DNA of 64,000 nucleotides. Origin: Opitutaceae bacterium (GTDB lineage Bacteria > Verrucomicrobiota > Verrucomicrobiia > Opitutales > Opitutaceae). Made by a program: the position numbers and the translations under genes. Shown in pieces: positions 1-64,000 of the stretch. The notes beneath the pieces are model-generated. The model saw nothing but the letters and a program-made list of their open reading frames with translations. It did no database searches and had not been told where the DNA came from. Positions within the stretch are counted from its first letter, which is position 1. Each line of letters starts with the position of its first letter. Location of the stretch: NCBI GenBank assembly GCA_027482185.1, contig JAIXWF010000011.1, forward strand, positions 248,001 to 312,000, read 5' to 3'.

Positions 1-438
1 CGACGTGTACGTGATCGTGCGGCGCGCGGCGTCGCGCATGTTGATCTGGCCCTCCATCACGTTTTCCCAAGTCGGGGAATTGGCGTCCTCGAAATCGGCC
101 ATCCAGCACTGCGCGCCGGAATTGAGGGCGTTGATCGCCATCTTGCGGTCGACGGGACCGGTGATCTCGGTGCGGCGGTCGACGAGGTCGGGCGGCGGCG
201 GCGGCACCTGCCAATTGCCGGCGCGGATCGCGGCCGTCTCGGGCAGGAAATCGGGCAGCTGGCCCGCGTCGATTTCGGCCTGGCGGACGACCCGGCGGGC
301 GAGGAGTTCGCGGCGGCGCGGCCCGAACTTCGTCACCAGCTCGGCGAGGAAGGCGCAGGCCTCCGGCGTGAGAATCTCGGCATAGCGCGGCGGGAGCGGT
401 CCGGCGATTTCAAGTCCGGCAACGACAGGATGGCTCAT
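1..438 (-). CDS. aceB: malate synthase A, N-terminal part (cut by window edge)
   Basis: This is the first 146 codons of malate synthase, the glyoxylate-shunt enzyme that condenses glyoxylate with acetyl-CoA to malate in the cytoplasm. The frame runs off the left edge of the window. Recognition rests on the family stretch reading NALNSGAQCWMADFEDANSP at about residues 105-124, which contains the conserved FEDANSPTW motif. The preceding segment with VDRRTEITGPVDRKM is also typical of the A-type enzyme. The ATG at 436-438 is the only sensible start, since the protein then opens MSHPVVAGLEIAGPLPPRY with no long extension. The catalytic region is outside the window, so completeness cannot be judged. 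The gene is divergent from the deaminase at 581. No isocitrate lyase is visible in the part of the locus shown. Confidence 0.9.
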   Translation of the reverse strand, partial: MSHPVVAGLEIAGPLPPRYAEILTPEACAFLAELVTKFGPRRRELLARRVVRQAEIDAGQLPDFLPETAAIRAGNWQVPPPPPDLVDRRTEITGPVDRKMAINALNSGAQCWMADFEDANSPTWENVMEGQINMRDAARRTITYTS

Positions 439-580
439 GGTGAAGGGTTAACGCGTTAGCAGCCCGGAGGCCAAATCCCAAAAATCGGCGGTCCAGACTT
501 CCGCCAAAATCACCAGCACGCCGGCGCGATTCGGCGTTGTCACGCCCCCGGCCGCGACCCAGCCTCCGCGCCGCATTGCC

Positions 581-1051
581 ATGAGCGCCGAACTTTTCAT
601 GCGGGAAGCCATCAAGGAAGCGGACGCCGGCCTGCGCGGCGGGCGCGGCGGGCCCTTCGGCTGCGTCATCGTGCGCAAGGGCGAGATCGTCGCGCGCGGC
701 AACAACCGCGTCACTTCCACCAACGACCCCACCGCCCACGCCGAGGTCACCGCGATCCGCGAGGCCTGCGCCGCGCTCAAGACCTTCCAACTCGACGACT
801 GCGAGCTCTACACGAGCTGCGAACCCTGCCCGATGTGTCTCGCCGCCATCTACTGGGCGCGCATCCCGCGGGTCTTCTACGGCAACACCCGCGGCGACGC
901 CGCGGCCATCGGCTTCGACGACGACTTCATCTACCAACAGATTCCGCTGCCGCCCGAGCAACGCGCCATCGCCATGCAGCCGCTGCTGCGCGACGAGGCC
1001 CTCGGCACCTTCAAGGCCTGGCAGGCGAAGTCGGACAAAGTCCGGTACTGA
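581..1051 (+). CDS. nucleoside/guanine deaminase-like zinc enzyme
   Basis: A 156-residue protein of the cytidine/deoxycytidylate deaminase superfamily. It shows the zinc-binding HAE motif (H53, with catalytic E55) and the PCPMC motif (C83 and C86), all intact. Length and the C-terminal segment rich in aromatic and acidic residues (IGFDDDFIYQQ) resemble the small bacterial guanine deaminases, which hydrolyse guanine to xanthine and ammonia. A tRNA-adenosine deaminase (TadA) is the main alternative, but the FDDDFIY region favours guanine deaminase. It is a stand-alone gene, followed 108 bp later by the protease gene on the same strand. Substrate assignment is inference from family resemblance. 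Confidence 0.85.
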   Translation: MSAELFMREAIKEADAGLRGGRGGPFGCVIVRKGEIVARGNNRVTSTNDPTAHAEVTAIREACAALKTFQLDDCELYTSCEPCPMCLAAIYWARIPRVFYGNTRGDAAAIGFDDDFIYQQIPLPPEQRAIAMQPLLRDEALGTFKAWQAKSDKVRY

Positions 1052-1159
1052 AATCGCCGATACCGCGGGCCCGGCGCCGCCCGCCCGCCCGGCGCGATCC
1101 GCCGAAACGGGCTCGCAATTCCCGCGCGGCCCGCATGCTCGGGCGCAGTCTTTCGCCCC

Positions 1160-2728
1160 ATGTCGCCGCATCCCCTGCTGCCCCGCCTCGCCTTTGCGCT
1201 GCTCTGCCTGACCGCCGCCCCCGGCCGCGCCGCCGAGCCCAAACCCTTCCCGATGCCCGCCGCCGCCGCCGCGCCCGCGGCCCCGGCCGCCGCGAAGCCC
1301 CCCGCCGCCGTCGAGAGCACCGTCGTGAAGATCTTCTCCACGATCCGCTACCCCGATCCGTACAAGCCGTGGACGAAACAGCAGCCGCGCGAAACCTCCG
1401 GCACCGGCGTCATCATCGAGGGCAAACGCATCCTCACCAACGCCCATGTCGTCGCCTACGCGAGCCAGGTGCAGGTGCAGGCCAACCTCTCCGGCGACAA
1501 AATCCCCGCCACCGTCGAGGCCATCGCCCCCGGCATCGACCTCGCGATCCTCAAGCTCGAGGACGAATCCTTCTTCGACAACCGCGCCCCCCTCGCCCGC
1601 GCGACGAAGCTGCCCGCGGTCAAGGACGCCGTCCTCGTCTACGGTTTCCCCACCGGCGGCAGCAACCTCTCCATCACCAAGGGCATCGTCTCCCGGATCG
1701 AATTCGCGCTCTACAATTTCCCCACGTCGGGCCTGCGCATCCAAATCGACGCCGCGATCAATCCCGGCAACAGCGGCGGCCCGGCCGTCGCCGACGACAA
1801 GATGATCGGCCTCGCCTTCAGCCGGCTCGGCGGCGGCGACAACATCGGCTACATCATTCCCTGCGAGGAAATCGACCTGTTCCTGAAGGACGCCGCCGAC
1901 GGCCGCTACGAGGGCAAACCCGCGATGTTCGACGCGTTGCAGACCTTCGAGAATCCCGCGCTCCGCCCCTTCCTCAAAGTCGACCGCAGCATCCAGGGCA
2001 TGATCGTCACGCAAGCCGACACCTCCGACCCCGCGTATCCGCTCCAGCCCTGGGACATCGTGACCAAGATCGGCGACACGCCCATCGACAACGAAGGCAT
2101 GGTCAAAGTCGGCGACATCCGCGTGCGCTTCCAATACCTGATCCAGAAGGTCGCGCGCGACGGCAAGCTGCCCCTCACCCTCGTCCGCGCCGGCAAGGAA
2201 ATGAAGGTCGAGCTCCCGGTCGCGCCGCGCCGCCCGATGCTCATCCCCGATCTCGAGGGCTCGTATCCCCAATACTTCATCTACGGACCGCTCGTTTTCT
2301 CGACCGCCACGCAGGCCTTTGTCGGCGGCCTCAACAACGCCGCCGTCGCGCTCGCCGCCTCCGCAAGTCCCCTGTCGCAACGCCGCTCCGACCGTCCCGC
2401 CTTCGAGGGCGAGGGCCTCGTCGTCGTGGCCTCGCCCTTCTTCCCGCACAAACTCGTCAACAACTACTCGCAGGTGCAGTCGGCCGTGCTCGACAAGGTG
2501 AACGGCGTGAAAATCAAGAACCTCGCCCACCTCGTCGCGACGCTGCGCGACCTGAAGGACGAATTCGTCGTCTTCGAATTCGGCGGCCGGCGCTTCGAAA
2601 CCCCCGTCTTCCGCCGCGCGGAAATGGTCGCCGCCACCGAAGACATCCTGAACGACAACGGCGTCCGCGCCCAGGCCTCTCCCGAATTGCTCGCGATCTG
2701 GAACCAGAAATCCGCCGGCGGGAATTGA
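1160..2728 (+). CDS. secreted Deg/HtrA-like S1C serine protease with PDZ domain
   Basis: A 522-residue trypsin-fold protease with an N-terminal signal peptide (hydrophobic stretch around residues 8-24, then a Pro/Ala-rich linker), so it should act in the periplasm. The catalytic triad is complete: H96 in TNAHVV, D127 in GIDLAIL and S205 in NPGNSGGPAV. A PDZ-like region follows, centred on QPWDIVTKIGDTPIDNEG, and a second, weaker PDZ-like segment lies near the C-terminus (VLDKVNGVKIKNL). The long C-terminal part after the first PDZ resembles the plant-type Deg9/Deg2 arrangement more than E. coli DegP. ClpP follows on the same strand after a 240-bp gap that holds an inverted repeat, so the two proteases are probably separate transcripts. 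Confidence 0.85.
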   Translation: MSPHPLLPRLAFALLCLTAAPGRAAEPKPFPMPAAAAAPAAPAAAKPPAAVESTVVKIFSTIRYPDPYKPWTKQQPRETSGTGVIIEGKRILTNAHVVAYASQVQVQANLSGDKIPATVEAIAPGIDLAILKLEDESFFDNRAPLARATKLPAVKDAVLVYGFPTGGSNLSITKGIVSRIEFALYNFPTSGLRIQIDAAINPGNSGGPAVADDKMIGLAFSRLGGGDNIGYIIPCEEIDLFLKDAADGRYEGKPAMFDALQTFENPALRPFLKVDRSIQGMIVTQADTSDPAYPLQPWDIVTKIGDTPIDNEGMVKVGDIRVRFQYLIQKVARDGKLPLTLVRAGKEMKVELPVAPRRPMLIPDLEGSYPQYFIYGPLVFSTATQAFVGGLNNAAVALAASASPLSQRRSDRPAFEGEGLVVVASPFFPHKLVNNYSQVQSAVLDKVNGVKIKNLAHLVATLRDLKDEFVVFEFGGRRFETPVFRRAEMVAATEDILNDNGVRAQASPELLAIWNQKSAGGN

Positions 2729-2751
2729 AGCGCTCGGTCGCGAGCCGGCGG

Positions 2752-2885
2752 GTTGAAGGGTGAAAGTTGAAGGTTGAAAGCCGGAGAAGCAGTCGGTCGC
2801 GCCAGAACATCGGTCGAGTCCCTGCCGCGCCAACCTGCACTTATTCCGCCTCCGATCTTTCAACTTTCACCTTTCAACTTTCAAC
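2752..2885. repeat. heptamer inverted-repeat element, copy 1
   Basis: Two arms, each of four 7-bp units, face each other. Left arm at 2752-2779: GTTGAAG, GGTGAAA, GTTGAAG, GTTGAAA, then GCCGG. Right arm at 2858-2885: TTTCAAC, TTTCACC, TTTCAAC, TTTCAAC, preceded by CCGATC. The arms are imperfect reverse complements about 78 bp apart. The element fills most of the gap between the HtrA-like gene and clpP. Other copies lie at 3663-4043, 50297-50423, 59756-59788 and 60338-60371. Confidence 0.85.
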
Positions 2886-2975
2886 CGGCAGCGGCAGCGG
2901 CAGCGCCGCCGCCGCCGCGCCTCCGCCGCTGCTAGCACTTGCCAATCCGGGGCACCCGCTCAACCTTTGCCGCCT

Positions 2976-3632
2976 ATGCATTTCGACAACCTGCAGGCCA
3001 GTCTCTCCGCTCCGCTGCCGCGCCTCGACGACGACGAGGATGACGACGAGAAACCGGAACCCGGCGAGGCCAAGAAGGCCGGCGGCCCCGTGGCGATGGT
3101 CATCGCGCGCAAGTTCCTCGAGCAGCGGAAGATTTTCCTCTGGGGCGCCGTGACCGACGCCACCGCCAAGGACCTGACCGAGAAACTCCTCTACCTCGAA
3201 TCCGAAGCGCCCGGCAAAGAGATCACGTTCTACCTGAATTCCCCCGGCGGCTCGATCACGGCCGGCATGGCGATCTACGACACGATGAAGCTCATCACGT
3301 CGCCGATCACCGTTGTCGTCACCGGCATGGCCGCTTCCATGGGCTCGATTCTGCTCTGCGGCGCCGCCAAGGGCCGCCGTCTGCTCTATCCGCACTCCCG
3401 CGTCCTGATCCACCAGCCGCTCATCTCCGGCCGCATGATCGGCCCCGCCAGCGACATCAACATTCAGGCGAAGGAAATGGAAAAACTCCGCCAGGAGCTG
3501 AACCAGATCCTCGCGACGTCGTCCGGCCAGCCGATCGAACAGATCAACAAGGACACGGACCGCGACTTCTACCTCAACGCCCAGGAAGCGATCGCGTACG
3601 GCCTCGCCGACCGGATCGTCGACAAAGTCTGA
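2976..3632 (+). CDS. clpP: ATP-dependent Clp protease proteolytic subunit
   Basis: The 218-residue serine peptidase subunit of the cytoplasmic Clp protease, which degrades unfolded or tagged proteins with a ClpX/ClpA-type ATPase. The signature GMAASMGSILL carries nucleophile S121, PHSRVLIHQPL carries H146, and the KDTDRD segment (about residue 195) supplies the acid. The SPGGS loop is present at about residues 89-93. The ATG at 2976 is chosen over an in-frame TTG at 2967. The N-terminal ~45 residues are a variable, very acidic extension (DDDEDDDEKPEPGE) not typical of E. coli ClpP. No clpX follows. A strong terminator begins about 70 bp after the stop, so this copy looks monocistronic. Confidence 0.93.
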   Translation: MHFDNLQASLSAPLPRLDDDEDDDEKPEPGEAKKAGGPVAMVIARKFLEQRKIFLWGAVTDATAKDLTEKLLYLESEAPGKEITFYLNSPGGSITAGMAIYDTMKLITSPITVVVTGMAASMGSILLCGAAKGRRLLYPHSRVLIHQPLISGRMIGPASDINIQAKEMEKLRQELNQILATSSGQPIEQINKDTDRDFYLNAQEAIAYGLADRIVDKV

Positions 3633-3703
3633 GCCGGTTCGTCGGGCGGACGCCCGGCAATCGTTGAAGGTCGGAAGTTAAAAGTTGAAGGTTGAAAGAC
3701 CGG

Positions 3704-3733
3704 AAAACGGACCGCCGCAAAGCGGTCCGTTTT
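3704..3733 (+). terminator. rho-independent terminator of clpP
   Basis: A perfect 12-bp stem AAAACGGACCGC / GCGGTCCGTTTT closes a 6-nt CGCAAA loop and ends in TTTT. It lies 72 bp after the clpP stop and immediately after the left heptamer arm. The A-rich 5' side means it could also work in the opposite direction for the converging gene. Confidence 0.85.
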
Positions 3734-3806
3734 CGTTTCCGCTATCCGCGCCCGCACCGGGCCGACTCACAGATTGAAACGTTGGATCTGTTTTCCGCAC
3801 CGATCT

Positions 3807-3966
3807 CGGGTCACGGAGGACACGGAGGGGGAAATGGAGTTCACCGAGCGGAAATCGGAGATGCGAATGCCGCGGGGCTTATTTTCCCGGCGGGCAAATG
3901 CCGTCGCCCCAACCTGCCCCCTCCCTCCGTGTTCTCCGGCCGTGCCTCCGTGTCCTCCGTGACCCG
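3807..3966. repeat. CACGGAGGA-type inverted repeat nested in the heptamer element
   Basis: A 22-bp perfect inverted repeat (3807-3828 against 3945-3966) is built on 9-nt periodic units, CACGGAGGA on the left and TCCTCCGTG on the right, with about 116 bp between arms. Further degenerate units (CCTCCGTGTTCTCCGG) extend the right arm from about 3923. It lies entirely inside the heptamer element at 3663-4043. Confidence 0.75.
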
Positions 3967-4070
3967 CTGCATCTTCCAAATCGAAACGCAGGTCGCGCCC
4001 TGCCGCCGGCCGATCCTTCAACTTTCAACCTTCAACTTTCATCCGCGCCGCGTCGCGCGGCGCTCAGCGC

Positions 4071-5720
4071 TCACGGCGCCTTGACGTCCGCCGGCCGCAA
4101 CGCGGCCAGTTCGCTTTCCCACAGGACGCGTTGCGCCGTGTCCTTCGCGGCCTCCGCCGCGGCCGACGCCTCCGTCAGCCAAACCACCCGCAACTCGCGC
4201 GGGAGCGTCTCGACGGCCAGCAACACCCGCCACAGCCCGAGCGCCCGCGCCGGCCGCCCGCAGCTTTCCAGCATGCGCGCGCAGGCCCGCGCCAACGCCC
4301 ATTCGTCCGGCCGCAGCGTCGTGACCGTCGCGGCAAATCCGAGCGCGTTGCCCGCGCCGTCGTGGTCCCCGGCCGCTTGCAACCGCTGCGCCAACGCCAG
4401 ACCCACGGCGAGGCTCGGCGAAACGCGCTGGGCGGCGATGCCGACGGCGAGGGCTTCGTCCGGCCGTTTCCGCAGTTCCAATTCGCGCATCTGCCGCAGG
4501 ACCGCGTAGCCCGTCCAGGCCGGCGCCGGCACGCGGTCGGGGGCCGGCTCGCGCGGGAACGGCCGGTACAGCGGGTCGCCGACGAGAATCGCCTGCCAGC
4601 TGAGCGCGTTGAGCGAAAAGTACGCCGCCTCGGCCAGCGTCGCGCCCTTCGCCAGCGCGCGCACGAAGAGCTGGGGCCGGTGCGTGAATTGCAGGTACGG
4701 TTCGTGCACGTTGCCCACCGTCGCCGTCGCCCCGCGCGCCACGAAAGGCCCCGTCCACCCCTGCGTCGGGGAGCGCAGCGTGGCCGCCGAGTAACTGTGG
4801 ATGTGCAGCGCGATCGCGCCCGGCGGAAACCGGAAGCCCGGCAACGTGAACGGCCCGGTCACGTCGCCCGCGTACCAGCCGAAATACAGCGCCGGCGCAT
4901 CGAACCGCGCCCCCGCCGGGATCGTCGCCGGCAGCCGGTCCACGTCCGTGTCGAACCCGAGATCCGCCAGTTGCTTCGCGGTCGAATCGAGCCACGGGTC
5001 GCCGAGGTCGTCGCGGTTCGCGATGTCGACATAGGCGCGGCCCGCGAGCCCGTTGCGCTCGGCCGCCACGGCAAGATCGACCAACGCGTACGCGTCGGCC
5101 GCCGTCGGCCCGTCGAGGCGCGAGACCTTCACGACGGCCGCCAGCTCCGCCGCCGTCGGACGCTCGTTCTGGAAAAGCGGATTCGGCACGAACGCGCTGA
5201 CCGGGTAATTCGGCTGCGCGAGCAAGCTGAGCTCGCCGTCGACCGCGCCCGCGTCGGTGCGGAACTCCGGCCGCGCCGTGAACGGCCGCACCTCCGTGAA
5301 CAATTCGGGATCGTGCGGAATCTTCAGCGGCACGCCGCGGCACACGACGAGCGCCTCGATGCGGTGGCCGGAAACGGCGTATTTGCGGCGGCCGACCGGA
5401 TCCGTGAGCGCCATCGGAATCGCGTCGATCCAACCGTCCTGCACGAGCTGCGCGAGCAGCGGTTGCCAGAGCAGCGCGACAAACTCGCGCCACGCGATGC
5501 TCTCCGCCGTCGGCAGCTTCAGCGCGATGAGATTGGCCGCGGGCACGCCGCGGACTTCGGCATAGTGCCGCGCGATCCGCAGGGAGTCGGGATCGTCCGC
5601 GTTCGCCAGGATCACGACCCGGTCCGCGGGCCGGTCCGCCGGTTGCGCCGCGACCGCCGGCAGGAGTCCGACCCCCAGCAGCCAGCGGCCGACCCCGAGG
5701 GCGCGCCGCCAACGCTTCAT
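4071..5720 (-). CDS. TIGR03790-type conserved protein, secreted
   Basis: A 549-residue protein recognised as the TIGR03790 conserved-hypothetical family by its opening after the signal peptide, RVVILANADDPDSLRIARHYAEVRGVP, shortened here to the motifs NADDPDSL and YAEVRGVP. It also has the later RIEALVVCRGVPLKI and ALYFGWYAGDVTGPF segments. The ATG at 5720 is preferred because a hydrophobic signal segment follows directly; a longer upstream frame only reads into crcB. The last ~150 residues look helical and TPR-like (LRPDEWALARACARMLE). The start overlaps the crcB stop by 4 bp, so the two are translationally coupled. The molecular function of the family is not known to me. Confidence 0.75.
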   Translation of the reverse strand: MKRWRRALGVGRWLLGVGLLPAVAAQPADRPADRVVILANADDPDSLRIARHYAEVRGVPAANLIALKLPTAESIAWREFVALLWQPLLAQLVQDGWIDAIPMALTDPVGRRKYAVSGHRIEALVVCRGVPLKIPHDPELFTEVRPFTARPEFRTDAGAVDGELSLLAQPNYPVSAFVPNPLFQNERPTAAELAAVVKVSRLDGPTAADAYALVDLAVAAERNGLAGRAYVDIANRDDLGDPWLDSTAKQLADLGFDTDVDRLPATIPAGARFDAPALYFGWYAGDVTGPFTLPGFRFPPGAIALHIHSYSAATLRSPTQGWTGPFVARGATATVGNVHEPYLQFTHRPQLFVRALAKGATLAEAAYFSLNALSWQAILVGDPLYRPFPREPAPDRVPAPAWTGYAVLRQMRELELRKRPDEALAVGIAAQRVSPSLAVGLALAQRLQAAGDHDGAGNALGFAATVTTLRPDEWALARACARMLESCGRPARALGLWRVLLAVETLPRELRVVWLTEASAAAEAAKDTAQRVLWESELAALRPADVKAP

Positions 5721-6082
5721 CGGCCGAGCCTCCAGCCGAGACCGGTGGCGAGCACGCAGGCCGCGACCGACAGGACCACATGCCCCGCCGCCGTGAGCCA
5801 CTGGCCTTTCTGCAGCTGCTCGAAAGTCTGCCAGCTGAAACTCGAGAACGTCGTGAACCCGCCGCAGACCCCGACGACCCAGAACGTCTGCGCGCGCCCC
5901 GGCTCGGCCCCCGGCGCGGCCAGCCGCGCCATCAGCCAGCCGATGAGCAACGAGCCCGCGATGTTCACCGCCACCGTGCCCCAGGGCAGGCGCCCGGCCG
6001 GCACCAGGTATCCGGCCACCGCACGGGCGACCGAACCCAGGGCGCCGCCCGCGGCCACCAACAGCAATGCGGTCGGGTTCAT
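5717..6082 (-). CDS. crcB: CrcB/Fluc fluoride channel
   Basis: A 121-residue, four-helix membrane protein of the Fluc (CrcB) family, which exports toxic fluoride through a dual-topology dimer. Family marks are GGALGSVARAVAGY near the N-terminus, WGTVAVNIAGSLLIG in helix 2, and the diagnostic GVCGGFTTFSSFSWQTF with the Phe-box and Thr/Ser pore residues in helix 3. Only one crcB copy is seen, consistent with the homodimeric type. It sits between an S1/P1-like nuclease gene (22 bp upstream) and TIGR03790 (4-bp overlap). There is no room for a fluoride riboswitch directly upstream, so control must come from the operon promoter. Confidence 0.93.
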   Translation of the reverse strand: MNPTALLLVAAGGALGSVARAVAGYLVPAGRLPWGTVAVNIAGSLLIGWLMARLAAPGAEPGRAQTFWVVGVCGGFTTFSSFSWQTFEQLQKGQWLTAAGHVVLSVAACVLATGLGWRLGR

Positions 6083-6104
6083 TGCTCCGGGATATCGCCG
6101 CGGC

Positions 6105-7160
6105 TCAGGGCTTCGCCGCCGCCGCGGCGGTCTGCCGGCGGATCAACGCGGTGCGCAGAAAGTTGTCGGGCACGGCGCTGCGGTACGCGGTCAGCCAGAT
6201 CGAGCCGAGCATCTGCGCGCCCTCGAGCAGCCGGGCCTCGACAAACGCCTCCGTCTCCGGCGCCAGCGGCTGGTTGCCGAGGCCGAGTTTGCCGTCCTTC
6301 TCGAGCTGATACAGCGGCTCCACGAACCGGTGCTGCCGGCGCAGGTAATCGAGCACCGCGACGAACATCGGGTCGCGCCCGTCCGCGCGCGGCAGCAGGC
6401 TGACCGGGGTCGCCGCCGCGACGCGGGGCTGCAGCCGGGGCGTGCGGATGCCGGCTTTGGCGATGATGCCGCCGTCGACCCACGAGTGGATCGTCTTCGC
6501 CGTCGTGAAACCCTTCGGATTGTCGCCGGCCCAGCCGTTGTGGTGCTTCGTCGTGTGCAGGGGTTGGGCGCAGTCGCCGACGTAGTGGCCCATCACGCCC
6601 ATCACGTAGAGGACGTTGGCCTGGGCGTTGAGGATTTCGTCGGGCGTGCCGAGTTCCTCGAAGACCTTGAGGTAGGAAAATGCGGAGCGCAGTTTGGCGA
6701 ACTGTTCCGTGATCGCCCAGGGCGCGAAGCCCGGCCACGCCGCGGTGCGGTCCGCGTCCTTCGCCGGATCCACGGGCGGGAAATGCTGCGGATGGGCCGC
6801 GCGGCCGGCGGCGAACTGCAGAATGAACTCGTAGCGGAACGGCGTGAGCGTCTCGAGATCGAGCCCCGCCTCGGTGAGGTACTCGATGTCGCAGAAATGG
6901 TCGCCCCAGCTCGCGCCGGCGTGCTTCATGGGCAGGTCGGGCACGTTGCGCCAACGGTCGCCTTCGCCGGAGAGGAAGGCGATGCGTTCCGCGTGCGCCA
7001 CCGCGCGGACGAAAGCCGGGAACTCCGGCGGCAGCGACACGAGGGCCAGCTGGTTGACGATGCGGTGGCCTTCGTAGTCCCAGGCGCGGACGGAGGAAAC
7101 GGCGGCGGCGGCCCCCAGCCCGAGGAGCGCGGCCCAACGGCACAATGCACGGCACTTCAT
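6105..7160 (-). CDS. S1/P1-type zinc-dependent nuclease, secreted
   Basis: A 351-residue secreted protein. After the signal peptide, MKCRALCRWAALLGLGAAAA with cleavage near VRA, the mature protein starts WDYEGHRIVN, matching the S1/P1 family in which the N-terminal Trp and a nearby His bind zinc. Downstream, GHYVGDCAQPLHT and HSWVDGG reproduce the family H-x-x-GD-x-x-QPLH and H-S-x-x-D ligands. The expected activity is cleavage of single-stranded nucleic acids and 3'-nucleotides outside the cytoplasm, perhaps for phosphate or nucleoside scavenging. A zinc-dependent phospholipase C of the same fold is the alternative. The ATG at 7160 is chosen because it begins the signal peptide. Confidence 0.8.
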   Translation of the reverse strand: MKCRALCRWAALLGLGAAAAVSSVRAWDYEGHRIVNQLALVSLPPEFPAFVRAVAHAERIAFLSGEGDRWRNVPDLPMKHAGASWGDHFCDIEYLTEAGLDLETLTPFRYEFILQFAAGRAAHPQHFPPVDPAKDADRTAAWPGFAPWAITEQFAKLRSAFSYLKVFEELGTPDEILNAQANVLYVMGVMGHYVGDCAQPLHTTKHHNGWAGDNPKGFTTAKTIHSWVDGGIIAKAGIRTPRLQPRVAAATPVSLLPRADGRDPMFVAVLDYLRRQHRFVEPLYQLEKDGKLGLGNQPLAPETEAFVEARLLEGAQMLGSIWLTAYRSAVPDNFLRTALIRRQTAAAAAKP

Positions 7161-7201
7161 GCCGCGAGTGAGGCGGCTTTCCGCGCGCTTGGCGAGCGCG
7201 C

Positions 7202-8386
7202 CTAGCGGCCGGCGCGCGTTTGCGCCTGCTTCAGCGCGGCGGCGTAGGACCGGATGCCGGTCGCGATCGCCGCGGCGATCTGCTGCCGGTAGCCCTGGGT
7301 CGCGACCCGCGCGGCTTCGGCGTCGTTGGAAAGGAATCCCGCCTCGATCAGCACGGCCGGGCAGCGCGCGTGCCGCAGCACCGCGAAACGGCTGCGCTTG
7401 AGTCCGCGGTCGGGCACCTTGAGCGCCGCGAGCATGTCCCGGTGGATCGAAAAACCGAGCACCGCGTTCCAATGGTCGTTGAAGTTGCCGGGATTGAAGA
7501 CCGGCACCTGGTCGTCGGGCTGGCGGTTCGCGGATAGCTGGTGCTGCGGCGTCATCGTGTAGACCTCGACGCCCGTGACGCGCTCGACGTCGGCTTCCAC
7601 GGCGTTGAAGTGCAGGCTGACAAAAAGGTCGGCATCGACGCGGTCGGCGACCGCGGGCCGGTCGACGAGCTCGACGTAGCGGTCGTCCTCGCGGGTGAGC
7701 ACGACGCGGTAGCCCTGGACCTCGAGAAGGGCTTTCAGCCGGCGCGCGGTATCGAGGGTCATTTCCTTTTCGAGCACGCGCAGGCGGGCGTTGACCTTGC
7801 CGGTGTCGCGGCCGCCGTGGCCGGGATCGAGCACGATGGTCCGGAGACCGGGCGGTTTGCCGGCGCCTTGGCCCGGCCGCACTACCGGCGTGAGCAGCTT
7901 GAGATAGTCGATCTTCGAGATCGCGAGTTCGCCCTGGCGGATTTCCGCCGGGGCCCCGAGGAAGACGCGGACGCCGTCGAACTCCGCCTCGCGGGTCTCG
8001 GCTTCGAGGACGAAGCGGCGATTCGAGCCGGTGAGCACGAGCTGTTTTTTCGCGGCATCCCAGGCCGGCTCGAGCCCGAGCACGCGGCTGAATTCGCGGG
8101 CCCCGACGTAAGCGCCGGCGGACGGCGCTTTGGCTTCGGCGGACTTGGGAGCGGCCGCGCGCGGGGCCGCGGCCTTCGGCGCGGCGACGGGGGCGGCGGG
8201 TTTCGGGGCGGCGGGCGCGACGTTGGCGGGCGCGGTGCCGGGGCGCGTGGGCGTGCTGCGCGCCGCCGGTTCCTGGGCCGGAAGTCCCGCTGCGACGGCC
8301 GCCGCGGCGAAGCCGAGGAGCGCCGACCGGACGGCCCGGCCCGCACGGGAAAGGATTCCGCTCGGACGGTCGGCCGGCGGCATCAT
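7202..8386 (-). CDS. N-acetylmuramoyl-L-alanine amidase (Amidase_3)
   Basis: A 394-residue exported cell-wall hydrolase that cuts the amide bond between muramic acid and the stem peptide. An N-terminal hydrophobic segment (about residues 18-36) and a long Ala/Pro/Lys-rich linker lead to a small domain (about 100-190, similar to copper-amine-oxidase-like or AMIN-type modules). The catalytic domain then carries zinc ligands in VLDPGHGGRDTG (H), LEKEMTLD (E) and FVSLHFNA (H), and ends with the typical IEAGFLSND glutamate. All key residues are present. It is co-directional with infC, 13 bp downstream of it. The start uses the first of two adjacent ATGs. Confidence 0.9.
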   Translation of the reverse strand: MMPPADRPSGILSRAGRAVRSALLGFAAAAVAAGLPAQEPAARSTPTRPGTAPANVAPAAPKPAAPVAAPKAAAPRAAAPKSAEAKAPSAGAYVGAREFSRVLGLEPAWDAAKKQLVLTGSNRRFVLEAETREAEFDGVRVFLGAPAEIRQGELAISKIDYLKLLTPVVRPGQGAGKPPGLRTIVLDPGHGGRDTGKVNARLRVLEKEMTLDTARRLKALLEVQGYRVVLTREDDRYVELVDRPAVADRVDADLFVSLHFNAVEADVERVTGVEVYTMTPQHQLSANRQPDDQVPVFNPGNFNDHWNAVLGFSIHRDMLAALKVPDRGLKRSRFAVLRHARCPAVLIEAGFLSNDAEAARVATQGYRQQIAAAIATGIRSYAAALKQAQTRAGR

Positions 8387-8399
8387 GCCCGGAATGAAA

Positions 8400-9080
8400 T
8401 CAGCTCTGCGGGGCGGAAGACGATTCTTCCGCGCCCTCGTCGCCGCCCTCGTCCGAATCCGGCACGTTTTCGTCGCGCCGGACGTGGAACTTGGGCTTCC
8501 GCTTGTTGGGCGGAAGCGGGGTCAGCATGACGTGGATGTTGCGGCCGATCAGCTTCGGCTCGGCGTCGGGATGGCCCATGCCGGCGAGATCCGCGACGGC
8601 GCGCTTCATCACGTCGAAACCGATTTCCGTGTGGGCCATTTCGCGGCCGCGGAACTTGAGGCGCATCTTCACCTTGTTGCCGTGGTCGAGGAATTCCTCG
8701 GCGTGGCGCAGCTTGGTCTCGTAGTCGTGCTGCTCGATGCGGGCGGTAAACTCGATTTCCTTGATCTTGCTCGCGGTGGACTTCGCGTTCGAGTGCTTCT
8801 TCTGCTCCTCGTACACGTATTTGCCGAAGTCCATGATGCGGCAGACCGGCGGCGTGGCGTTGGGCGCGACCTCGACGAGGTCGAGGCCGTTTTCCAGCGC
8901 GAGGTTGATGGCTTTCGGCGTATCCAGAATCCCGAGCTGCTTGCCCTCGGGGGAAATCACCCGGACCTGCGGGACTTTGATCCGGTGGTTGCGGCGGATG
9001 GCCGCGAACGGGTCGACATTGCGACGCTGGTAAGAACCGGGACGGTTGCCGCCTCCGGCGGAAGGGAACGAGTTGGCCAT
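8400..9080 (-). CDS. infC: translation initiation factor IF-3
   Basis: IF-3 of 226 residues, which binds the 30S subunit and enforces start-codon fidelity. The N domain opens NHRIKVPQVRVISPEGKQLG, followed by ALENGLDLVEVAPNATPPVC and IMDFGKYVYEEQKK. The C domain carries the classic EIEFTARIEQHDYETKL and FRGREMAHTEIG segments. A 45-residue acidic/Ser-rich tail (DENVPDSDEGGDEGAEESSS) extends beyond the usual end. The ATG at 9080 is chosen over a TTG at 9143. No purine-rich Shine-Dalgarno sequence is obvious. The usual followers rpmI and rplT are absent; an amidase gene comes next. Confidence 0.95.
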   Translation of the reverse strand: MANSFPSAGGGNRPGSYQRRNVDPFAAIRRNHRIKVPQVRVISPEGKQLGILDTPKAINLALENGLDLVEVAPNATPPVCRIMDFGKYVYEEQKKHSNAKSTASKIKEIEFTARIEQHDYETKLRHAEEFLDHGNKVKMRLKFRGREMAHTEIGFDVMKRAVADLAGMGHPDAEPKLIGRNIHVMLTPLPPNKRKPKFHVRRDENVPDSDEGGDEGAEESSSAPQS

Positions 9081-9175
9081 CAATAAGGGTTGGACTGGTG
9101 TCTGGTCGGACGGGCATTTCGCCCGGAACCCCCGCGGGAGCAAGGGTTATTTGGGTCCCGGGCCCGCGGCCGGCC

Positions 9176-9586
9176 TCACACGCTGAAGCTTTCGCCGCAG
9201 GAACAGCTGGCTTTGGCGTTGGGATTGGAGAACTTGAATCCGCCCGAGACCATGGCGTGGGAATAGTCGAGATGCGTGCCTTTCAGGTAGAGCGCGCTCT
9301 TGCTGTCGACGACGACGCGGACACCCGCGGTGGCGACCAGAATGTCGCCGCGCCGCGGCTCCGGCACGAATTTCATCCGGTAACTGAGCCCGTTGCAGCC
9401 GCCGCCGGTGATGGCGACCCGCAGGAACTCGCCCTGGTTCTCGCGCGCGATCAACGCCGCGACCTTGGCGCCGGCGGCCGCGGTGAGGCGGATCAGATTT
9501 TCGTTCCCGGCCCGCACGCCCTCGGGCAGCGGCCCGGCCGCCGGGACGGGCGGGGCGGCAAGGTCGGACGTCGGCGCGGAGGACAT
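9176..9586 (-). CDS. HesB/IscA-family iron-sulfur assembly protein
   Basis: A 136-residue A-type iron-sulfur carrier. The three conserved cysteines are present, one in GGGCNGLSY and two in the C-terminal CSCGESF. An N-terminal extension of about 30 residues rich in Ala/Pro precedes the domain. The protein is expected to deliver or hold Fe-S clusters in the cytoplasm. The ATG at 9586 is preferred since further upstream frame runs through a hairpin-containing non-coding region. It precedes infC by 95 bp on the same strand. Confidence 0.9.
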   Translation of the reverse strand: MSSAPTSDLAAPPVPAAGPLPEGVRAGNENLIRLTAAAGAKVAALIARENQGEFLRVAITGGGCNGLSYRMKFVPEPRRGDILVATAGVRVVVDSKSALYLKGTHLDYSHAMVSGGFKFSNPNAKASCSCGESFSV

Positions 9587-9641
9587 GGGAAGGAGGAAAG
9601 CTCCGTTCGCCGCCGGCGCAACCGCAACCTCGCGGAACCGG

Positions 9642-9681
9642 GATCGCGGCGCAGTGTTTTGCCTGCCACTGCGCCGCGATC
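9642..9681. repeat. perfect 15-bp hairpin
   Basis: GATCGCGGCGCAGTG and CACTGCGCCGCGATC are exact reverse complements around a 10-nt loop (TTTTGCCTGC). Neither side is followed by a T-run, so it looks more like a REP-type palindrome than a terminator. It lies 56 bp upstream of the HesB-type start codon. Confidence 0.7.
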
Positions 9682-9741
9682 GGGTTGGTGCAACAGGGCG
9701 CGGCCATCCGCCCCTGGAAAGGCTCTCGACCCCGGCCCGTT

Positions 9742-9778
9742 CCCGCTTCCGCAACGGTCTCGCCGCTGCGGAAGCGGG
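9742..9778. repeat. perfect 12-bp hairpin
   Basis: CCCGCTTCCGCA pairs exactly with TGCGGAAGCGGG across a 13-nt loop. It lies 61 bp beyond the preceding hairpin in the same gap and differs from it in sequence. Confidence 0.65.
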
Positions 9779-9983
9779 CTGGTTGGCTGGGTTACCCCGG
9801 AAACCGACGCCGGGAACTGACGCGGCGTGCGTGGCATCGGAATCCGAAAGTTGGAAAGGAGCGGCGCCGCGGCGAGGACCGGGCGGACAGCAGGCAAAGG
9901 GTTGCCCGGCTTTCCGGCCAGCGCCCGGTGACGGGTGGCTGCGGACCGGTGACGAGCGGCGCCGCGGACGAGTTACAACCGGC

Positions 9984-10742
9984 TCAGACCGGCAGACGGA
10001 AGGCCGCGCCGCTCTCCCGCGGCAGCCGCGCCTTTAGTTCGGTCCATTCCCGGCGGCTGACCCGGAGCGGGCTGCGCAAGCCTTCGAGGTGCAGCAGCGG
10101 GGCGTCCCCGCCGTCGTCTTCGATCCGCTGCAGCCGCGCCAAATTGATCAGCGCCTGGCGGTGCGCCCGCGCGAACGGCGGCGCCGGCAGGGTATCCTCC
10201 CAGGCCCGCAAGGTCTGCCGGACCAGAATCCGCTCCCCGGTCACCAGATCGAGTTCCGAGTAGTTCTCGCAGGAACGGATCGCGGTGATCGCCGCCAGCT
10301 CGAGAAACCGCGCTCCGCCGTCCGTGCGCACGTAGACGGTGTCGCCGGCCCGCAGCCGGCCCGGCGTCGGCCCGGCATCCTCGCGCGCGGCAGTCCGGCC
10401 GGGGGCGCAACGGGCCAGGGTCGCGGCCAGACGCTCGGGCTTGATCGGTTTCAGGAGGTAATCGAGCGCGTTCACCTCGAAGGCCCGCAACGCGTGTTCG
10501 TCGTGCGCCGTGACGAAGATCAGCGCCGCGCCCGGCCGCACCAGCGGCACCAGGTCGAAACCGGTCCCGCCCCGCAGCTGGATGTCGAGGAAGACCGCGT
10601 CGTAGCCCCCGGCCGCCAGCAGCTCGCGGGCGGCCGGGATCGTGCCGGCCTCCCCGGCGACTCCGACTTCCGGATACGCGGCCAGCAGGGTCCGCAGCAC
10701 GGCGCGCGCGGGCGGTTCGTCGTCGATCAGCAGGACGTTCAT
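9984..10742 (-). CDS. LytTR-family response regulator
   Basis: A 252-residue cytoplasmic transcription regulator. The receiver domain (about 1-115) has DD at 7-8, the phosphoacceptor D53 in FLDIQL and K98 in LLKPIKP. The C-terminal LytTR DNA-binding domain (about 140-240) shows CENYSELDL and FARAHRQALINLARLQRI, the usual family landmarks. It starts 9 bp after the stop of the sensor kinase gene, so the pair is one operon. LytTR regulators usually bind direct repeats upstream of target genes; no target can be assigned from this window. Confidence 0.92.
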   Translation of the reverse strand: MNVLLIDDEPPARAVLRTLLAAYPEVGVAGEAGTIPAARELLAAGGYDAVFLDIQLRGGTGFDLVPLVRPGAALIFVTAHDEHALRAFEVNALDYLLKPIKPERLAATLARCAPGRTAAREDAGPTPGRLRAGDTVYVRTDGGARFLELAAITAIRSCENYSELDLVTGERILVRQTLRAWEDTLPAPPFARAHRQALINLARLQRIEDDGGDAPLLHLEGLRSPLRVSRREWTELKARLPRESGAAFRLPV

Positions 10743-10751
10743 GGCGGATGA

Positions 10752-13700
10752 CTAGAGTGCCGCGGCCGCTTCGCGTCGGACCGCGGCGCGGAGCCGCAGC
10801 CGGACGGTGACCCAGCCGTCCGCAGGGTCGATCTCGAGTTCGTGCGCGCCCGGATGGTAGCGCTGCAGCCGCTGCCGCAGGTTGGCGAGGCCGATGCCGG
10901 ACGAAGGGGCGCGCACCGCGTCGGGCCGCTCCACCCACGTCCCGGTGTTGGCCACGGTGAGCAGCAGCGTGCCGTCGGGCTCGAGCTCGGCGGCGACCCG
11001 GACGTGGAGCTCGCCGTCGCAGGTGGCGCCGCCGTATTTCATCGCGTTCTCGACCAGCGGCAGGAGCAGAAACGGCGGCAGCGGCTGGTGGCGCACGCGC
11101 TCGTCCGCCTGCACCCGGCCGTGCAGGCCGTCGCCCCAGCGGACTTTCTCGATCTCGAGATAGATCGCGAGCTTGTCGAATTCGGCGCCGACGGTCGTGT
11201 GCTCCTCGTGGCGGCGGTCGAGCGCGATCCGGCAGAAATCCGCCAGTTTCAGCACCATGTTCGCCGCCGCCGGCGGGGCGGTGAGCGCGAGGCTGTAGAC
11301 GGAGTTGAGCGCGTTGTAGAGGAAGTGGGGGTTGAGCTGGTACCGGAGCACTTCGAGGCGGGCCTCCTCCTCCGCGAGCCGGGCCGCCGCCTTGGCGTCG
11401 AGCTCGAGGCGGTGCAGCCGGGCGAGCTCCACGTTGCTGCGCTGGAGTTCCTCCGTGCGCGCCGCCACCAGCGCCTCCAGCGCGAGGGCCCGGCGGCGCA
11501 GCGTGCGGGTGCGCAGCCGGATCAGGCCGAGGAGCACCGCGCCGGCCCCCGCGAGGTAGCCGGCCCACGCCGCCCGGGTCGACCACCACGGCGCGGTGAT
11601 CGTCACCGGCAATTCCGCGACGGCGCTGGTCCGCCCGGCCTGGTCCGCGGCCTGGACCTGGAAGCGGTAGCTGCCGGCCGGCAGCCGCGTGAAATCGCGC
11701 CACGGCTCCGCGGACCAGGCCCGCCAGCCGGCCTCGAAACCGGCCAACCGCGTCCGGTAGCTCACCGTCGGCCGGCCGCGGTGGTCCGTCACGAAGGACG
11801 CGGCCGCGAATTCGAACCGCAGCGATCCGTCGCCCGCCTCGAGCGCCAGATCGCGCCCGTTGCCTTCGCTCCAGTACACGGCCCCGTCCCCGGCCACCAC
11901 CTGGCGCAACGCGACCGCCAGCGTGGGCAGCGGCGCCGGCGGTTTCCATCCGAGATCGATCGAGGCCAGCAGGTCCTTGCCCGCCACCCACAGCGTCCCG
12001 CGGTCCTCCAGCAGGTGCACCGCCGCGAGGTCGCGCAGCATCGGCGCCGGGAATTCTTCCGCGCGCCAACGGCCGGCGCCGTCCGGCACCACGCGCAGGA
12101 ACCGCCGGTCCGGCGCCGCGAGCCGCAGCCAACACGTGCCGTCGGGGTTCACGCCGACGGCTTCGGCGCCGAACACCGCCGTGTCCGGCAGTCCGGCGAT
12201 CCGCGTTTCCGGCACGAACCGGTCGGCGGCGGCGTCGTGGCGCAACAGGAAGCCCGACGACGACGCGAGCGTCGAACCGCCGAGGTTGAAAAGATGGATA
12301 CGCGGTTTGCGCTGCAACTGCGGCACCCCTTCGCCGGGACCGTAGTGCCGCACCGGCGCGGCAAGGGACGCGGTCGCCTCCGGCCCGCCGGCGTCGACGC
12401 GCCAAATCCGTCCGTCCTTGGCGGCGCCCCAGATCCGCCCGCCCCCCGCGTCGAAAAGCGGGTCGCGGCCCGCCGGCAGATCCTGGATCCGTCCGGCCGG
12501 GCGCCACTCCCCGCCTTCGATCCGGAACCACCACACGCCGCTCGCATCGCCGGCGAGCAGCACGTCGGGGCGGCCGCGCACGCCGGTCACCGACGTGATC
12601 GCGAGATTGCTGAGGGGCCGCGTGCCGCCGCCCAGCACCTCGACAAGCCCGGTCGCCGCCGCGAAAACCCGGCCGCCGGACGCGGCCAGCGCCTCCGCCC
12701 CGCGGTGCAGGCCGTCGAGCGGCGGAAAGATCCCGGGCCATTCGACGTAGCGCGCGATGCCGCCGCTGTGCGCGACCAGCAGACCGTCGCCGTCGCGCAA
12801 CAGGAACCGCGGATCGCCCTGCAGTCCCTGGGCGCCATCGTGCCGGGCGAACGCCGAGCGGATCTGCAGCCGCGCGATCTGGTCGCGGGAGGCCACCCAA
12901 AGGCCCCCTTCGCCGTCGGCCGCCACGCGGTTCACCCGCGGGGTCATGACGTTCGGCAAGCGGTCGAGCAGCCGTTCGACCTGGCCCTCGGGCGTGACGA
13001 TCACCCCGCCGGGCCGCGAGGTCACAAAAGCCATCGCCCCGTCGGGCAAAAAGGTCGCCGCGATCGCCTCGGCCTCGCGGAACAGCGGCGGGCGCATCGG
13101 CAGCGGCCGCCACGTGCGCGTGGCCCCCCGCCAACGCGCCGGCCCCAGCGCGGTGAGCAGGATCGATTCCCCGTCGCCCGCCTCGCGCGAGGCAAATACG
13201 CGGAACGGACTCTGCCGGTTCGGCGCCACCCGCAGCACCTCGCGGGCGACGATGGGCACCGAGCGGCCGCCGTCCTCGAGCCGCACGACCTCGCGCTCGG
13301 AGACCTTGGTGTGCATCGCCCCGTCCATCCACCAGATCAACCCGAAGCGCTCGCCCGTGCGCCACGTCGTGGTGCCGCCGTCGGCCCCGATGCGGAGCAC
13401 GTGCTGCGAGCCGCGGAACCACATCGCCCCGCCGGCGGCGAGAGCCTGGTCCATCGCGCCGGTCTCGCCCTCCGGGAGCGGGAACAGCACCGTTTCCGCC
13501 TGCAGCGCGCCGCCCGGATCGCGTTCGAGCCGCACGATTTCGTTCTCGGAAATCGCCCAGATCCGGCCGGCGGCGTCGGCCGCGACATCGAGCACGGCGC
13601 CGCCGTGCGGCAACGGCACGAGCCGCCAGCGGGCGCCGTCGAACTCGAGGACGCCGGCGCCGTTGCCGACGTAGATCCGGCCCGTGGCCGGGTGCTGGAC

Positions 13701-13931
13701 GATGCCGGTGTTGCCCGCGGCGCCGCCGTAATCCTCGGGCCGCCACACCTGAGCGAAAGGATTGCCGGTGACGCGCGGATTCACGATCTCCACCGCCGGC
13801 GGCACCGGCCGCGGCGGCGGCGGCTGCGCGCGCAGCGCCCCGCTCGCACCCGCGAGGATCGCGGCCAGGCACAGGAGGTGGGTGATTCCGGACGACACGC
13901 CGGCCGCACGCTGGCGGTTCGGAAGGCGCAT
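10752..13931 (-). CDS. LytS-type sensor histidine kinase with periplasmic beta-propeller
   Basis: A 1059-residue sensor kinase. After a signal segment (about 18-36), residues ~40-690 form a two-component-regulator propeller domain, with repeated GRIWA/GLWVAS/GTLWVAG blades. A Y_Y_Y-like domain (SYRTRLAGFEAGW, LPAGSYRFQVQA) and one membrane helix (WAGYLAGAGAVLLGLIRL) follow. The cytoplasmic half has a coiled coil and a HisKA_5 phosphoacceptor in YQLNPHFLYNALNSVYSL, with an ATPase domain ending in GIGLANLRQRL. The arrangement resembles hybrid sensors that detect saccharides, but this one signals to a separate LytTR partner. An N-box is visible in LVENAMKYGG. Confidence 0.9.
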   Translation of the reverse strand: MRLPNRQRAAGVSSGITHLLCLAAILAGASGALRAQPPPPRPVPPAVEIVNPRVTGNPFAQVWRPEDYGGAAGNTGIVQHPATGRIYVGNGAGVLEFDGARWRLVPLPHGGAVLDVAADAAGRIWAISENEIVRLERDPGGALQAETVLFPLPEGETGAMDQALAAGGAMWFRGSQHVLRIGADGGTTTWRTGERFGLIWWMDGAMHTKVSEREVVRLEDGGRSVPIVAREVLRVAPNRQSPFRVFASREAGDGESILLTALGPARWRGATRTWRPLPMRPPLFREAEAIAATFLPDGAMAFVTSRPGGVIVTPEGQVERLLDRLPNVMTPRVNRVAADGEGGLWVASRDQIARLQIRSAFARHDGAQGLQGDPRFLLRDGDGLLVAHSGGIARYVEWPGIFPPLDGLHRGAEALAASGGRVFAAATGLVEVLGGGTRPLSNLAITSVTGVRGRPDVLLAGDASGVWWFRIEGGEWRPAGRIQDLPAGRDPLFDAGGGRIWGAAKDGRIWRVDAGGPEATASLAAPVRHYGPGEGVPQLQRKPRIHLFNLGGSTLASSSGFLLRHDAAADRFVPETRIAGLPDTAVFGAEAVGVNPDGTCWLRLAAPDRRFLRVVPDGAGRWRAEEFPAPMLRDLAAVHLLEDRGTLWVAGKDLLASIDLGWKPPAPLPTLAVALRQVVAGDGAVYWSEGNGRDLALEAGDGSLRFEFAAASFVTDHRGRPTVSYRTRLAGFEAGWRAWSAEPWRDFTRLPAGSYRFQVQAADQAGRTSAVAELPVTITAPWWSTRAAWAGYLAGAGAVLLGLIRLRTRTLRRRALALEALVAARTEELQRSNVELARLHRLELDAKAAARLAEEEARLEVLRYQLNPHFLYNALNSVYSLALTAPPAAANMVLKLADFCRIALDRRHEEHTTVGAEFDKLAIYLEIEKVRWGDGLHGRVQADERVRHQPLPPFLLLPLVENAMKYGGATCDGELHVRVAAELEPDGTLLLTVANTGTWVERPDAVRAPSSGIGLANLRQRLQRYHPGAHELEIDPADGWVTVRLRLRAAVRREAAAAL

Positions 13932-14010
13932 GTCGAACCGTCGCGCGGGCCCGGGCGCGGGGCCAGTTCCGCGTGACGGACGGCGGGGCCCCGGTGACGG
14001 CCGGGCGGTC

Positions 14011-15879
14011 CTAGCGGCGCGCGGCGCGCAGCAACTCCACGCTGCGTTTCGGGTTGATCCGGTTGATGCGCCCGTCGGCGCTGCGCTCGGCGCCGCGCTG
14101 GATGAGGTCGATCACCTCGGCGACCGTCAGCCGCGGCTGGAGCGCGAGCAGCTTCGCGGCGAGGTTGGCGACGTTCGGCGAAGCCATCGACGTGCCCGAG
14201 TACTTCATGCGCTCGCCGCCGGGCAGCTCGCTCTCCACCTCGAAGCCGTTCGCGTGCACGTCGACGTTCCGGCCGAAACTGGTGAACGACGTTTCCTCGC
14301 CCGCCTGGTCGACCGCGCCGACGGTCAGCACGTTGGGCAGGTCGATGCCGGAGGGAATGAACTCGGCGAATGCGGCGTCGTTGTCGCTGTTGCCCGCGGC
14401 GACGACGAACAGGATGTCCGGCGCGCCGGACATCGCTTCCGTCAGCGCGACCCGCGACAGCTCGAAATACTCGCGGGCGGTCTTCTTGCGTTCCTCCGGG
14501 GTGCCGCCGGCGCCGTTGGCCTCGAAGGCGCCCTCGATGTCGCGGGGGGAACCGCCCCAGCTCATGTTCACGACGCGCACCTGGCGCTGCTTGAAATACG
14601 CCACGACCTCGCGCATCGCGGCCGCGTCGCGGCGCGCCTGCTCGAGGGTCGGCACGTCGGGAATCATGCGGTGGTCGAAGGTGATCCGCGCCGCGAGCAG
14701 GCGGATCGCGGGATTGCCCGCGGCCGCGATGCCCGCGACGTGCGTGCCGTGCGTGTAGTTGCCGAAGAAATTCAGGCCCTCGATGAACGGCTTCACCGCG
14801 TCGGGCTTGAGGCCGGACATCAGCTTCTTGAGCTCGGCGCCCTCGGCGGACTCGATGCTCGCCTGCACGTCCAGCAGGCCCTTCGTGAGATTCCGCATGC
14901 CCGGATAATTCGCCTTTTGCTCCGCCGTCAGCGGGAGCAGCAACTCGGGCACCCGGTTCGCTTTCAGATCGTACGCGATGCCGTGCACGTCGTCCACGAA
15001 GCCGTTGCCGTCGTCGTCGCGGCCGTTCGCCGTCTCCGCCGGATTGGTCCATACCTTGGCGCCGAAGACCGCCGCGTCGACGCCGCTGTCCCAGATCGCC
15101 ACCACCACCGGGGCGAGCCCGGACGCACCGGCCAAATCGACCGAGCGCGCGGCCCAGATGTCGGCCTTGGTCTTCTGGTTCGCCGCGACATAGGCCGACA
15201 GCGCGGCGACCCGCTCGGCCTTGAGCGGCAGGTAGTGCGCGAAACTCGTGCGCTGGGCCACGAGGGCCTGCGCGACGTCGCCGCTGACGGCGCCGGTCTT
15301 GTCGACGCCGGGCTGGAACTGGCTGCCGATGTTCCCCAGCAGCAGCGCCTCGCTGGCGATCTCGGCGCTGCCCTTCGTCTGCTTGATCACGTCGCCCACG
15401 ACCGCCCAAGGCAGGGCGGCGAGCGCCGCGGCATAGCGGCGGGCGAATTCCGCGCGGAAGGCGGCTTCGTTGCCCGACTCGACCGCGCGGCGGGCGGCGA
15501 TGTAGGTCTCCGCCAGCAGTCCGGTCACGAGCTTGGCCGCGGGCTTCTCTTCCAGTTCGCGCATCTTGCGGATACGCGCGAGCGCCTCGTCGTAGCGGCC
15601 GGCATGCACGTCCAGGGCGAGCAGCGTGCCGAGGATGTCCTGCAGCGTCGAGCGGTCGGCGATGTCGAAATCCGCGAGCAGCTTTTCGAGGTCGGCGCGC
15701 ACCGCCGCGGCCAGCTTGGCGTAGGCGGCATCGTCGGTGAGCACCTTGGTGACGTCACCGGTCAACGGATACTGGTGGCGCGGCAGCTGGTCCTGCGACG
15801 TGATCTTGGGTTTCGGGGCGGTGGCGGCGAACAGGCCGGTGCAGGCGAGCAGCAGGAGGGCGGGGAAAACGCGTTTCAT
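14011..15879 (-). CDS. S8 family serine peptidase (subtilase), secreted
   Basis: A 622-residue subtilisin-like protease with a signal peptide (residues 1-19). Residues ~20-245 form a helical N-terminal region of unknown function that may act as a prodomain. The catalytic triad is intact: D264 in AIWDSGVD, H377 in THGTHVAG and S564 in SGTSMASP, with oxyanion N497 in AAGNSDN. The insert between D and H is long and contains a calcium-like acidic motif (NGRDDDGNGFVDD). The ATG at 15879 starts the signal peptide. The gene is divergent from the DUF3500 gene, with a 105-bp shared upstream region. Confidence 0.9.
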   Translation of the reverse strand: MKRVFPALLLLACTGLFAATAPKPKITSQDQLPRHQYPLTGDVTKVLTDDAAYAKLAAAVRADLEKLLADFDIADRSTLQDILGTLLALDVHAGRYDEALARIRKMRELEEKPAAKLVTGLLAETYIAARRAVESGNEAAFRAEFARRYAAALAALPWAVVGDVIKQTKGSAEIASEALLLGNIGSQFQPGVDKTGAVSGDVAQALVAQRTSFAHYLPLKAERVAALSAYVAANQKTKADIWAARSVDLAGASGLAPVVVAIWDSGVDAAVFGAKVWTNPAETANGRDDDGNGFVDDVHGIAYDLKANRVPELLLPLTAEQKANYPGMRNLTKGLLDVQASIESAEGAELKKLMSGLKPDAVKPFIEGLNFFGNYTHGTHVAGIAAAGNPAIRLLAARITFDHRMIPDVPTLEQARRDAAAMREVVAYFKQRQVRVVNMSWGGSPRDIEGAFEANGAGGTPEERKKTAREYFELSRVALTEAMSGAPDILFVVAAGNSDNDAAFAEFIPSGIDLPNVLTVGAVDQAGEETSFTSFGRNVDVHANGFEVESELPGGERMKYSGTSMASPNVANLAAKLLALQPRLTVAEVIDLIQRGAERSADGRINRINPKRSVELLRAARR

Positions 15880-15984
15880 GGCGACGCACGGTGGCGGAGA
15901 CGCCGTGCGGCGCAAGCCGGCGGCGACGAACGGCGGCCGCGCTGCGGCCTTGCCGCCGGCGCGGGATTGCCGCCAACTCGCCCC

Positions 15985-17013
15985 GTGCGCTCCACCCCTC
16001 GCCTCCTCCTGGCCCTCGGGCTAGTCCTCGCCTCGTCGCTTGCGACGCGGGCCCACGAAGTCGCGGCCGACATGGCCGCCGCCGCCGCGAAGTTCCTCGC
16101 CGCGCTCGATCCCGCGCAGCAGCAGCTCGCCTCCTATCCGCTCACGGACAAAGAGCGGGAGAACTGGAATTTCGTGCCGCTCGCCCGGCAGGGGTTGCCG
16201 ATCAAGAAGATGACAACGGACCAGCAGGCGCTCGCGCTCGCGCTGCTCCGGACCGGTCTCAGCCACACCGGCATGGCCAAGGCGCAGGCCATCATGGCCC
16301 TGGAGCTCGTGCTCAAGGAGATCGAGAAGGACACCGTGGGCCGCCGCGATCCGACGCTGTATTATGTGACGGTCTTCGGCACCCCGGCCGCGGACAAGTC
16401 GTGGGGTTGGCGCTTCGAGGGCCACCATTTGTCGTTCAACTTCACCGTCGTCGACGGCCGGCACGTGTTCTTCGCGCCGTCGTTCATGGGGACCAATCCC
16501 GCCGAGGTGCGCAGCGGTCCGCGGCAGGGCGAACGCGTCCTCGCGGCCGAAGAGGACCTCGGGCTCGCGTTCGTGAATTCCCTCGACGCAAACCAGCGCA
16601 AGACCGCCGTGTTCGCGGCCGACGCGCTCAAGGAAATCGTCACGACCAACAAGCCGCGCGTGGCGCCGCTGGCCCCCGCCGGCATCGCCCTCGCCGACCT
16701 GCGCCCCGCGCAGCGGGAAAAGCTGCTCGAGCTCGTGCGCTCCTACCTCGACCGCTGGCGGCCGGACCTCGCGGCCGAAACCTTCGCGAAATACAACGCG
16801 GCGGGCCTCGAGAAAATCACGTTCGCGTGGGCCGGCGGTTTCGACCGCAGCAAAGCGACGTACTACCGCATCCAGGGGCCGACGTTCCTGATCGAGTTCG
16901 ACAACTTCCAGAACAACTCGAACCACATCCACACCGTGGTCCGCGACTTCAAGGGCGACTTCGGCCACGACCTGCTCGCCGAGCACTACGCCCGCGACCA
17001 CGGCAAGAAGTGA
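15985..17013 (+). CDS. DUF3500-domain protein, secreted
   Basis: A 342-residue protein, recognised as a DUF3500 member by the segments GWRFEGHHLSFNFTVVDG, FFAPSFMGTNPAEV and the C-terminal FDNFQNNSNHIHTVVRD. The frame is open further upstream, but the GTG at 15985 is the best start: it begins VRSTPRLLLALGLVLASS, a signal peptide ending near TRAHE. The conserved histidines (GHH, NSNHIH) suggest a metal or heme site, but no activity is established for the family to my knowledge. It is divergent from the subtilase. A terminator-like stem lies about 240 bp downstream. Confidence 0.8.
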   Translation: MRSTPRLLLALGLVLASSLATRAHEVAADMAAAAAKFLAALDPAQQQLASYPLTDKERENWNFVPLARQGLPIKKMTTDQQALALALLRTGLSHTGMAKAQAIMALELVLKEIEKDTVGRRDPTLYYVTVFGTPAADKSWGWRFEGHHLSFNFTVVDGRHVFFAPSFMGTNPAEVRSGPRQGERVLAAEEDLGLAFVNSLDANQRKTAVFAADALKEIVTTNKPRVAPLAPAGIALADLRPAQREKLLELVRSYLDRWRPDLAAETFAKYNAAGLEKITFAWAGGFDRSKATYYRIQGPTFLIEFDNFQNNSNHIHTVVRDFKGDFGHDLLAEHYARDHGKK

Positions 17014-17164
17014 ACCCGGCGGCGGCCCCGGCCGCGCCCCGCGCGCGGTCCAGAGATATGACAAAAAACACCAAAAAAAATCTGGACGCACGACGCGGGG
17101 CTGTCACGTTCGCTGTCGCATCAGGAACGAGTCGGCCTTAACAAGCCGGCTCCGCCAACCGGGC

Positions 17165-17247
17165 CGGGAGCGGCCACGGTGGATCGGGTCCCTCAAAAGG
17201 CCCGGATGTGCGAGACTCACCCGAGCCTCGAACCAAGAACGCTCCCG
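17165..17247 (+). ncRNA. candidate structured RNA or mRNA leader
   Basis: An 8-bp closing helix CGGGAGCG / CGCTCCCG (17165-17172, 17240-17247) encloses a region with an inner stem CGGGTCC / GGCCCG around a CTCAAAA loop. A rho-independent terminator follows 7 nt later. The layout suits a small RNA or an attenuating leader for the small gene at 17336. I tested it by eye as a tRNA and it fails: there is no T-loop and no fitting anticodon arm. The family is unknown. Confidence 0.3.
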
Positions 17248-17253
17248 AAGACG

Positions 17254-17284
17254 AAACCGACCTGATGCCCAGGTCGGTTTTTTG
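17254..17284 (+). terminator. rho-independent terminator upstream of the small arm-domain gene
   Basis: Stem AAACCGACCT / AGGTCGGTTT (17254-17263, 17271-17280) with a 7-nt loop GATGCCC is followed by a run of T. It lies about 50 bp before the next start codon, so it ends an upstream transcript or works as an attenuator. Confidence 0.8.
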
Positions 17285-17335
17285 TTTTCCCAGCCTGAGG
17301 CGCGCCAGGTCAGTCCCATCACGAACATCCGCACC

Positions 17336-17593
17336 ATGAACAGCCTCTCCGCCCTGCCCGGTATCCGCGTCCGCGCCGAGAACCCGAACCACCACCTGTG
17401 GAACAACCACGGCACCTGGTTCCTGCACTACACCGTGCACCCCACCCCGTTCACCAAGGAACGCATCCGTCGCTCGCTGGGCACCAAGGATATCGCGGTG
17501 GCCCGCGAACGCCGCGACGCGTTCTTCGCCTTGCTCGCCGCCGAGGCCAACAAGCCGGCCGGCACGGTGCTCCGCAAGGCGGTCGCCGCCTGA
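17336..17593 (+). CDS. small protein resembling an integrase arm-type DNA-binding domain
   Basis: An 85-residue basic protein. Its body, GTWFLHYTVHPTPFTKERIR followed by SLGTKDIAVARERRDAFFAL, looks like the N-terminal arm-binding module of tyrosine recombinases: an aromatic beta strand, then R-x-SLGT-x-D and an A-x-x-x-RD helix. No catalytic domain follows in any frame. The ATG at 17336 is preferred; an in-frame ATG 54 bp upstream lies almost against the preceding terminator. The gene has its own terminators on both sides, which suggests an independent, possibly well-expressed unit. DNA binding is inference. Confidence 0.7.
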   Translation: MNSLSALPGIRVRAENPNHHLWNNHGTWFLHYTVHPTPFTKERIRRSLGTKDIAVARERRDAFFALLAAEANKPAGTVLRKAVAA

Positions 17594-17608
17594 ACCGTCC
17601 CGGTTCGC

Positions 17609-17650
17609 CCCCGCCGCGCGGCGCCGTCGCCGCGCGCGGGGAAGTTTTTT
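17609..17650 (+). terminator. terminator 1 after the small arm-domain gene
   Basis: A GC-rich hairpin with outer stem CCCCGC / GCGGGG (17609-17614, 17636-17641) and an inner CGCG helix is followed, 3 nt later, by TTTTTT. It starts 16 bp after the stop codon. Confidence 0.7.
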
Positions 17651-17660
17651 CCATTTCCCG

Positions 17661-17685
17661 ACGCCGCGCTTCGCGCGGCGTTTTT
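17661..17685 (+). terminator. terminator 2 after the small arm-domain gene
   Basis: Perfect 9-bp stem ACGCCGCGC / GCGCGGCGT with a TTC loop, ending in a run of T. It makes a tandem pair with the preceding terminator. Confidence 0.8.
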
Positions 17686-17842
17686 GCATTGTGAGGTCAG
17701 ACCGCGCGCAGCTGCTGCCCTTGAACGGTGTCAGTCATGGCCGACGAGCGGGCTCAATCCTCCCGCGCCGGCGATTGCCGCCACGGAACCGCCGCCGATC
17801 GGAGCTTCCCTGACCTTTGCTTCGCGTCCGCCGCTCCGCGGC

Positions 17843-20800
17843 TCAGGGAATCCGGAGCCGCTGCCCGGGACGCAGCGCGTTTTCGCCGCGCAGCGTATCG
17901 CGGTTCGCGTCGTAAATCTCCTGCCAGCGATTGGTCGTGCCGTAGTAACGCACGCTGATCCGCGTCAGCGAATCGCCCTCGGCCACGACGTGGAACCGCG
18001 GCGCAGGCGTCACCGGGCCGGCGGCCGCCGGGGCCGGAGCCGGCAACGCCGCCGGAGCCGCGGCCGCCGCCGCGCCGCCGCCGTTGATGAGGCGGGCGGC
18101 GGAAGCGATCTGGTCGAGAGTACCCTGCGCCTGCCGCAGCCGCGCGGCGATGGCCGCGTTCTCCTGCTGCAGCTGCGCCACACGGTTGGTGCGGTCGCGG
18201 TCGAGGGCCTGGACGGTCTCCGACAACCGGGAAATCTCCGCGCGGGCCGCGGCCAAGTCCCGCTGTGCGGAAGACAGTTGCCCCGCCGTCGCCGCCAACC
18301 CCGCCGCGCGCTGCTCCGCTTCCTGCCGCGCCGCATCGCCGCGGGCGAGCCGGGCGTTGTCGGCCTGCAAGGCGGCGAGGCGGCCCTGCAAATCCTTGAG
18401 CTCCGAGGCCTGCTTCTCGTTGGCGCCGGTGAGCTCGGCCACCGTCGCGCCGTGCTGCTCGGACGCTTTCTGGCTCTCCGCCAGGCGCGTCTTGACCTCG
18501 GCGAGTTCCGTCCGGAGCGCCCCGAGGGCGGCGCCGGAGGTTCCGAGCCGCGTGTTCTCCTCGCGCGCCGCCGCGAGTTGGCCGCCGAGTTCCTTCACCT
18601 GCGCCTGCAGCTTCTCGTTGGCCGCGCCAAGTTCGGCGACCACGGTCCGCTGTTCCTGCAGGGCGCGGTCGGCGTTGGCGGTGCGGGTGCGGAGTTCCGC
18701 CAGTTCGCCGCGCGCGGAATCGGTCGTCCGGCCGATCTCGGCGAGCCGCCGCTCGAGCGCGGACTTCTCGCCGGAAAGTTTTTCGTTCAGGCCGGTGAGC
18801 TCCGCGACGGTCGTGCCGTGCTGCTCGGCGGCGCGCTGCGCCTCGGCCAGCCGGGACTTCAGCTCGGCGAGCTCGGTACGCAGCGGCGCCGCGGCCTCGC
18901 CCGCTCCGGCCAGCCGCGCATTCTCGGCCCGCAGGGCGGCGAGCTGCGCCGCCGCATTCGCGGCCGCGGCCATCTGCTCCTGCAGCGCGCGTTCCGTATT
19001 GCCGGTGCGGGTACGCAGCTCGGCCAGTTCGCCGCGCGCCGCTTCGGCGGTCTGCCGCAGCTGGGCCAGCTGGCGCTCGAGCGCCGTCTTCTCGCCCGTC
19101 AGCTTCTCGTTGATCCCGGTGAGTTCGGCGACACTGGCGCCGTGCGCGGACGCCGCGCGCTCCGCCTCGGTCTGGCGCGATTGCAGCAGGGCCGCTTCCG
19201 CGCGGAACCGCTCGGCGGCGCCGCGCGCCGTCTCGAGCTCGGTCTGCAAGGTCTTCACGCGGCCGTTGGCGTCGGCCAGATCCGCCTTGAGGCCCGAATC
19301 CTCGGCGCCCTTCGCCTGCAGGAGGGCCCGGTTCGCATCGGCCAGAGCGCGGTTCGTTTCGCGCGCGGCCTGGAGTTGCGCGGCGAGCGCGGAGACTTCG
19401 CGCGCGGAACCGCGGCGGTCCTCCTCGAGCTGCGCCTCGAGGGTGCGGACCTGGTTCTGCAGCGTCTGCATTTCCAGCCGGACCGCTTCCGACGGACCGG
19501 CCTTGGCCGCGCTGGCCTGGGCCGCGAGCGCGGCGGCGGCGCTCTGTTTCGAAACTTCGAGATCCTGCTGCAGGCTGTCGTTCCTCGCCTTCAGCTCGGC
19601 GGCGGCCTGCGTGGCGGCTTCAAGCCGCCGGGAGAGATCCTCCAAGGCGGAGCGGTCGCCGCCCGCGGGCCGGGCCGCGAGCTGGTCGCGTTCGGCGGTC
19701 AGGGCCTCGAGCCGCGCGCCGAGGCCGCGATTGGTTTCTTCGAGGCGCTGGGTCTGCGCCTTCGCCAAGGCGAGTTGCTGCTCGGCCGCGGCCTTGTCGG
19801 CCGCCAGAAGATTCTGCTGCCGCGTCGCCTCCGCGAGCGCCTCGCGCGCCTGCGCGGCGAGGGCCTGCGCCCCGGCTTGGTCGCGCTGCGCTCCCGCGAA
19901 GCGATCCCGGTCGGCCGTCAACGTTTCCACCTGCCGCGTGAGCTCCGCGATCTTGGTCGCCCCGGCGCCGGCGGCCTGCGCCCGCTGTTCGGCGGCGGCG
20001 AGGCGGTTGCGCAGGCTCTCGGCCTCGGCGCGCAGACCGGCGAGTTGGTCGCGTTCGGCGGTCACCGCGGCGAGCCGACGGGACGCGTCGGCGAGCTGCG
20101 TGCGGGCCGTCGCCAGTTCCGCGGAATCGGCCGCGGCCGGAGCGTTGCGCGCCGCCTGGGCCTGCGCGAGCGCCTGGTCCCGCTCCGCCTGCCGCGCGGC
20201 CGACGCCTGCTGGGCGGCCGCGAGCTGGGCCTTCAAGTCTTCGCCGGCCCGCCGCAGCGCCGTCATTTCGTCCAAGGCCTCGCCCAGTTGCGCCCGCAGG
20301 GCCTGCAAAGCGGCCGCCTCGCCGGCCGGCTTGGCTTCGGCGTCCTTGAGGCGCTGTTCCAGCGCGGTCTTCTGCACCCCGAGCGCGTCGCGTTCCTGCA
20401 CGGCCGCGGCGGCCGCCTGTTCGGCGCGGGCGATCCGTTCCTGCAAGGCCGGGAGCCCCGCCGCCGCCGTGGCGGTCGCGCGCAATTTCTCGTTTTCGGC
20501 GCGGATGCGACCGAGTTCCGCGGTCGCGGCTGAGAGTTGTTCGTTGATCCGGGAATTGTCCGGCGCCGTGGCGCGGCCCGCGGCGGCGAGCTGCCGGTTC
20601 TCCGCGGTCAATTTGTCGTTGGCGGCCCGCAGTTCCTCGATCTGCCGGGAAAGTTCGGCCACGCGCGGGGCTTCGGCTGCGTTGTTGCCGGCGTCGCTGC
20701 CGGCCCCGCCGGCCCGGTCCTGCGCCTGGCGCAGTTGGCGGCTGAGTTGGGTCAGCTCGATCGTCGACCGCTTCACGTCGTCATTGAGCCGGGCGTTGTC

Positions 20801-22510
20801 GGCCACGAGCTTGGCGATCCGCGGATCCGCGGCGGCGAGTTGCTGGATCGAGCCTTCGGTACCGGCGGGAAGGCTGACCGAAGGAGCGGCCGCGGCGGGG
20901 GCGCTGGCGCGGGCCGCGAGTTCCTCGAGTTGGCGCAGGGCGGCGGCGCGTTCCTGCGTCGCCTGCGCGAGACGCGCCTCGAGTTCCGGCACCTTTGGAT
21001 CCGGGACCGGCGCGGCGGGCCGCGCGGCGGCCGCGGCGAGCCGGCTGTTTTCGGCGCGGACGGCGGCGAGTTCCTGCTGCAACGCGGCAAGGCGTCGGTT
21101 GAGCGCCGCCGCTTCCTCGGCGCGGGAGCCGGCAGCGGAAGCGGACTGCGCGGCGTTGGCCGCGACGGTCTTGAGCTGGGAGTTCTCGGCGGCGAGCCGG
21201 TTCGCGGCGTCGCGGGCTTCCTTCAGCGCGGTCTCGAGGGTGGACAGTTGCGCGGCGGCCTTGGCCCGCTCGGCCTCCTCGGCGCGGGCGGCGTTGACCG
21301 CCACGGTCGCGGCGGCGAGCCGCTGCTCCAACGTCGATTTGTCGCGCGTGAGGCCCTGGGCCGCGGTCGCAAGCCGGTTGTTTTCGGCGCGCAGGCGTTC
21401 GAGCTCGGCCTCGGCCGCGGCGGCGCGGGAAGACAACGCGTCGACATCGGGACCGGGCTGGGCCGGCGCTGCCACCGGAACGGTCGCCGGACGGACCGGC
21501 GCAGGAGCGGGAGCGGCGGCAACGGTCGCGGCCGGAGGCGGGGTGGCCGGAACGCTCGGCGCGGGGGCGGGCGGAGTCGCGCGGGCCACGGCCGCGGCAC
21601 TGTCGCGGTTGGCCAATTGCTGGCGCAGGCGCGCGATCGTGAGATTGGCTTCGGCGAGTTGCGCGGAGGTGAGCTGGCGGGCGACGATGTCGCGGCCGAC
21701 GGGCTTGGCGCCGTTCTCCACGGCAAGGGCGAGCCAGGCGTAGGCCTCGGCGGGATTGGCGGGGACGCCGCGGCCCTCCGCGAGGAGAATACCGAGGTTG
21801 TTCTGCGCGGGAGCGAAATTCTGGAGCGCGGCGGCGCGGTAGTTCTCGACGGCGCCGGCGAGGTCGGTGGGACCGCCGCGGCCTTCCTCTAGCATGAGGG
21901 CGAGATTGTACTGCGCGCGGGCGTAGCGCTGGGTGGCGGCGGCGCGGTACCAGCGGACGGCGGCGGGTTCGTCTTTCGCGACGCCGCGGCCGAGTTCGTA
22001 GGCGAGCGCGAGGTTGTACTGGGCCTCGGGCACGCCGCGGTCGGCGGCTTGGCGGAACCAGAGCGCAGCCTCGAAGAAATCCTGTTTCACGCCGATACCG
22101 CCGGCGTACATGTTGCCGACGTTGAACTGCGCGGGCGCGAAACCCTGTTCGGCGGCCTTGAGGTAAAAACGGAACGCCGCGGGCAGATCGGAGGGCACGC
22201 CCCGGCCGAGTTCGTGCATCATGCCGAGGTTGAACTGCGCGGCGGCCAAACCGCGGTCGGCGGCCAATTGGTAAAGCTTCAGCGCTTCGGCGGCGTTCTG
22301 CGGCACGCCCTGGCCGTTGGCGAAGGCGTTGGCCAAGGCGTTCAGCGCCTCCGGATCGCCCTGTTCCGCGCGGGCCCGGACCGTCGCCAAATCCACTTGC
22401 GCCAAGCCCTTCGGCAAGGCCGGACCGAGCGCCATCAGCGCCGCGGCGAGCAAGGCGCGATGCTTGAGGGAAAGGGCGGGAAGCGGACGAAGCCCGGCGG
22501 GTTTAGGCAC
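17843..22510 (-). CDS. Sel1-repeat / giant coiled-coil / LysM protein
   Basis: A 1555-residue exported protein. A signal segment (about 16-38) is followed by six Sel1-type repeats (about 45-275; AAAQFNLGMMHELGRGV is typical). A very long Ala/Glu/Arg/Leu-rich coiled coil then spans about 290-1480, and a C-terminal LysM domain follows (EGDSLTRISVRYYGTTNRWQ, ending ALRPGQRLRIP). LysM binds peptidoglycan, so the protein probably spans or organises the periplasm. The coiled coil contains near-identical blocks beginning HG(A/T)(S/T)VAELTG, about 108 and 122 residues apart. The start is GTG, overlapping the stop of the upstream ATP-grasp-like gene by 8 bp. A role in envelope structure is inference. 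Confidence 0.85.
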   Translation of the reverse strand: MPKPAGLRPLPALSLKHRALLAAALMALGPALPKGLAQVDLATVRARAEQGDPEALNALANAFANGQGVPQNAAEALKLYQLAADRGLAAAQFNLGMMHELGRGVPSDLPAAFRFYLKAAEQGFAPAQFNVGNMYAGGIGVKQDFFEAALWFRQAADRGVPEAQYNLALAYELGRGVAKDEPAAVRWYRAAATQRYARAQYNLALMLEEGRGGPTDLAGAVENYRAAALQNFAPAQNNLGILLAEGRGVPANPAEAYAWLALAVENGAKPVGRDIVARQLTSAQLAEANLTIARLRQQLANRDSAAAVARATPPAPAPSVPATPPPAATVAAAPAPAPVRPATVPVAAPAQPGPDVDALSSRAAAAEAELERLRAENNRLATAAQGLTRDKSTLEQRLAAATVAVNAARAEEAERAKAAAQLSTLETALKEARDAANRLAAENSQLKTVAANAAQSASAAGSRAEEAAALNRRLAALQQELAAVRAENSRLAAAAARPAAPVPDPKVPELEARLAQATQERAAALRQLEELAARASAPAAAAPSVSLPAGTEGSIQQLAAADPRIAKLVADNARLNDDVKRSTIELTQLSRQLRQAQDRAGGAGSDAGNNAAEAPRVAELSRQIEELRAANDKLTAENRQLAAAGRATAPDNSRINEQLSAATAELGRIRAENEKLRATATAAAGLPALQERIARAEQAAAAAVQERDALGVQKTALEQRLKDAEAKPAGEAAALQALRAQLGEALDEMTALRRAGEDLKAQLAAAQQASAARQAERDQALAQAQAARNAPAAADSAELATARTQLADASRRLAAVTAERDQLAGLRAEAESLRNRLAAAEQRAQAAGAGATKIAELTRQVETLTADRDRFAGAQRDQAGAQALAAQAREALAEATRQQNLLAADKAAAEQQLALAKAQTQRLEETNRGLGARLEALTAERDQLAARPAGGDRSALEDLSRRLEAATQAAAELKARNDSLQQDLEVSKQSAAAALAAQASAAKAGPSEAVRLEMQTLQNQVRTLEAQLEEDRRGSAREVSALAAQLQAARETNRALADANRALLQAKGAEDSGLKADLADANGRVKTLQTELETARGAAERFRAEAALLQSRQTEAERAASAHGASVAELTGINEKLTGEKTALERQLAQLRQTAEAARGELAELRTRTGNTERALQEQMAAAANAAAQLAALRAENARLAGAGEAAAPLRTELAELKSRLAEAQRAAEQHGTTVAELTGLNEKLSGEKSALERRLAEIGRTTDSARGELAELRTRTANADRALQEQRTVVAELGAANEKLQAQVKELGGQLAAAREENTRLGTSGAALGALRTELAEVKTRLAESQKASEQHGATVAELTGANEKQASELKDLQGRLAALQADNARLARGDAARQEAEQRAAGLAATAGQLSSAQRDLAAARAEISRLSETVQALDRDRTNRVAQLQQENAAIAARLRQAQGTLDQIASAARLINGGGAAAAAAPAALPAPAPAAAGPVTPAPRFHVVAEGDSLTRISVRYYGTTNRWQEIYDANRDTLRGENALRPGQRLRIP

Positions 22511-23936
22511 GGGGTTCGTTTAAGGCGAATACCCTACACGGAAGCAAGGCGGCGTCTTGCATGCCGTGGATGATTTTCTTGTCCGGCGGACAGAAGGTCG
22601 CGAGGGCGCCGGACAGCACCGGCCGGCCTCCGACGACCAAGTAATAGGGGCACAGGCGCAGCCTCCCGCCGGCCTCGGCGACGGCCGGGGCGGCGCCGTC
22701 GGCCGGAGCCGGGCCGAAGAGCGGATGCTGGAGCCGCTTCGGTTTCCGGTAAATCTGCAGGATATGGAGACTCGTCGGCGCCAACGCGACGGCCTGCTCG
22801 ACCCCTTGTTGCCACTCCTCGCGCGAGCAATCGCTGCCGAGCACGACGCTGCGGGCGCCCCAGGCGGTCTCATGGTAGCCGCTGATCTTGATGATGAGAT
22901 CGCGTTCCTTCTGCGACGCCGCGATCAATTCGCGCCAATCGTGCAGCGGGCGTTGGCCGATGCGCGGGCCGTCGAGCACGGCGCCCGGCGGCAACGGCGC
23001 GGGATCGATGATCCACGACGGCGGGATCAGCGCGCGGAGCAGCTTGAGGGACTTGGCGCCGAGCGCCTCGGCCCAATAATCCTGCAACAGGTGATGATGG
23101 AAGAGCGCGAGCGCCAGTTTCTCCTCCTGGAACGGCCGCATCGGGGGTGCGATCGCGACTTCGCCGGCCGCCCAAGCTTCGAAAAAGAACTTCGCCGTGC
23201 GCAGATTGCCGAGATCGAAGAGCTCGAAGAAACGGTAGATGACGTCGATCTTCTCGGGGTTGCCCTCGACGTCGAAGAAGAGCGCGTTTTCCAAAGGAAA
23301 CACGTCCTCGGGCCGGAGGCAGAACACGCGTTTGCCCTGCAGCTGCAATTGCTGCGCGAGCCATTGCATCTCGGGCCGGTAGGTCGCGGCCTCGTCGCTC
23401 ACGACGAGCGCGATGAGCGGATTGCGTTCCTGCGGCCGCAACGCGGCGAGCGCCGCATGGAAGTTCCGGATCATCGCGTCGTCGGCGCCGACGATCGCGG
23501 CCGCGGGATCGGCGGCGTAGAGGCGGTTGAGAAACGCGGTCAGGCCGATGCCGCCGGGCACGGAATCCAGTTCCGTCAGCACGAAGCCCTCGTCGGTCAG
23601 CAGCAAATCGGGCCGCAGCACGGGCGGCAGGGCGCCGCGGTTTTTCGGGTCGCGCGCGTGGGCGATCAGCGCGGCGGGTTTGCCGCGGTCGAGGTACTCG
23701 GCGACCCAGGGCGCGAGCAGCGGCTTGTTGCGGAGGAGGTTCTTGCCCGCGGCGGAACGCAGGTAGAGCGCCTCGAGCGCCTGCTGGAACTCGAGGCACG
23801 CGGCGCCGATCGCTTCGAGCTGGGCAACTTGGTCGGGCGTCAGCGGCCACGCCTCGGGCGACAGCTGCCACGTCTTGTCCTCGAACAAAGGCTGCGCGGC
23901 GAGCGCGGCGCGGATCTGGGCGTGGGCGAGCGGCAT
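22503..23936 (-). CDS. conserved protein, possibly ATP-grasp-like
   Basis: A 477-residue cytoplasmic protein that I do not recognise with certainty. The segments LRPDLLLTDEGFVLTELDSV, PGGIGLTAFLNRLY and IIKISGYHETAWGARSVVLG have the look of ATP-grasp ligases: an acidic metal-binding strand, a Gly-rich loop and a late Lys/Glu cluster, as in glutathionylspermidine-synthase-like enzymes. Resemblance is weak. The ATG at 23936 is chosen over a TTG at 23957. It is translationally coupled to the Sel1/LysM gene (8-bp overlap), suggesting a shared envelope-related task. Confidence 0.7.
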   Translation of the reverse strand: MPLAHAQIRAALAAQPLFEDKTWQLSPEAWPLTPDQVAQLEAIGAACLEFQQALEALYLRSAAGKNLLRNKPLLAPWVAEYLDRGKPAALIAHARDPKNRGALPPVLRPDLLLTDEGFVLTELDSVPGGIGLTAFLNRLYAADPAAAIVGADDAMIRNFHAALAALRPQERNPLIALVVSDEAATYRPEMQWLAQQLQLQGKRVFCLRPEDVFPLENALFFDVEGNPEKIDVIYRFFELFDLGNLRTAKFFFEAWAAGEVAIAPPMRPFQEEKLALALFHHHLLQDYWAEALGAKSLKLLRALIPPSWIIDPAPLPPGAVLDGPRIGQRPLHDWRELIAASQKERDLIIKISGYHETAWGARSVVLGSDCSREEWQQGVEQAVALAPTSLHILQIYRKPKRLQHPLFGPAPADGAAPAVAEAGGRLRLCPYYLVVGGRPVLSGALATFCPPDKKIIHGMQDAALLPCRVFALNEPRA

Positions 23937-24003
23937 GGCGGCGGCGGGAGCCCGCAAGAGGACCGGAACCGCCGCAAGCGCAAGCGGCCCCGGGCGCGGC
24001 GCC

Positions 24004-25147
24004 TCACTCCTCCATCTGGATGTCCTTGTTGCGGTGGCGCGGGCAGCCGGCGCGGAGCCAGGCGTTGACGAAACGGTCGAGGTCGCCGTCGAGCACGCCC
24101 TGCGTGTCGCTGGTGCTGATGCCCGTCCGCAGGTCCTTCACCATCTGGTAGGGCTGCAAAACGTAGCTGCGGATCTGGCTGCCCCAGCCGATTTCGCCCT
24201 TCTCGCCGTAGAACTTGTCCATCTCGGCGCGCTGCTCGTCCTGCTTTTTCTCATACAGGCGGGATTTCAGCACGTTGAGGGCGGTGGCGCGGTTCTTGAT
24301 CTGGGAACGTTCGTTCTGGCAGACCACGACGATGCCGGAGGGGATGTGCGTGAGGCGGACGGCGGAGTCGGTGGTGTTGACGCCCTGGCCGCCCTTGCCG
24401 GAGGAGCGGTACACGTCGACGCGGATCTCGGCCTCGGGGATCTCGATCTCGATCTCGTCGTTGACCTCGGCGATGACGTCGACGGCGCAGAACGACGTGT
24501 GGCGGCGCTTGTTGGCGTCGAAGGGACTGATGCGCACGAGGCGATGCACGCCGCGTTCGGCCTTGGCGTAGCCGTAGGCGTTCTCGCCCTTGATCAGCAT
24601 CGTGGCCTTGCTGATGCCGGCCTGGTCGCCGACCTGGACGTCCTGCAGCTCCACGGTGAAACCGCGGCGTTCGGCCCAGCGGTTGTACATGCGGAACAGG
24701 ATGTCGGCCCAGTCGTTCGATTCCGTGCCGCCGGCGCCGGACTGGATCGAGAAGATGGCGTTGTTGCGGTCGAATTGGCCGGTGAGGAAGGACGCGATCT
24801 CGAGTTGGTCGAGCTCGGCGACCATGCCGTCGACCTGGCCCGTGACCTCCTGCGCGTACATGTCCTTCTCGGCGCCTTCCGCGGCGTCGATCAGCTCGAG
24901 CATGACGCCGAGGTCGTCGACCTTCTTCTGGAAAGCGACGACGGGGAGCACGGCCTTCTTCAGTCCGTTGAGTTTCGCGATGTGCTTCTGGGCGCGGTCG
25001 TTGTTGTCCCAGAAGGTCGGGGCGCCCATCTGCGCCTCCATGGCCTCGATCTCACGCTGCTTTTGATCGCAGTCAAAGAAACCTCCATAGATGCCCGGCG
25101 CGCTTCTTGATGTTTTCGATCTGGTTGAGGGTTTCGGTGGAGACCAT
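24004..25147 (-). CDS. prfB: peptide chain release factor 2, with programmed +1 frameshift
   Basis: RF2 terminates translation at UGA and UAA. The complete 380-residue product is only obtained by a +1 frameshift. From the ATG at 25147 the first 24 codons end ...RFL, then an in-frame TGA (25073-25075) appears within CTT-TGA-C. Skipping one T continues as [15 protein letters not shown] into the main frame. A GGAGG lies 3 nt upstream of the CTT, as in the classic stimulatory element. The main body shows the tripeptide motif SPF ([12 protein letters not shown]) and the GGQ loop ([17 protein letters not shown]). The autoregulatory logic, where low RF2 allows shifting, is established for this family. 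The gene follows a membrane protein gene 72 bp upstream. Confidence 0.95.
25072..25086 (-). promoter_or_regulatory. RF2 programmed frameshift signal
   Basis: On the coding strand the site reads GGAGGTTTCTTTGAC. It comprises a Shine-Dalgarno-like GGAGG, a 3-nt spacer, the slippery CTT codon, the in-frame UGA and the following C. This matches the well-studied prfB site and decides how the gene must be annotated. Confidence 0.93.
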
Positions 25148-25219
25148 GTTGGAAAGGGAACGTGAGAGCGAACCGGCCCGCGGCGAAACCACAAGGCCGG
25201 AAACCGGCGCCGGCCCGCC

Positions 25220-26851
25220 TCAGGGCGCAACGGGGCGGAGAATCGGATTCTCGATCTGGAAGAGGACGCGGCCCGGGGTGCCGTCGTCGGCCTCCGTCGT
25301 CTCGCCGCCGGCCGCGAACACGAGCCGCGTTTCCCCGGGCGCCACGGCGAGCGCCGGCAACGCGAGCGTGCGCCGCCCCGCGGGCAATTCGCCCCGGAAG
25401 ATGACCGTCCCGCCCTGCTGCACCTCGAGCGCGCGGGCGATCCGCGAACGCGTCAGGAACCGCAATTCCACGCGCACCGGCGCCGCGCCCGGATTGCGCA
25501 AAACCAACGTCGCCTCGGGCCCGCGCGCCCAACGCCAGGTCGTCTCGCCGTCCCATTGCTGCGGCGACCACCCGTCGGCGTAGACCGCCTGCACGGCCGC
25601 ACCGGCGCCCTCGGCCGCAAACTCGGCCGGCGGCGGCGGCGCCTTCACGAATCGCATCTGGTCGAAATAGCGCACGCCGAAGGGCACGAAACAGTTGCCC
25701 AGCAGGAACCAGATCAGCCACGCCTTCGTCGGCCGCAGCGCCAGCAGCAGGTTGAACGCGAGCGTGATCGGCAGCGCGTGGCGCGTGATCGTGAAGTGGC
25801 TCTCCCACGACAGGAAACTGATGCAGGAGAAATACACCGCCGCGACCGCGCCGAACCGCCAGATCGGGCTCTTCCAATCGCGATGCAGCACGACATACAC
25901 GCTCTGCGTGACGACGGAGACGATCGTCAGCACGGCGTGCAGGTCGTAGCTCTTGTAGAATTCGAAAAACAGCCGGTGCCAGCGGATCGGGCCGTGGAAC
26001 GCGGTGACGCTGAACTCGCCGAGCTTCTCCATCATGCCGCGGAACGGGAGCGTGAGGTTGCCGCCGTCGAAGCCGACCTCGCGGCCGCGGAAACGCCACA
26101 GCACATACGCCACCCAGAGCAGCAGCGGGATCACGGCGATGAGCCCGTAGACGAAATTTTTGCGGATCGCCTCGCGCCAAGGCGGGCGGATCTCCGCGAG
26201 GCCGACAAAGCCGATGAGCGACGTGCTGCGCACCAGCGCGGCGGCCGCCAACAATCCGGCGCCGGCCGTGCCGCCGACGGTGAGCGCCGCGAGAATCAAC
26301 GTGAAGCTCGGCAGATCGGTGAGCGAGGCCTGCATCGACTCGATCACGCCGCAGGTGAGCAGCATCGCCGCAAAACCCGCGAGTCCGCTCCAGCCCAGCG
26401 GCGCGAACAGCCGGCCGGTGAGCCACGCGAACGGGATCCAGAACAGGAGGTTCATCGCCGCGTAGGCGTTGATGACCCAGAACGGCTGCCCGAAGCCGAC
26501 GATCCACGCCAGCCACGAGACCAAGATGCGCTGCCCCCGGTAGGGCGGATTGTCCAACGCGACATGCAACTGCGGGTCGCGCAGGAGCGGATCGAGGGCC
26601 ATCTGCGCGTAGAGTTGGCCGTCGAAGCCCCAGCGGTGCGCGGGAAAGGGATCGATGTACTTCGGGGTCGCGCGGAAAACGGCGAGCCCGCGGTCGTCGA
26701 ACTCGCGGCCGACCCGCAGGAACTTCGTGATCCCGTGCTCGGGCGTCCAGATGCCCGCGTACACGTGCAGCAAAAACGCGAACGCGGCGAGCGCCACGAG
26801 GACGAATGCCCAGCGGGGCGGTGGCGGAAGTTGGAAGCGCGGGGCCGGCAC
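25220..26851 (-). CDS. polytopic membrane protein, glycosyltransferase-like
   Basis: A 543-residue inner-membrane protein with about ten hydrophobic helices between residues ~14 and 400 and a C-terminal soluble beta-rich domain (about 420-543). The first loop after helix 1 carries FDDRGLAVF and [12 protein letters not shown]. Such acidic first loops are common in GT-C glycosyltransferases that use lipid-linked sugars. I cannot assign a family with confidence. It lies 72 bp upstream of prfB in the same direction. The alternative is an uncharacterised conserved membrane protein of Verrucomicrobiota. Confidence 0.7.
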
Positions 26852-27065
26852 GAAAAGCGGAACGCGCAGTCAAACGCAGCCGCGCGCCGCGCCGGAAGCT
26901 TTTTCGGCGGCGGCCGCCGCGATCACGCCGACGGACGCCCCGGATCGGTCGGTCGGAAATTCGATCGCACAGGTCCATGACCCCGGCGGCGTGGCGAGCG
27001 AGGCCTAACGCGTTCGGTTCCGCGGCCAATCCGCCGCCGAAAATTCTCGGGAACCCGGTTCCGCT

Positions 27066-27305
27066 TCAGCGCGCCGGAAACGCCCAGGGATCCCGGGTCA
27101 GTTCGTGCAAGCCTGCCTCGGCCACCCCGGTCAGCACCAGCGCCATACCGATCCCGCCGACGAGCACGAGCACTGCGCCGACGAGCAAGGCACGCGCCCG
27201 CGCCCGAGACGCGGGATCGAAGTCGCCGGGTCCACGGCGGCGTGAGCGTCGCCGTCGGCGCCGCGGCGCCGAAGCTCCATGGAGGGGCTGGACGTCGGAC
27301 TTCAT
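27066..27305 (-). CDS. small single-helix membrane protein (hypothetical)
   Basis: A 79-residue ORF. A highly basic N-terminal half (ASAPRRRRRRSRRRG) precedes one clear transmembrane segment, LLVGAVLVLVGGIGMALVLT, and a short outside tail. The charge pattern predicts N-in topology. No family is recognised. It stands alone between nos and the membrane protein gene on the same strand. Its size and high GC leave real doubt that it is translated. Confidence 0.45.
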   Translation of the reverse strand: MKSDVQPLHGASAPRRRRRRSRRRGPGDFDPASRARARALLVGAVLVLVGGIGMALVLTGVAEAGLHELTRDPWAFPAR

Positions 27306-27459
27306 CGGCGGGCCGGCCGCGCCGGCCAGTCGCCATTGGGCCGGCTAGAGAGCAAGTTGCGACGAAGGGGCATGGGACGAAGATTATGATCGGATACGCC
27401 GCCTGAAGGAATCGGGGCGATCCCCTCCCCGTCGGGAGAATCTTTCCCTCGGCGGGCCG

Positions 27460-28611
27460 CTATTCCGGCCGAAAAAACTCCGGCCGCAGGCCGAGATCGG
27501 TCATCGGCAGGTGGAACACCGGCGTCACCGAACCCGACAGCGGCGGCACGATCCAATCCCAGCGGGCGGACACCGCGCGGCCCGCTTTCTCCTCGGCCCC
27601 GCAGAATCGGACGAACTCCGCACTCGCGGTGTGGTGATCCACGATCCGGCAGCCGGCCGCGGCAAACGAGTGCAGCACCGCTGTGTTCAATTCCACCAGC
27701 GCGCGGTCCTGCCAAAGCACCGACCTCGCCGCGGTGTCCAAGCCCATCAGCCGCGCCACCGCGGGCAGCACGTTGTAGCGGGCCTCGTCGCCGAGATTGC
27801 GGCAGGCTATCTCCGTACCCATGTACCAGCCGCTGAACGGCGCGAACGGAAACACCGTGCCCGCCACGCGAAACGCGAGATCCGTCACCGTCGGAATGGC
27901 GTACCACCGGAGTCCCAGACCCGCAAAGGCCGGCAGGTTGGGATGCGACAGTACGACTTCCCGGATCAGCCCGGGAGGCACGGCAAACAGCACCGGCCGC
28001 CCGTCCGCGCCGATCAGGATCCAGGGCAGGAGATCGAATGCAGAGCGGCAACGGGGCGGATTCCAGCCGAGCGCGATCGCTTCGGCGGTCAGCCCGACAT
28101 TCAGCGGATCCCCGAGTACCGTGCCGTTTTGACGATAGCCCGCGTAGCCCGCCAGCTGCCGGTTACGCATCCTGATCCCGCGCTGCCCGGGCCCGGCCGG
28201 GGCAAACACCGTCATGTACGGACGCACCGCCCCTTCGACCGTCGAGTTTTCCACGTGTTCGCAGAGGGCCGCCGCCACTCCGGCCACGTCCCCGCAATCG
28301 CGCCGGTCCCTTACCTGCAGGCTGCGCCAATACAGGCGGCCGATGCACCGCGCTTGGTTGCGCCAGGCAACCCGTGCGCCGAAAGCCAGCTCGGCCTCCG
28401 TGAGCGCGGCAGGTTGCCCCGCTTCCAGTTCGCGCCGGCACTGCTCGAGCCGGACGGCCGCCGTCGTCCCGAGCACGCCGGCGGCCTCGGCTTCCCGGAA
28501 CAGCGCCGCCAGTTCGGCTTCGCCGGTTTCCGCCCTTCCCGCGCACTCGGAGTGGGTCAAGCCGGTCGGGAGCGATAGGGTGCAGGAGGTTCCGCGCCGA
28601 TCGGCCGTCAT
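27460..28611 (-). CDS. nos: nitric oxide synthase oxygenase domain protein
   Basis: A 383-residue bacterial NOS oxygenase, the heme enzyme that converts L-arginine to citrulline and NO. The proximal heme cysteine is C89 in WRNQARCIGR. The substrate-binding glutamate is E267 in GWYMGTEIACRNL. The pterin-site and heme-edge motif is WDWIVPPLSGSVTPVFH (351-367). QNGTVLGDPLNV near 161-172 is also typical. Length matches Bacillus-type NOS, with no N-terminal zinc loop and no attached reductase, so electrons must come from other cellular reductases. The ATG at 28611 overlaps the upstream kinase stop (ATGA). It is the last gene of an operon with three two-component genes; regulation by that system is inference. 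Confidence 0.95.
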   Translation of the reverse strand: MTADRRGTSCTLSLPTGLTHSECAGRAETGEAELAALFREAEAAGVLGTTAAVRLEQCRRELEAGQPAALTEAELAFGARVAWRNQARCIGRLYWRSLQVRDRRDCGDVAGVAAALCEHVENSTVEGAVRPYMTVFAPAGPGQRGIRMRNRQLAGYAGYRQNGTVLGDPLNVGLTAEAIALGWNPPRCRSAFDLLPWILIGADGRPVLFAVPPGLIREVVLSHPNLPAFAGLGLRWYAIPTVTDLAFRVAGTVFPFAPFSGWYMGTEIACRNLGDEARYNVLPAVARLMGLDTAARSVLWQDRALVELNTAVLHSFAAAGCRIVDHHTASAEFVRFCGAEEKAGRAVSARWDWIVPPLSGSVTPVFHLPMTDLGLRPEFFRPE

Positions 28612-29729
28612 CTCGCCACCTCGGCCAACGGCAGCACAAGCCGGGCGGAAAGCCCGGGCGCGGGGGAATTTCCCAGGAGGAAAAACTCGCCGCCGCAGGC
28701 CCGCGCATAGTCGCGGGCCAGGACCAACCCCAGACCGAGCCCCTGCTGCTCGAACTGCTCGCGCCGGAATTGCCGCAGCGGGGCGACGGCCGCGATCTCC
28801 GCTTCGGTCATGCCCCGACCTTCGTCGATCACCGTGATGGCATAAAAGTCCCGGACCGGTCGCCCCGACACCCGGATGGAAGTGCCCGCCGCGGAGAACT
28901 TGCATGCATTCTCGACCAGATGCCGCACGACCCACGGCAGGCCCTGCGGCAGCACCGACACCGGCGCCGACACCGCATCCAGCGTGAAATCCTGCGTGCG
29001 GCCCGCCTCGCACAAAGGCCCGTCGCACCATTTCGCCAGAACACCGATTTCCAGGGGAATCGTCGCCCGCACGATCGTCTGGCCTTCGCAACGGCGGTTT
29101 TCCGTTTCCACCAGCGAAGCCCACAGGGAAAAATCCTCCGCCACCCGCAACAGGCGTTCGCCCGACCGCCGCAGGTAGCCGCCGAACTCGATGTGCTCGC
29201 GGGACGAAAGCGGGTCCTTCATCTCCCCGCGCATCGTGAGCAGATCCGCATAGCCCAGCACGCCGGTCAGCGGAGTGCGCAGCTCGTGGGGCAACACGCG
29301 GGTCAAAAAATAGCGCTGGTGGTCGTTGAGCCGGCGCACGCGCTCGGCACGCTGCAGCCGCAGCTCGATCGTCCGCAGGAGATCGCCGGTCCGGTACGGC
29401 TTCGTCACGTAGTCGTCCGCGCCGAGGGACATGCCCCGCCGCTGGTCGGCGCTGTCCGCCTTGGCCGACACAATGATGAACGGAGTGTCGACCAGCTGCG
29501 GGCGCGTCTGGATGCGCTCGAGCAACTCGAAACCGTCGCAGTTCGGCATCCGCACGTCGCTCAGGATCAGATCGGGCGCAAACGACGCCATCGCCTCCAG
29601 GGCCACGGCCCCGTCCGGCACCGCCACCACGCGATAGCCCGCATCCTCCAGCGCCGAGGCGGTAACATCGCGGATCAGGTCGTCGTCCTCGGCCAGGAGG
29701 ATTGTCTTGGGGCTCTTGGAATCGTTCAT
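28608..29729 (-). CDS. receiver - histidine kinase hybrid protein
   Basis: A 373-residue cytoplasmic protein with an N-terminal receiver (about 8-125; acidic EDDD, phosphoacceptor D58 in LILSDVRMP, K110 in YVTKPY). A histidine kinase core follows: H148 in LPHELRTPLTG, N-box HLVENACKFS, G1 DEGRGM, G2 QGLGLGLVLA. Receiver-first kinases usually work as intermediates that are switched by an upstream kinase and in turn phosphorylate another partner. It overlaps the upstream PAS kinase and the downstream nos gene by 4 bp (ATGA) each, so stoichiometric production with nos is likely. No membrane segment is seen. Confidence 0.92.
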   Translation of the reverse strand: MNDSKSPKTILLAEDDDLIRDVTASALEDAGYRVVAVPDGAVALEAMASFAPDLILSDVRMPNCDGFELLERIQTRPQLVDTPFIIVSAKADSADQRRGMSLGADDYVTKPYRTGDLLRTIELRLQRAERVRRLNDHQRYFLTRVLPHELRTPLTGVLGYADLLTMRGEMKDPLSSREHIEFGGYLRRSGERLLRVAEDFSLWASLVETENRRCEGQTIVRATIPLEIGVLAKWCDGPLCEAGRTQDFTLDAVSAPVSVLPQGLPWVVRHLVENACKFSAAGTSIRVSGRPVRDFYAITVIDEGRGMTEAEIAAVAPLRQFRREQFEQQGLGLGLVLARDYARACGGEFFLLGNSPAPGLSARLVLPLAEVAR

Positions 29730-31666
29730 GAATACGGCGAGCGGGACCAGGGGGCGGCCGGCAAGTCGGGCTCGGCGGCCGCAGGCTCGAGCGGGACGGC
29801 GACCGTGAATGTCGTCCCCGCCCCGGGCAGCGACTCGCAGCCGATGGTGCCGCCGTGCGCCGTCACGATGCGCCGCACGATGGCCAGACCCAGGCCCGTG
29901 CCGTGGACGCCGGCGACATTGCCCGCGCGGAAAAAAGGCTCGAACAGCCGTCGCTGGTCCGCCTCCGGAATACCGCGGCCGCGGTCTCGCACCGCCAGCC
30001 GCCAGCGTCCCTCGCCGAACGCCAAGGTCACGGTCACTGCGGTATCCGGTTCCGAATACTTCAGGGCATTCGAGATCAGGTTGTCGACCACGACACGGAT
30101 CTGCGCCGGATTGAAGCCGGCCTTCACCGGCGCCGCCGGCGACGCCAGTTCGACCCGCGGGGCCGGCAGCGAGCCGTTGAATGTCTCCACCGCCTGCCGC
30201 AGCAGCGCCGCGATGTCCGCCGGCTCGAAGTTCGCGGCCCCCCCGGCATGGTCGAGCTGGTTGAGCAGCAGCACCTCGTCCACCAGTGCCTTGAAATTTC
30301 CCAGCACCTTGGCCTGCAGCGCCAGATGCCGGACGAACGGCGGCTGGAGTTCGGCGGGCAACCGGTCCGCGCTCCGCTCGAGCAGGAAATGGACCCCTTG
30401 GATAGCCGACAGCGGCGTCCGGAACTCGTGCGAGACCATCGCGACAAGCTCCCGCTGCATGGCGAGAAATTCGTCGCGCCGGCGGGCGAGCGCGGCCGCG
30501 GCGCGCGACAGCTCCCGCCTGGCCGTCACATCTGTGACCATGGTGCAGATGCGCCAAGTACCGTTCGCCGCCGGTTGCAGCCGGAACTTCTGCACCTCCC
30601 AGATGACATTGCCGCCCGACGGCAGCGTGAAGGGAAAATCGAAAATCACCGCGTTGGTTTCCCCGAGCTGGCGATCCGCAATCGCCCAACCGGAGTAGTC
30701 CGGCTCACGGCGCAGCGTTGCGTCGATCTCGGCCAACGCTTCCGGTCCGGCGCCGGCTCCGAACCATTGCCGACAGATCCGATTGGCGAACTCGATGCGG
30801 CTGTCGGCCCCCTGCAGGATCAGCCCCAGCGGCAGTTCGTCGAGCAGTTCGGCGAGCAGCGACTCCGACCGACGCAGCCGTTCCGAGGTCTCGATCTCAC
30901 GCGAACAGTCGCGGCACTTCCAGACCAGGTGGCCGACCGGCAGCCGCGAAAGGGAAATCGCGGCCTGGAAAGTGGACCCATCCCGCCGCTGGACCGCAAC
31001 GACACCCTGCCATGCGGCGTGGGCCGCGAGGGCCGGGAACGCCTTCGCTTCCAGCTCCCGGGCAGCGGCACGACCGCAAAGCTCGGACCACTCCCGGCCC
31101 AGCAGATCGCCGCGGTCGCCGAACCGGAAGAGCTCGGCGAGGCTTTCGTTGAGGTAACGGAATTTGCCCCCGCTGTCGGTCACGGCCAAGCCCAGCTCTC
31201 CGGATTCGACCGCGAGACGAAACGGATTCGCCGCTCCGGTCACGCCTTCGATGCCCATGATCTCGGTCACGATCCCTATCGTCAACGGCCCGGTGGGCGA
31301 CTCCCGCAGCGCCAACGATGCATGGAGGGTGCGGCGCCGGCCGTCCCCGCCGCAGACGACGAACGTACGCTCCACCCGCCGGCCTAGCAGCAGGTCGCCC
31401 CGCAGATTCAAAAGCTGGGCCCGGTCGACCGGCTCCAGCGCGGCCTGCCAGGCGTCGGGATCCGCCCGCAGGGCGTCGGCACTCACCCCGAGATAGCGTT
31501 CGAAATCCCCTTTGAGAAACAGATGTCGCCGGGTCGTGGCATCCATCACAAAGGCGAGGGCGATGCCGGCGGATGCATGCGCCGAGATCAGCTCGCTGGC
31601 TTTGTCCGCGGGAAGGCACTGGGCGCGCCATTCCGGGGGGACGGTGATTTCGGCGACCTCGCTCAC
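29726..31666 (-). CDS. cytosolic PAS-domain sensor histidine kinase
   Basis: A 646-residue kinase without membrane helices. Three PAS-like sensor regions are visible, around residues 30-138, 150-255 and 270-385. The HisKA domain has H413 in MVSHEFRTPLS, and the ATPase domain shows VVDNLISNALKYS, DRGRGIPEADQRRLF and GTGLGLAIVRRIV. A CxxC pair (C251, C254 in WKCRDCSRE) lies between PAS 2 and PAS 3 and could serve redox or metal sensing; this is inference. The start is GTG at 31666, overlapping the TGA of the NarL-type gene (GTGA). It probably phosphorylates one or both receiver proteins encoded beside it. Confidence 0.9.
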   Translation of the reverse strand: MSEVAEITVPPEWRAQCLPADKASELISAHASAGIALAFVMDATTRRHLFLKGDFERYLGVSADALRADPDAWQAALEPVDRAQLLNLRGDLLLGRRVERTFVVCGGDGRRRTLHASLALRESPTGPLTIGIVTEIMGIEGVTGAANPFRLAVESGELGLAVTDSGGKFRYLNESLAELFRFGDRGDLLGREWSELCGRAAARELEAKAFPALAAHAAWQGVVAVQRRDGSTFQAAISLSRLPVGHLVWKCRDCSREIETSERLRRSESLLAELLDELPLGLILQGADSRIEFANRICRQWFGAGAGPEALAEIDATLRREPDYSGWAIADRQLGETNAVIFDFPFTLPSGGNVIWEVQKFRLQPAANGTWRICTMVTDVTARRELSRAAAALARRRDEFLAMQRELVAMVSHEFRTPLSAIQGVHFLLERSADRLPAELQPPFVRHLALQAKVLGNFKALVDEVLLLNQLDHAGGAANFEPADIAALLRQAVETFNGSLPAPRVELASPAAPVKAGFNPAQIRVVVDNLISNALKYSEPDTAVTVTLAFGEGRWRLAVRDRGRGIPEADQRRLFEPFFRAGNVAGVHGTGLGLAIVRRIVTAHGGTIGCESLPGAGTTFTVAVPLEPAAAEPDLPAAPWSRSPYS

Positions 31667-32388
31667 ATCGAGTCCTCCGGCGAAACCAACGCCGCCGGCA
31701 ACTGCCGCAGGATCGAATCGCGCCCCGCCGGAACCAGCCCGAGGGCCTGCGCCCGCGGCACGAGATCCCGGTTCGATTTGGCATCCAGCCTCGCCGAGAT
31801 CCGATCGCGGGACTTGTAAACGGAAGAAAGCGAGCGGGCCATCTCGTCGGCGATCTCCTTGGGCGTCCGGTCTGCAGCGAGCAGGCGCAGGATCCTCAAG
31901 TCGTCGGCCGCGAGGGGCTTCTTCTTGGAGTGCAGACGGACGAGATCGCGCAGGATCTCGCTGACCGCGGGGTCGAGCGGAAACTCCCCCCGCACCACGG
32001 CGCGGATCGATTCCAGCAATTCGGGTACGGGAGCGGACTTCACGAGAAACGCGCAAACCCCGAGGCCGAACGCGGCCTGCATGGATTCCGGGGTAGCGAG
32101 GCCGGTAAAGACCACCACCTTCAGGTCCGGCATCGCCTCGAGCGCCGCCGCGATGATTTCCAAACCGCTCATGCCCGGCATCATCAGGTCGACCAGAAGC
32201 AGATCGACCGGATGGGCGCAGAGAAAGGCAAGTGCATCCGCGCCGTTTTCAGCCGATCCAACCACCGCAAAATCCCCGCCGGCGCAGAGCACCTCGGCCA
32301 GTGCTGAGGAGTAGATTGGATGGTCGTCGACCAAAAGCACCTTGGTCGGAGACACGGCAGTCGCCGCGGGTTTGGCGGATGGGGACAT
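31663..32388 (-). CDS. NarL/FixJ-type response regulator
   Basis: A 241-residue regulator. The receiver has DDH at 21-23, D67 in LLLVDLMMPG and K117 in FLVKSA. The C-terminal helix-turn-helix (about 168-220; LRILRLLAADRTPKEIADEM) is LuxR-like but diverged, with a longer than usual tail to residue 241. It is the first gene of the nos operon: the ATG at 32388 follows a 116-bp gap, and its stop overlaps the kinase start. It is the likely DNA-binding output of the system and may control the operon itself; the target is not visible. Confidence 0.88.
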   Translation of the reverse strand: MSPSAKPAATAVSPTKVLLVDDHPIYSSALAEVLCAGGDFAVVGSAENGADALAFLCAHPVDLLLVDLMMPGMSGLEIIAAALEAMPDLKVVVFTGLATPESMQAAFGLGVCAFLVKSAPVPELLESIRAVVRGEFPLDPAVSEILRDLVRLHSKKKPLAADDLRILRLLAADRTPKEIADEMARSLSSVYKSRDRISARLDAKSNRDLVPRAQALGLVPAGRDSILRQLPAALVSPEDSM

Positions 32389-32477
32389 CGTGGACTTGGA
32401 CGGTCCGACGAAAGAGCAATTGCCAGAGGAACGACAAATACAGCCCGGTCCAAAGATTCGCCCGGAGCTTGAGTAGA

Positions 32478-32498
32478 AAGCCCGGACAGGACGGGCCT
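32478..32498 (-). terminator. possible weak terminator of the gmd-fcl operon
   Basis: On the minus strand GCCCG and CGGGC (about 5 bp plus a wobble pair) frame a 7-nt loop and are followed by TTTCT. It lies just after the fcl stop and before the nos operon. Confidence 0.35.
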
Positions 32499-32504
32499 GC
32501 GCCT

Positions 32505-33446
32505 TCAGCCGCGCAGTTTGCCCGCGGCCTTCTCGGTCTGGTAGCTCGCGAAGGTGCGCGCGATGCCGTCGGCCAGGCCGATGCGCGCGCGCCAACCGAG
32601 CGCGGAAAGCTTCGAGACGTCCATCAGCTTGCGCGGCGTGCCGTCCGGCTTGCTCGGGTCCCACGCGATGCGGCCCGCGAAGCCGGTGACTTTTGCCACC
32701 GTTTCCGTGAGTTCGCGGATGGTGACGTCCGTGCCCGTGCCGACGTTGATCCAGTCCGGCGGCGCCGACTGCCGCAGCAGGAACGCGCAGGCGTCGGCCA
32801 GATCGTCGACGTGGAGAAACTCGCGCTTCGGGGAACCCGTGCCCCAGGCCGCCACCTCGGGCAGGCCGGCGGCGCGCGCCTCGTCGAAACGGCGGATCAG
32901 CGCGGGCAGCACGTGCGAATTCTGCGGGTGGTAGTTGTCGCCCGGGCCGTAGAGGTTCGTCGGCATCGCCGAATGGAACAGCACGCCGTATTGCTTCCGG
33001 TAATACTGGCAAAGTTTCAGCCCCGTGATCTTGGCGACCGCGTAGGCTTCGTTCGTCGGCTCGAGCGGACCCGTCAGCAGGCAGTCCTCCGGCATCGGCT
33101 GCGGCGCGTGCTTCGGGTAGATGCACGAGGAGCCGAGGAAGAGCAGCCGCTTTACGCCGTGGCGGTAGGCCGCATGGATCGTGTTCGCCGCGATCGCGAG
33201 ATTGTCGAAAAGGAATTCCGCCGGATAGGTGTTGTTGGCGTGGATCCCGCCGACCTTGGCCGCGGCGATGACCGCGGTGTCCGGCTTTTCGCGCGCGTAG
33301 AACGCATCGACCGCCGCGGCATCCGTCAGGTCGAGTTCCTTGCGCGTGCGCAGCAGCAATTCGACGCCCGGCTCCGCGGCAAAGCGCCGCACCAAGGCGC
33401 CGCCGACCATGCCTTGGTGGCCGGCGATGAAAAGGCGCGTCCTCAT
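32505..33446 (-). CDS. fcl: GDP-L-fucose synthase
   Basis: A 313-residue short-chain dehydrogenase that converts GDP-4-keto-6-deoxymannose to GDP-L-fucose. It has the NADP-binding [10 protein letters not shown], the active-site serine in LGSSCIYP, and the YxxxK pair in YAVAKITG. Further family segments are [16 protein letters not shown] and [15 protein letters not shown]. The start overlaps the gmd stop (ATGA), so the two are coupled. The product feeds fucose into envelope or extracellular polysaccharides. Confidence 0.95.
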
Positions 33447-34477
33447 GCGAACGGCGAACGCGAGACGCCGGGCAAAGCCGCGATCTGGGCCTCGCGTTTG
33501 GCCAACTCGAGGTCGTGCTCGACCATGATCTTCACGAGTTCCTTGAAACGCACCTTCGGCTCCCAGCCCAGCTGCTTGCGGGCCTTCGCCGGATCGCCGA
33601 TCAGCAATTCCACCTCCGCAGGGCGCTCGTACCGCTGGTCGTACTTCACGTGCTTCTCCCAATCGAGGCCGAGCAGCCCGAACGTTTCCTGGCAGAACTC
33701 CTTCACGCTGTGCGTCTCGTTCGTCGCCACGACGTAGTCGTCCGGGTTCTCCTGCTGCAGCATCAGCCACATCATTTCCACGTACTCCTTCGCGTAGCCC
33801 CAGTCGCGCTGCGCGTCCAGGTTGCCCAAGTACAGCGAATCCTGCAGGCCCAACTTGATCCGCGTCGCCGCGCGCGTGATTTTCCGCGTCACGAACGTTT
33901 CGCCGCGGCGGGGGCTCTCGTGGTTGAAAAGGATGCCGTTCGAGGCATGCAACGCGTAGCTCTCCCGGTAGTTCACGGTGAGCCAATACGCGTAGACCTT
34001 CGCGCAGCCGTACGGCGAACGCGGCCAAAAGGGCGTCGTCTCCGTCTGCGGCACTTCCTGCACCTTGCCGAACATCTCCGAGGACGACGCCTGGTAATAA
34101 CGCACTTTCTTGACCAGACCCGCTTCCCGGATCGCCTCCAGAATGCGTTGCGCCCCGAGGCCGTCGACGTCGCCCGTGTACTCCGGAATATCGAACGACA
34201 CCCGCACGTGCGACTGCGCCCCGAGGTTGTAGACCTCGTCCGGCTGCAGCTCGTACAGCAGCTTCACCATCTGCACCGAGTCCGCCAGATCGCCGTAGTG
34301 CAGGAACAGCCGCACCCCGTTCACGTGCGGATCCCGGTACAGGTGGTCGATCCGGCTCGTGTTGAACGTCGACGCCCGCCGGATCACCCCGTGCACCTCG
34401 TAGCCTTTGTCCAACAACAGCTCCGCGAGGTACGACCCGTCTTGTCCGGTGATGCCGGTGATCAGTGCTTTTTTCAT
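33443..34477 (-). CDS. gmd: GDP-mannose 4,6-dehydratase
   Basis: A 344-residue enzyme making GDP-4-keto-6-deoxy-D-mannose. It shows [12 protein letters not shown] for NADP binding, [14 protein letters not shown], active-site [10 protein letters not shown] and YGCAK as the YxxxK pair. Later [13 protein letters not shown] and [11 protein letters not shown] are standard. The ATG at 34477 starts exactly at the Rossmann strand ([12 protein letters not shown]), as usual. It is the first gene of the two-gene operon with fcl. Confidence 0.96.
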
Positions 34478-34667
34478 GCAGGAATCGCCGAATTTACCGG
34501 CGGTCCGCGCGCACAGGCAAGCCCTCCCCTCTGAATTCGCCTTCCGGAAACCCTGATCCGCGCCGCCCCGCGCCGCGCACCCTGCCGCCGTATCCACAGG
34601 CTGGTCACAGCCGGAAAAATAGTGTCGCCCGCCCGGCGCCGATCTGTTGGCTTCCCGTTTCCAGACC

Positions 34668-35042
34668 GTGACTTCCCCGACTCCCGCTCTCGCCATCATC
34701 GACGGCACGCTCTGCCGGCTCACCCGCAAAGGCACCCGCGCCGCCGGCCACGCCCCGCTCGCCACCGCCGTCACGGAGTTCCTGCAGTCCGGTCCCCGCA
34801 TCTACGTCCGCGAGCACCCCTACGGCCTGCTGCCGGGCATCGCCAATCTCTACTGCCTCGACGGCGATTTCCGCCTGCTGTGGCTCGCCGCCTGGCCCGA
34901 TTTTGCCGACCCCTGCGCCGCTCTCGCCGGCGAGGCGGACGGCACGCTGACGGTCACGACCGTCCAGGGCGCCACGGTGTGCCTCGACGCCGGGACCGGA
35001 CGTTTGCTCCGGCACGACGTCCCGCTCGCGGCCGCCAGCTGA
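34668..35042 (+). CDS. hypothetical protein
   Basis: A 124-residue protein of unknown function. Sequence such as [20 protein letters not shown] and [19 protein letters not shown] resembles short beta-propeller or WD-like strands and codon use matches its neighbours, so it is probably real. GTG at 34668 gives [13 protein letters not shown]; a TTG at 34647 is the alternative. It is divergent from gmd and precedes the VTC-domain gene by 76 bp, possibly in one transcript. Confidence 0.65.
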
Positions 35043-35072
35043 GCCCGACGCCGGCCCGGGGCTTAAGCCGGG

Positions 35073-35103
35073 TTACATCGTTGAAACAATTGTGACGATG
35101 TGA
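35073..35103. promoter_or_regulatory. inverted repeat upstream of the VTC-domain gene
   Basis: ACATCGT (35075-35081) and ACGATGT (35095-35101) form an inverted repeat 13 bp apart, extended imperfectly to 11-bp arms. It lies 16-46 bp before the start codon in an AT-richer patch, a position suiting an operator or a leader hairpin. Confidence 0.35.
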
Positions 35104-35118
35104 CGTCCTTTGAGCAGC

Positions 35119-35946
35119 ATGCCGAAGGACAGACTCCAGACCCAGCGCTTCGAACTGAAGTACCTCGTCACGGAGGAGACGGCCCGGGCCGTGCGCCAGT
35201 TCGTCCGCTGCTATCTGAAGCCGGACGAATTCGCCGCCACGCTGCCGAACCTTTCCTATCCGGTCCATTCGCTGTACCTCGATTCGCCGGACCTGATGAC
35301 CTACCAGGCGGTGCAGACCGGCGAGAAGAACCGCTTCAAGCTCCGGATCCGCTACTACAGCGCGGAGGACAAGTCCGTCTACTTCGAGATCAAGCGGCGG
35401 ACCAACGAGGTGATTTCCAAGGTGCGGGCCAAGGTCCACCGCGAGTTCGTCGAGCCGTTGCTCGCCGGCCGCCCGCCGCAGCTGAAGCACCTCGTGACCC
35501 CGGACGGGCGCCAGCTCGCCGCCCTGCAGGAATTCTGCCGCCTCATGCACCGGCTGAAGGCGACGCCCCGCTCGCACGTGGCCTACCACCGCGAGGCCTG
35601 GATGAGCCCCGAAAACAATTCGCTGCGCGTCACCTTCGACCGCGACGTCCGCTGCGAGCCGGAGTTCGGCACGAGTTTCCGCACCGAGTTCGGCGAGGCC
35701 GTGACGGTCTTCGACCGCAACGTCGTGCTCGAGCTGAAGTTCGTCGACCGCCTGCCGCAGTGGTGCACGGAGCTGGTGCGCTCTTTCAATCTCAAGCGCG
35801 GCGGCGCGCCGAAGTACGCCCAAGGCGTGCTGCTCCTCGGCGAACACCGCGTTTCCAACCAAGGCGTCGGCCTGAAGGGTCCCGCTTCCGGCCTCCGGCC
35901 GCTGCGCGCCGCGCGCCCCGCCGCCGTTTCCGCCGCGGCCCTCTGA
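35119..35946 (+). CDS. VTC-domain (polyphosphate polymerase-like) protein
   Basis: A 275-residue cytoplasmic protein with a VTC tunnel domain, the fold of the eukaryotic vacuolar polyphosphate polymerase. Visible marks are QRFELKYLV at the N-terminus, VHSLYLDSPD, FKLRIRYYS and YFEIKRRTN, the alternating Lys/Arg/Glu strands that line the tunnel, and later TFDRDVRCEPEF and VLELKF. ATG at 35119 is preferred to a TTG at 35110. It is followed 25 bp later by a DUF4956 membrane protein, a frequent partner of bacterial VTC proteins. Polyphosphate synthesis is plausible but not shown for this branch. Confidence 0.88.
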   Translation: MPKDRLQTQRFELKYLVTEETARAVRQFVRCYLKPDEFAATLPNLSYPVHSLYLDSPDLMTYQAVQTGEKNRFKLRIRYYSAEDKSVYFEIKRRTNEVISKVRAKVHREFVEPLLAGRPPQLKHLVTPDGRQLAALQEFCRLMHRLKATPRSHVAYHREAWMSPENNSLRVTFDRDVRCEPEFGTSFRTEFGEAVTVFDRNVVLELKFVDRLPQWCTELVRSFNLKRGGAPKYAQGVLLLGEHRVSNQGVGLKGPASGLRPLRAARPAAVSAAAL

Positions 35947-35971
35947 GCCGCGCGGCCCGATTTCCGCCTCC

Positions 35972-36655
35972 ATGAACGCGCTGCTGCAGGGCGACTACGG
36001 TATCGCCCCGACCAATTTCGAAACCGTCCTGCTGGCCATGCTGCTGGCCTTCCTCGCCGGGCAATTCATCGCCTGGGTGTACATGTACACGCACTCCGGG
36101 ATCTCGTATTCCCGGTCCTTCGTCGTGTCGCTGATCTTGATGCCCGTCATCGTCGCCCTCGTGCTGATGGTGCTCTCGAACAACCTCGTCACCGCCTTCG
36201 GCCTCATGGCCGTTTTCGCGATCGTCCGTTTCCGCAACATCCTCCGCGACACCCTCGACACGTCCTACGTGCTGGCGGTGATCGTGCTCGGCATGGCCTG
36301 CGGCACGCAGAAGTTCTCCACCGCCATCGTCGGCACCTTCGTCATCGCCGCGGTGATGATCTACCTCTGGTACACGTCGTTCGGCCACCGCCACCGCTAC
36401 GACCTCATCCTCAATCTCCACTGGTCCCGCGCCGCGGGCGAGATTCCCGAACTGGAACGCGTGCTCGGCCGCCACAGCTTCAAAGCCCACTGCGCCAACC
36501 GCCACTTCGATTCCGACTCCACGGGCGCCGATCTCTCCTACCGGCTGCTGCTGCGCGATCCCGACCGCGTGCCGGACCTGATCCGCGAACTCGGCGCCCT
36601 CCCCGGCGTCGAGCAGGTCTCGAGCATGAAGGCCGAGGACGAAACCGAAATCTGA
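35972..36655 (+). CDS. DUF4956 membrane protein
   Basis: A 227-residue inner-membrane protein with about four helices (residues ~18-36, 45-66, 72-88 and 100-140) and a cytoplasmic C-terminal ferredoxin-like or ACT-like region. The best conserved stretch is NLVTAFGLMAVFAIVRFR, characteristic of DUF4956. It sits between VTC and HlyD-like genes (gaps 25 and 2 bp). It is likely the membrane anchor or transport partner of the VTC protein. Function is unknown. Confidence 0.85.
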   Translation: MNALLQGDYGIAPTNFETVLLAMLLAFLAGQFIAWVYMYTHSGISYSRSFVVSLILMPVIVALVLMVLSNNLVTAFGLMAVFAIVRFRNILRDTLDTSYVLAVIVLGMACGTQKFSTAIVGTFVIAAVMIYLWYTSFGHRHRYDLILNLHWSRAAGEIPELERVLGRHSFKAHCANRHFDSDSTGADLSYRLLLRDPDRVPDLIRELGALPGVEQVSSMKAEDETEI

Positions 36656-36657
36656 GC

Positions 36658-37761
36658 ATGACCGCACCGCTCGAACCCGTTCCCACTCCGCCGGCGCACC
36701 GCTGGCGCCAGATCCGGATGCAGCTGCTCCCGCTGGCGGCGTTCGCCCTGGCGCTCGGGGCCGTGGCCGTACTCTGGACGCAATGGGTCGCGCCGCCCAC
36801 GCTCATCGGCGAGGCCGAAGCCGATCGCGCCGAGCTCCGCTCCGCCGCCCCCGGTACCCTCGTCGGCCTCAATGTCGCGCTCTTCCAATCCGTCGCCGCC
36901 GGCCAGGTCGTCGGCTACGTCCAGCCGCAACCGCCCGCCGTCCTCGAAGCCTCGCTCGCCGTGATCCGCGCCGAGATCGAGGTCATGCGCGCCACCCTCG
37001 ATCCCGTGTCCGGCCAGCAACGCGTCGCCCTCGACCGCGAACGCCTCCAGCTCGACTGGATGGGCAAGCGCGTCGAACTCGCCGCGCTCCGCGGCCAATT
37101 GCTCCAGGCCGAGACGACGTTCGCCCGCACCGCCGCCTTGCATCAGACCAAGATGGTCACCGACGAACGCTTCGACGAAATCCGCAACACCCGCGACGCC
37201 CTCCTCGCCCAGGTCAAAGCCCAGACCGAATTGGTCGAGCAACTGGAACCCGGCATCCGCCGCCTCTCGCCCGTCGACCCCGACGGCAAAGTCTCCGTCA
37301 CCCAAGGCCTCCGCGCCGCCATCCAGCAGAAGGAAAGCGAGCTCCGTCTCGCCGAAACCCAACTCGGGCCGCAGCCCCTGTTCGCCCCGATCGACGGCAT
37401 CGTCACGCAGACCTTCCGCCGCAACGGCGAGGCCGTCGCCGCCGCCGAACCCATCCTCGCCCTCACCGCCGCCCAGGTGAACCGCATCACCGGCTTCCTG
37501 CGCCCGCCGCTCCCGCTCGACCCGAAACGCGGCACACGCTTCGAAGTGCGCACCCGCACGCAGCCGCGCCGCGCCGCCGTCACGTCCATCGCGCAGGTCG
37601 GCCACCAGTTCGAACCGATCCCGCCGACGCTGCTCGCAGCCATGCACCTGCCCGTCTCGGTCCAGCCCACCGACCTCGGTCTGCGGATCCAGTTCGCCGT
37701 GCCCGCCGGCTTCGTCCTGCGGCCCGGCGAGCACGTCGACCTGATCGCGCTCGACGAATGA
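36658..37761 (+). CDS. HlyD-like membrane-fusion protein
   Basis: A 367-residue protein with one N-terminal membrane helix (about 22-42), then a biotinyl-lipoyl-like half motif (SAAPGTLVGLNVALFQSVAA), a long alpha hairpin (about 100-220) and the return lipoyl half with FAPIDGIVTQTFRRNGEAV. This is the periplasmic adaptor fold of HlyD/EmrA exporters, but no ABC transporter or outer-membrane channel is adjacent. It starts 2 bp after the DUF4956 stop, so it belongs to the VTC/DUF4956 unit. It may connect that unit to the periplasm. Confidence 0.85.
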   Translation: MTAPLEPVPTPPAHRWRQIRMQLLPLAAFALALGAVAVLWTQWVAPPTLIGEAEADRAELRSAAPGTLVGLNVALFQSVAAGQVVGYVQPQPPAVLEASLAVIRAEIEVMRATLDPVSGQQRVALDRERLQLDWMGKRVELAALRGQLLQAETTFARTAALHQTKMVTDERFDEIRNTRDALLAQVKAQTELVEQLEPGIRRLSPVDPDGKVSVTQGLRAAIQQKESELRLAETQLGPQPLFAPIDGIVTQTFRRNGEAVAAAEPILALTAAQVNRITGFLRPPLPLDPKRGTRFEVRTRTQPRRAAVTSIAQVGHQFEPIPPTLLAAMHLPVSVQPTDLGLRIQFAVPAGFVLRPGEHVDLIALDE

Positions 37762-37819
37762 ACCGCGCCGCCGCCGCGGAAGGTTTGCAACCCGGCGGCC
37801 CCGCGCCTTGCTCGCTGCC

Positions 37820-38776
37820 GTGACGACGGCGCGCGGCCAATTCCCCGACGAGCAGACCGTCGACGGCGAATTCGCCCGGCAGGAAGACGCGTTTCGCGCC
37901 TTGGTCGGCGCGCCGGACTCGGCGCCGTTTCCCGCCGCACCCGGCCGCTACCATCTCTACGTCTCCCTCGCCTGCCCCTGGGCCCACCGCACGCTCATCG
38001 TGCGCGCGCTCAAGCAACTGGAAAACGTCATCTCCGTCAGCGTGGTGGATCCGGTTCGCGACGAACGCGGCTGGGCCTTCCGCGATGTCCCCGGCGGCAC
38101 CGTCGACCACGCGAACGGCTTCCGTTTTCTCAGCGAAGCCTACGCCGCTTCCCTGCCCGGCTACCGCGGCCGCTGGACCGTGCCGGTCCTCTGGGACAAA
38201 GTCGCCGGCCGCATCGTCAACAATTCCGAAGACGACATTTGCCGGATGCTGAACGGCCCCTTCGCCGGGTTCGCGCCGGCCGCGACGCCGGACCTGTTTC
38301 CGCCCGCGCTCGCCGCCGCGCAGGACGCCCTCTCGGCCCGCATCTACGAGTCGGTCAACAACGGCGTGTACCGCGCCGGCTTCGCCACCGGCCAACGCGC
38401 GTACGAGCGCGCCGTCCGCCGGCTCTTCGCCCTGCTCGACGAACTCGAGGCGCGCCTCGCCGGTTCGCGTTTCCTGCTCGGCGCCGCGCCCGTCGAGACG
38501 GATTGGCGGCTCTTCTGCACGCTCGTGCGTTTCGACGCCGTCTACCACGGCCACTTCAAGTGCAACGTCCGCCGGATCGCCGACTACCCGCAGCTCTCCG
38601 GCTATCTGCGCGATCTCTTCCAGTGGCCGGGCATCGCCGCCACGGTGAACTTCGACCACATCAAGCGGCACTACTACGTCACGCACACGGAGATCAACCC
38701 CTCCGGCATCGTGCCGCTCGGGCCGGTGCTCGATTTCCTGTCCCCGTCCGGACGGGATCGTCCGTACCCCGCCTGA
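37820..38776 (+). CDS. glutathionyl-hydroquinone reductase-like GST
   Basis: A 318-residue cytoplasmic protein of the Xi-class GST (ECM4/YqjG) family, which reduces glutathionyl-hydroquinones. The catalytic cysteine is in SLACPWAHRT (about residue 53). NGVYRAGFAT and ETDWRLFCTLVRFD with YHGHFKCN are typical of the C-terminal helical domain. GTG at 37820 (VTTARGQFPDEQ) fits the family start; a TTG lies 12 bp upstream. It follows the HlyD-like gene after 58 bp and may be cotranscribed. Confidence 0.88.
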   Translation: MTTARGQFPDEQTVDGEFARQEDAFRALVGAPDSAPFPAAPGRYHLYVSLACPWAHRTLIVRALKQLENVISVSVVDPVRDERGWAFRDVPGGTVDHANGFRFLSEAYAASLPGYRGRWTVPVLWDKVAGRIVNNSEDDICRMLNGPFAGFAPAATPDLFPPALAAAQDALSARIYESVNNGVYRAGFATGQRAYERAVRRLFALLDELEARLAGSRFLLGAAPVETDWRLFCTLVRFDAVYHGHFKCNVRRIADYPQLSGYLRDLFQWPGIAATVNFDHIKRHYYVTHTEINPSGIVPLGPVLDFLSPSGRDRPYPA

Positions 38777-38932
38777 AGCACCCGCGGCGCGCCGCCGCGT
38801 TCCTCCCTTTCCGGCGCATTAGGACAAACCCCGCCCACTCCTCCGCAACGCCTGCGCAGGCAGCGGCGGCGACGCGCGCTACCTTTGCCCCGCAGTTCCT
38901 TGCGTCGCGTCGCGAACCCAACCCCGTCCGTC

Positions 38933-41017
38933 ATGAAAGACTACGCCTCTCCGCAGCTCAGAAGTTTCGCTCTCCTCGGCCACGCTTCCGCCGGCAAGAC
39001 GATGCTCGCCGAAGCCATGCTCGTCTGCGCCGGCAAGATCGGCCGCGCCGGCAACATCGCCGCCGGCACCACCGTCTCCGACTACCACGCCAGCGAGAAA
39101 CAGCACGGCATCTCCGTCCACTGCTCGCTGCTCCACCTCGAGTGGATGGACCGAAAATTCAACCTGCTCGATACGCCGGGCTACGCCGACTTCATCGCCG
39201 AGGGCCTCGGCGCCCTCCGCGTCGGCGACTTCGCCCTCATCGTGATCAATGCCGCGCACGGCATCGGCGTCGGCACCGACGCCGTCTGGGACTACGCCAC
39301 GCGTTTCGGCCTGCCGAAAATCGTCGTCATCAACGGACTCGACAAGGCCAACGTCCACTTCGACGCCGTCCTCGAATCCGCCCGCGAGCATTTCGGGAAA
39401 AACCTCTTCCCCGTCGCCGTGCCGCTCAACCAAGGTCCCGGCTTCAGCCACGTGCTCGATGTCATGCGCAACGAGACCGTGATCTATCCTCCGGGCGGCA
39501 ACGGCCGCTACACCGAACAGCCGCCCGGCGCCCTCGGCGAACGCGTCCAGCAGCTCCACCGCGAACTCATCGAGTACGTCGCCGAATCCGACGACTCGCT
39601 GCTCGAAAAGTTCTTCAACAAAGGCGCGCTCGCGGAAGACGAATTGCGCGCCGGCCTGCACCGCGCCGTGCAGCAGCAGGTCTTCGTGCCCGTCTTCGCC
39701 GTGTCCGCGGAAACCAACGTCGGCGTCGCGCGGCTCATGGACTTCATCGCCAAATACGGCTCCTCGCCGCTCGACCGCGCCGAGGTGCCCGCGAAGGACG
39801 GCGGCGGCTTGCCCGGTACCGTCACCCTCGCCCAACCCGAACCCGTCGCCTTCGTCTTCAAGACGATGAACGAACCCGGCGTCGGCGAGCTGTCGCTCTT
39901 CCGCATCTACTCCGGCACGCTGCGCAGCGGCGACGAATTGCTCAACGCCAACCGCGGCATCACCGAGCGCCTCGGCCAACTGTATTTGCTCAACGGCCAC
40001 GACCGCACGCCCGTGCCCGCGTTGCACGCCGGCGATCTCGGCGCCGTCGTCAAACTCCGCGAAACGCACACCGGCGACACGCTCTGCAGCCCGCGTTTCC
40101 AGGTCGTGCTGCCCGCCGTCGAATACCCGCAGCCCAATATCCACGGCGCGCTCCGCCTGCGTTCGAAGGGCGACGAGGACAAACTCGCCGTCGGTCTCGC
40201 CACGTTGCACCTGGAGGATCCGACCTTCCACTACCGCGTCGACGACGAGGTCCACCAGACGATCGTCTCCGGCCAGGGCGAGATCCACCTGCAGGTCATC
40301 GTCGAGCGGCTGCTCCGCCGCTTCGGCGTGCACGTCACGCTCGAGGAGCCGGGCATCCCCTACCGCGAGACCGTCCGCGGCCACGGCGATTCGCGCTACC
40401 GCCACAAGAAGCAGACCGGCGGCGCCGGCCAATTCGCCGAGGTCTGGCTGCGCGTCGAACCCGGCGCACGCGACAGCGGCGTCGCGTTTTCCCAATCCCT
40501 CGTCGGCAACAACGTCGACCGCGTCTTCGTGCCGTCCGTCGAAAAGGGCGTCCACGCGGTCTGCCGCGAAGGCATTCTCGCCGGCTACCGCATCACCGAC
40601 GTGAAAGCCGATTTCTACGACGGCAAGATGCACCCCGTGGACTCGAAGGACATCGCGTTCCAGGTCGCCGGCTACCATGCCTTCAAAGAGGCGTTTCTCG
40701 CCGCCGGCCCGGTGTTGCTCGAGCCGATCCATGCCATCGAGGTGACAGTGCCCGACGACCACGTCGGCGCGGTCCTCGGCGATTTGTCCGCGCGCCGCGG
40801 CCACATCCTCGGTGTCGAGACCGACGGCCATTTCCAGATCGTCCGCGCGCAGGTCCCGCAGAAGGACCTGTACCACTACAGCACCGTGGTCCGTTCGCTC
40901 ACCGGCGGACGCGGCCGGCACAGCGAAAAGGCCAGCCACTACGCCGAGGTCCCCGCGGACCAAGCGCAGAAGATCGTCGCCGACCGGGCCAAGCACGCCG
41001 TCGCCGCCGAGAAGTAA
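38933..41017 (+). CDS. elongation factor G-like GTPase (EF-G paralogue)
   Basis: A 694-residue protein with the full EF-G domain order. It carries G1 GHASAGKT, but the usual DTPGHVDF is DTPGYADF, so the catalytic His is Tyr. NKxD is NGLD and the RGIT switch is HGIS. These changes place it in the EF-G-like or EF-G2 group and not the housekeeping translocase. Domain IV/V segments (RYRHKKQTGGAGQFAEV, ARRGHILGVE, YSTVVRSLTGGRG) are intact. It is probably a ribosome-associated GTPase with slow or absent intrinsic hydrolysis. The role is unresolved for this group. Confidence 0.88.
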   Translation: MKDYASPQLRSFALLGHASAGKTMLAEAMLVCAGKIGRAGNIAAGTTVSDYHASEKQHGISVHCSLLHLEWMDRKFNLLDTPGYADFIAEGLGALRVGDFALIVINAAHGIGVGTDAVWDYATRFGLPKIVVINGLDKANVHFDAVLESAREHFGKNLFPVAVPLNQGPGFSHVLDVMRNETVIYPPGGNGRYTEQPPGALGERVQQLHRELIEYVAESDDSLLEKFFNKGALAEDELRAGLHRAVQQQVFVPVFAVSAETNVGVARLMDFIAKYGSSPLDRAEVPAKDGGGLPGTVTLAQPEPVAFVFKTMNEPGVGELSLFRIYSGTLRSGDELLNANRGITERLGQLYLLNGHDRTPVPALHAGDLGAVVKLRETHTGDTLCSPRFQVVLPAVEYPQPNIHGALRLRSKGDEDKLAVGLATLHLEDPTFHYRVDDEVHQTIVSGQGEIHLQVIVERLLRRFGVHVTLEEPGIPYRETVRGHGDSRYRHKKQTGGAGQFAEVWLRVEPGARDSGVAFSQSLVGNNVDRVFVPSVEKGVHAVCREGILAGYRITDVKADFYDGKMHPVDSKDIAFQVAGYHAFKEAFLAAGPVLLEPIHAIEVTVPDDHVGAVLGDLSARRGHILGVETDGHFQIVRAQVPQKDLYHYSTVVRSLTGGRGRHSEKASHYAEVPADQAQKIVADRAKHAVAAEK

Positions 41018-41057
41018 ACGCCGCCCCGCCGTAGCCCGGAGCTTCAGCCCGGGCCCC

Positions 41058-41089
41058 TCTTGGTTCCACGGCATTCCGTGGAACCAAGA
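41058..41089. repeat. perfect 14-bp hairpin after the EF-G-like gene
   Basis: TCTTGGTTCCACGG and CCGTGGAACCAAGA are exact reverse complements with a CATT loop. It lies 40 bp after the stop codon in a convergent gap. There is no following T-run. A CCCGGAGC...CCCGGGC repeat directly precedes it. Confidence 0.6.
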
Positions 41090-41189
41090 TCCCCTCCGCA
41101 CGCCGCGCCCAAAAAAACAAAGGTCGAGAGATCAATCCTTCGGCCTCGGGAGGCGGCCCTTGCCGCACCCGAACCCCGCCGGATTTCTC

Positions 41190-41231
41190 TCTCAACCCTC
41201 AGCTCTCAACGCTCAACTTATCCCTTATCCC
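41190..41231. repeat. degenerate heptamer arm
   Basis: Six 7-bp units: TCTCAAC, CCTCAGC, TCTCAAC, GCTCAAC, TTATCCC, TTATCCC. The 7-nt register is the same as in the heptamer family at 2752-2885, but the units are diverged. It sits just beyond the stop of the Gfo/Idh gene. Confidence 0.55.
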
Positions 41232-41237
41232 CGATCC

Positions 41238-42515
41238 TCAGATCAGCTCCACGGAGCCGGGGATCGGCACCTTTGGGAAAAGGCCCGGACCGGGCTTCGT
41301 TTCCTTCGGGAAGATGTCGAGTTTCGAACCTTCGAGCAGCCACTTCCACGAGATCTCGCGGCCGGTGTAGGCCGACATGCGGCCGCCGATCGCGGTGAGC
41401 GTGCTCAGGGCGACCTGTTCGCCTTCATTGAGGGGCGAATTGGCGCGGATGCTCTCGATCAGGTGCTTGTGCTCCTCGACCATCGGATTCGGATTTGCGC
41501 CGGCGTAGTCGAAGGGTTTCTCGCCCTTGATGCTGGCTTTGCAATCCGAGGTGCCCTTGGTGCCGACGACGCGCTCGCCGATGCGCTGCGCCGACTTCGG
41601 CGTGTGGCGGCACATGCTCATGACGCGGGCGCCGTTGGCGTACTCCATCTCGACGGCGAAATGGTCCCAGATGTTGCCCGCGAGGCTGCCGCGGTTCTGG
41701 CGGCCGCCCATGCCGTAGAACTTCACCGGATATCCGCCGATGGCCCAGTTCATCACGTCGATGTTGTGGATGTGCTGCTCGACGATCTGGTCGCCGCTGA
41801 GCCAATCCCAGTGGTACCAATTCCAGCACTGCCATTCGAAGTCCGAGAGGTTCGCGAGCCACGGGGCCTTGGGATCGTCCTTGGCGCGGAACCAGATGCC
41901 CTCGCCGTTCCAGTAGCATTGGCCGCCGACAAGCTCGCCGATGTCGCCGCCCTGGATGCGTTTCATCGTCTCGATGTAGCTCGGCTGGTGGCGGCGCTGC
42001 GTGCCGGCCACGACCGCGAGGCGTTTCTCCTTCGCCTTCTTCGCCGTCGCGATGATCGAGCGGCAACCGACCGGATCGACGGCGACGGGCTTCTCGATGA
42101 AGACGTGTTTGCCGGCATTGATCGCGGCCTCGAAGTGCGCGGGCCGGAAGCCCGGCGGCGTCGCCAAAATCACGAGATCGATGTCCGTCGCGAGCAATTG
42201 CTTGTAGCCGTCGAAGCCCCAGAAGCCCTGGGCATTCGGCACCTTCAGTTTGGTCTTCGCCGCCGTCACCTGGCGCTCGAAGAGATCGCACAGGGCGACG
42301 ATCTCGACGCCCGGGGACGATTCCACGCAGTTCTGCGCGGCGCCCGTGCCGCGGCCGCCGCAGCCAACGACGCCGACGCGGATCTTGTCCGAACCGGCAG
42401 TGGCGCCCATCACGCGCGGGGCCGAAAGCCCGGCGAGGGCCGCGGCGCCGGCGGTGGCCGCGGAAAACTTCACGAAATCACGACGCGACAGATCGGGGAG
42501 CGGAGACGTATTCAT
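41238..42515 (-). CDS. Tat-exported Gfo/Idh/MocA family oxidoreductase
   Basis: A 425-residue NAD(P)-dependent oxidoreductase. The N-terminus carries a twin-arginine signal (SRRDFVKFS, then an Ala-rich helix), so it is exported folded. The Rossmann motif is GVVGCGGRGTG, and the catalytic-region EKPVAVD follows. The C-terminal half has the Trp-rich segments typical of the large verrucomicrobial and planctomycete subfamily (WYHWDWLSGDQIVEQHIHN). The substrate is likely a sugar derivative but cannot be named. It is the last of six co-directional genes from 46858. Confidence 0.88.
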   Translation of the reverse strand: MNTSPLPDLSRRDFVKFSAATAGAAALAGLSAPRVMGATAGSDKIRVGVVGCGGRGTGAAQNCVESSPGVEIVALCDLFERQVTAAKTKLKVPNAQGFWGFDGYKQLLATDIDLVILATPPGFRPAHFEAAINAGKHVFIEKPVAVDPVGCRSIIATAKKAKEKRLAVVAGTQRRHQPSYIETMKRIQGGDIGELVGGQCYWNGEGIWFRAKDDPKAPWLANLSDFEWQCWNWYHWDWLSGDQIVEQHIHNIDVMNWAIGGYPVKFYGMGGRQNRGSLAGNIWDHFAVEMEYANGARVMSMCRHTPKSAQRIGERVVGTKGTSDCKASIKGEKPFDYAGANPNPMVEEHKHLIESIRANSPLNEGEQVALSTLTAIGGRMSAYTGREISWKWLLEGSKLDIFPKETKPGPGLFPKVPIPGSVELI

Positions 42516-42681
42516 AGGGGGATTCGGATTGGGGGGTGGACAGAACGTTAGCGGCAAAAATTGGCACGGCGCAAATCCTCGGCGGCAAAATCCGCCGCCC
42601 AGCCTAGCGCGAGGAGGCCGGGGCGTCTGGTCGCATCTTGCCGGAGGCAAAGCGCGGATTGCCCGGGTGCCCGCGGGAAAA

Positions 42682-43884
42682 TCACTTCTTCGCGGAGGCG
42701 GAAGGGCGCGCGGTCTCGTTCCAGTAAATGATCACGTTCTTCGTCGCACGCCCGGCCGCGATGATTTCGGGCCGGCCGTCGCCGTCGAGGTCGGCCACCT
42801 TCAAGTCTTCGCAGGCCATCGTGTTGTCGTCGACCGTCGCGAGCAGGCGCCACGTCTCGCCCCGGGCATCCGCGGCTTCGAAAACCCGGATGCCGACCTT
42901 GGCCCCGGGCGTGCCGCCGCGCCAACCGACCACGACTTGGTCGCTGCCGCTGCCGGTGAGATCGGCCACCGCCAGCCCGTGGCCCTGCACCAACGTCTCG
43001 TCGAGCAGGACGCGCCGGGGCGTCCAGTCTCCGCCCGCCTGGGCCGGCGCCAAGTACACCGCCGCGGCATTTCCGTGCATCGGCTCGATCGTCGCCGCAA
43101 AACGCGTCCCGCCGGCCAACCGCCCGGCCCGCACTTCGCCGGCCGCAATCGTGGCCACCGGCCCCGGGGCCGCCCCGGCCTTCGCCGGATCGACGGTGAA
43201 CAACCCTTCCTTCGTCGCGAGCAACAGCGTTTCCGCCGTGCTTCCCGGCGCCGCCGGCAGCAGATCGAAATTGTGCGTCAGGTGCAGCGCCGGCTGCGCC
43301 GGGAGCAACGGCACCGCCCGGTCGCCCTCGCGCCAGGGCCAACCGTACGCGTGCAGCTGCACGCCTTCGCCGGCGCCGTTCTTGTTGCCGCGGCCGTGCA
43401 GCGGCAGCACCGCCAGGCTGTAACGGCGTTCGCCCGTGCGCACCCAGTGCATGCGGTGCGTCGTCGGCTCGTGCGGCAGCCGCCGCGAGGTCCAGCGCTG
43501 CGTGCGGTCCGCCGGCGCCTCGAGCAAAAAGACGGCGCCGCTGCCGACGGTGTCGCCGGGATTCCATTCGGCCCCGACCGCCACCTCCGCCTTGCCGTCG
43601 CCGTCGAGGTCGCGCGCGGCGATGCAGACGTTGTCTTTCGGCGTCAGGTTTTCCGCCATGACAAATTTCTGCCAGTCGGGCGCGCGGTACCAAACGATCT
43701 GCTTCGCGTCGGCGAGCAGGAGGTCGGTGCGGCCGTCGCCGTCGACGTCGGCCACCGCCAGCCCGTAGCCGATCTGGATCTTGGCATCGATGGTCTGCGC
43801 GCGCATCCGCAATTCGGGTACGGCGGCCGCAGCCAGTGCGGCGGACAGGAAAAACAGGCAGGAGGCGGGAATCGGGGTACGCAT
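42682..43884 (-). CDS. secreted FG-GAP/VCBS repeat protein
   Basis: A 400-residue protein with a signal peptide (about 1-20) and FG-GAP type repeats carrying calcium-like DxDxDG loops, as in VADVDGDGRTDLLLAD, ARDLDGDGKAEVAVG, VADLTGSGSDQVVVG and VADLDGDGRPEIIAA. These build a beta-propeller outside the cytoplasm. Function is unknown; such proteins often accompany secreted oxidoreductases, as here with the Gfo/Idh gene downstream. Confidence 0.85.
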   Translation of the reverse strand: MRTPIPASCLFFLSAALAAAAVPELRMRAQTIDAKIQIGYGLAVADVDGDGRTDLLLADAKQIVWYRAPDWQKFVMAENLTPKDNVCIAARDLDGDGKAEVAVGAEWNPGDTVGSGAVFLLEAPADRTQRWTSRRLPHEPTTHRMHWVRTGERRYSLAVLPLHGRGNKNGAGEGVQLHAYGWPWREGDRAVPLLPAQPALHLTHNFDLLPAAPGSTAETLLLATKEGLFTVDPAKAGAAPGPVATIAAGEVRAGRLAGGTRFAATIEPMHGNAAAVYLAPAQAGGDWTPRRVLLDETLVQGHGLAVADLTGSGSDQVVVGWRGGTPGAKVGIRVFEAADARGETWRLLATVDDNTMACEDLKVADLDGDGRPEIIAAGRATKNVIIYWNETARPSASAKK

Positions 43885-43908
43885 GGGGAAATCGGAAAAC
43901 GCCGGCCG

Positions 43909-44619
43909 CTACGCCGCACCCAGCGTCGCCAGCACCGCCGGCAACTCGCGCAGGGTTTTCAGCTGGAAAAAGCGTCCCTCCGCCACCGGCAGGTCGGCCA
44001 CGCGTTCCGCGGCCCAAGTGATATGGTAGGGCACGTACGCCCCCGCGCCGCCGAGCGCGAGCACGGGCACGATGTCCGACTTCAGCGAATTGCCGACCAT
44101 CAGGAACTCCCGCGGCTCGATGCCGTGGCGCCGAAAAATCGTGCCGTAGGATTCCGGCGATTTCTCCGACAGGATCTCGATGTGGCGGAAATGCGCCGCG
44201 AGGCCGGACTTCGCCAGCTTGCGCTCCTGGTCGCGCAGGTCGCCCTTCGTGATCAGCACGAGCCGATGGCGCCCCGCCAGCGACGCCAGCGCCTCCTCCG
44301 CCCCTTCGAGCAGCTCGACCGGATGCGCCAGCATGCTGCGGCCCAATTCGATCAACTCGCGGATTTCCTCCGCGCGGATTTTGCCGGCCGTGAGCTGGAT
44401 CGCCGTCTCGATCGCGGACAGCGTGAAGCCCTTCACCCCGTAGCCGTAAAGGTCGAGGTTGCGCATCTCCGTCGCGAACAGCGTCCGGTCCACCGTGGCG
44501 GCGTCGTGGTAATGCGCCAGCAGCGCCCGGTAGCGCTCGTGCGTTTTCTCGAAGATCGTCTCGTTGTGCCAGAGGGTGTCGTCGGCATCGAAACCGATGA
44601 CCAGGTCGCGCTTCGCCAT
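43909..44619 (-). CDS. HAD-superfamily hydrolase
   Basis: A 236-residue cytoplasmic phosphatase-like protein. Motif I is FDADDTLWHN (nucleophile and acid Asp), motif II is LITKGD and motif III/IV is VGNSLKSD. A helical cap lies between residues ~20 and 95. All catalytic residues are present. The substrate is unknown; small phosphorylated metabolites are usual. It lies 24 bp upstream of the FG-GAP gene. Confidence 0.88.
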   Translation of the reverse strand: MAKRDLVIGFDADDTLWHNETIFEKTHERYRALLAHYHDAATVDRTLFATEMRNLDLYGYGVKGFTLSAIETAIQLTAGKIRAEEIRELIELGRSMLAHPVELLEGAEEALASLAGRHRLVLITKGDLRDQERKLAKSGLAAHFRHIEILSEKSPESYGTIFRRHGIEPREFLMVGNSLKSDIVPVLALGGAGAYVPYHITWAAERVADLPVAEGRFFQLKTLRELPAVLATLGAA

Positions 44620-44745
44620 CCGGCCATTCAGGAAGCGGCCCGGGCCCGCGCAAGCGCGCAGGCAAAATTTCTCGCTCCCGCCGCGGTGGCTCTGCCTCCC
44701 CGGCCCGGACCCGCGGCACCGAACCGCACCCGCCCGGCTGAGACT

Positions 44746-45795
44746 TCAATTCAGCCGCAGCGGCAGCTTCACCCGCGTCGCCCTGGCCCGGCCGCCTTCG
44801 ACCTGGGGCAGAAACAGCCACGTCGTTGCGTCCTGGATCAGCTGATACTCCACCACCGCCGGCAGCTTCGGCTCGACCGCCGCTTCCGTCACGGTCCCGC
44901 GCGCGTCGAGTTCGAGCAGCAGGAAGAGTTCCTTCGCCTCGAGCGTCCGGTACCGCGACAGGTCCATATCGATCACATAGGGGCGGACCGCCGCCGCACC
45001 GCCGGCCGCGGCGCGCACATGCTGCAGCACCGCCAACCGGTGGGTCGTCCGTTTCACTTCCGGCGCGTCGCCGAGCTGCGAACGCGTCATCGCCTCGAAG
45101 CGGCGCAACACGTCCTGCGGCCCGAGATACTCGCCCTGGCGTTCGCTGCTGTAGAGCAGCTCGCCGTCCCGGGTCAGCGCCGCCATGCCGGGAATGCTCC
45201 GGCCCTGCCAACGCTCGATCGGACTCGGCGCACCGCCGGCGGAAAACCGGAGCACCGGCCAAGGCATCATGACCTCGCGCACATACTTCAGTTGCTCGCC
45301 GTCGTCCCGGTCGCTGCTCGCGAACACGAGTTCGAAACGATCCCCGGCCAGCGCCTTCAGTTGCCCGTAGGCCTTCACCAGTTCGGGGCTGAAGCGCCGG
45401 CACGGCCCGCACCAGTACGCGCCGAAATAGACCAGATAGATCTCCGGTTCCGGACGCTGCCCGAGGTCGAACGTCGCGAGCTTGCCGTCCCGCAGCACCT
45501 GCAAGCGGTTGCGCAGCGCCTTGGCCATCTTCGAGGTCGAATCGCGCCACGGGGTCGTCGCCGGCGGCTGGGCCGCCAGGAAATCGGCCACCCGTCCGAG
45601 CGCGGGGTCGTCGAGCGCCTCCAGGGCCAGCTGCCGCGAACCGTCTTTCTCCGCGAGGATCGCAATGCCGCCGTAGACGCCGCTCAGGCGGCCCTCGAAG
45701 CGGTCGCCCTGCAGCGTCCGCCACTCCTCCGCCGCCAGGCTCGCCGCCGCGCAAAGTCCGAGCACCGCCGCGCTCCGCCAAGATCTGCCGTTCAT
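44746..45795 (-). CDS. thioredoxin-like protein with N-terminal SHD1-like domain
   Basis: A 349-residue exported protein. A signal peptide (about 1-21) precedes a short beta module (WRTLQGDRFEGRLSGVYGG), similar to the SHD1-like domains of Planctomycetes and Verrucomicrobia. Then comes a thioredoxin fold with YFGAYWCGPCRRFSP (WCGPC active site), closest to nucleoredoxin-like proteins. The last ~100 residues contain a second beta-rich region of unknown role. Disulfide exchange in the periplasm is expected. Confidence 0.82.
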   Translation of the reverse strand: MNGRSWRSAAVLGLCAAASLAAEEWRTLQGDRFEGRLSGVYGGIAILAEKDGSRQLALEALDDPALGRVADFLAAQPPATTPWRDSTSKMAKALRNRLQVLRDGKLATFDLGQRPEPEIYLVYFGAYWCGPCRRFSPELVKAYGQLKALAGDRFELVFASSDRDDGEQLKYVREVMMPWPVLRFSAGGAPSPIERWQGRSIPGMAALTRDGELLYSSERQGEYLGPQDVLRRFEAMTRSQLGDAPEVKRTTHRLAVLQHVRAAAGGAAAVRPYVIDMDLSRYRTLEAKELFLLLELDARGTVTEAAVEPKLPAVVEYQLIQDATTWLFLPQVEGGRARATRVKLPLRLN

Positions 45796-45853
45796 CGGCG
45801 AAAACGTGAACGGACCGCGCGCCCGATATCCAGCCCGGATTCGGCCGCGGCAC

Positions 45854-46687
45854 TCACCCGCACGCCCGGACCATCTGCCATTGGCTGAGCGGCGCGCGCG
45901 TGAAGCCCGCCGCCCGCCACGCCGGCTCCCAAGCCTCGGGAAACAACGCGGACGCCCGCCACGGCCGGCCGGGAAACTCCGCCCGCACCGCGCGCAGCGC
46001 CGCGCCCGCGCGCTCCGGATCGAAGCTCCCGCCCGCCACCGCAAGGCCCCGCACGGTGATCGCCGCGGCCGCCGGATCGCCGATCGTCAGCCAGACCCCG
46101 TCGACCTGAAAGCCCGCGGCCGGCGGTCCGAGCTGCGCCAAGGTCTCGCCCGAAATCTGCCACGGCAGGTCAGGCTCGCCGTGCACCGCCACCGCCGTCG
46201 CCACCGCCCGCGGGTCGACCCGCTCTGCCCTCCGATCGGTCGCGGGCGGCTCGCCGGCCGCCTCGTAACCCGCCAGTCGGCGCACCCGGCGGAAACCCGC
46301 GCCTTCGTACAGCGCCACCGCCGGCGGATTCTGTTCGATCACTTCCAGCACCATCGCGCGGTCCCCGCGCTGCCCGGCCTCCGCCAGCAGCCGCCGCAGC
46401 AGCGCTCCGCCCAGTCCCTGGCGCCGTGCCTCGGGCACGAGCGCCATCCCCGCCAGCCGGCAGGTCCAGCCGCGGCGCGCGATCAACGCCGCTCCGACCG
46501 CGACCCCGTCGCGCCGCAGCACGCGGCTTAGGCCGAGATCGACGCTGTCCGCCCGCGCCATCGCCAGCAGCATCGCCGCCGTCGCCGGAATCCGCACCAA
46601 ATAGTCGGCGAAGCCCCGCGCGAACACATCCGCCGCGGCCTCGAGGCCGAAATCGGTCACCGCCGCAAACTCAAGCTCCGCCGCCAT
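45854..46687 (-). CDS. GNAT-family N-acetyltransferase
   Basis: A 277-residue acetyl-CoA-dependent transferase. The acetyl-CoA loop is PEARRQGLGGALLRRLL (about residues 87-103), followed by NPPAVALYEGAGFRRVRR. A second, poorly conserved half (about 160-277) looks like a duplicated GNAT fold without a clear cofactor loop. The substrate is unknown. The start lies 6 bp after the stop of the zinc-ribbon gene. Confidence 0.85.
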   Translation of the reverse strand: MAAELEFAAVTDFGLEAAADVFARGFADYLVRIPATAAMLLAMARADSVDLGLSRVLRRDGVAVGAALIARRGWTCRLAGMALVPEARRQGLGGALLRRLLAEAGQRGDRAMVLEVIEQNPPAVALYEGAGFRRVRRLAGYEAAGEPPATDRRAERVDPRAVATAVAVHGEPDLPWQISGETLAQLGPPAAGFQVDGVWLTIGDPAAAAITVRGLAVAGGSFDPERAGAALRAVRAEFPGRPWRASALFPEAWEPAWRAAGFTRAPLSQWQMVRACG

Positions 46688-46693
46688 CGCAGG

Positions 46694-46858
46694 TCAGGCC
46701 GACGTGAGGTGCCACTGCCGGCACAGCGGACACAGGTAGGCGCCGCGTTTTCCGGCCACGCCCGCGAGGACGGCCGCATCCAGCGCATCACCCTGCGTGC
46801 GGTAGCGGCGTTTGCGGGTGCACCTGTGTTTTCTTTCCTCGGCGGTCGGCTTCTTCAT
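46694..46858 (-). CDS. 54-residue zinc-ribbon-like protein
   Basis: A small basic protein reading MKKPTAEERKHRCTRKRRYR at its start and ending YLCPLCRQWHLTSA. C13, C43, C46 and H50 are placed as a short treble-clef or zinc-ribbon site. The family pattern, KxxYRT, then YxCPxCxxWHLTS at the end, is one I recognise from small proteins in many GC-rich bacteria. It is well under 60 codons, so it is easily missed. It heads the minus-strand run, 6 bp before the acetyltransferase gene. The function is unknown; nucleic-acid binding is a guess. Confidence 0.72.
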   Translation of the reverse strand: MKKPTAEERKHRCTRKRRYRTQGDALDAAVLAGVAGKRGAYLCPLCRQWHLTSA

Positions 46859-46978
46859 CGCGACGGATCCGGTCTGGGCCGGCCGGCCCGCGACGGCAAG
46901 CCGCGGGTGGCAGCGGACGCCACCCGCACATTTCGGTTGTGATTTACCCTTGGTCCGGCGAGCTCTTGACGCTGCCCC

Positions 46979-47000
46979 GCCGCCGGTTCCAACCGGCGGC
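46979..47000. promoter_or_regulatory. palindrome upstream of the first TonB-dependent receptor
   Basis: GCCGCCGGTT-CC-AACCGGCGGC is a perfect 10-bp palindrome. It starts 8 bp after a TTGACG (46966-46971) that could be a -35 box, placing it over the -10 region, and lies 71 bp before the receptor start. It could be an operator or a leader hairpin. Confidence 0.35.
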
Positions 47001-47070
47001 CTCCCCCTAACACCACCACCCCCGGCCCGACGCGCTCCGCTGCGTTCGGGCCACTCCCCTGACTGCCGCC

Positions 47071-50000
47071 ATGACTGCCGCCCCGCTGCGCCTGCTTCGC
47101 TCCTTCGCGATTCTCCTCGCCTTTGCCTCGCTCCTCCTCGCTCCCGCCGCGGCCCAAAGCACCGCCGGCACCGTCGAGGGCCGCGTTCTCAACCTCCGCA
47201 ACGGCGAATATCTCGAGCGCGCCCGCGTCACGGTCGTCGGCACCTCCCTCGAGACGTTTACCGACAACTCCGGCTTCTACCGCCTCGGCAACATCCCGGC
47301 CGGCGAGATCCGCCTCCGCGTCTTCCACACTGGCCTTGTCGCGCAGACCGCCGCGGTCTCCGTCCCCGCCGGCGGCACCGCGCAGCGCGACTTCAATCTC
47401 AACGACGCCGACAACAAACCCGCCGCCGAGGGCGCCGCCGTGAAGCTCGACCAATTCGTCGTCTCCACTTCCAAGGAGATGGACGGCGCCGCCATCGCGA
47501 TCAACGAGCAGCGCTTCGCTTCCAACATCGTCAACGTCGTAGCCGCCGACGAATTCGGCCACGTCGCCGAGGGCAATGTCGGCGAGTTCCTCAAGTTTCT
47601 TCCCGGCATGTCCATCGACTACGTCGGCGGCGACGCCCGCACCATCTCGATGGGCGGCGTGCCTTCCAACAACGTCCCCGTCACCGTCGGCGGCTTCAAC
47701 CTCGCCAGCGCCGCCTCCTCCGGCACGTCGCGCACCGTCGAGCTCGAGCAGGTCTCGATCAACAACATCGCCCGCATCGAGGTCTACCATTCGCCCACCC
47801 CGGAATCCCCCGGTTCCGCCCTCGCCGGCGGCGTCAACATGGTCCCGCGCGGCGCTTTCGAGCGCTCCCGCCCGCAGTTCAACGGCAGCGTCTACGTCAT
47901 GATGCGCGACGCCGAACGCAGCCTCCGCAAAACCCCGGGCCCGATCAAGGAACCGACCTACAAGATCCACCCCGGCCTCGATTTTTCCTACGTCGTCCCC
48001 GTCAACAAACGCTTCGGCTTCACCCTCTCCGGCGGCACCTCGACGCAGTACACGATGCAGGACTTCATGACCAACACGTGGCGCGGCGCGGGCAACGCCA
48101 CCAACGTCGCGGCCACCGCCACCAACGGCTACCCCGACACGACGCCCGACCAACCCTACCTGTCCAACTTCTCCGTCCGCGACGGCACCAAGGTCACGTC
48201 CCGCTCCTCGCTCGGCGCCACCGTCGACTACCGCCTCACCCGCTACGGCCGCGTGTCCTTCTCTTTTCAATACGCGTACTTCGGCGCGGAGTTCAACAAC
48301 CGCACCCTCACCTTCAACACCAACCGCGTCCTGCCCGGCAACTTCTCGACCACGGTCACCGCCGGCGACGTCGGCTTCGGCGACATCTCCGTCGGAAACG
48401 GCGCCCGCGAGAAAACCGGCACGACCTACATGCCGACCATCCGCTACTACCACGACGGCCCGATCTGGAAGGCCGACGCCGGCGCGGGCTATTCCCACGC
48501 GAGCAACCACTACCGCGACATCGACAAAGGCTACTTCAACGGCGCCTCGGCCCGCCGCACCGGCGTCACCGTCCGCTTCTCCGACATCTTCTATCTCCGC
48601 CCCGGCAAGATCGAGGTCGCCGACGGCCGCACCGGCGAGCCCGTCAATCCCTACGACCTCAACAGCTACGTCCTCAACACCGCCTCCAGCGACTTCCGCG
48701 AATCCTCCGATCTCCAACGCAGCGCCTTCGCCAATCTCCGCCGCGATTTCTCGATCCGCCAACTTCCCGTCTCCGTCAAGCTCGGCGCCGAGATCCGCGA
48801 ATCCGCCCGCGACATCCGCGGCGGCACCGTGCCCTACACCCACCGCGGCGCCGACAACCGCGCCACCAGCACGCCCACCGATCCGCTCGGCAGCGACGAC
48901 GGCGCCGCGCCGTTCCTCGACGAGGTCTTCTCCCAGCGCGTCGGCCCCTACGGTTTCCCGCGGATCCAGTGGCTGAGCAACTTCAAGTACTGGGACCTCT
49001 ACCGCGCCCACCCCGAGTACTTCACGATCGACCAGAACGCGGCCTACCGGAACGCGGTCAACCTCTCGAAGGCCGCCTCCGAGATCATCTCGTCCGCCTA
49101 TTTCCGCGGCGACCTCGCCTTCTTCGAACGCCGCCTGAAACTCGTCGGCGGCATCCGCGCCGAGCAGACCAACGTCAAGGCCCAGGGCCCGCTCACCGAT
49201 CCGACCGGCAACTACCTCCGCGACGCCAACGGCGAGGTCGTCATCCAGCGCGACGCCAACGGCAACGTCATCTTCACCGGCACCGGCGTGAACCGCATCC
49301 CCGCCCCGGTGCTGCGCGAACCCGCCACGATCAACGGCGTTTCCAACGCCCTCGCCGTCTCCCGCCTCACCCTGCTCGACCGCCGCCAGAACGTGAAGAA
49401 GGAGTACCTGCGCTGGTTTCCCAACATCAACGCGAGCTACAACCTCCGCGAAAACCTCATCGCCCGCGCCTCCTACTACTACTCCGTCGGCCGCCCCGAC
49501 TTCAACCAGTACGCCGGCGGTCTCACGTTGCCGGATACGGAACTCCCGCCCAACACCACGAACAACCGCATCTCCGTCAACAACGCCGGCATCAAGGCCT
49601 GGAGCGCCAAGACGACCAAGGTCCGCGTCGAGTACTACTTCGAACGTGTCGGCCAGATCTCCGTCGGCGCCTTCCGCCGCGACTTCGAGAACTTCTTCGG
49701 CGGCGTGATTCTGCCCGCGACCCCGGAATTCCTCGACCTCTACGGTCTCGATCCCGACGTCTACTCCGAATACCCGGTCTCGACCAATTACAACCTCCCC
49801 AGCCGCGTGCGCATGACCGGCCTCGAGTTCGACTACAAGCAGGCCCTCACGTTCCTCCCGCCCTGGGCCCGCGGCGTCCAGGTCTTCGCCAACGCCACCG
49901 CCACCCGCGCCACCGGCGAGGCCGCCTCCAACTTCTCCGGGTACGTGCCCCGCACCTACAACTGGGGCATCAGCCTCTCGCGGCCGAAATACAACCTGCG

Positions 50001-50283
50001 CATGAACTGGAACTACAAGGGCCGCCAGCGCCGCGGCCTCATCGCCGCCGGCCGCAGCATCGAACCCAACACCTACGACTGGGGCTCCAAGCGCCTCTAC
50101 ATCGACGTCAGCGGCGAATACACGTTCTACAAGCGCTTCGCACTCTTCGCCAACCTCCGCAACATCGACGGCGCCACCGAGGACATCGAGCGCGCCGGCC
50201 CGAGCACCCCCGCCCACGCCCAGTTCCGTCAGCGCGAGGACTTCGGCTCGCTCTGGACCTTCGGCGTCAAGGCGACGTTCTGA
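47071..50283 (+). CDS. TonB-dependent receptor with carboxypeptidase-like N-terminal domain
   Basis: A 1070-residue outer-membrane receptor. A signal peptide (about 1-27) precedes a carboxypeptidase-regulatory-like beta domain (about 30-110; GTVEGRVLNLRNGEYLERAR, TDNSGFYRLGNIPAGE). The plug follows (about 150-280; FGHVAEGNVGEFLKFLPG and ISMGGVPSNNVPVTVGGFN) and then a long barrel ending in the outer-membrane signature FGVKATF. No clear TonB box is seen between the first domain and the plug. Substrates of this expanded verrucomicrobial group are probably oligosaccharides, but none can be named. Confidence 0.92.
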   Translation: MTAAPLRLLRSFAILLAFASLLLAPAAAQSTAGTVEGRVLNLRNGEYLERARVTVVGTSLETFTDNSGFYRLGNIPAGEIRLRVFHTGLVAQTAAVSVPAGGTAQRDFNLNDADNKPAAEGAAVKLDQFVVSTSKEMDGAAIAINEQRFASNIVNVVAADEFGHVAEGNVGEFLKFLPGMSIDYVGGDARTISMGGVPSNNVPVTVGGFNLASAASSGTSRTVELEQVSINNIARIEVYHSPTPESPGSALAGGVNMVPRGAFERSRPQFNGSVYVMMRDAERSLRKTPGPIKEPTYKIHPGLDFSYVVPVNKRFGFTLSGGTSTQYTMQDFMTNTWRGAGNATNVAATATNGYPDTTPDQPYLSNFSVRDGTKVTSRSSLGATVDYRLTRYGRVSFSFQYAYFGAEFNNRTLTFNTNRVLPGNFSTTVTAGDVGFGDISVGNGAREKTGTTYMPTIRYYHDGPIWKADAGAGYSHASNHYRDIDKGYFNGASARRTGVTVRFSDIFYLRPGKIEVADGRTGEPVNPYDLNSYVLNTASSDFRESSDLQRSAFANLRRDFSIRQLPVSVKLGAEIRESARDIRGGTVPYTHRGADNRATSTPTDPLGSDDGAAPFLDEVFSQRVGPYGFPRIQWLSNFKYWDLYRAHPEYFTIDQNAAYRNAVNLSKAASEIISSAYFRGDLAFFERRLKLVGGIRAEQTNVKAQGPLTDPTGNYLRDANGEVVIQRDANGNVIFTGTGVNRIPAPVLREPATINGVSNALAVSRLTLLDRRQNVKKEYLRWFPNINASYNLRENLIARASYYYSVGRPDFNQYAGGLTLPDTELPPNTTNNRISVNNAGIKAWSAKTTKVRVEYYFERVGQISVGAFRRDFENFFGGVILPATPEFLDLYGLDPDVYSEYPVSTNYNLPSRVRMTGLEFDYKQALTFLPPWARGVQVFANATATRATGEAASNFSGYVPRTYNWGISLSRPKYNLRMNWNYKGRQRRGLIAAGRSIEPNTYDWGSKRLYIDVSGEYTFYKRFALFANLRNIDGATEDIERAGPSTPAHAQFRQREDFGSLWTFGVKATF

Positions 50284-50296
50284 GCGGCATAGCGCA

Positions 50297-50423
50297 GTTG
50301 AAAGTTGAAAGCTGAAAGTTGAAAGACCGGCCTCCGGAAACCCGGCGACCGACAGGAGACTCGGCGCCGCGCTGATCTTCCGCAGCTTTCCCGTCCTTCA
50401 ACTTTCACCTTTCACCTTTCAAC
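50297..50423. repeat. heptamer inverted-repeat element, copy 3
   Basis: Left arm 50297-50324: GTTGAAA, GTTGAAA, GCTGAAA, GTTGAAA, then GACCGG. Right arm 50396-50423: CTTCAAC, TTTCACC, TTTCACC, TTTCAAC, preceded by CGTC. The loop is 71 bp. It occupies the gap between convergent genes, 14 bp after the receptor stop. Confidence 0.85.
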
Positions 50424-50454
50424 TCGCCGGGCGGCGGCGCCGCCGCCCGGCGCC

Positions 50455-52119
50455 TCACTTCGCCTTGAGCTGCAGCACGCGGCCCGGCAGCCAACCGGCG
50501 CCGCCGCCGAGGTTCGTCGGACGCGTGTATTCGAGGAGATAGATCACGCCCGGCTTCGCGATATGCAGGTCGACGGGCCGACCGAGCGGCGCCAGAAACG
50601 TGTTCGTCCGCGCCGTCCAGCCGCCGTCCGGCTGCCGCTCGAGGCGCAGGTGCAGGACGTCGAATCCGTGCTCCTCGCCCGGCGCCGGGCCCGCGAGAAA
50701 ACTGCCGAGCCGGCCGACCAGAAACCCGTTGCGCACCGACTCCGGCCATTCCGCGCCGAGCCACACGATGCCCGCCGGCGAACTGTGCGCGTTGAACGTG
50801 CTCGTCGGCTTGCCGTCCATCAGACCCGCGGGCCCGAGGTTCAGCACCGGCTTCACGAACGTCAGCCCCGGCGGCGCGTCCGGCGTGTGCGGGTACCATT
50901 TTTTCGACGCGGGCGCGTCGCCGAACTGGTACGGGAAACCGTGGTGCCGCGGCGGCTGGCCGGGGGCAGGCGGCACAATGTGGTCCATCTCCTCGGGCGC
51001 ATGCGCGTCGGGCCCATTGGAGACCGTGAACAGGTTGCCTGCGCCGTCCCAGCCGAAGCTGTACGCGTTACGGATGCCGCGCGCGATCGTCTCGATCTTC
51101 GGCGCATCGGACTTCGGGTCGAAGCGCCACATCGTCGTCGTGAGCTCAGGTTCGCCCTCCTTCGACAGCGTGGGCACGTTGCCTTCCTCGCCCGCATCCG
51201 TGCGGGAACCGCTGCTCACGTAGAGCAGGCCGTCGGGCCCCGTCCGGATGTCGGAGATGCCGTGCGTGTACGGCCCGACGCCCCACGGGTAGCTGGTGCG
51301 GAACCAGGGCTGCGGCGCGACCGGCTCGCCCTCGGCATCGAACGCGGAGGTGCGGAAGATTCCGACCTCGTTCGTCTCGTACGGCCGCGTCGCCACCCGC
51401 TGGTTGACCGTGATCCAGAGCCGGCCGGTCTCGTCGCGCATCAGGCCGAGGGTCTGGAACGGACCTTTCTTCATGCCGGGAAAGTCCTTCGGCCAGATGA
51501 TCTGGCGCAGATTTCCGCTCGCCGGATCGAACCGCCACACGCCACCGGCCTGGCCGAGGATGTAGAGTTTGCCGCCGCGGCCGTCGCTCGCCAGCCGCAC
51601 GCCGAAATCCGTGAGCCGGACGAGTTCCGTCAGTTCGAAGCCCGCCGGCGCCGGCGGCAGAGGCCGGTAGTCCCCCGCCTTGCGCAGATCCGCATAGGTC
51701 TTGAACCCCGTCGTCGCGCGCACGTCGCGCACTTCGGTCTCCGTGACGGGCGGGGCCGCGTTGCCCCAGGTGTTCATCACATACGTGAGCACATCCGCGG
51801 CCGACGCGTCGTCGAGCATGATGGCCGGCATCTGCCCGCGGTAAACCTCGCCGTTGACGGTGATCTCGTCGTTCAGCCCCGACACCACGGCACGGATCGC
51901 ACCCGTGCGGTTCGCCGCCAGCCAATCGGATTTCGCGAGCGGCGGATAGGTGCCCTTGATGCCGGCGCCCGTGACGCCGTGGCAGATCGCGCAGTTGGCC
52001 AGAAAGAGCGCCTCGCCGCGCTTCAACGCCGCCTCCAAGCCCGGCTGCGCGGCCGCGGCCGGTGAAACGGCCAAACCGGCCAGACCGAGGGCAAGGGCAA
52101 CGCGGAGGGGTGGGCGCAT
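50455..52119 (-). CDS. cytochrome c / sorbosone-dehydrogenase-like propeller fusion
   Basis: A 554-residue periplasmic protein. A signal peptide (about 1-24) precedes a cytochrome c domain with heme motif CAICH (about 41-45) and distal Met in RGQMPAIM. A six-bladed soluble glucose/sorbosone dehydrogenase-like propeller follows (about 165-554; LVRLTDFGVRLASDGRGGKL, GLLYVSSGSRTDAGEEGN). Electrons from sugar or polyol oxidation could pass to the fused heme. A quinone cofactor is possible but not shown. It follows a Gfo/Idh gene by 55 bp. Confidence 0.85.
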   Translation of the reverse strand: MRPPLRVALALGLAGLAVSPAAAAQPGLEAALKRGEALFLANCAICHGVTGAGIKGTYPPLAKSDWLAANRTGAIRAVVSGLNDEITVNGEVYRGQMPAIMLDDASAADVLTYVMNTWGNAAPPVTETEVRDVRATTGFKTYADLRKAGDYRPLPPAPAGFELTELVRLTDFGVRLASDGRGGKLYILGQAGGVWRFDPASGNLRQIIWPKDFPGMKKGPFQTLGLMRDETGRLWITVNQRVATRPYETNEVGIFRTSAFDAEGEPVAPQPWFRTSYPWGVGPYTHGISDIRTGPDGLLYVSSGSRTDAGEEGNVPTLSKEGEPELTTTMWRFDPKSDAPKIETIARGIRNAYSFGWDGAGNLFTVSNGPDAHAPEEMDHIVPPAPGQPPRHHGFPYQFGDAPASKKWYPHTPDAPPGLTFVKPVLNLGPAGLMDGKPTSTFNAHSSPAGIVWLGAEWPESVRNGFLVGRLGSFLAGPAPGEEHGFDVLHLRLERQPDGGWTARTNTFLAPLGRPVDLHIAKPGVIYLLEYTRPTNLGGGAGWLPGRVLQLKAK

Positions 52120-52174
52120 GGGGCGCGAAACTACGGCCCCGCCCCTGCCCGTCAACGCAGCGGCCGAGCCGAAC

Positions 52175-53572
52175 TCACGCCAGCGGAGCCGCCGGGACCT
52201 CCCAGCCGGGCCGGTAGGTGCGCCCGAGCAGCGCGTTGCCGGCAGGCGAATTCGTGAATCGCAGCCCCGCCGCATCCCACTGCAATACGTCGGCTTCCTC
52301 GGGCGCGACCGTCAGCCGGCCGCGCGAACTCACCGGGCGGCGGACGATGCGGGTGGCGACGTTGCCGAGCTGGGCCGTCTCGCTCAGCCAGCCCGCGTAG
52401 TCGAAGCCGTCGCTCGTCTTCGTGCCCGCGAGGATCGCGTCGATCCAGCGGTGGTAGTGGTTCAGCCCCTTGATGTCCTTCGGGTAGGCGAAGCCGGCGT
52501 AATTTTCGACCGGATACAGCCGCGGCCCGCCGACGTGCGGCAGCACCAGGTTGCCGCGTTCGCCGATGAACAGCGAGCCGCTGCGCGGCAGGTCGAGGTC
52601 CGCGGGCAACTGGGCGAGCTTGCGGTCCGGCCGCAGGCCGCCGTCCGACCACGTCACCGCCAGCTCCGCGCCGGCCGTGAATTCGTTGCCCGGAAAAACG
52701 TACTTCACCGTTTCCGCCGTCGGCCAGATGTGCCGGTTGATGCCGCTGTTGTCGGCCGCGACCGTCAGCGGCGCGCGCAGGCCGAGCGCCGTGAAGACCG
52801 GATCGAGGATGTGGCAGGCGAAGTCGCCGATCGCGCCGCCGCCGAAGTCCTGCCAGTCGCGCCAGGCAAACGGGTGGTACACGACCGGGGAATAGGGCCG
52901 CATCGGCGCGGGGCCGATCCAGCGGTCCCAATCGAGCGTCTCCGGCACCGGACCGGGCGCCGGCGGCTCGAGCAGCCGCGTGCGTTCGTTGCCGGCGACC
53001 GAAACCCAGGAATAGACTTCCTTCACCTTGCCGATCGCGCCGTCGCGGATCAGCCGCGTCGCCAGCCGGTACTCGACCGCCGAATGGATCTGGTTGCCCA
53101 TCTGCGTGACGACGCCGGTCTTCTCGGCCCACAGCCGCATCTGGCGCGATTCCCAGACATTGTGGGCGAGCGGCTTCTCGCAGTACACGTGTTTGCCGCG
53201 GCGCATCGCCTCGATCGCCATCAGCGCGTGCTGGTGGTCGGGCGTGGCGACAATCACGGCGTCCACCTTGTTCCCGAGCTGATCCAGCATCGCGCGGAAA
53301 TCGCCGAAGTGCGGAACGCCCGGCACCGCGGCGTCGGCGCGGCGGAACCGCGCGGTGTCGACATCGCAGAAGCCCACGAACGAGACCTGAGCATGCTTCG
53401 AAACGTTGTGGAGGTCGTTGAACCCTTGGCCGTCGACGCCGATCGCGGCGACCTGGACGCGGCTGTTGGGCTGGGCGGCGCGCAGCACCGCGGGGAAACC
53501 GACAGCCGCGGCGGCCACGGCGGATTGTTGCAGGAACCGGCGGCGGCTCGGACGGGAAGCGGGGAGATTCAT
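52175..53572 (-). CDS. Tat-exported Gfo/Idh/MocA family oxidoreductase
   Basis: A 465-residue exported oxidoreductase. The Tat signal is SRRRFLQQS followed by an Ala-rich helix. The Rossmann region is diverged (VAAIGVDGQGFND). It has the EKPLAHN motif and the WDRWIGPAPMRPYSP and HPFAWRDWQDFGGG segments typical of the large secreted subfamily. The C-terminus holds YHRWIDAILAGTKTSDGFDY. It is probably cotranscribed with the cytochrome c dehydrogenase downstream, and the two may process the same sugar. Confidence 0.88.
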   Translation of the reverse strand: MNLPASRPSRRRFLQQSAVAAAAVGFPAVLRAAQPNSRVQVAAIGVDGQGFNDLHNVSKHAQVSFVGFCDVDTARFRRADAAVPGVPHFGDFRAMLDQLGNKVDAVIVATPDHQHALMAIEAMRRGKHVYCEKPLAHNVWESRQMRLWAEKTGVVTQMGNQIHSAVEYRLATRLIRDGAIGKVKEVYSWVSVAGNERTRLLEPPAPGPVPETLDWDRWIGPAPMRPYSPVVYHPFAWRDWQDFGGGAIGDFACHILDPVFTALGLRAPLTVAADNSGINRHIWPTAETVKYVFPGNEFTAGAELAVTWSDGGLRPDRKLAQLPADLDLPRSGSLFIGERGNLVLPHVGGPRLYPVENYAGFAYPKDIKGLNHYHRWIDAILAGTKTSDGFDYAGWLSETAQLGNVATRIVRRPVSSRGRLTVAPEEADVLQWDAAGLRFTNSPAGNALLGRTYRPGWEVPAAPLA

Positions 53573-53774
53573 GGGGCCGCGGCCAGCGTTCCCCGGCCGG
53601 CAGGGGCGTCAAGACCCGTCCCACCGCCAGTCAGGTGCGATCGGGCCTGCTCCGGCCGTAAAATCGTTGTCTAGTATGCGCTACGTAGAATTGCGGTTGA
53701 GCCCGGGCGTATCTCTACGATGGTAACGCCCCGGCCGAATCTCGGCCGTCCGCAGTCCATCATCCTCAATCCAT

Positions 53775-54122
53775 ATGCAGACCAAACACAGCAAGGGCTT
53801 CACCCTCGTCGAAATCATGATCGTCGTCGTCATCATCGGCCTCCTGGCCGCGATGGCGATTCCCGCTTTCCAGAAGGTGCGCGTCGCCTCCCAGGACAAA
53901 GCCGTGCTGAACAACGCCCGCCAGATGGCCGCCGCCGCCGACCAGTACTATCTGGAAAACGGTGCGACTTCCGCCAACTCGTCCAGCCTCGTCGGCGCCA
54001 CGAACTACGTGAAGGCGCTCAACACCGTTGCCAGCGAGACCTATCCCGACGGCTACACCCAGGGCATCACGATCACGATCACGGGCGTCGCGAACGCCCG
54101 CACGATCACGTACGCTCCCTGA
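53775..54122 (+). CDS. type IV pilin / type II secretion pseudopilin-like protein
   Basis: A 115-residue prepilin. The short leader MQTKHSKG is followed by the cleavage/methylation motif G8|FTLVE (E13 at position 5 of the mature protein) and the hydrophobic helix IMIVVVIIGLLAAMAIP. The small globular part has no cysteine pair. It stands alone with its own terminator; no assembly genes are nearby, so the machinery must be encoded elsewhere. Pilin and pseudopilin cannot be told apart by sequence alone. Confidence 0.93.
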   Translation: MQTKHSKGFTLVEIMIVVVIIGLLAAMAIPAFQKVRVASQDKAVLNNARQMAAAADQYYLENGATSANSSSLVGATNYVKALNTVASETYPDGYTQGITITITGVANARTITYAP

Positions 54123-54145
54123 TCCATCCGCCTGATTCGCTTTCG

Positions 54146-54174
54146 AGCCGCCCCGCACCGGGGCGGCTTTTTTT
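54146..54174 (+). terminator. rho-independent terminator of the pilin gene
   Basis: Perfect 10-bp stem AGCCGCCCCG / CGGGGCGGCT with a CAC loop, followed by seven T. It starts 24 bp after the stop codon. Confidence 0.92.
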
Positions 54175-54298
54175 GCGCCCGAATTCCGGACGCTACCGCC
54201 CAGCTTCCGCGGCCATCTCCGCCCGCCGCATCGGCATCGTGTCGATCAGCGCAAACAGTTCCGCGGGCGCCGCTCGTCGGCGCCCGCGAGCGTGGACG

Positions 54299-54312
54299 AG
54301 CCACGCCCCTAC
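54299..54312. repeat. partial copy of a GTAGGGGCG-type repeat
   Basis: AGCCACGCCCCTAC matches, with one difference, the right end of the inverted repeat at 58616-58665. A short GGGCGCC/GGCGCCC hairpin lies just upstream at 54268-54284. Confidence 0.45.
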
Positions 54313-54366
54313 GAAAACGCCCGTTTCCGCTCGCGGCCCGTCGCCCGGAAGCCAAGAACGCCGCCC

Positions 54367-55341
54367 ATGCCCCTTCGCTCGGCCCTGCTGCTCCTGCTCT
54401 TGTTGCCGGCGACCGCCGGATCGCTCGCCGCCGCCGCGGTCACCGTCGAAAAAACGGAATTCCAGGGCTGGTCCGACGCCCTGCGCCTGCGCAGCGCGCA
54501 CGCCGAGGCGATCGTCGTGCCCGCGGTGACCCGCTTGATGAGCTTCCGTCTGGCCGGCGGGGAAAACGTCTTCTGGACCGATCGCGCGCTCGGCGGGCAA
54601 ACGTCGTCCGCGGACCGGAAGTCCTGGGTCAACTTCGGCGGCGACAAATCCTGGCCGGCCCCGGAGGCGGAATGGGGCCGCTACACCGGCAGCAAATCGT
54701 GGCTGCCGCCGGCGGCCTTCGATGCGCTGCCCGCCGAAGCCCGCATCAAGGGCGATGCCGTCTACCTCGTTTCGCCGGTCGATCCCCACTACGGCATCCG
54801 CGTGACCCGCCGGATCGCACTGGCGGAAACGGAAGCGAAGATGACGATCGAGACGGAGTACGAGCGCGTCTCGGGCGCGCCTTCGCGGATCGGCATCTGG
54901 GTGATCACACAATTGCGGGACCCGGTAGCGGTCTACGTGCCGGTGCCGGCGGCGTCGCGGTTTCCGGACGGGCACTTCGTCTTCGGCGACAAACCCTGGC
55001 CGCAGCTCGCGCGCCGCGGCAATTGGCTCGAGATCACCCGCGATCCGGCAACGGCGCACAAACTCGGTTCGGACGCCGACCGGATGCTTTGGGTCGGCCG
55101 CGATGCCGTTTGCCTGATCGCGTCGCCGCGCGTCGCCGGCGAGTATCCCGACCGGGGCGCGAGCGCCGAGGTCTACACCAACCCCGACCCGAAAACCTAC
55201 GTCGAACTCGAGACGCTCGGGCCGCTCGCCGAACTCGGACCGGGCGGACGCATCCGGCAAACGAATACCTACACCCTGTGGCCGCGGCGGGAAACCGACC
55301 CGCGGGCCGAGGCCGCGCGGCACTTCGGGACCGGGAAATAA
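54367..55341 (+). CDS. DUF4380-domain secreted protein
   Basis: A 324-residue protein with a signal peptide (about 1-23, MPLRSALLLLLLLPATAGSL). The body matches my recollection of DUF4380: VVPAVTRLMSFRLAGGENVF near the start, WVNFGGDKSWPAPEAEW, and late GPLAELGPGG. The fold is likely galactose-mutarotase-like. The function is unknown. ATG at 54367 begins the signal peptide; a longer upstream frame crosses a repeat. It converges on the second TonB-dependent receptor. Confidence 0.78.
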   Translation: MPLRSALLLLLLLPATAGSLAAAAVTVEKTEFQGWSDALRLRSAHAEAIVVPAVTRLMSFRLAGGENVFWTDRALGGQTSSADRKSWVNFGGDKSWPAPEAEWGRYTGSKSWLPPAAFDALPAEARIKGDAVYLVSPVDPHYGIRVTRRIALAETEAKMTIETEYERVSGAPSRIGIWVITQLRDPVAVYVPVPAASRFPDGHFVFGDKPWPQLARRGNWLEITRDPATAHKLGSDADRMLWVGRDAVCLIASPRVAGEYPDRGASAEVYTNPDPKTYVELETLGPLAELGPGGRIRQTNTYTLWPRRETDPRAEAARHFGTGK

Positions 55342-55369
55342 AAAAGGCGGGCCCCGGAGGGCCCGCCTT
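55341..55369 (-). terminator. rho-independent terminator of the second TonB-dependent receptor
   Basis: On the minus strand AAGGCGGGCCC / GGGCCCGCCTT (11 bp) with a 4-nt loop is followed by TTTTT. It is only 24 bp beyond the receptor stop. On the plus strand the stem has no T-run, but it might still limit read-through from the DUF4380 gene. Confidence 0.88.
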
Positions 55370-55392
55370 GGAATTGCGGAACGGCGCGGTGC

Positions 55393-58300
55393 TCAGAACC
55401 GGCCCGTGACGCCGAACTTCACGGCGCGCGGGATGACCCACATGTGGCGGGGGCGGTCCGGCCCGAAGATGTACTCCGTGCGGCCTTCCTCGGCGAGGTT
55501 GGCGACGTTCATGAAGAGCGTCGTGTCGCGGAACACCTGGTAGCTGACGCCGGCGTTCATCACGGTCCAGGCTTCGCGGAAGCGGTTGGCGGCCGAACCG
55601 GCAACGGCGTTCACGACGGGCCATGCGCCCGTGTGGTTGATGTCGAAGGAGGCGCCGAACTTCTTGTAGGAGTAGATCAGCCCGACGTTGTAGGCCTTGG
55701 GCACGAAGTTCGCGACCTGGTTGGTGGTGAAGCCGACCGTGCCGCCGAAATTGCCCTCTGTCTTCAGGCGGGTGTAATTCGCGCGGACGGTGAGGCCCTT
55801 GAGCGGGCCGGGCAAAAAGGACAGCCGCTGGCGGAAGTCGATTTCCATGCCCTTGTAGACCGCCGTGCCGAGATTGCGCGCCTGGATGATCTCGTAGCCT
55901 TCGTAAAGGCCTTCGAAACCGTTGTCCTGGCCAGCCCCGACGAGTTCGCCGGAACGGCCCGCGCTGCCGATATAGTCATCGATGTCCTTCCGGTAGCCGC
56001 GCAGGGACACCATGCCGGTGCCGCTGTAATAGTACTCGAGTTTGAGATCGATGTTCTCGGAGGTCTGGGGCGTCAGGTTCGGATTGCCGAGCGTGACGGT
56101 ACGCGCGGCATCGTTGGCCGTCGCCGCCGCCACGACCTGCGCCAGCGTCGGCCGGCCGTAGCTGGTGGACCAACTCGCCCGCGCCTTCAGGTTGGCGGTG
56201 ATGTCGTAGGCCGCGTGGAAGCTGGGGAAGCTCTTGTCGTACTCGCCGTCCTTGGACAGGCGGCCGAAGTCGAGCGCGGCGCGCTTGAAATGGTCGGGCT
56301 CGACCGCGATGGGCGTGGTGCGCGCGCGGAAATAGGTGAACGTGTCCGTCGTGGTCCACTCGTGGCGGATGCCGGCGAGCAGTGTCAGCCGGCCGAACTT
56401 GGAGCTCGCCTGGATGTAGGCCGCATCCACGCCTTCCTCGAAGATACGCCGGTTGGTGTACTGCGAGGTTGCGGTGAAATTGACGTCCTCGGTCCAGATC
56501 GCGGTGTTGCCGAGCGTGGTGCTGATCGCAGCCGGATCGACGATCGGGAGGCGGGCGCCGCCGTGCGCACGCTCGAATTCCGTCAGCGGCATCAGGCCGG
56601 TCGTCGGCAGCACGGTGCCGGGGGCGGCATACCAGCGGCGCGGATACACTTGGCGGTTGTTGACGCGGCGGTTCACCGTATCGAGGCCGGCCTTGACGGT
56701 CACGGCGTGCTCGATCGGCAGCAGGTAGGAGGCGTTGATGTTGGCCTGGACCTCGTTCGTGTCGGTGATGGTGTCGCGCTTGGTCAGCACCGTCGACGTG
56801 GGCGCCACGGGCTGGGTCGCGCTGGCCGCGGCGGTCGTGAAGGCCGCGTAGCTCGCCGCATCCGACACGCTCGGGCCGGCGGTCTGGGTGAACACTTTCC
56901 CGCGCGGATCGGAGTAATCGAGGACGAAGCCGATGGCGTCGCGCGTGCGCATCGCGACGGTGCCGCCCTCGCGGTCCGTGCCGGCGCCGGAGTTCCAGTG
57001 CGTGTTGGACCAGCGGTAGGCGTGGTCGACCTTGAGGCGGCCCCAGTTGTGCTCGAAGGCCAGCGTGCCGGTCGGGTTCTTGCTCGTGAACGAATACTTC
57101 TGCGGGAAGAGGCGCATCTGCGCCGCGCCGACGGTGTTGCCGTTAACGGTCGTGGTCGTCGGCCGGTATTCGATCCGCCGATTCGTGTAGCCGGGCATGA
57201 TCGAGGCGGTGGCGACCGGGGCCGCGGGATTGAAGACCGTCAGGTTGGCCGAAGCCCACGGATTGACGTCGGTGTAGTTGAAGTACGGCTCGGAGCCGCC
57301 GTTGTAGAGGAAGCGCAGGGAAATGCGGGTGGACTCCGACCACTGGTAGTCGGCGCGGGCGCCGAAGGCCGTGAGGAACCGGTCGTTGAGGCCGCTCTTG
57401 CGCGTGTAGTCGCGCAGCTGGGCGGTCGGGTTGGTCGTGCCTTCCCAGAGGAGAATGTCCCAGTCGTGCTGGTTGAGCACTTCCTGGTAGGAAGCGTTGA
57501 CCATGATGCCGAGGTTGCGGACGCCCTTGCCGACGCTGAACACTTCCTGGTAGCTCGCGCTGAAGTCGGGGCGCATGCCGCGTTCGCCCACGGCGTGGGT
57601 GCGCTCGGAGGAAGACGGGAAGAAGCGGCCGCTCGCCGTGTAGGTGACGCGGCGGCGGTCGCGCATGTTGAGCGGGGAGGCCGTCTTCAGGTTGAGCTGG
57701 CCGCCGAGCGAGTCGGCGCGCTTGTCGGGGGTCTGGCCGGCGATGATTTCGACGGCCTCGTATTGCGAAGCGGAGAACGAGTGCAGCGTGGCCTGGCGGC
57801 CGTCGCCGCCGACGCCGGTCGAGGACATGCCGTCGATGTTGAGGCGGGTGTAGCTGGCCGGGAGGCCGCCGATGCTCACGTTGTTGATGAGGTTGTCCTC
57901 GTCGGTCGTGAACGTGATGCCGGGCATGCGGGAAACGAGTTCGCCGACATTCTGGGTCGGCAGAATGCCCCATTCGTCGAAGGCGGTGACGTTTTTCACG
58001 TTCAGCGCGTTGCGCTGCTCGGTGATCGCGAGCGCCTGGCCTTCGCGCACGCTGGCAACAGTGAAGGGCTGCATCGTGATCGTGTCGGACGACTTGAGCT
58101 CAAGCGCCGCCCGTGCCACCTGGCCGGAAGCCACCGTGAGCGTCTGGCGGGAGGCGCCGAAGCCGGTGTAGTTGGCGACGACCTCATGGCTGCCGGCCGG
58201 AAGGTTCTGGAAGGTGAACGCGCCGGAACTGTCGGTGAGCGTCGACAGGTTGAGCGCCGGGATCGAAACGGAGGCGCCTTGCAAGGCGTTGCGGGTTTCC

Positions 58301-58449
58301 GCACTGGTCACGGTACCGGAGAGGGTGCCGGCCGCGGCCTGGGCGAACGCCGATGCGCCGCAGAGCGCGAGACAGGCGGACAACCCGGCGAGAAAACGCA
58401 GGGTCTGCGCCCACGACGGGAGGGAGTAAGGGACTCGGTTGTTGTTCAT
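55393..58449 (-). CDS. TonB-dependent receptor with carboxypeptidase-like N-terminal domain
   Basis: A 1018-residue outer-membrane receptor. A signal peptide (about 1-37) precedes a carboxypeptidase-regulatory-like domain (GTLSGTVTSAETRNALQGAS, TDSSGAFTFQNLPAGS). The plug follows (FDEWGILPTQNVGELVSRMPG, LNIDGMSSTGVGGDGR, SLGGQLNLKTASP), then a barrel ending AVKFGVTGRF. It resembles the IPR010104 TonB-receptor type by its TAFDE and DGM motifs. A TonB box is not clear. It lies between a terminator and a 229-bp upstream region, so it is monocistronic. Confidence 0.92.
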   Translation of the reverse strand: MNNNRVPYSLPSWAQTLRFLAGLSACLALCGASAFAQAAAGTLSGTVTSAETRNALQGASVSIPALNLSTLTDSSGAFTFQNLPAGSHEVVANYTGFGASRQTLTVASGQVARAALELKSSDTITMQPFTVASVREGQALAITEQRNALNVKNVTAFDEWGILPTQNVGELVSRMPGITFTTDEDNLINNVSIGGLPASYTRLNIDGMSSTGVGGDGRQATLHSFSASQYEAVEIIAGQTPDKRADSLGGQLNLKTASPLNMRDRRRVTYTASGRFFPSSSERTHAVGERGMRPDFSASYQEVFSVGKGVRNLGIMVNASYQEVLNQHDWDILLWEGTTNPTAQLRDYTRKSGLNDRFLTAFGARADYQWSESTRISLRFLYNGGSEPYFNYTDVNPWASANLTVFNPAAPVATASIMPGYTNRRIEYRPTTTTVNGNTVGAAQMRLFPQKYSFTSKNPTGTLAFEHNWGRLKVDHAYRWSNTHWNSGAGTDREGGTVAMRTRDAIGFVLDYSDPRGKVFTQTAGPSVSDAASYAAFTTAAASATQPVAPTSTVLTKRDTITDTNEVQANINASYLLPIEHAVTVKAGLDTVNRRVNNRQVYPRRWYAAPGTVLPTTGLMPLTEFERAHGGARLPIVDPAAISTTLGNTAIWTEDVNFTATSQYTNRRIFEEGVDAAYIQASSKFGRLTLLAGIRHEWTTTDTFTYFRARTTPIAVEPDHFKRAALDFGRLSKDGEYDKSFPSFHAAYDITANLKARASWSTSYGRPTLAQVVAAATANDAARTVTLGNPNLTPQTSENIDLKLEYYYSGTGMVSLRGYRKDIDDYIGSAGRSGELVGAGQDNGFEGLYEGYEIIQARNLGTAVYKGMEIDFRQRLSFLPGPLKGLTVRANYTRLKTEGNFGGTVGFTTNQVANFVPKAYNVGLIYSYKKFGASFDINHTGAWPVVNAVAGSAANRFREAWTVMNAGVSYQVFRDTTLFMNVANLAEEGRTEYIFGPDRPRHMWVIPRAVKFGVTGRF

Positions 58450-58615
58450 AGTTTGTCAGGTTCGGCCGCAGGCTTGGTTCACCGCGGCCGTGGTGGTTCT
58501 TCCGGTTGGGCACCGGAACAGGGAAGGAGACATCAGAATCCAAGTGTCATATTTGTCCACGCCGATTTGGGTGGCGACCGGTGCGACCAATGGGATCGCG
58601 GTTTGGCGGTTCGCC

Positions 58616-58665
58616 GTAGGGGCGCGCCTGGCGCGCGCCCGGGCGCGGGCGAGCCGCGCCCCTAC
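58616..58665. repeat. GTAGGGGCGCG inverted repeat
   Basis: GTAGGGGCGCG (58616-58626) and CGCGCCCCTAC (58655-58665) are perfect reverse complements around a GC-only loop that forms its own GGCGCGC/GCGCGCC hairpin. It lies 14 bp beyond the stop of the L,D-transpeptidase gene. A partial copy occurs at 54299-54312. Confidence 0.65.
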
Positions 58666-58678
58666 CCGATGGTCCGGT

Positions 58679-59635
58679 TCACGGCTCGACCGTGATCGCC
58701 ATGCCGATGCGCACCAAGGCGAGGAGCGTGACGGCATCCCAATTCGCCAAACGGAAACAGCCGTGCGACTCCGTGCGGCCCACCTTTTCGGGATCGGGCG
58801 TGCCGTGGATCCCGTAGCCCGGCCGGTCGAGGCCGATCCAGGCGCGGCCGACGGGGTTGTTGGGGCCCGGGGGCAAAATGAGTTTGCGGCCGAGCTCCTT
58901 GGCCTCGGCGGATTCGGGAAACACCGCCGGATCGAAGGTGTAGTTCGGTTCGGGAATCGCGACGACGACCCGCAGGGCGCCGACCGGACGTTTCTCGACC
59001 GACCGCGCGATGCTGACCGGGAAATGGGCGACGACTTTGCCGCCGGCATCGAGGACCTGCAGGTCGCGCGCGGCCAGCCGGATCAAAATCCGGTCCGGCG
59101 CGCCGTAGATCGTGGCGCGTTCGACCGCCGGGACGAGAACCGTCGTGCCCGGGAGCACGTTGTCCCAGTCGACCTCGGGATTCGTGCGGCGCAGCCACGC
59201 CGGGTTGGCGCGGAAACGTTCCCCCAACCGCTCCAGCAAATTCGCATGGGCAAGGGCCTCGACTTCCGATTTGCCCAGCCACGTGGTCGGCACGGGCTCT
59301 AGGCCCGCGAGATCGGCCGCCGTCACTTCGTACTCGGCCAAGGCCGGCCGCGCGAGCAGGAGTGCGGCACGCGTTGCGGGATCCAAAGATCCCGTCTCGC
59401 GCAGTCCCTCGTGCCGCTGGAACGCCCGCAACGCCGCGGCCGTCTGGAAACCGCCGACGCCGTCGATCGAGCCGCAGGAAAATCCCCGGCGGTGCAATTC
59501 GACCTGCGCTTCGAGCAACGACTCGGCCGGCCGCGCCTCCTCGGCAAGCACGGCCTCGGCCGGAGCCTGCGCGCGCAACGCCGCCGCCAGCACGAGCGCG
59601 ACGCCGAATCGAAAACGGGAAAGGAAACACCTCAA
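58679..59635 (-). CDS. L,D-transpeptidase (YkuD) with peptidoglycan-binding domain
   Basis: A 318-residue exported enzyme. A hydrophobic signal (FGVALVLAAALRAQA) leads to a peptidoglycan-binding-1 domain (LLEAQVELHRRGFSCGSIDG, AALRAFQRHEGL). Next is a LysM-like segment (NPEVDWDNVLPGTTVLVP), then the YkuD catalytic domain with YGIHGTPDPEKVG and SHGCFRL (catalytic Cys and His present). It would form 3-3 cross-links or attach proteins to peptidoglycan. The start is uncertain: TTG at 59635 is used because the longer frame from 59773 runs through a heptamer repeat. Confidence 0.87.
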   Translation of the reverse strand: MRCFLSRFRFGVALVLAAALRAQAPAEAVLAEEARPAESLLEAQVELHRRGFSCGSIDGVGGFQTAAALRAFQRHEGLRETGSLDPATRAALLLARPALAEYEVTAADLAGLEPVPTTWLGKSEVEALAHANLLERLGERFRANPAWLRRTNPEVDWDNVLPGTTVLVPAVERATIYGAPDRILIRLAARDLQVLDAGGKVVAHFPVSIARSVEKRPVGALRVVVAIPEPNYTFDPAVFPESAEAKELGRKLILPPGPNNPVGRAWIGLDRPGYGIHGTPDPEKVGRTESHGCFRLANWDAVTLLALVRIGMAITVEP

Positions 59636-59755
59636 GCCCGGCCAGTCTGGCTCATTTCGCCGGGAAGAAAAGCCCGGGCCTGCGAAACGGGCCGGGGCAA
59701 GTAGGTGGAAGCCTTGGGCGAAGACCGGAAGCAACCACGGAGGCTGGCGGCCGCC

Positions 59756-59788
59756 GGATCCTTCAACGTTCACCTTTCACCCTTCAAC
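59756..59788. repeat. heptamer arm, copy 4
   Basis: GGATC followed by CTTCAAC, GTTCACC, TTTCACC, CTTCAAC. A GACCGG (59723-59728) lies 27 bp before it, as if a left arm had decayed and left only its inner boundary. It lies just downstream of the lipoprotein gene. Confidence 0.7.
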
Positions 59789-59798
59789 TGCGCCGCGC

Positions 59799-60275
59799 CT
59801 ACGGCTTCGCCTGCCGGATGAAGTCGATGTCGAAGGTCTGCTGCATCGCCGGCTGCGTGTACTTGCCGGCGAGGCGGTCGGCCGCGGCGTCGTAATTCAG
59901 GACGTACGTGGCGCCCGGATACCCGACGTCGTTGAGCTCGACGGCAACCTGGAAGCCGCCGCCGCCCTGCATCCAGACCGCCCGGGAAACCTTGATCGGC
60001 TTCGGATTGAAATACGCGGCCTCCATCGCGCCGCTCAGATCGGCGCTGCGTAATTCGAGCACGTAGCCGCCATCGGAGCGCAGCCACTTGCCGAGCAGCT
60101 TGCGCACGGGCTCCGGCACCTCGGCCTTGGGCTTCGCCGCCGCGGGCGCTGCCGCCGACGGCGTCGGCGCGGATGTCGGCGCCGCCGTTTCCTGTTTCTT
60201 GCAACCCGGCGCAAAGGCCGAGGCCGCCAAGACGCCCGCCCACACCGCCTGCCGCCACCGGGATTTCAAAATCAT
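59799..60275 (-). CDS. small lipoprotein, hypothetical
   Basis: A 158-residue protein with a lipoprotein signal: hydrophobic WAGVLAASAFAPGC with the lipobox cysteine at residue 25. A Pro/Ala/Ser-rich linker and a small beta-rich domain follow (about 60-158; LLGKWLRSDGGYVLELRSAD and AATYVLNYDAAADRL-like strands), resembling lipocalin-like or DUF-type domains. No function can be assigned. It is flanked on both sides by heptamer arms. Confidence 0.75.
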   Translation of the reverse strand: MILKSRWRQAVWAGVLAASAFAPGCKKQETAAPTSAPTPSAAAPAAAKPKAEVPEPVRKLLGKWLRSDGGYVLELRSADLSGAMEAAYFNPKPIKVSRAVWMQGGGGFQVAVELNDVGYPGATYVLNYDAAADRLAGKYTQPAMQQTFDIDFIRQAKP

Positions 60276-60337
60276 GCCGGACTCTGCGCGGAGCGCGCGT
60301 ACCGAAGCAAGCAGCGGCTGAGCCTGAACGGCTCAAG

Positions 60338-60371
60338 GTTGAAAGGTGAAAGCTGAAGGTTGAAAGACCGG
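60338..60371. repeat. heptamer arm, copy 5
   Basis: GTTGAAA, GGTGAAA, GCTGAAG, GTTGAAA, then GACCGG. No matching right arm is seen within the following 100 bp. With the arm at 59756-59788 it brackets the lipoprotein gene in the reverse arrangement to copies 1-3. Confidence 0.7.
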
Positions 60372-60477
60372 ACGACGAGCGGGCCGCGAAGTCGCGGCGG
60401 AGCGGAAATCGCCATGCCGTTCTGCTCGGCTCCGCCGCCAACCAGCCACCGCGCTCGCGCAACGGCACGCTCTCTTC

Positions 60478-62538
60478 TCAGCGCAATTCGTAAACTTCCA
60501 CAAGGCCGACGCCCTCGCCGGCCGCCGTGCCGACCAGCGCCGTGTACGCGCCGGGCGGCAGCGTCACAAGCAACGCCGCATCCGCGCTGCCCGCCGCGAA
60601 GGGAAACGCCCCGGTCCGCCGCGCCGCCTCGCGCAGGTCGGCCGCATTGGCCGCCGCGCCCCAGCCGGCGTTCGCCGCCACGACCGCGCCGTCGCGGACC
60701 AAGGTCAGCGTCGGCGCCGCCAGCGCCTCCCCAACCCCCAACGCGCGCAGCGCCGGGCCGGCCGCGCGGATCAGGACCGTCATCGCCGCGTCGCCGCGCA
60801 CCACGAAGCCGGCGATCAATTCGCCGCCGGCCGGCGCGACCCGCGCGCGCGCGGAAATGTTGGCGAGCACGCCGCCGCCCGCGCCGCGATCGTAAATCTC
60901 GATGAGCAAATTGCCGCGGCTCGCCCCGCGCGCCGGCGTCGCCGCCACCATGTGCGGCCCCGCCGCCACCGTCCGCAAGAGCGCCGCGTCTCCGCTGCCC
61001 GGCCGCAGCGCGAAGGCCCCGGCCGCCGCCGCCGCGGCCGCCACCGTCGCGGCGTCCCAATCGTCGTTCGTCGCCAGCACGGCGCCGTTGCCGGCGAGCA
61101 AATCGATCTTCGGATCTTCCAGAAAACCGGTGACGCCGAGGGCACCGAGGCCCGGGCCGACGCCGCGCATCAGCATCGTGTCGCTGCCGTCGCGCAGCAC
61201 GAAGCCGCCGATCAACGTATCCTCGCCGGGGCCGCAGGCCGCGCGGACGGACAGGTTGACCAACTCGCCCGGCGGCACGGCCGCCACCGTGAGATTCGCC
61301 GTCCGGCTGGTGACGGCGCCGCGGGCATTCGTCACCGTAACGGCGTAGCGGCCGGCGTTCGCCGGCGCGACCGCTGCGAACGTGAGCGCTGCCGTGGTCG
61401 CGCCGGGGAGCGGCGCGCCGTTGAAAGTCCACGCGTAGCTCAGTCCGCCGCCGGTCGCGCCGACCTGCAAAGTCGCCGGCGACCCGTTGGCCACGGTGAG
61501 GTCGGCGGGCGGTTGCCCGATCACGGGCGCCGCGGTCGCGGGGGTCGACGATACGGGATCGACGAGCAGCAACGCGGAAATCACCGGCCGCTCGGCGCCG
61601 TCGCTCGGCCGCACCAAGGCCCGCCCGCCGCTCACGAAAGCCGTGGAGCCGCCGCCGTCGAGATTGACCGCGCCGACGCAGCCGAGCCCGCGCATCCACG
61701 CCGCCATTTCCGCCAGCGACATGCCCGGCGCGCCGGCGGGATTGTCGCCCTCGACCGCCACGAGCAGCGCAATCCCGGTGGCCGTGTGCCCGATCGCGGT
61801 GCGGGCGCGGCGGGAGGTGTTGTTGATGTCGATGAGTTCCTCGGCATCGGTGATCCGCACCGCGCCGTCCTTCACCAGCATGGGCGAGCCGCCGATCGCG
61901 TGCTCCATCGTCCACGGCGCACCGCCTTCCGGAAACTGCGCCGTGGGCACGGGCTGCGGCGCCGTATTCAAACGGTTGGGACTCGGCGCCGGATAGGCGT
62001 AGATCGTGTTGTTGCCGGCGCCGACATGGTAGATCCAATCGACGGTCGGCCGCCCGCCGGCCGCGAAACCGAAGGCGGCGCGCGTCGGGAAATAGGCCGT
62101 CGCCGCGCCCTGAAACGTGCGCGAGAGCGACTTCACATTCGCCGCGAGCACGGCGCCCTGATGCTGCACGAGGCTGAACGATTGGTTGCCGCCGAAGAAA
62201 CCGCCGTTGACGGCGGCGTACACGCGGCCCGTTTCCGCCGCGGCGAACTGCGTCGGCGTGCGCGCCGCCGCCGCGAGCACGGGTTTGAAGCCGACGCTCG
62301 GCGAGGTCGGGTCCCAGACCAGGGCCGCGGACTTCACCGTCACGCCGCCGGAGGTTCCTTCGAAAACGTAGAGCTGCAGTCCCGCGGGAAAGCCCGCCAT
62401 CGCCTCCGGCGCGAGCCGCCAGCCGGCGGGCGGCGAAATCAGATTCGCCGGGGCCGGCACGAGCCCGGTCTGCGCCGCCACGCGCAGCACCAAGGCCGCG
62501 GCCCCCGCCGCCCACCACCAAAGGCACCGCTGCTTCAC
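60478..62538 (-). CDS. secreted phosphodiester glycosidase (NAGPA) with Ig-like and repeat domains
   Basis: A 686-residue exported protein. After a signal peptide (about 1-22), the NAGPA domain (about 60-325) shows YAAVNGGFFGGNQSF, GGSPMLVKDG and VNLDGGGSTAF, the family active-site motifs for hydrolysing sugar phosphodiesters. An Ig-like module (about 335-425; SYAWTFNGAPLPG) and two tandem ~120-residue repeats follow, starting LIGGFVLRDGSDTMLM and LIAGFVVRGDAAMTVL. GTG at 62538 overlaps the upstream stop (GTGA). It is the third gene of the GMC operon. Confidence 0.85.
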   Translation of the reverse strand: MKQRCLWWWAAGAAALVLRVAAQTGLVPAPANLISPPAGWRLAPEAMAGFPAGLQLYVFEGTSGGVTVKSAALVWDPTSPSVGFKPVLAAAARTPTQFAAAETGRVYAAVNGGFFGGNQSFSLVQHQGAVLAANVKSLSRTFQGAATAYFPTRAAFGFAAGGRPTVDWIYHVGAGNNTIYAYPAPSPNRLNTAPQPVPTAQFPEGGAPWTMEHAIGGSPMLVKDGAVRITDAEELIDINNTSRRARTAIGHTATGIALLVAVEGDNPAGAPGMSLAEMAAWMRGLGCVGAVNLDGGGSTAFVSGGRALVRPSDGAERPVISALLLVDPVSSTPATAAPVIGQPPADLTVANGSPATLQVGATGGGLSYAWTFNGAPLPGATTAALTFAAVAPANAGRYAVTVTNARGAVTSRTANLTVAAVPPGELVNLSVRAACGPGEDTLIGGFVLRDGSDTMLMRGVGPGLGALGVTGFLEDPKIDLLAGNGAVLATNDDWDAATVAAAAAAAGAFALRPGSGDAALLRTVAAGPHMVAATPARGASRGNLLIEIYDRGAGGGVLANISARARVAPAGGELIAGFVVRGDAAMTVLIRAAGPALRALGVGEALAAPTLTLVRDGAVVAANAGWGAAANAADLREAARRTGAFPFAAGSADAALLVTLPPGAYTALVGTAAGEGVGLVEVYELR

Positions 62539-63086
62539 GTGGCCCAGCTGCGGTCGCCCGGCCGCAGCGGCACCGAGCCGCGGTAGCCGCCCGGCACGGG
62601 TTCGTAGCGCAGGGCCTGCGTCGCGCCCGCTTCCGACGTGAAGTATCCGAACATCGTCAGCTCCTTGATCAGCCGGAACGGATTCGTCGCCCCGCGCGCC
62701 GTCTCGGCCGCGGCGCGTTTCTCGTAGGCCAGCAGCACGGCCTCGCGCGCCGGCGCCGGCAAACCGGCGAACGCGCCGCCGGAATTGCTCCGGCTCGCCG
62801 TCTCGATCTCGGCCAGGCCGCGCCGCAGGGCCGCGACGGCGTCGGCCGGCTGGCACTCCGCCGCCATCATGAAAATGAAGCGCCCGATGCCCACGCTGCC
62901 GGCGCCCGGCGAATCCGGCGTCGTCGGCAAAATCGTTTCCCCGATGGCATCGAGCAGCGCCGCCTCCGCGTCCGTGGCGCCGGCCGGCAACGGCAACGCG
63001 GCCCAGGTCCGGACGGGCAACGTGAGCCCGAGGGCGGCCGCGGCGGCGAAGGCCGCGCCTTGGAAAATCGCTTCGCGGCGGTTCAC
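62535..63086 (-). CDS. gluconate 2-dehydrogenase subunit 3-family protein
   Basis: A 183-residue Tat-exported small subunit. The start VNRREAIFQGAAFAAAAALG carries an RR-type signal. The body, DAIGETILPTTPDSPGAGSV and FRLIKELTMFGYFTSEAGAT, is the usual subunit-3 pattern. These subunits pair with GMC flavoprotein dehydrogenases and help export them. GTG at 63086 overlaps the GMC stop, and its own stop overlaps the NAGPA start, so all three are coupled. Confidence 0.9.
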   Translation of the reverse strand: MNRREAIFQGAAFAAAAALGLTLPVRTWAALPLPAGATDAEAALLDAIGETILPTTPDSPGAGSVGIGRFIFMMAAECQPADAVAALRRGLAEIETASRSNSGGAFAGLPAPAREAVLLAYEKRAAAETARGATNPFRLIKELTMFGYFTSEAGATQALRYEPVPGGYRGSVPLRPGDRSWAT

Positions 63087-64000
63087 AGATTGCCTTTCTT
63101 CATTTCCTCGCCGGCATGCCGCGCGGCGCGGGCCGCGAGCGCCATGAACGTGAGGGACGGGTTTTGCGTGCCGGTGGAGGCCATGCTGGCGCCGTCGGTC
63201 ACGAAGACGTTCGGGCAGGCGTGCAATTGGTTCCAGCCGTTGACCAGCGAGGTCTTGGGATCGCGGCCCATGCGCACGCCGCCCATCTCGTGGATGTCGA
63301 GGCCGGGCCGGCGTTTGTCGTCGACGGCGCGGATGTTCTTCGCGCCGGCGGCCGCGAGCATCGCTTCGCCCTGGGCGAGAAAGTCCTTCAGCAGCTTCTC
63401 GTCGTTGTCGTGGTAGCCGATCGACGTCACGAGCTGCGGGATGCCCCAGGCGTCTTTTTTCTCGGGGTCGAGGCGCACGTGGTTTTCGTACCTCGGGACG
63501 GTCTCGCCCTGCATCATCATGAAGATGCCCCAGGGGCCGGGACGCGTGATCTTTTCCTTGAAGGCGGCGCCGAGGCCCGGCATGCCGTTGCCCTGCTGCC
63601 AACCGGAACGCGAGGCGCCGAAGAAGACCATGTAGCCGCGCTGGAAATCCGTTTCCTGCCGCCGCACGTTGCGGAAATTCGGCATCATCACCTGCGTCGG
63701 CCGCCGGCCCGAGTAGTACGAATCCGCGAAGCCGTCGACCGAGGCGTGCAGGCTGCCGCGGTAGTTGTGGAACGCAACGAAGCGCCCGAGCAACCCGTGG
63801 TCGTTGCCCAGGCCGGCAGGGAAACGCGCCGACTTCGAATTCAGCAAAATCAGATTCGTGTTGAGGCACGCAGCGTTCACGAAAATGACGCGGGCAAAAA
63901 ACTCCGTCACGGCCTTCGTCTGCGCGTCGACCACCCGCACGCCGCTGGCGCGGCCCGTCGCCGGATCGTGCAGGATCGATTCCACGACCGAATGCGGCCG
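63083..64000 (-). CDS. GMC-family oxidoreductase, C-terminal part (cut by window edge)
   Basis: The last 305 residues of a GMC flavoprotein dehydrogenase. The frame is open to the right edge, so the FAD-binding N-terminus is outside the window. Visible parts are the substrate-domain segment and the C-terminal active-site region with HEMGGVRMG, then NVFVTDGASM and the FAD-closing GTQNPSLTFMALAARAA. Catalytic His and Asn equivalents are plausible in HEMGG and TQNPS. Together with subunit 3 it should oxidise a sugar or sugar acid in the periplasm, passing electrons to a cytochrome encoded elsewhere. Confidence 0.9.
   Translation of the reverse strand, partial: RPHSVVESILHDPATGRASGVRVVDAQTKAVTEFFARVIFVNAACLNTNLILLNSKSARFPAGLGNDHGLLGRFVAFHNYRGSLHASVDGFADSYYSGRRPTQVMMPNFRNVRRQETDFQRGYMVFFGASRSGWQQGNGMPGLGAAFKEKITRPGPWGIFMMMQGETVPRYENHVRLDPEKKDAWGIPQLVTSIGYHDNDEKLLKDFLAQGEAMLAAAGAKNIRAVDDKRRPGLDIHEMGGVRMGRDPKTSLVNGWNQLHACPNVFVTDGASMASTGTQNPSLTFMALAARAARHAGEEMKKGNL

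Follow-up and report, generated by a model that had tools for sequence, protein, structure and literature searches.

The gene run and its products

The window, by which we mean the whole stretch of 64,000 nucleotides of the Opitutaceae genome that was analysed, carries a run of four genes on its minus strand. ORF analysis reads them from 32388 down to 27460 in the order RR, HK, HYB and NOS, namely a response regulator (31663..32388, ATG start, 241 aa), a cytosolic histidine kinase (29726..31666, GTG start, 646 aa), a receiver-first hybrid kinase (28608..29729, ATG start, 373 aa) and a nitric oxide synthase oxygenase without a reductase domain (27460..28611, ATG start, 383 aa). These coordinates, and the overlaps GTGA, ATGA and ATGA at RR/HK, HK/HYB and HYB/NOS, agree with the original prediction of four minus-strand genes that overlap by 4 bp at each junction. 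Overlaps of four bases are as such commonplace in bacterial operons, and the one between HYB and NOS was not kept among relatives, where the gap is 28 bp in L194, 138 bp in L201 and more than 700 bp in L230, provided that the start codons were chosen correctly. Because the dN/dS ratios against the sister locus L194 were 0.23 for RR, 0.25 for HK, 0.13 for HYB and 0.17 for NOS, the four ORFs are not products of chance; the genes are under purifying selection.

The count of four stands for these ORFs, and a probable fifth gene had been overlooked. The minus-strand ORF at 27066..27305 would encode a basic protein of 79 aa with one hydrophobic span (2.75), and is shared with L194, in which it occupies the same place (55% identity, dN/dS 0.54). 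Small single-span ORFs also follow HYB in L304, L237, L230 and L149. Those of different groups align poorly and it is unsure that they form a single family; for most of the 24 triads (RR-HK-HYB) the same scan found none.

In RR, the receiver part of the predicted NarL-type regulator was clear (Response_reg, 76 bits) and the LuxR-type helix-turn-helix was weak, the GerE score of 21.3 bits lying under the cut-off of 23.5, compared to 31.4 for a related second regulator in L017. HK contains PAS, HisKA and HATPase_c domains, with the phospho-acceptor histidine within HEFRTPL at 413, and nowhere in it does a hydrophobic span reach 1.6. Only its second and third PAS units exceed the Pfam cut-off (unit 1, 20.7 bits vs 25.6); the description of HK as a cytosolic three-PAS kinase gained support from an AlphaFold2 model (input of 12 sequences; mean pLDDT 78, pTM 0.38) in which three units of PAS-like strands and helices span roughly 35-135, 159-253 and 281-379. 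PAS units can bind heme or flavin. The domains of HYB are Response_reg, HisKA and HATPase_c. The two-component motifs are intact, including HEFRTPL at 413, HELRTPL at 148, the N and G boxes and the receiver motifs VDLM and SDVR. No H-NOX domain was found by Pfam in RR, HK, HYB or NOS.

That the last gene encodes a full NOS oxygenase with its heme, substrate and pterin residues was borne out. The product scored 412 bits against NO_synthase (PF02898; cut-off 22.7), covering positions 26-356 of 362, and its residues 49-381 align with the structures of eNOS and the Bacillus subtilis NOS among the PDB matches. The alignment places C89, E267, W351 and W353 at positions that we take to be those of the heme ligand, the substrate residue and, for both tryptophans, the pterin site. 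Over the 131 of 133 NOS rows that the residue count takes in, the glutamate and both tryptophans are present in all and the cysteine in 130, the remaining row having a gap. The operon copy is the sole NOS found in the source genome. At a position that is presumably the one in the heme pocket, assigned by means of a sequence motif, all six full triad-linked rows have valine (V242 in the window NOS); the 67 verrucomicrobial rows have 26 Val, 31 Ile and 10 Leu, compared to 8, 54 and 2 in the 64 other rows, a count weakened by the relatedness of the rows.

NOS was also met as the C-terminal part of fusions, following two cyclic-nucleotide-binding domains, a BFD-like [2Fe-2S] domain and an FAD-binding domain, in an Opitutia relative (L233:5518-8781) and in a Sericytochromatia MAG (L081:5799-9065); L206:7923-9785 holds the FAD and NOS part of the same architecture. 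An enzyme that joins NOS to a reductase and to an input from cyclic nucleotides would merit separate study.

Just 5' of the RR start lies the palindrome CGGACCGTCC (32398..32407, minus strand), which among 22 triads is common to the window and L194 only. A palindromic motif of the AGGTA-N4-TACCT type scored 257 over 21 upstream regions, several of them from close relatives, vs 181, 182 and 187 in three single-base shuffles run with half the restarts. It occurs 5' of RR in L209, L152, L237, L303, L304, L310, L313 and others, and is perhaps the regulator's own operator. The window copy is poor (3.3 bits) and no consistent copy was found before the scanned NOS genes, the best (10.1 bits) being in the unlinked L213; for these reasons the motif was not used as evidence, and a shared operator of triad and NOS was set aside. 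No sigma-70-type match was found 5' of RR. One weak promoter-like match fell within HK, vs 0.4 expected, and there were three terminator-like matches vs 4.2 expected.

The genomic block and its occurrence in relatives

The operon lies in a discrete block (26907..32504). By blastn, congener L298 has in its place only 115 bp between the two flanks, and in L194 (genome G523) the block occupies the same site, between fcl and a gene for a 543-aa protein with six hydrophobic spans, with identities to the window proteins of 69% (RR), 71% (HK), 86% (HYB) and 83% (NOS). That 543-aa protein, encoded at 25220-26851 in the window, has no Pfam match and has relatives in all 27 genomes of the genus. Between the flanks in L300 (1.7 kb) and L301 (2.4 kb) there was no match to the window block (blastn, plus strand) or to its proteins (tblastn); in L299 and L302 fcl was not found within the stretch fetched, and none of the genomes of L298, L299, L300, L301 and L302 gave a NOS match. 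These comparisons indicate that the block comes and goes as a whole. Its genes have a GC3 of 0.80-0.85, compared to 0.89-0.94 in four flanking genes, and a dS of 0.65-1.15, compared to 0.45 for two flanking genes, a contrast that would fit both a later arrival and a faster evolution of the block. No flanking repeats stood out as the mark of a mobile element, and no Rfam match reached the gathering threshold.

Matches to PF02898 were found in 14 of 27 genomes of the genus, 44 of 200 of the family (43 over the cut-off), 13 of 177 of the order and 18 of 387 of the phylum, counts that include the source genome. The original prediction made its dedicated system depend on conserved linkage of nos with these kinases in relatives, and the search found the triad near NOS in 7 of 68 verrucomicrobial NOS loci, some genomes supplying two: the window (L107), L194, L201, L230, L209, L226 and L237, from genera g1, g77 and g263 of one family. 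As the contig breaks off near NOS at some of the loci, not every absence is informative. An HK match, P0003 (68%), and a NOS match, P0055 (79%), each third among the matches listed, probably lie on the same contig (longest contig, 7,074 bases), a hint of further linkage.

The gene order varies among the linked loci. NOS comes last in the window, L194, L201 and L230, and precedes the triad by about 700 bp in L209. In L226, in which no RR was found, HYB is followed by a membrane kinase, the stop codon of which shares a base with the start of NOS (TAATG), and in L237 the triad is accompanied only by a NOS fragment. The L226 kinase (L226:7729-9054) has four hydrophobic spans in place of the PAS units, and its kinase core is 44% identical to that of the window HK; to judge from this alignment, the sensor part has been exchanged. 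A second, decayed triad lies 3' of NOS in L201 (L201:10243-11881); its kinase is shortened and stops interrupt its hybrid gene.

Outside the phylum such neighbours are rare. Of the 54 verrucomicrobial loci that could be tested, 8 have a HATPase gene no more than three genes away from NOS (two of these 8, L105 and L160, are not triads), vs 1 of 60 other loci, in line with the earlier claim that bacterial NOS usually occurs without linked histidine kinases; within five genes, the other loci give 3 of 60. Same-strand neighbours with a receiver or HATPase domain occur in 5 of 54 vs 2 of 60, the latter two being actinobacterial regulators (L042 and L070). The comparison takes in 54 of the 68 verrucomicrobial and 60 of the 62 other loci; in 9 of the 68, gene finding did not recover NOS, and short contigs account for the remaining exclusions. 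The REC and HATPase profiles used for it were built from the source family, so that distant kinases may escape them.

In the NOS trees, of which the first takes 77 of the 133 distinct rows and the second 28, L207 groups with five linked rows in a clade that both trees support (98 in the first; 100/98 in the second), and L209 lies elsewhere. The genome of L207 (G545) keeps a triad on a separate contig. In the HYB tree the linked rows require four changes. With linked sets defined by gene order, and the sets without L209 named after the earlier trees had been seen, the AU test rejected a single linked clade both for NOS (6 rows, 2e-37; 5 rows without L209, 9e-6) and for HYB (7 rows, 2e-74; 6 rows, 6e-4). 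Because the linked copies are not one clade, the linkage was often lost or never formed; a pairing made at least twice, and one made early and often lost, would both fit these trees. A fixed four-gene system was thus rejected. Of the dedicated system foreseen in the original prediction, the recurring linkage remains and the fixed composition does not, since most of the 68 loci are without the triad. The coupling of NOS and triad is real and recurring but patchy, and it is made of known parts.

How NOS may be controlled

We suggest that a dedicated two-component module governs the production of NOS, and give this reading a probability of roughly 55%. Judging from strand and overlaps, RR, HK, HYB and NOS would be read from one transcript with coupled translation. 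As a cytosolic PAS kinase, HK would respond to a signal from inside the cell, for which redox state, oxygen and NO are the most plausible candidates. It would then phosphorylate RR, the HYB receiver or both, as the catalytic motifs would allow, and HYB may tune the output as a second kinase or a phosphatase. RR would bind DNA and set the expression of the unit, such that NOS output would track the state of the kinase. Finally NOS, which has no reductase domain, would make NO from arginine by means of the cell's general electron donors, as is known of the family.

This reading is supported by the tight operon with intact motifs, the linkage in varied gene orders, its rarity elsewhere (the 1 of 60 loci), the gain or loss of the block as a unit, the purifying selection and a precedent in Staphylococcus aureus. 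A further point comes from the family, in which HYB relatives occur in at least 69 of 200 genomes at E 1e-60, with at most nine candidates scored per genome, so that absences are not firm. The best HYB match reached at least 440 bits in 19 genomes, and NOS was present somewhere in 10 of these 19 vs 34 of the 181 others (Fisher p 0.002, with the line at 440 bits drawn after the list had been seen and the two counts taken as the same 200 genomes). We give this result little weight because linked rows dominate the profile (seven vs two unlinked), each genome contributed few scored candidates and the genomes are related. Against the module reading stand the many triads without NOS, the many NOS genes without a triad, the lack of a single clade, the lack of an operator common to triad and NOS and the lack of a sigma-70-type match 5' of RR.

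The triads without NOS lead to another explanation, in which the triad has a general signalling role and its targets lie elsewhere, and NOS, having ended up 3' of it, gained only transcription. An adjoining NOS was absent from 17 of the 24 triad loci examined; the order RR-HK-HYB is found in 15 of these 17, and 10 have at least one junction that overlaps by 4 bp. The genes that come next vary, and are further kinases in six (L152, L306, L307, L308, L310 and L311). The source genome itself has a second, NOS-free copy of the triad on another contig, with a HYB 54% identical to that of the operon. The wide HYB-NOS gaps in L201 and L230 and the dispersal of the NOS-linked rows in both trees would be expected of such a passenger. 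However, the linkage recurs in three genera in varied gene orders and the coupling in the window is tight; in L226, NOS is tightly coupled to a different kinase, and the clade of five linked NOS rows also includes L207, whose genome retains a triad. On balance, we consider a passenger NOS rather doubtful.

It is also conceivable, and in our opinion distinctly unlikely, that the loop is closed, with NO from NOS, or its redox effect, as the signal of the PAS kinase, so that one circuit both makes and reads NO. A cytosolic three-PAS kinase encoded alongside NOS would suit this idea, as PAS units can hold heme or flavin. However, the fold search with HK returned only generic PAS kinases and receptors among the 50 matches listed, which gives no sign of a heme or flavin ligand; the kinases of L149 and L209 are without the first PAS unit, and that of L226 has membrane spans instead. 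It is the gene order alone that would point to sensing of NO by HK. H-NOX paired with kinases senses NO, and the sole H-NOX of the source genome is encoded apart from the operon, on contig C4 (L320:7012-7554), with a gene for HATPase and receiver domains on either side. This position suggests a separate NO receiver of this cell. H-NOX was found in 6 of the 27 genomes of the genus, and its association with NOS there was unsupported (4 of 14 NOS genomes vs 2 of 13 others). The valine of the linked NOS rows might also speak for a closed loop, because the consulted part of a 2022 review (PMC9500659) links valine at this position in mammalian NOS to an efficient release of NO, but this residue is present in 20 of 61 unlinked verrucomicrobial rows as well.

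A physical complex, in which NOS would work next to the small membrane protein, HYB or HK and supply local NO, for example for the S-nitrosation of the kinases, is highly improbable. The kinase-NOS overlap in L226 might hint at it, as might the small ORFs with a single span that lie close to triads in the window, L194, L304, L237 and L230; these ORFs align poorly across groups, and in most triads none was seen. Unlikely too, in our estimate, is a mobile and self-contained NO circuit, in which a phosphorelay would set and read NO, a Val-type NOS would release it fast with a small membrane partner, the whole would have been built repeatedly within Opitutia out of a triad for general signalling, and the H-NOX kinases would be a second receiver.

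Known systems and biological meaning

Like the B. subtilis type (PF02898), the window NOS consists of an oxygenase domain only, with conserved catalytic residues; unlike it, it has valine rather than isoleucine at the heme-pocket position and is encoded with kinases. A close parallel in control, as far as the consulted part of a 2023 study goes (PMC10580903), is S. aureus, in which the two-component system SrrAB acts on nos. There, as predicted here from the genes, a two-component system sets nos expression; in that source SrrAB is a global regulator, apparently encoded outside the nos operon, whereas in the window the genes are linked and a receiver-first hybrid kinase is added. The operon shares with H-NOX/hybrid kinase sensors the combination of NO biology and histidine kinases, but has no H-NOX of its own. 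It shares with the natural-product clusters of TxtD, RufN and PtnF a NOS in a dedicated gene cluster; those enzymes supply NO to biosynthesis, according to the consulted portion of the review (PMC9500659), whereas the window operon has no biosynthetic gene.

NOS genes have already been reported in Opitutae MAGs, with toxin genes not beside the one described in the consulted part of that report (PMC5673642). No published kinase-nos operon was found among the matches listed, at the level of titles and abstract openings, the subscription literature being mostly outside this scope. The NOS and the kinases are of ordinary kinds, and their recurring combination is new as far as the literature search reaches.

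In the portions consulted, the review describes the action of NO-related regulators on bNOS expression as little known (PMC9500659), and the regulation of bacterial nos and the reasons for making NO are called poorly understood there and in the S. aureus study (PMC10580903). Where a nos gene is linked to kinases of its own, the question of control can be put to a direct test, and the sensor could be transferred to a laboratory host for identification of its signal. The arrangement recurs across several genomes, one of which has a different sensor, and this also makes possible a comparative test of the coupling between NOS and kinases. Together, the position of NOS in the operon and the recurrence of the arrangement in relatives suggest that NO production in these bacteria is switched by a dedicated sensor system.
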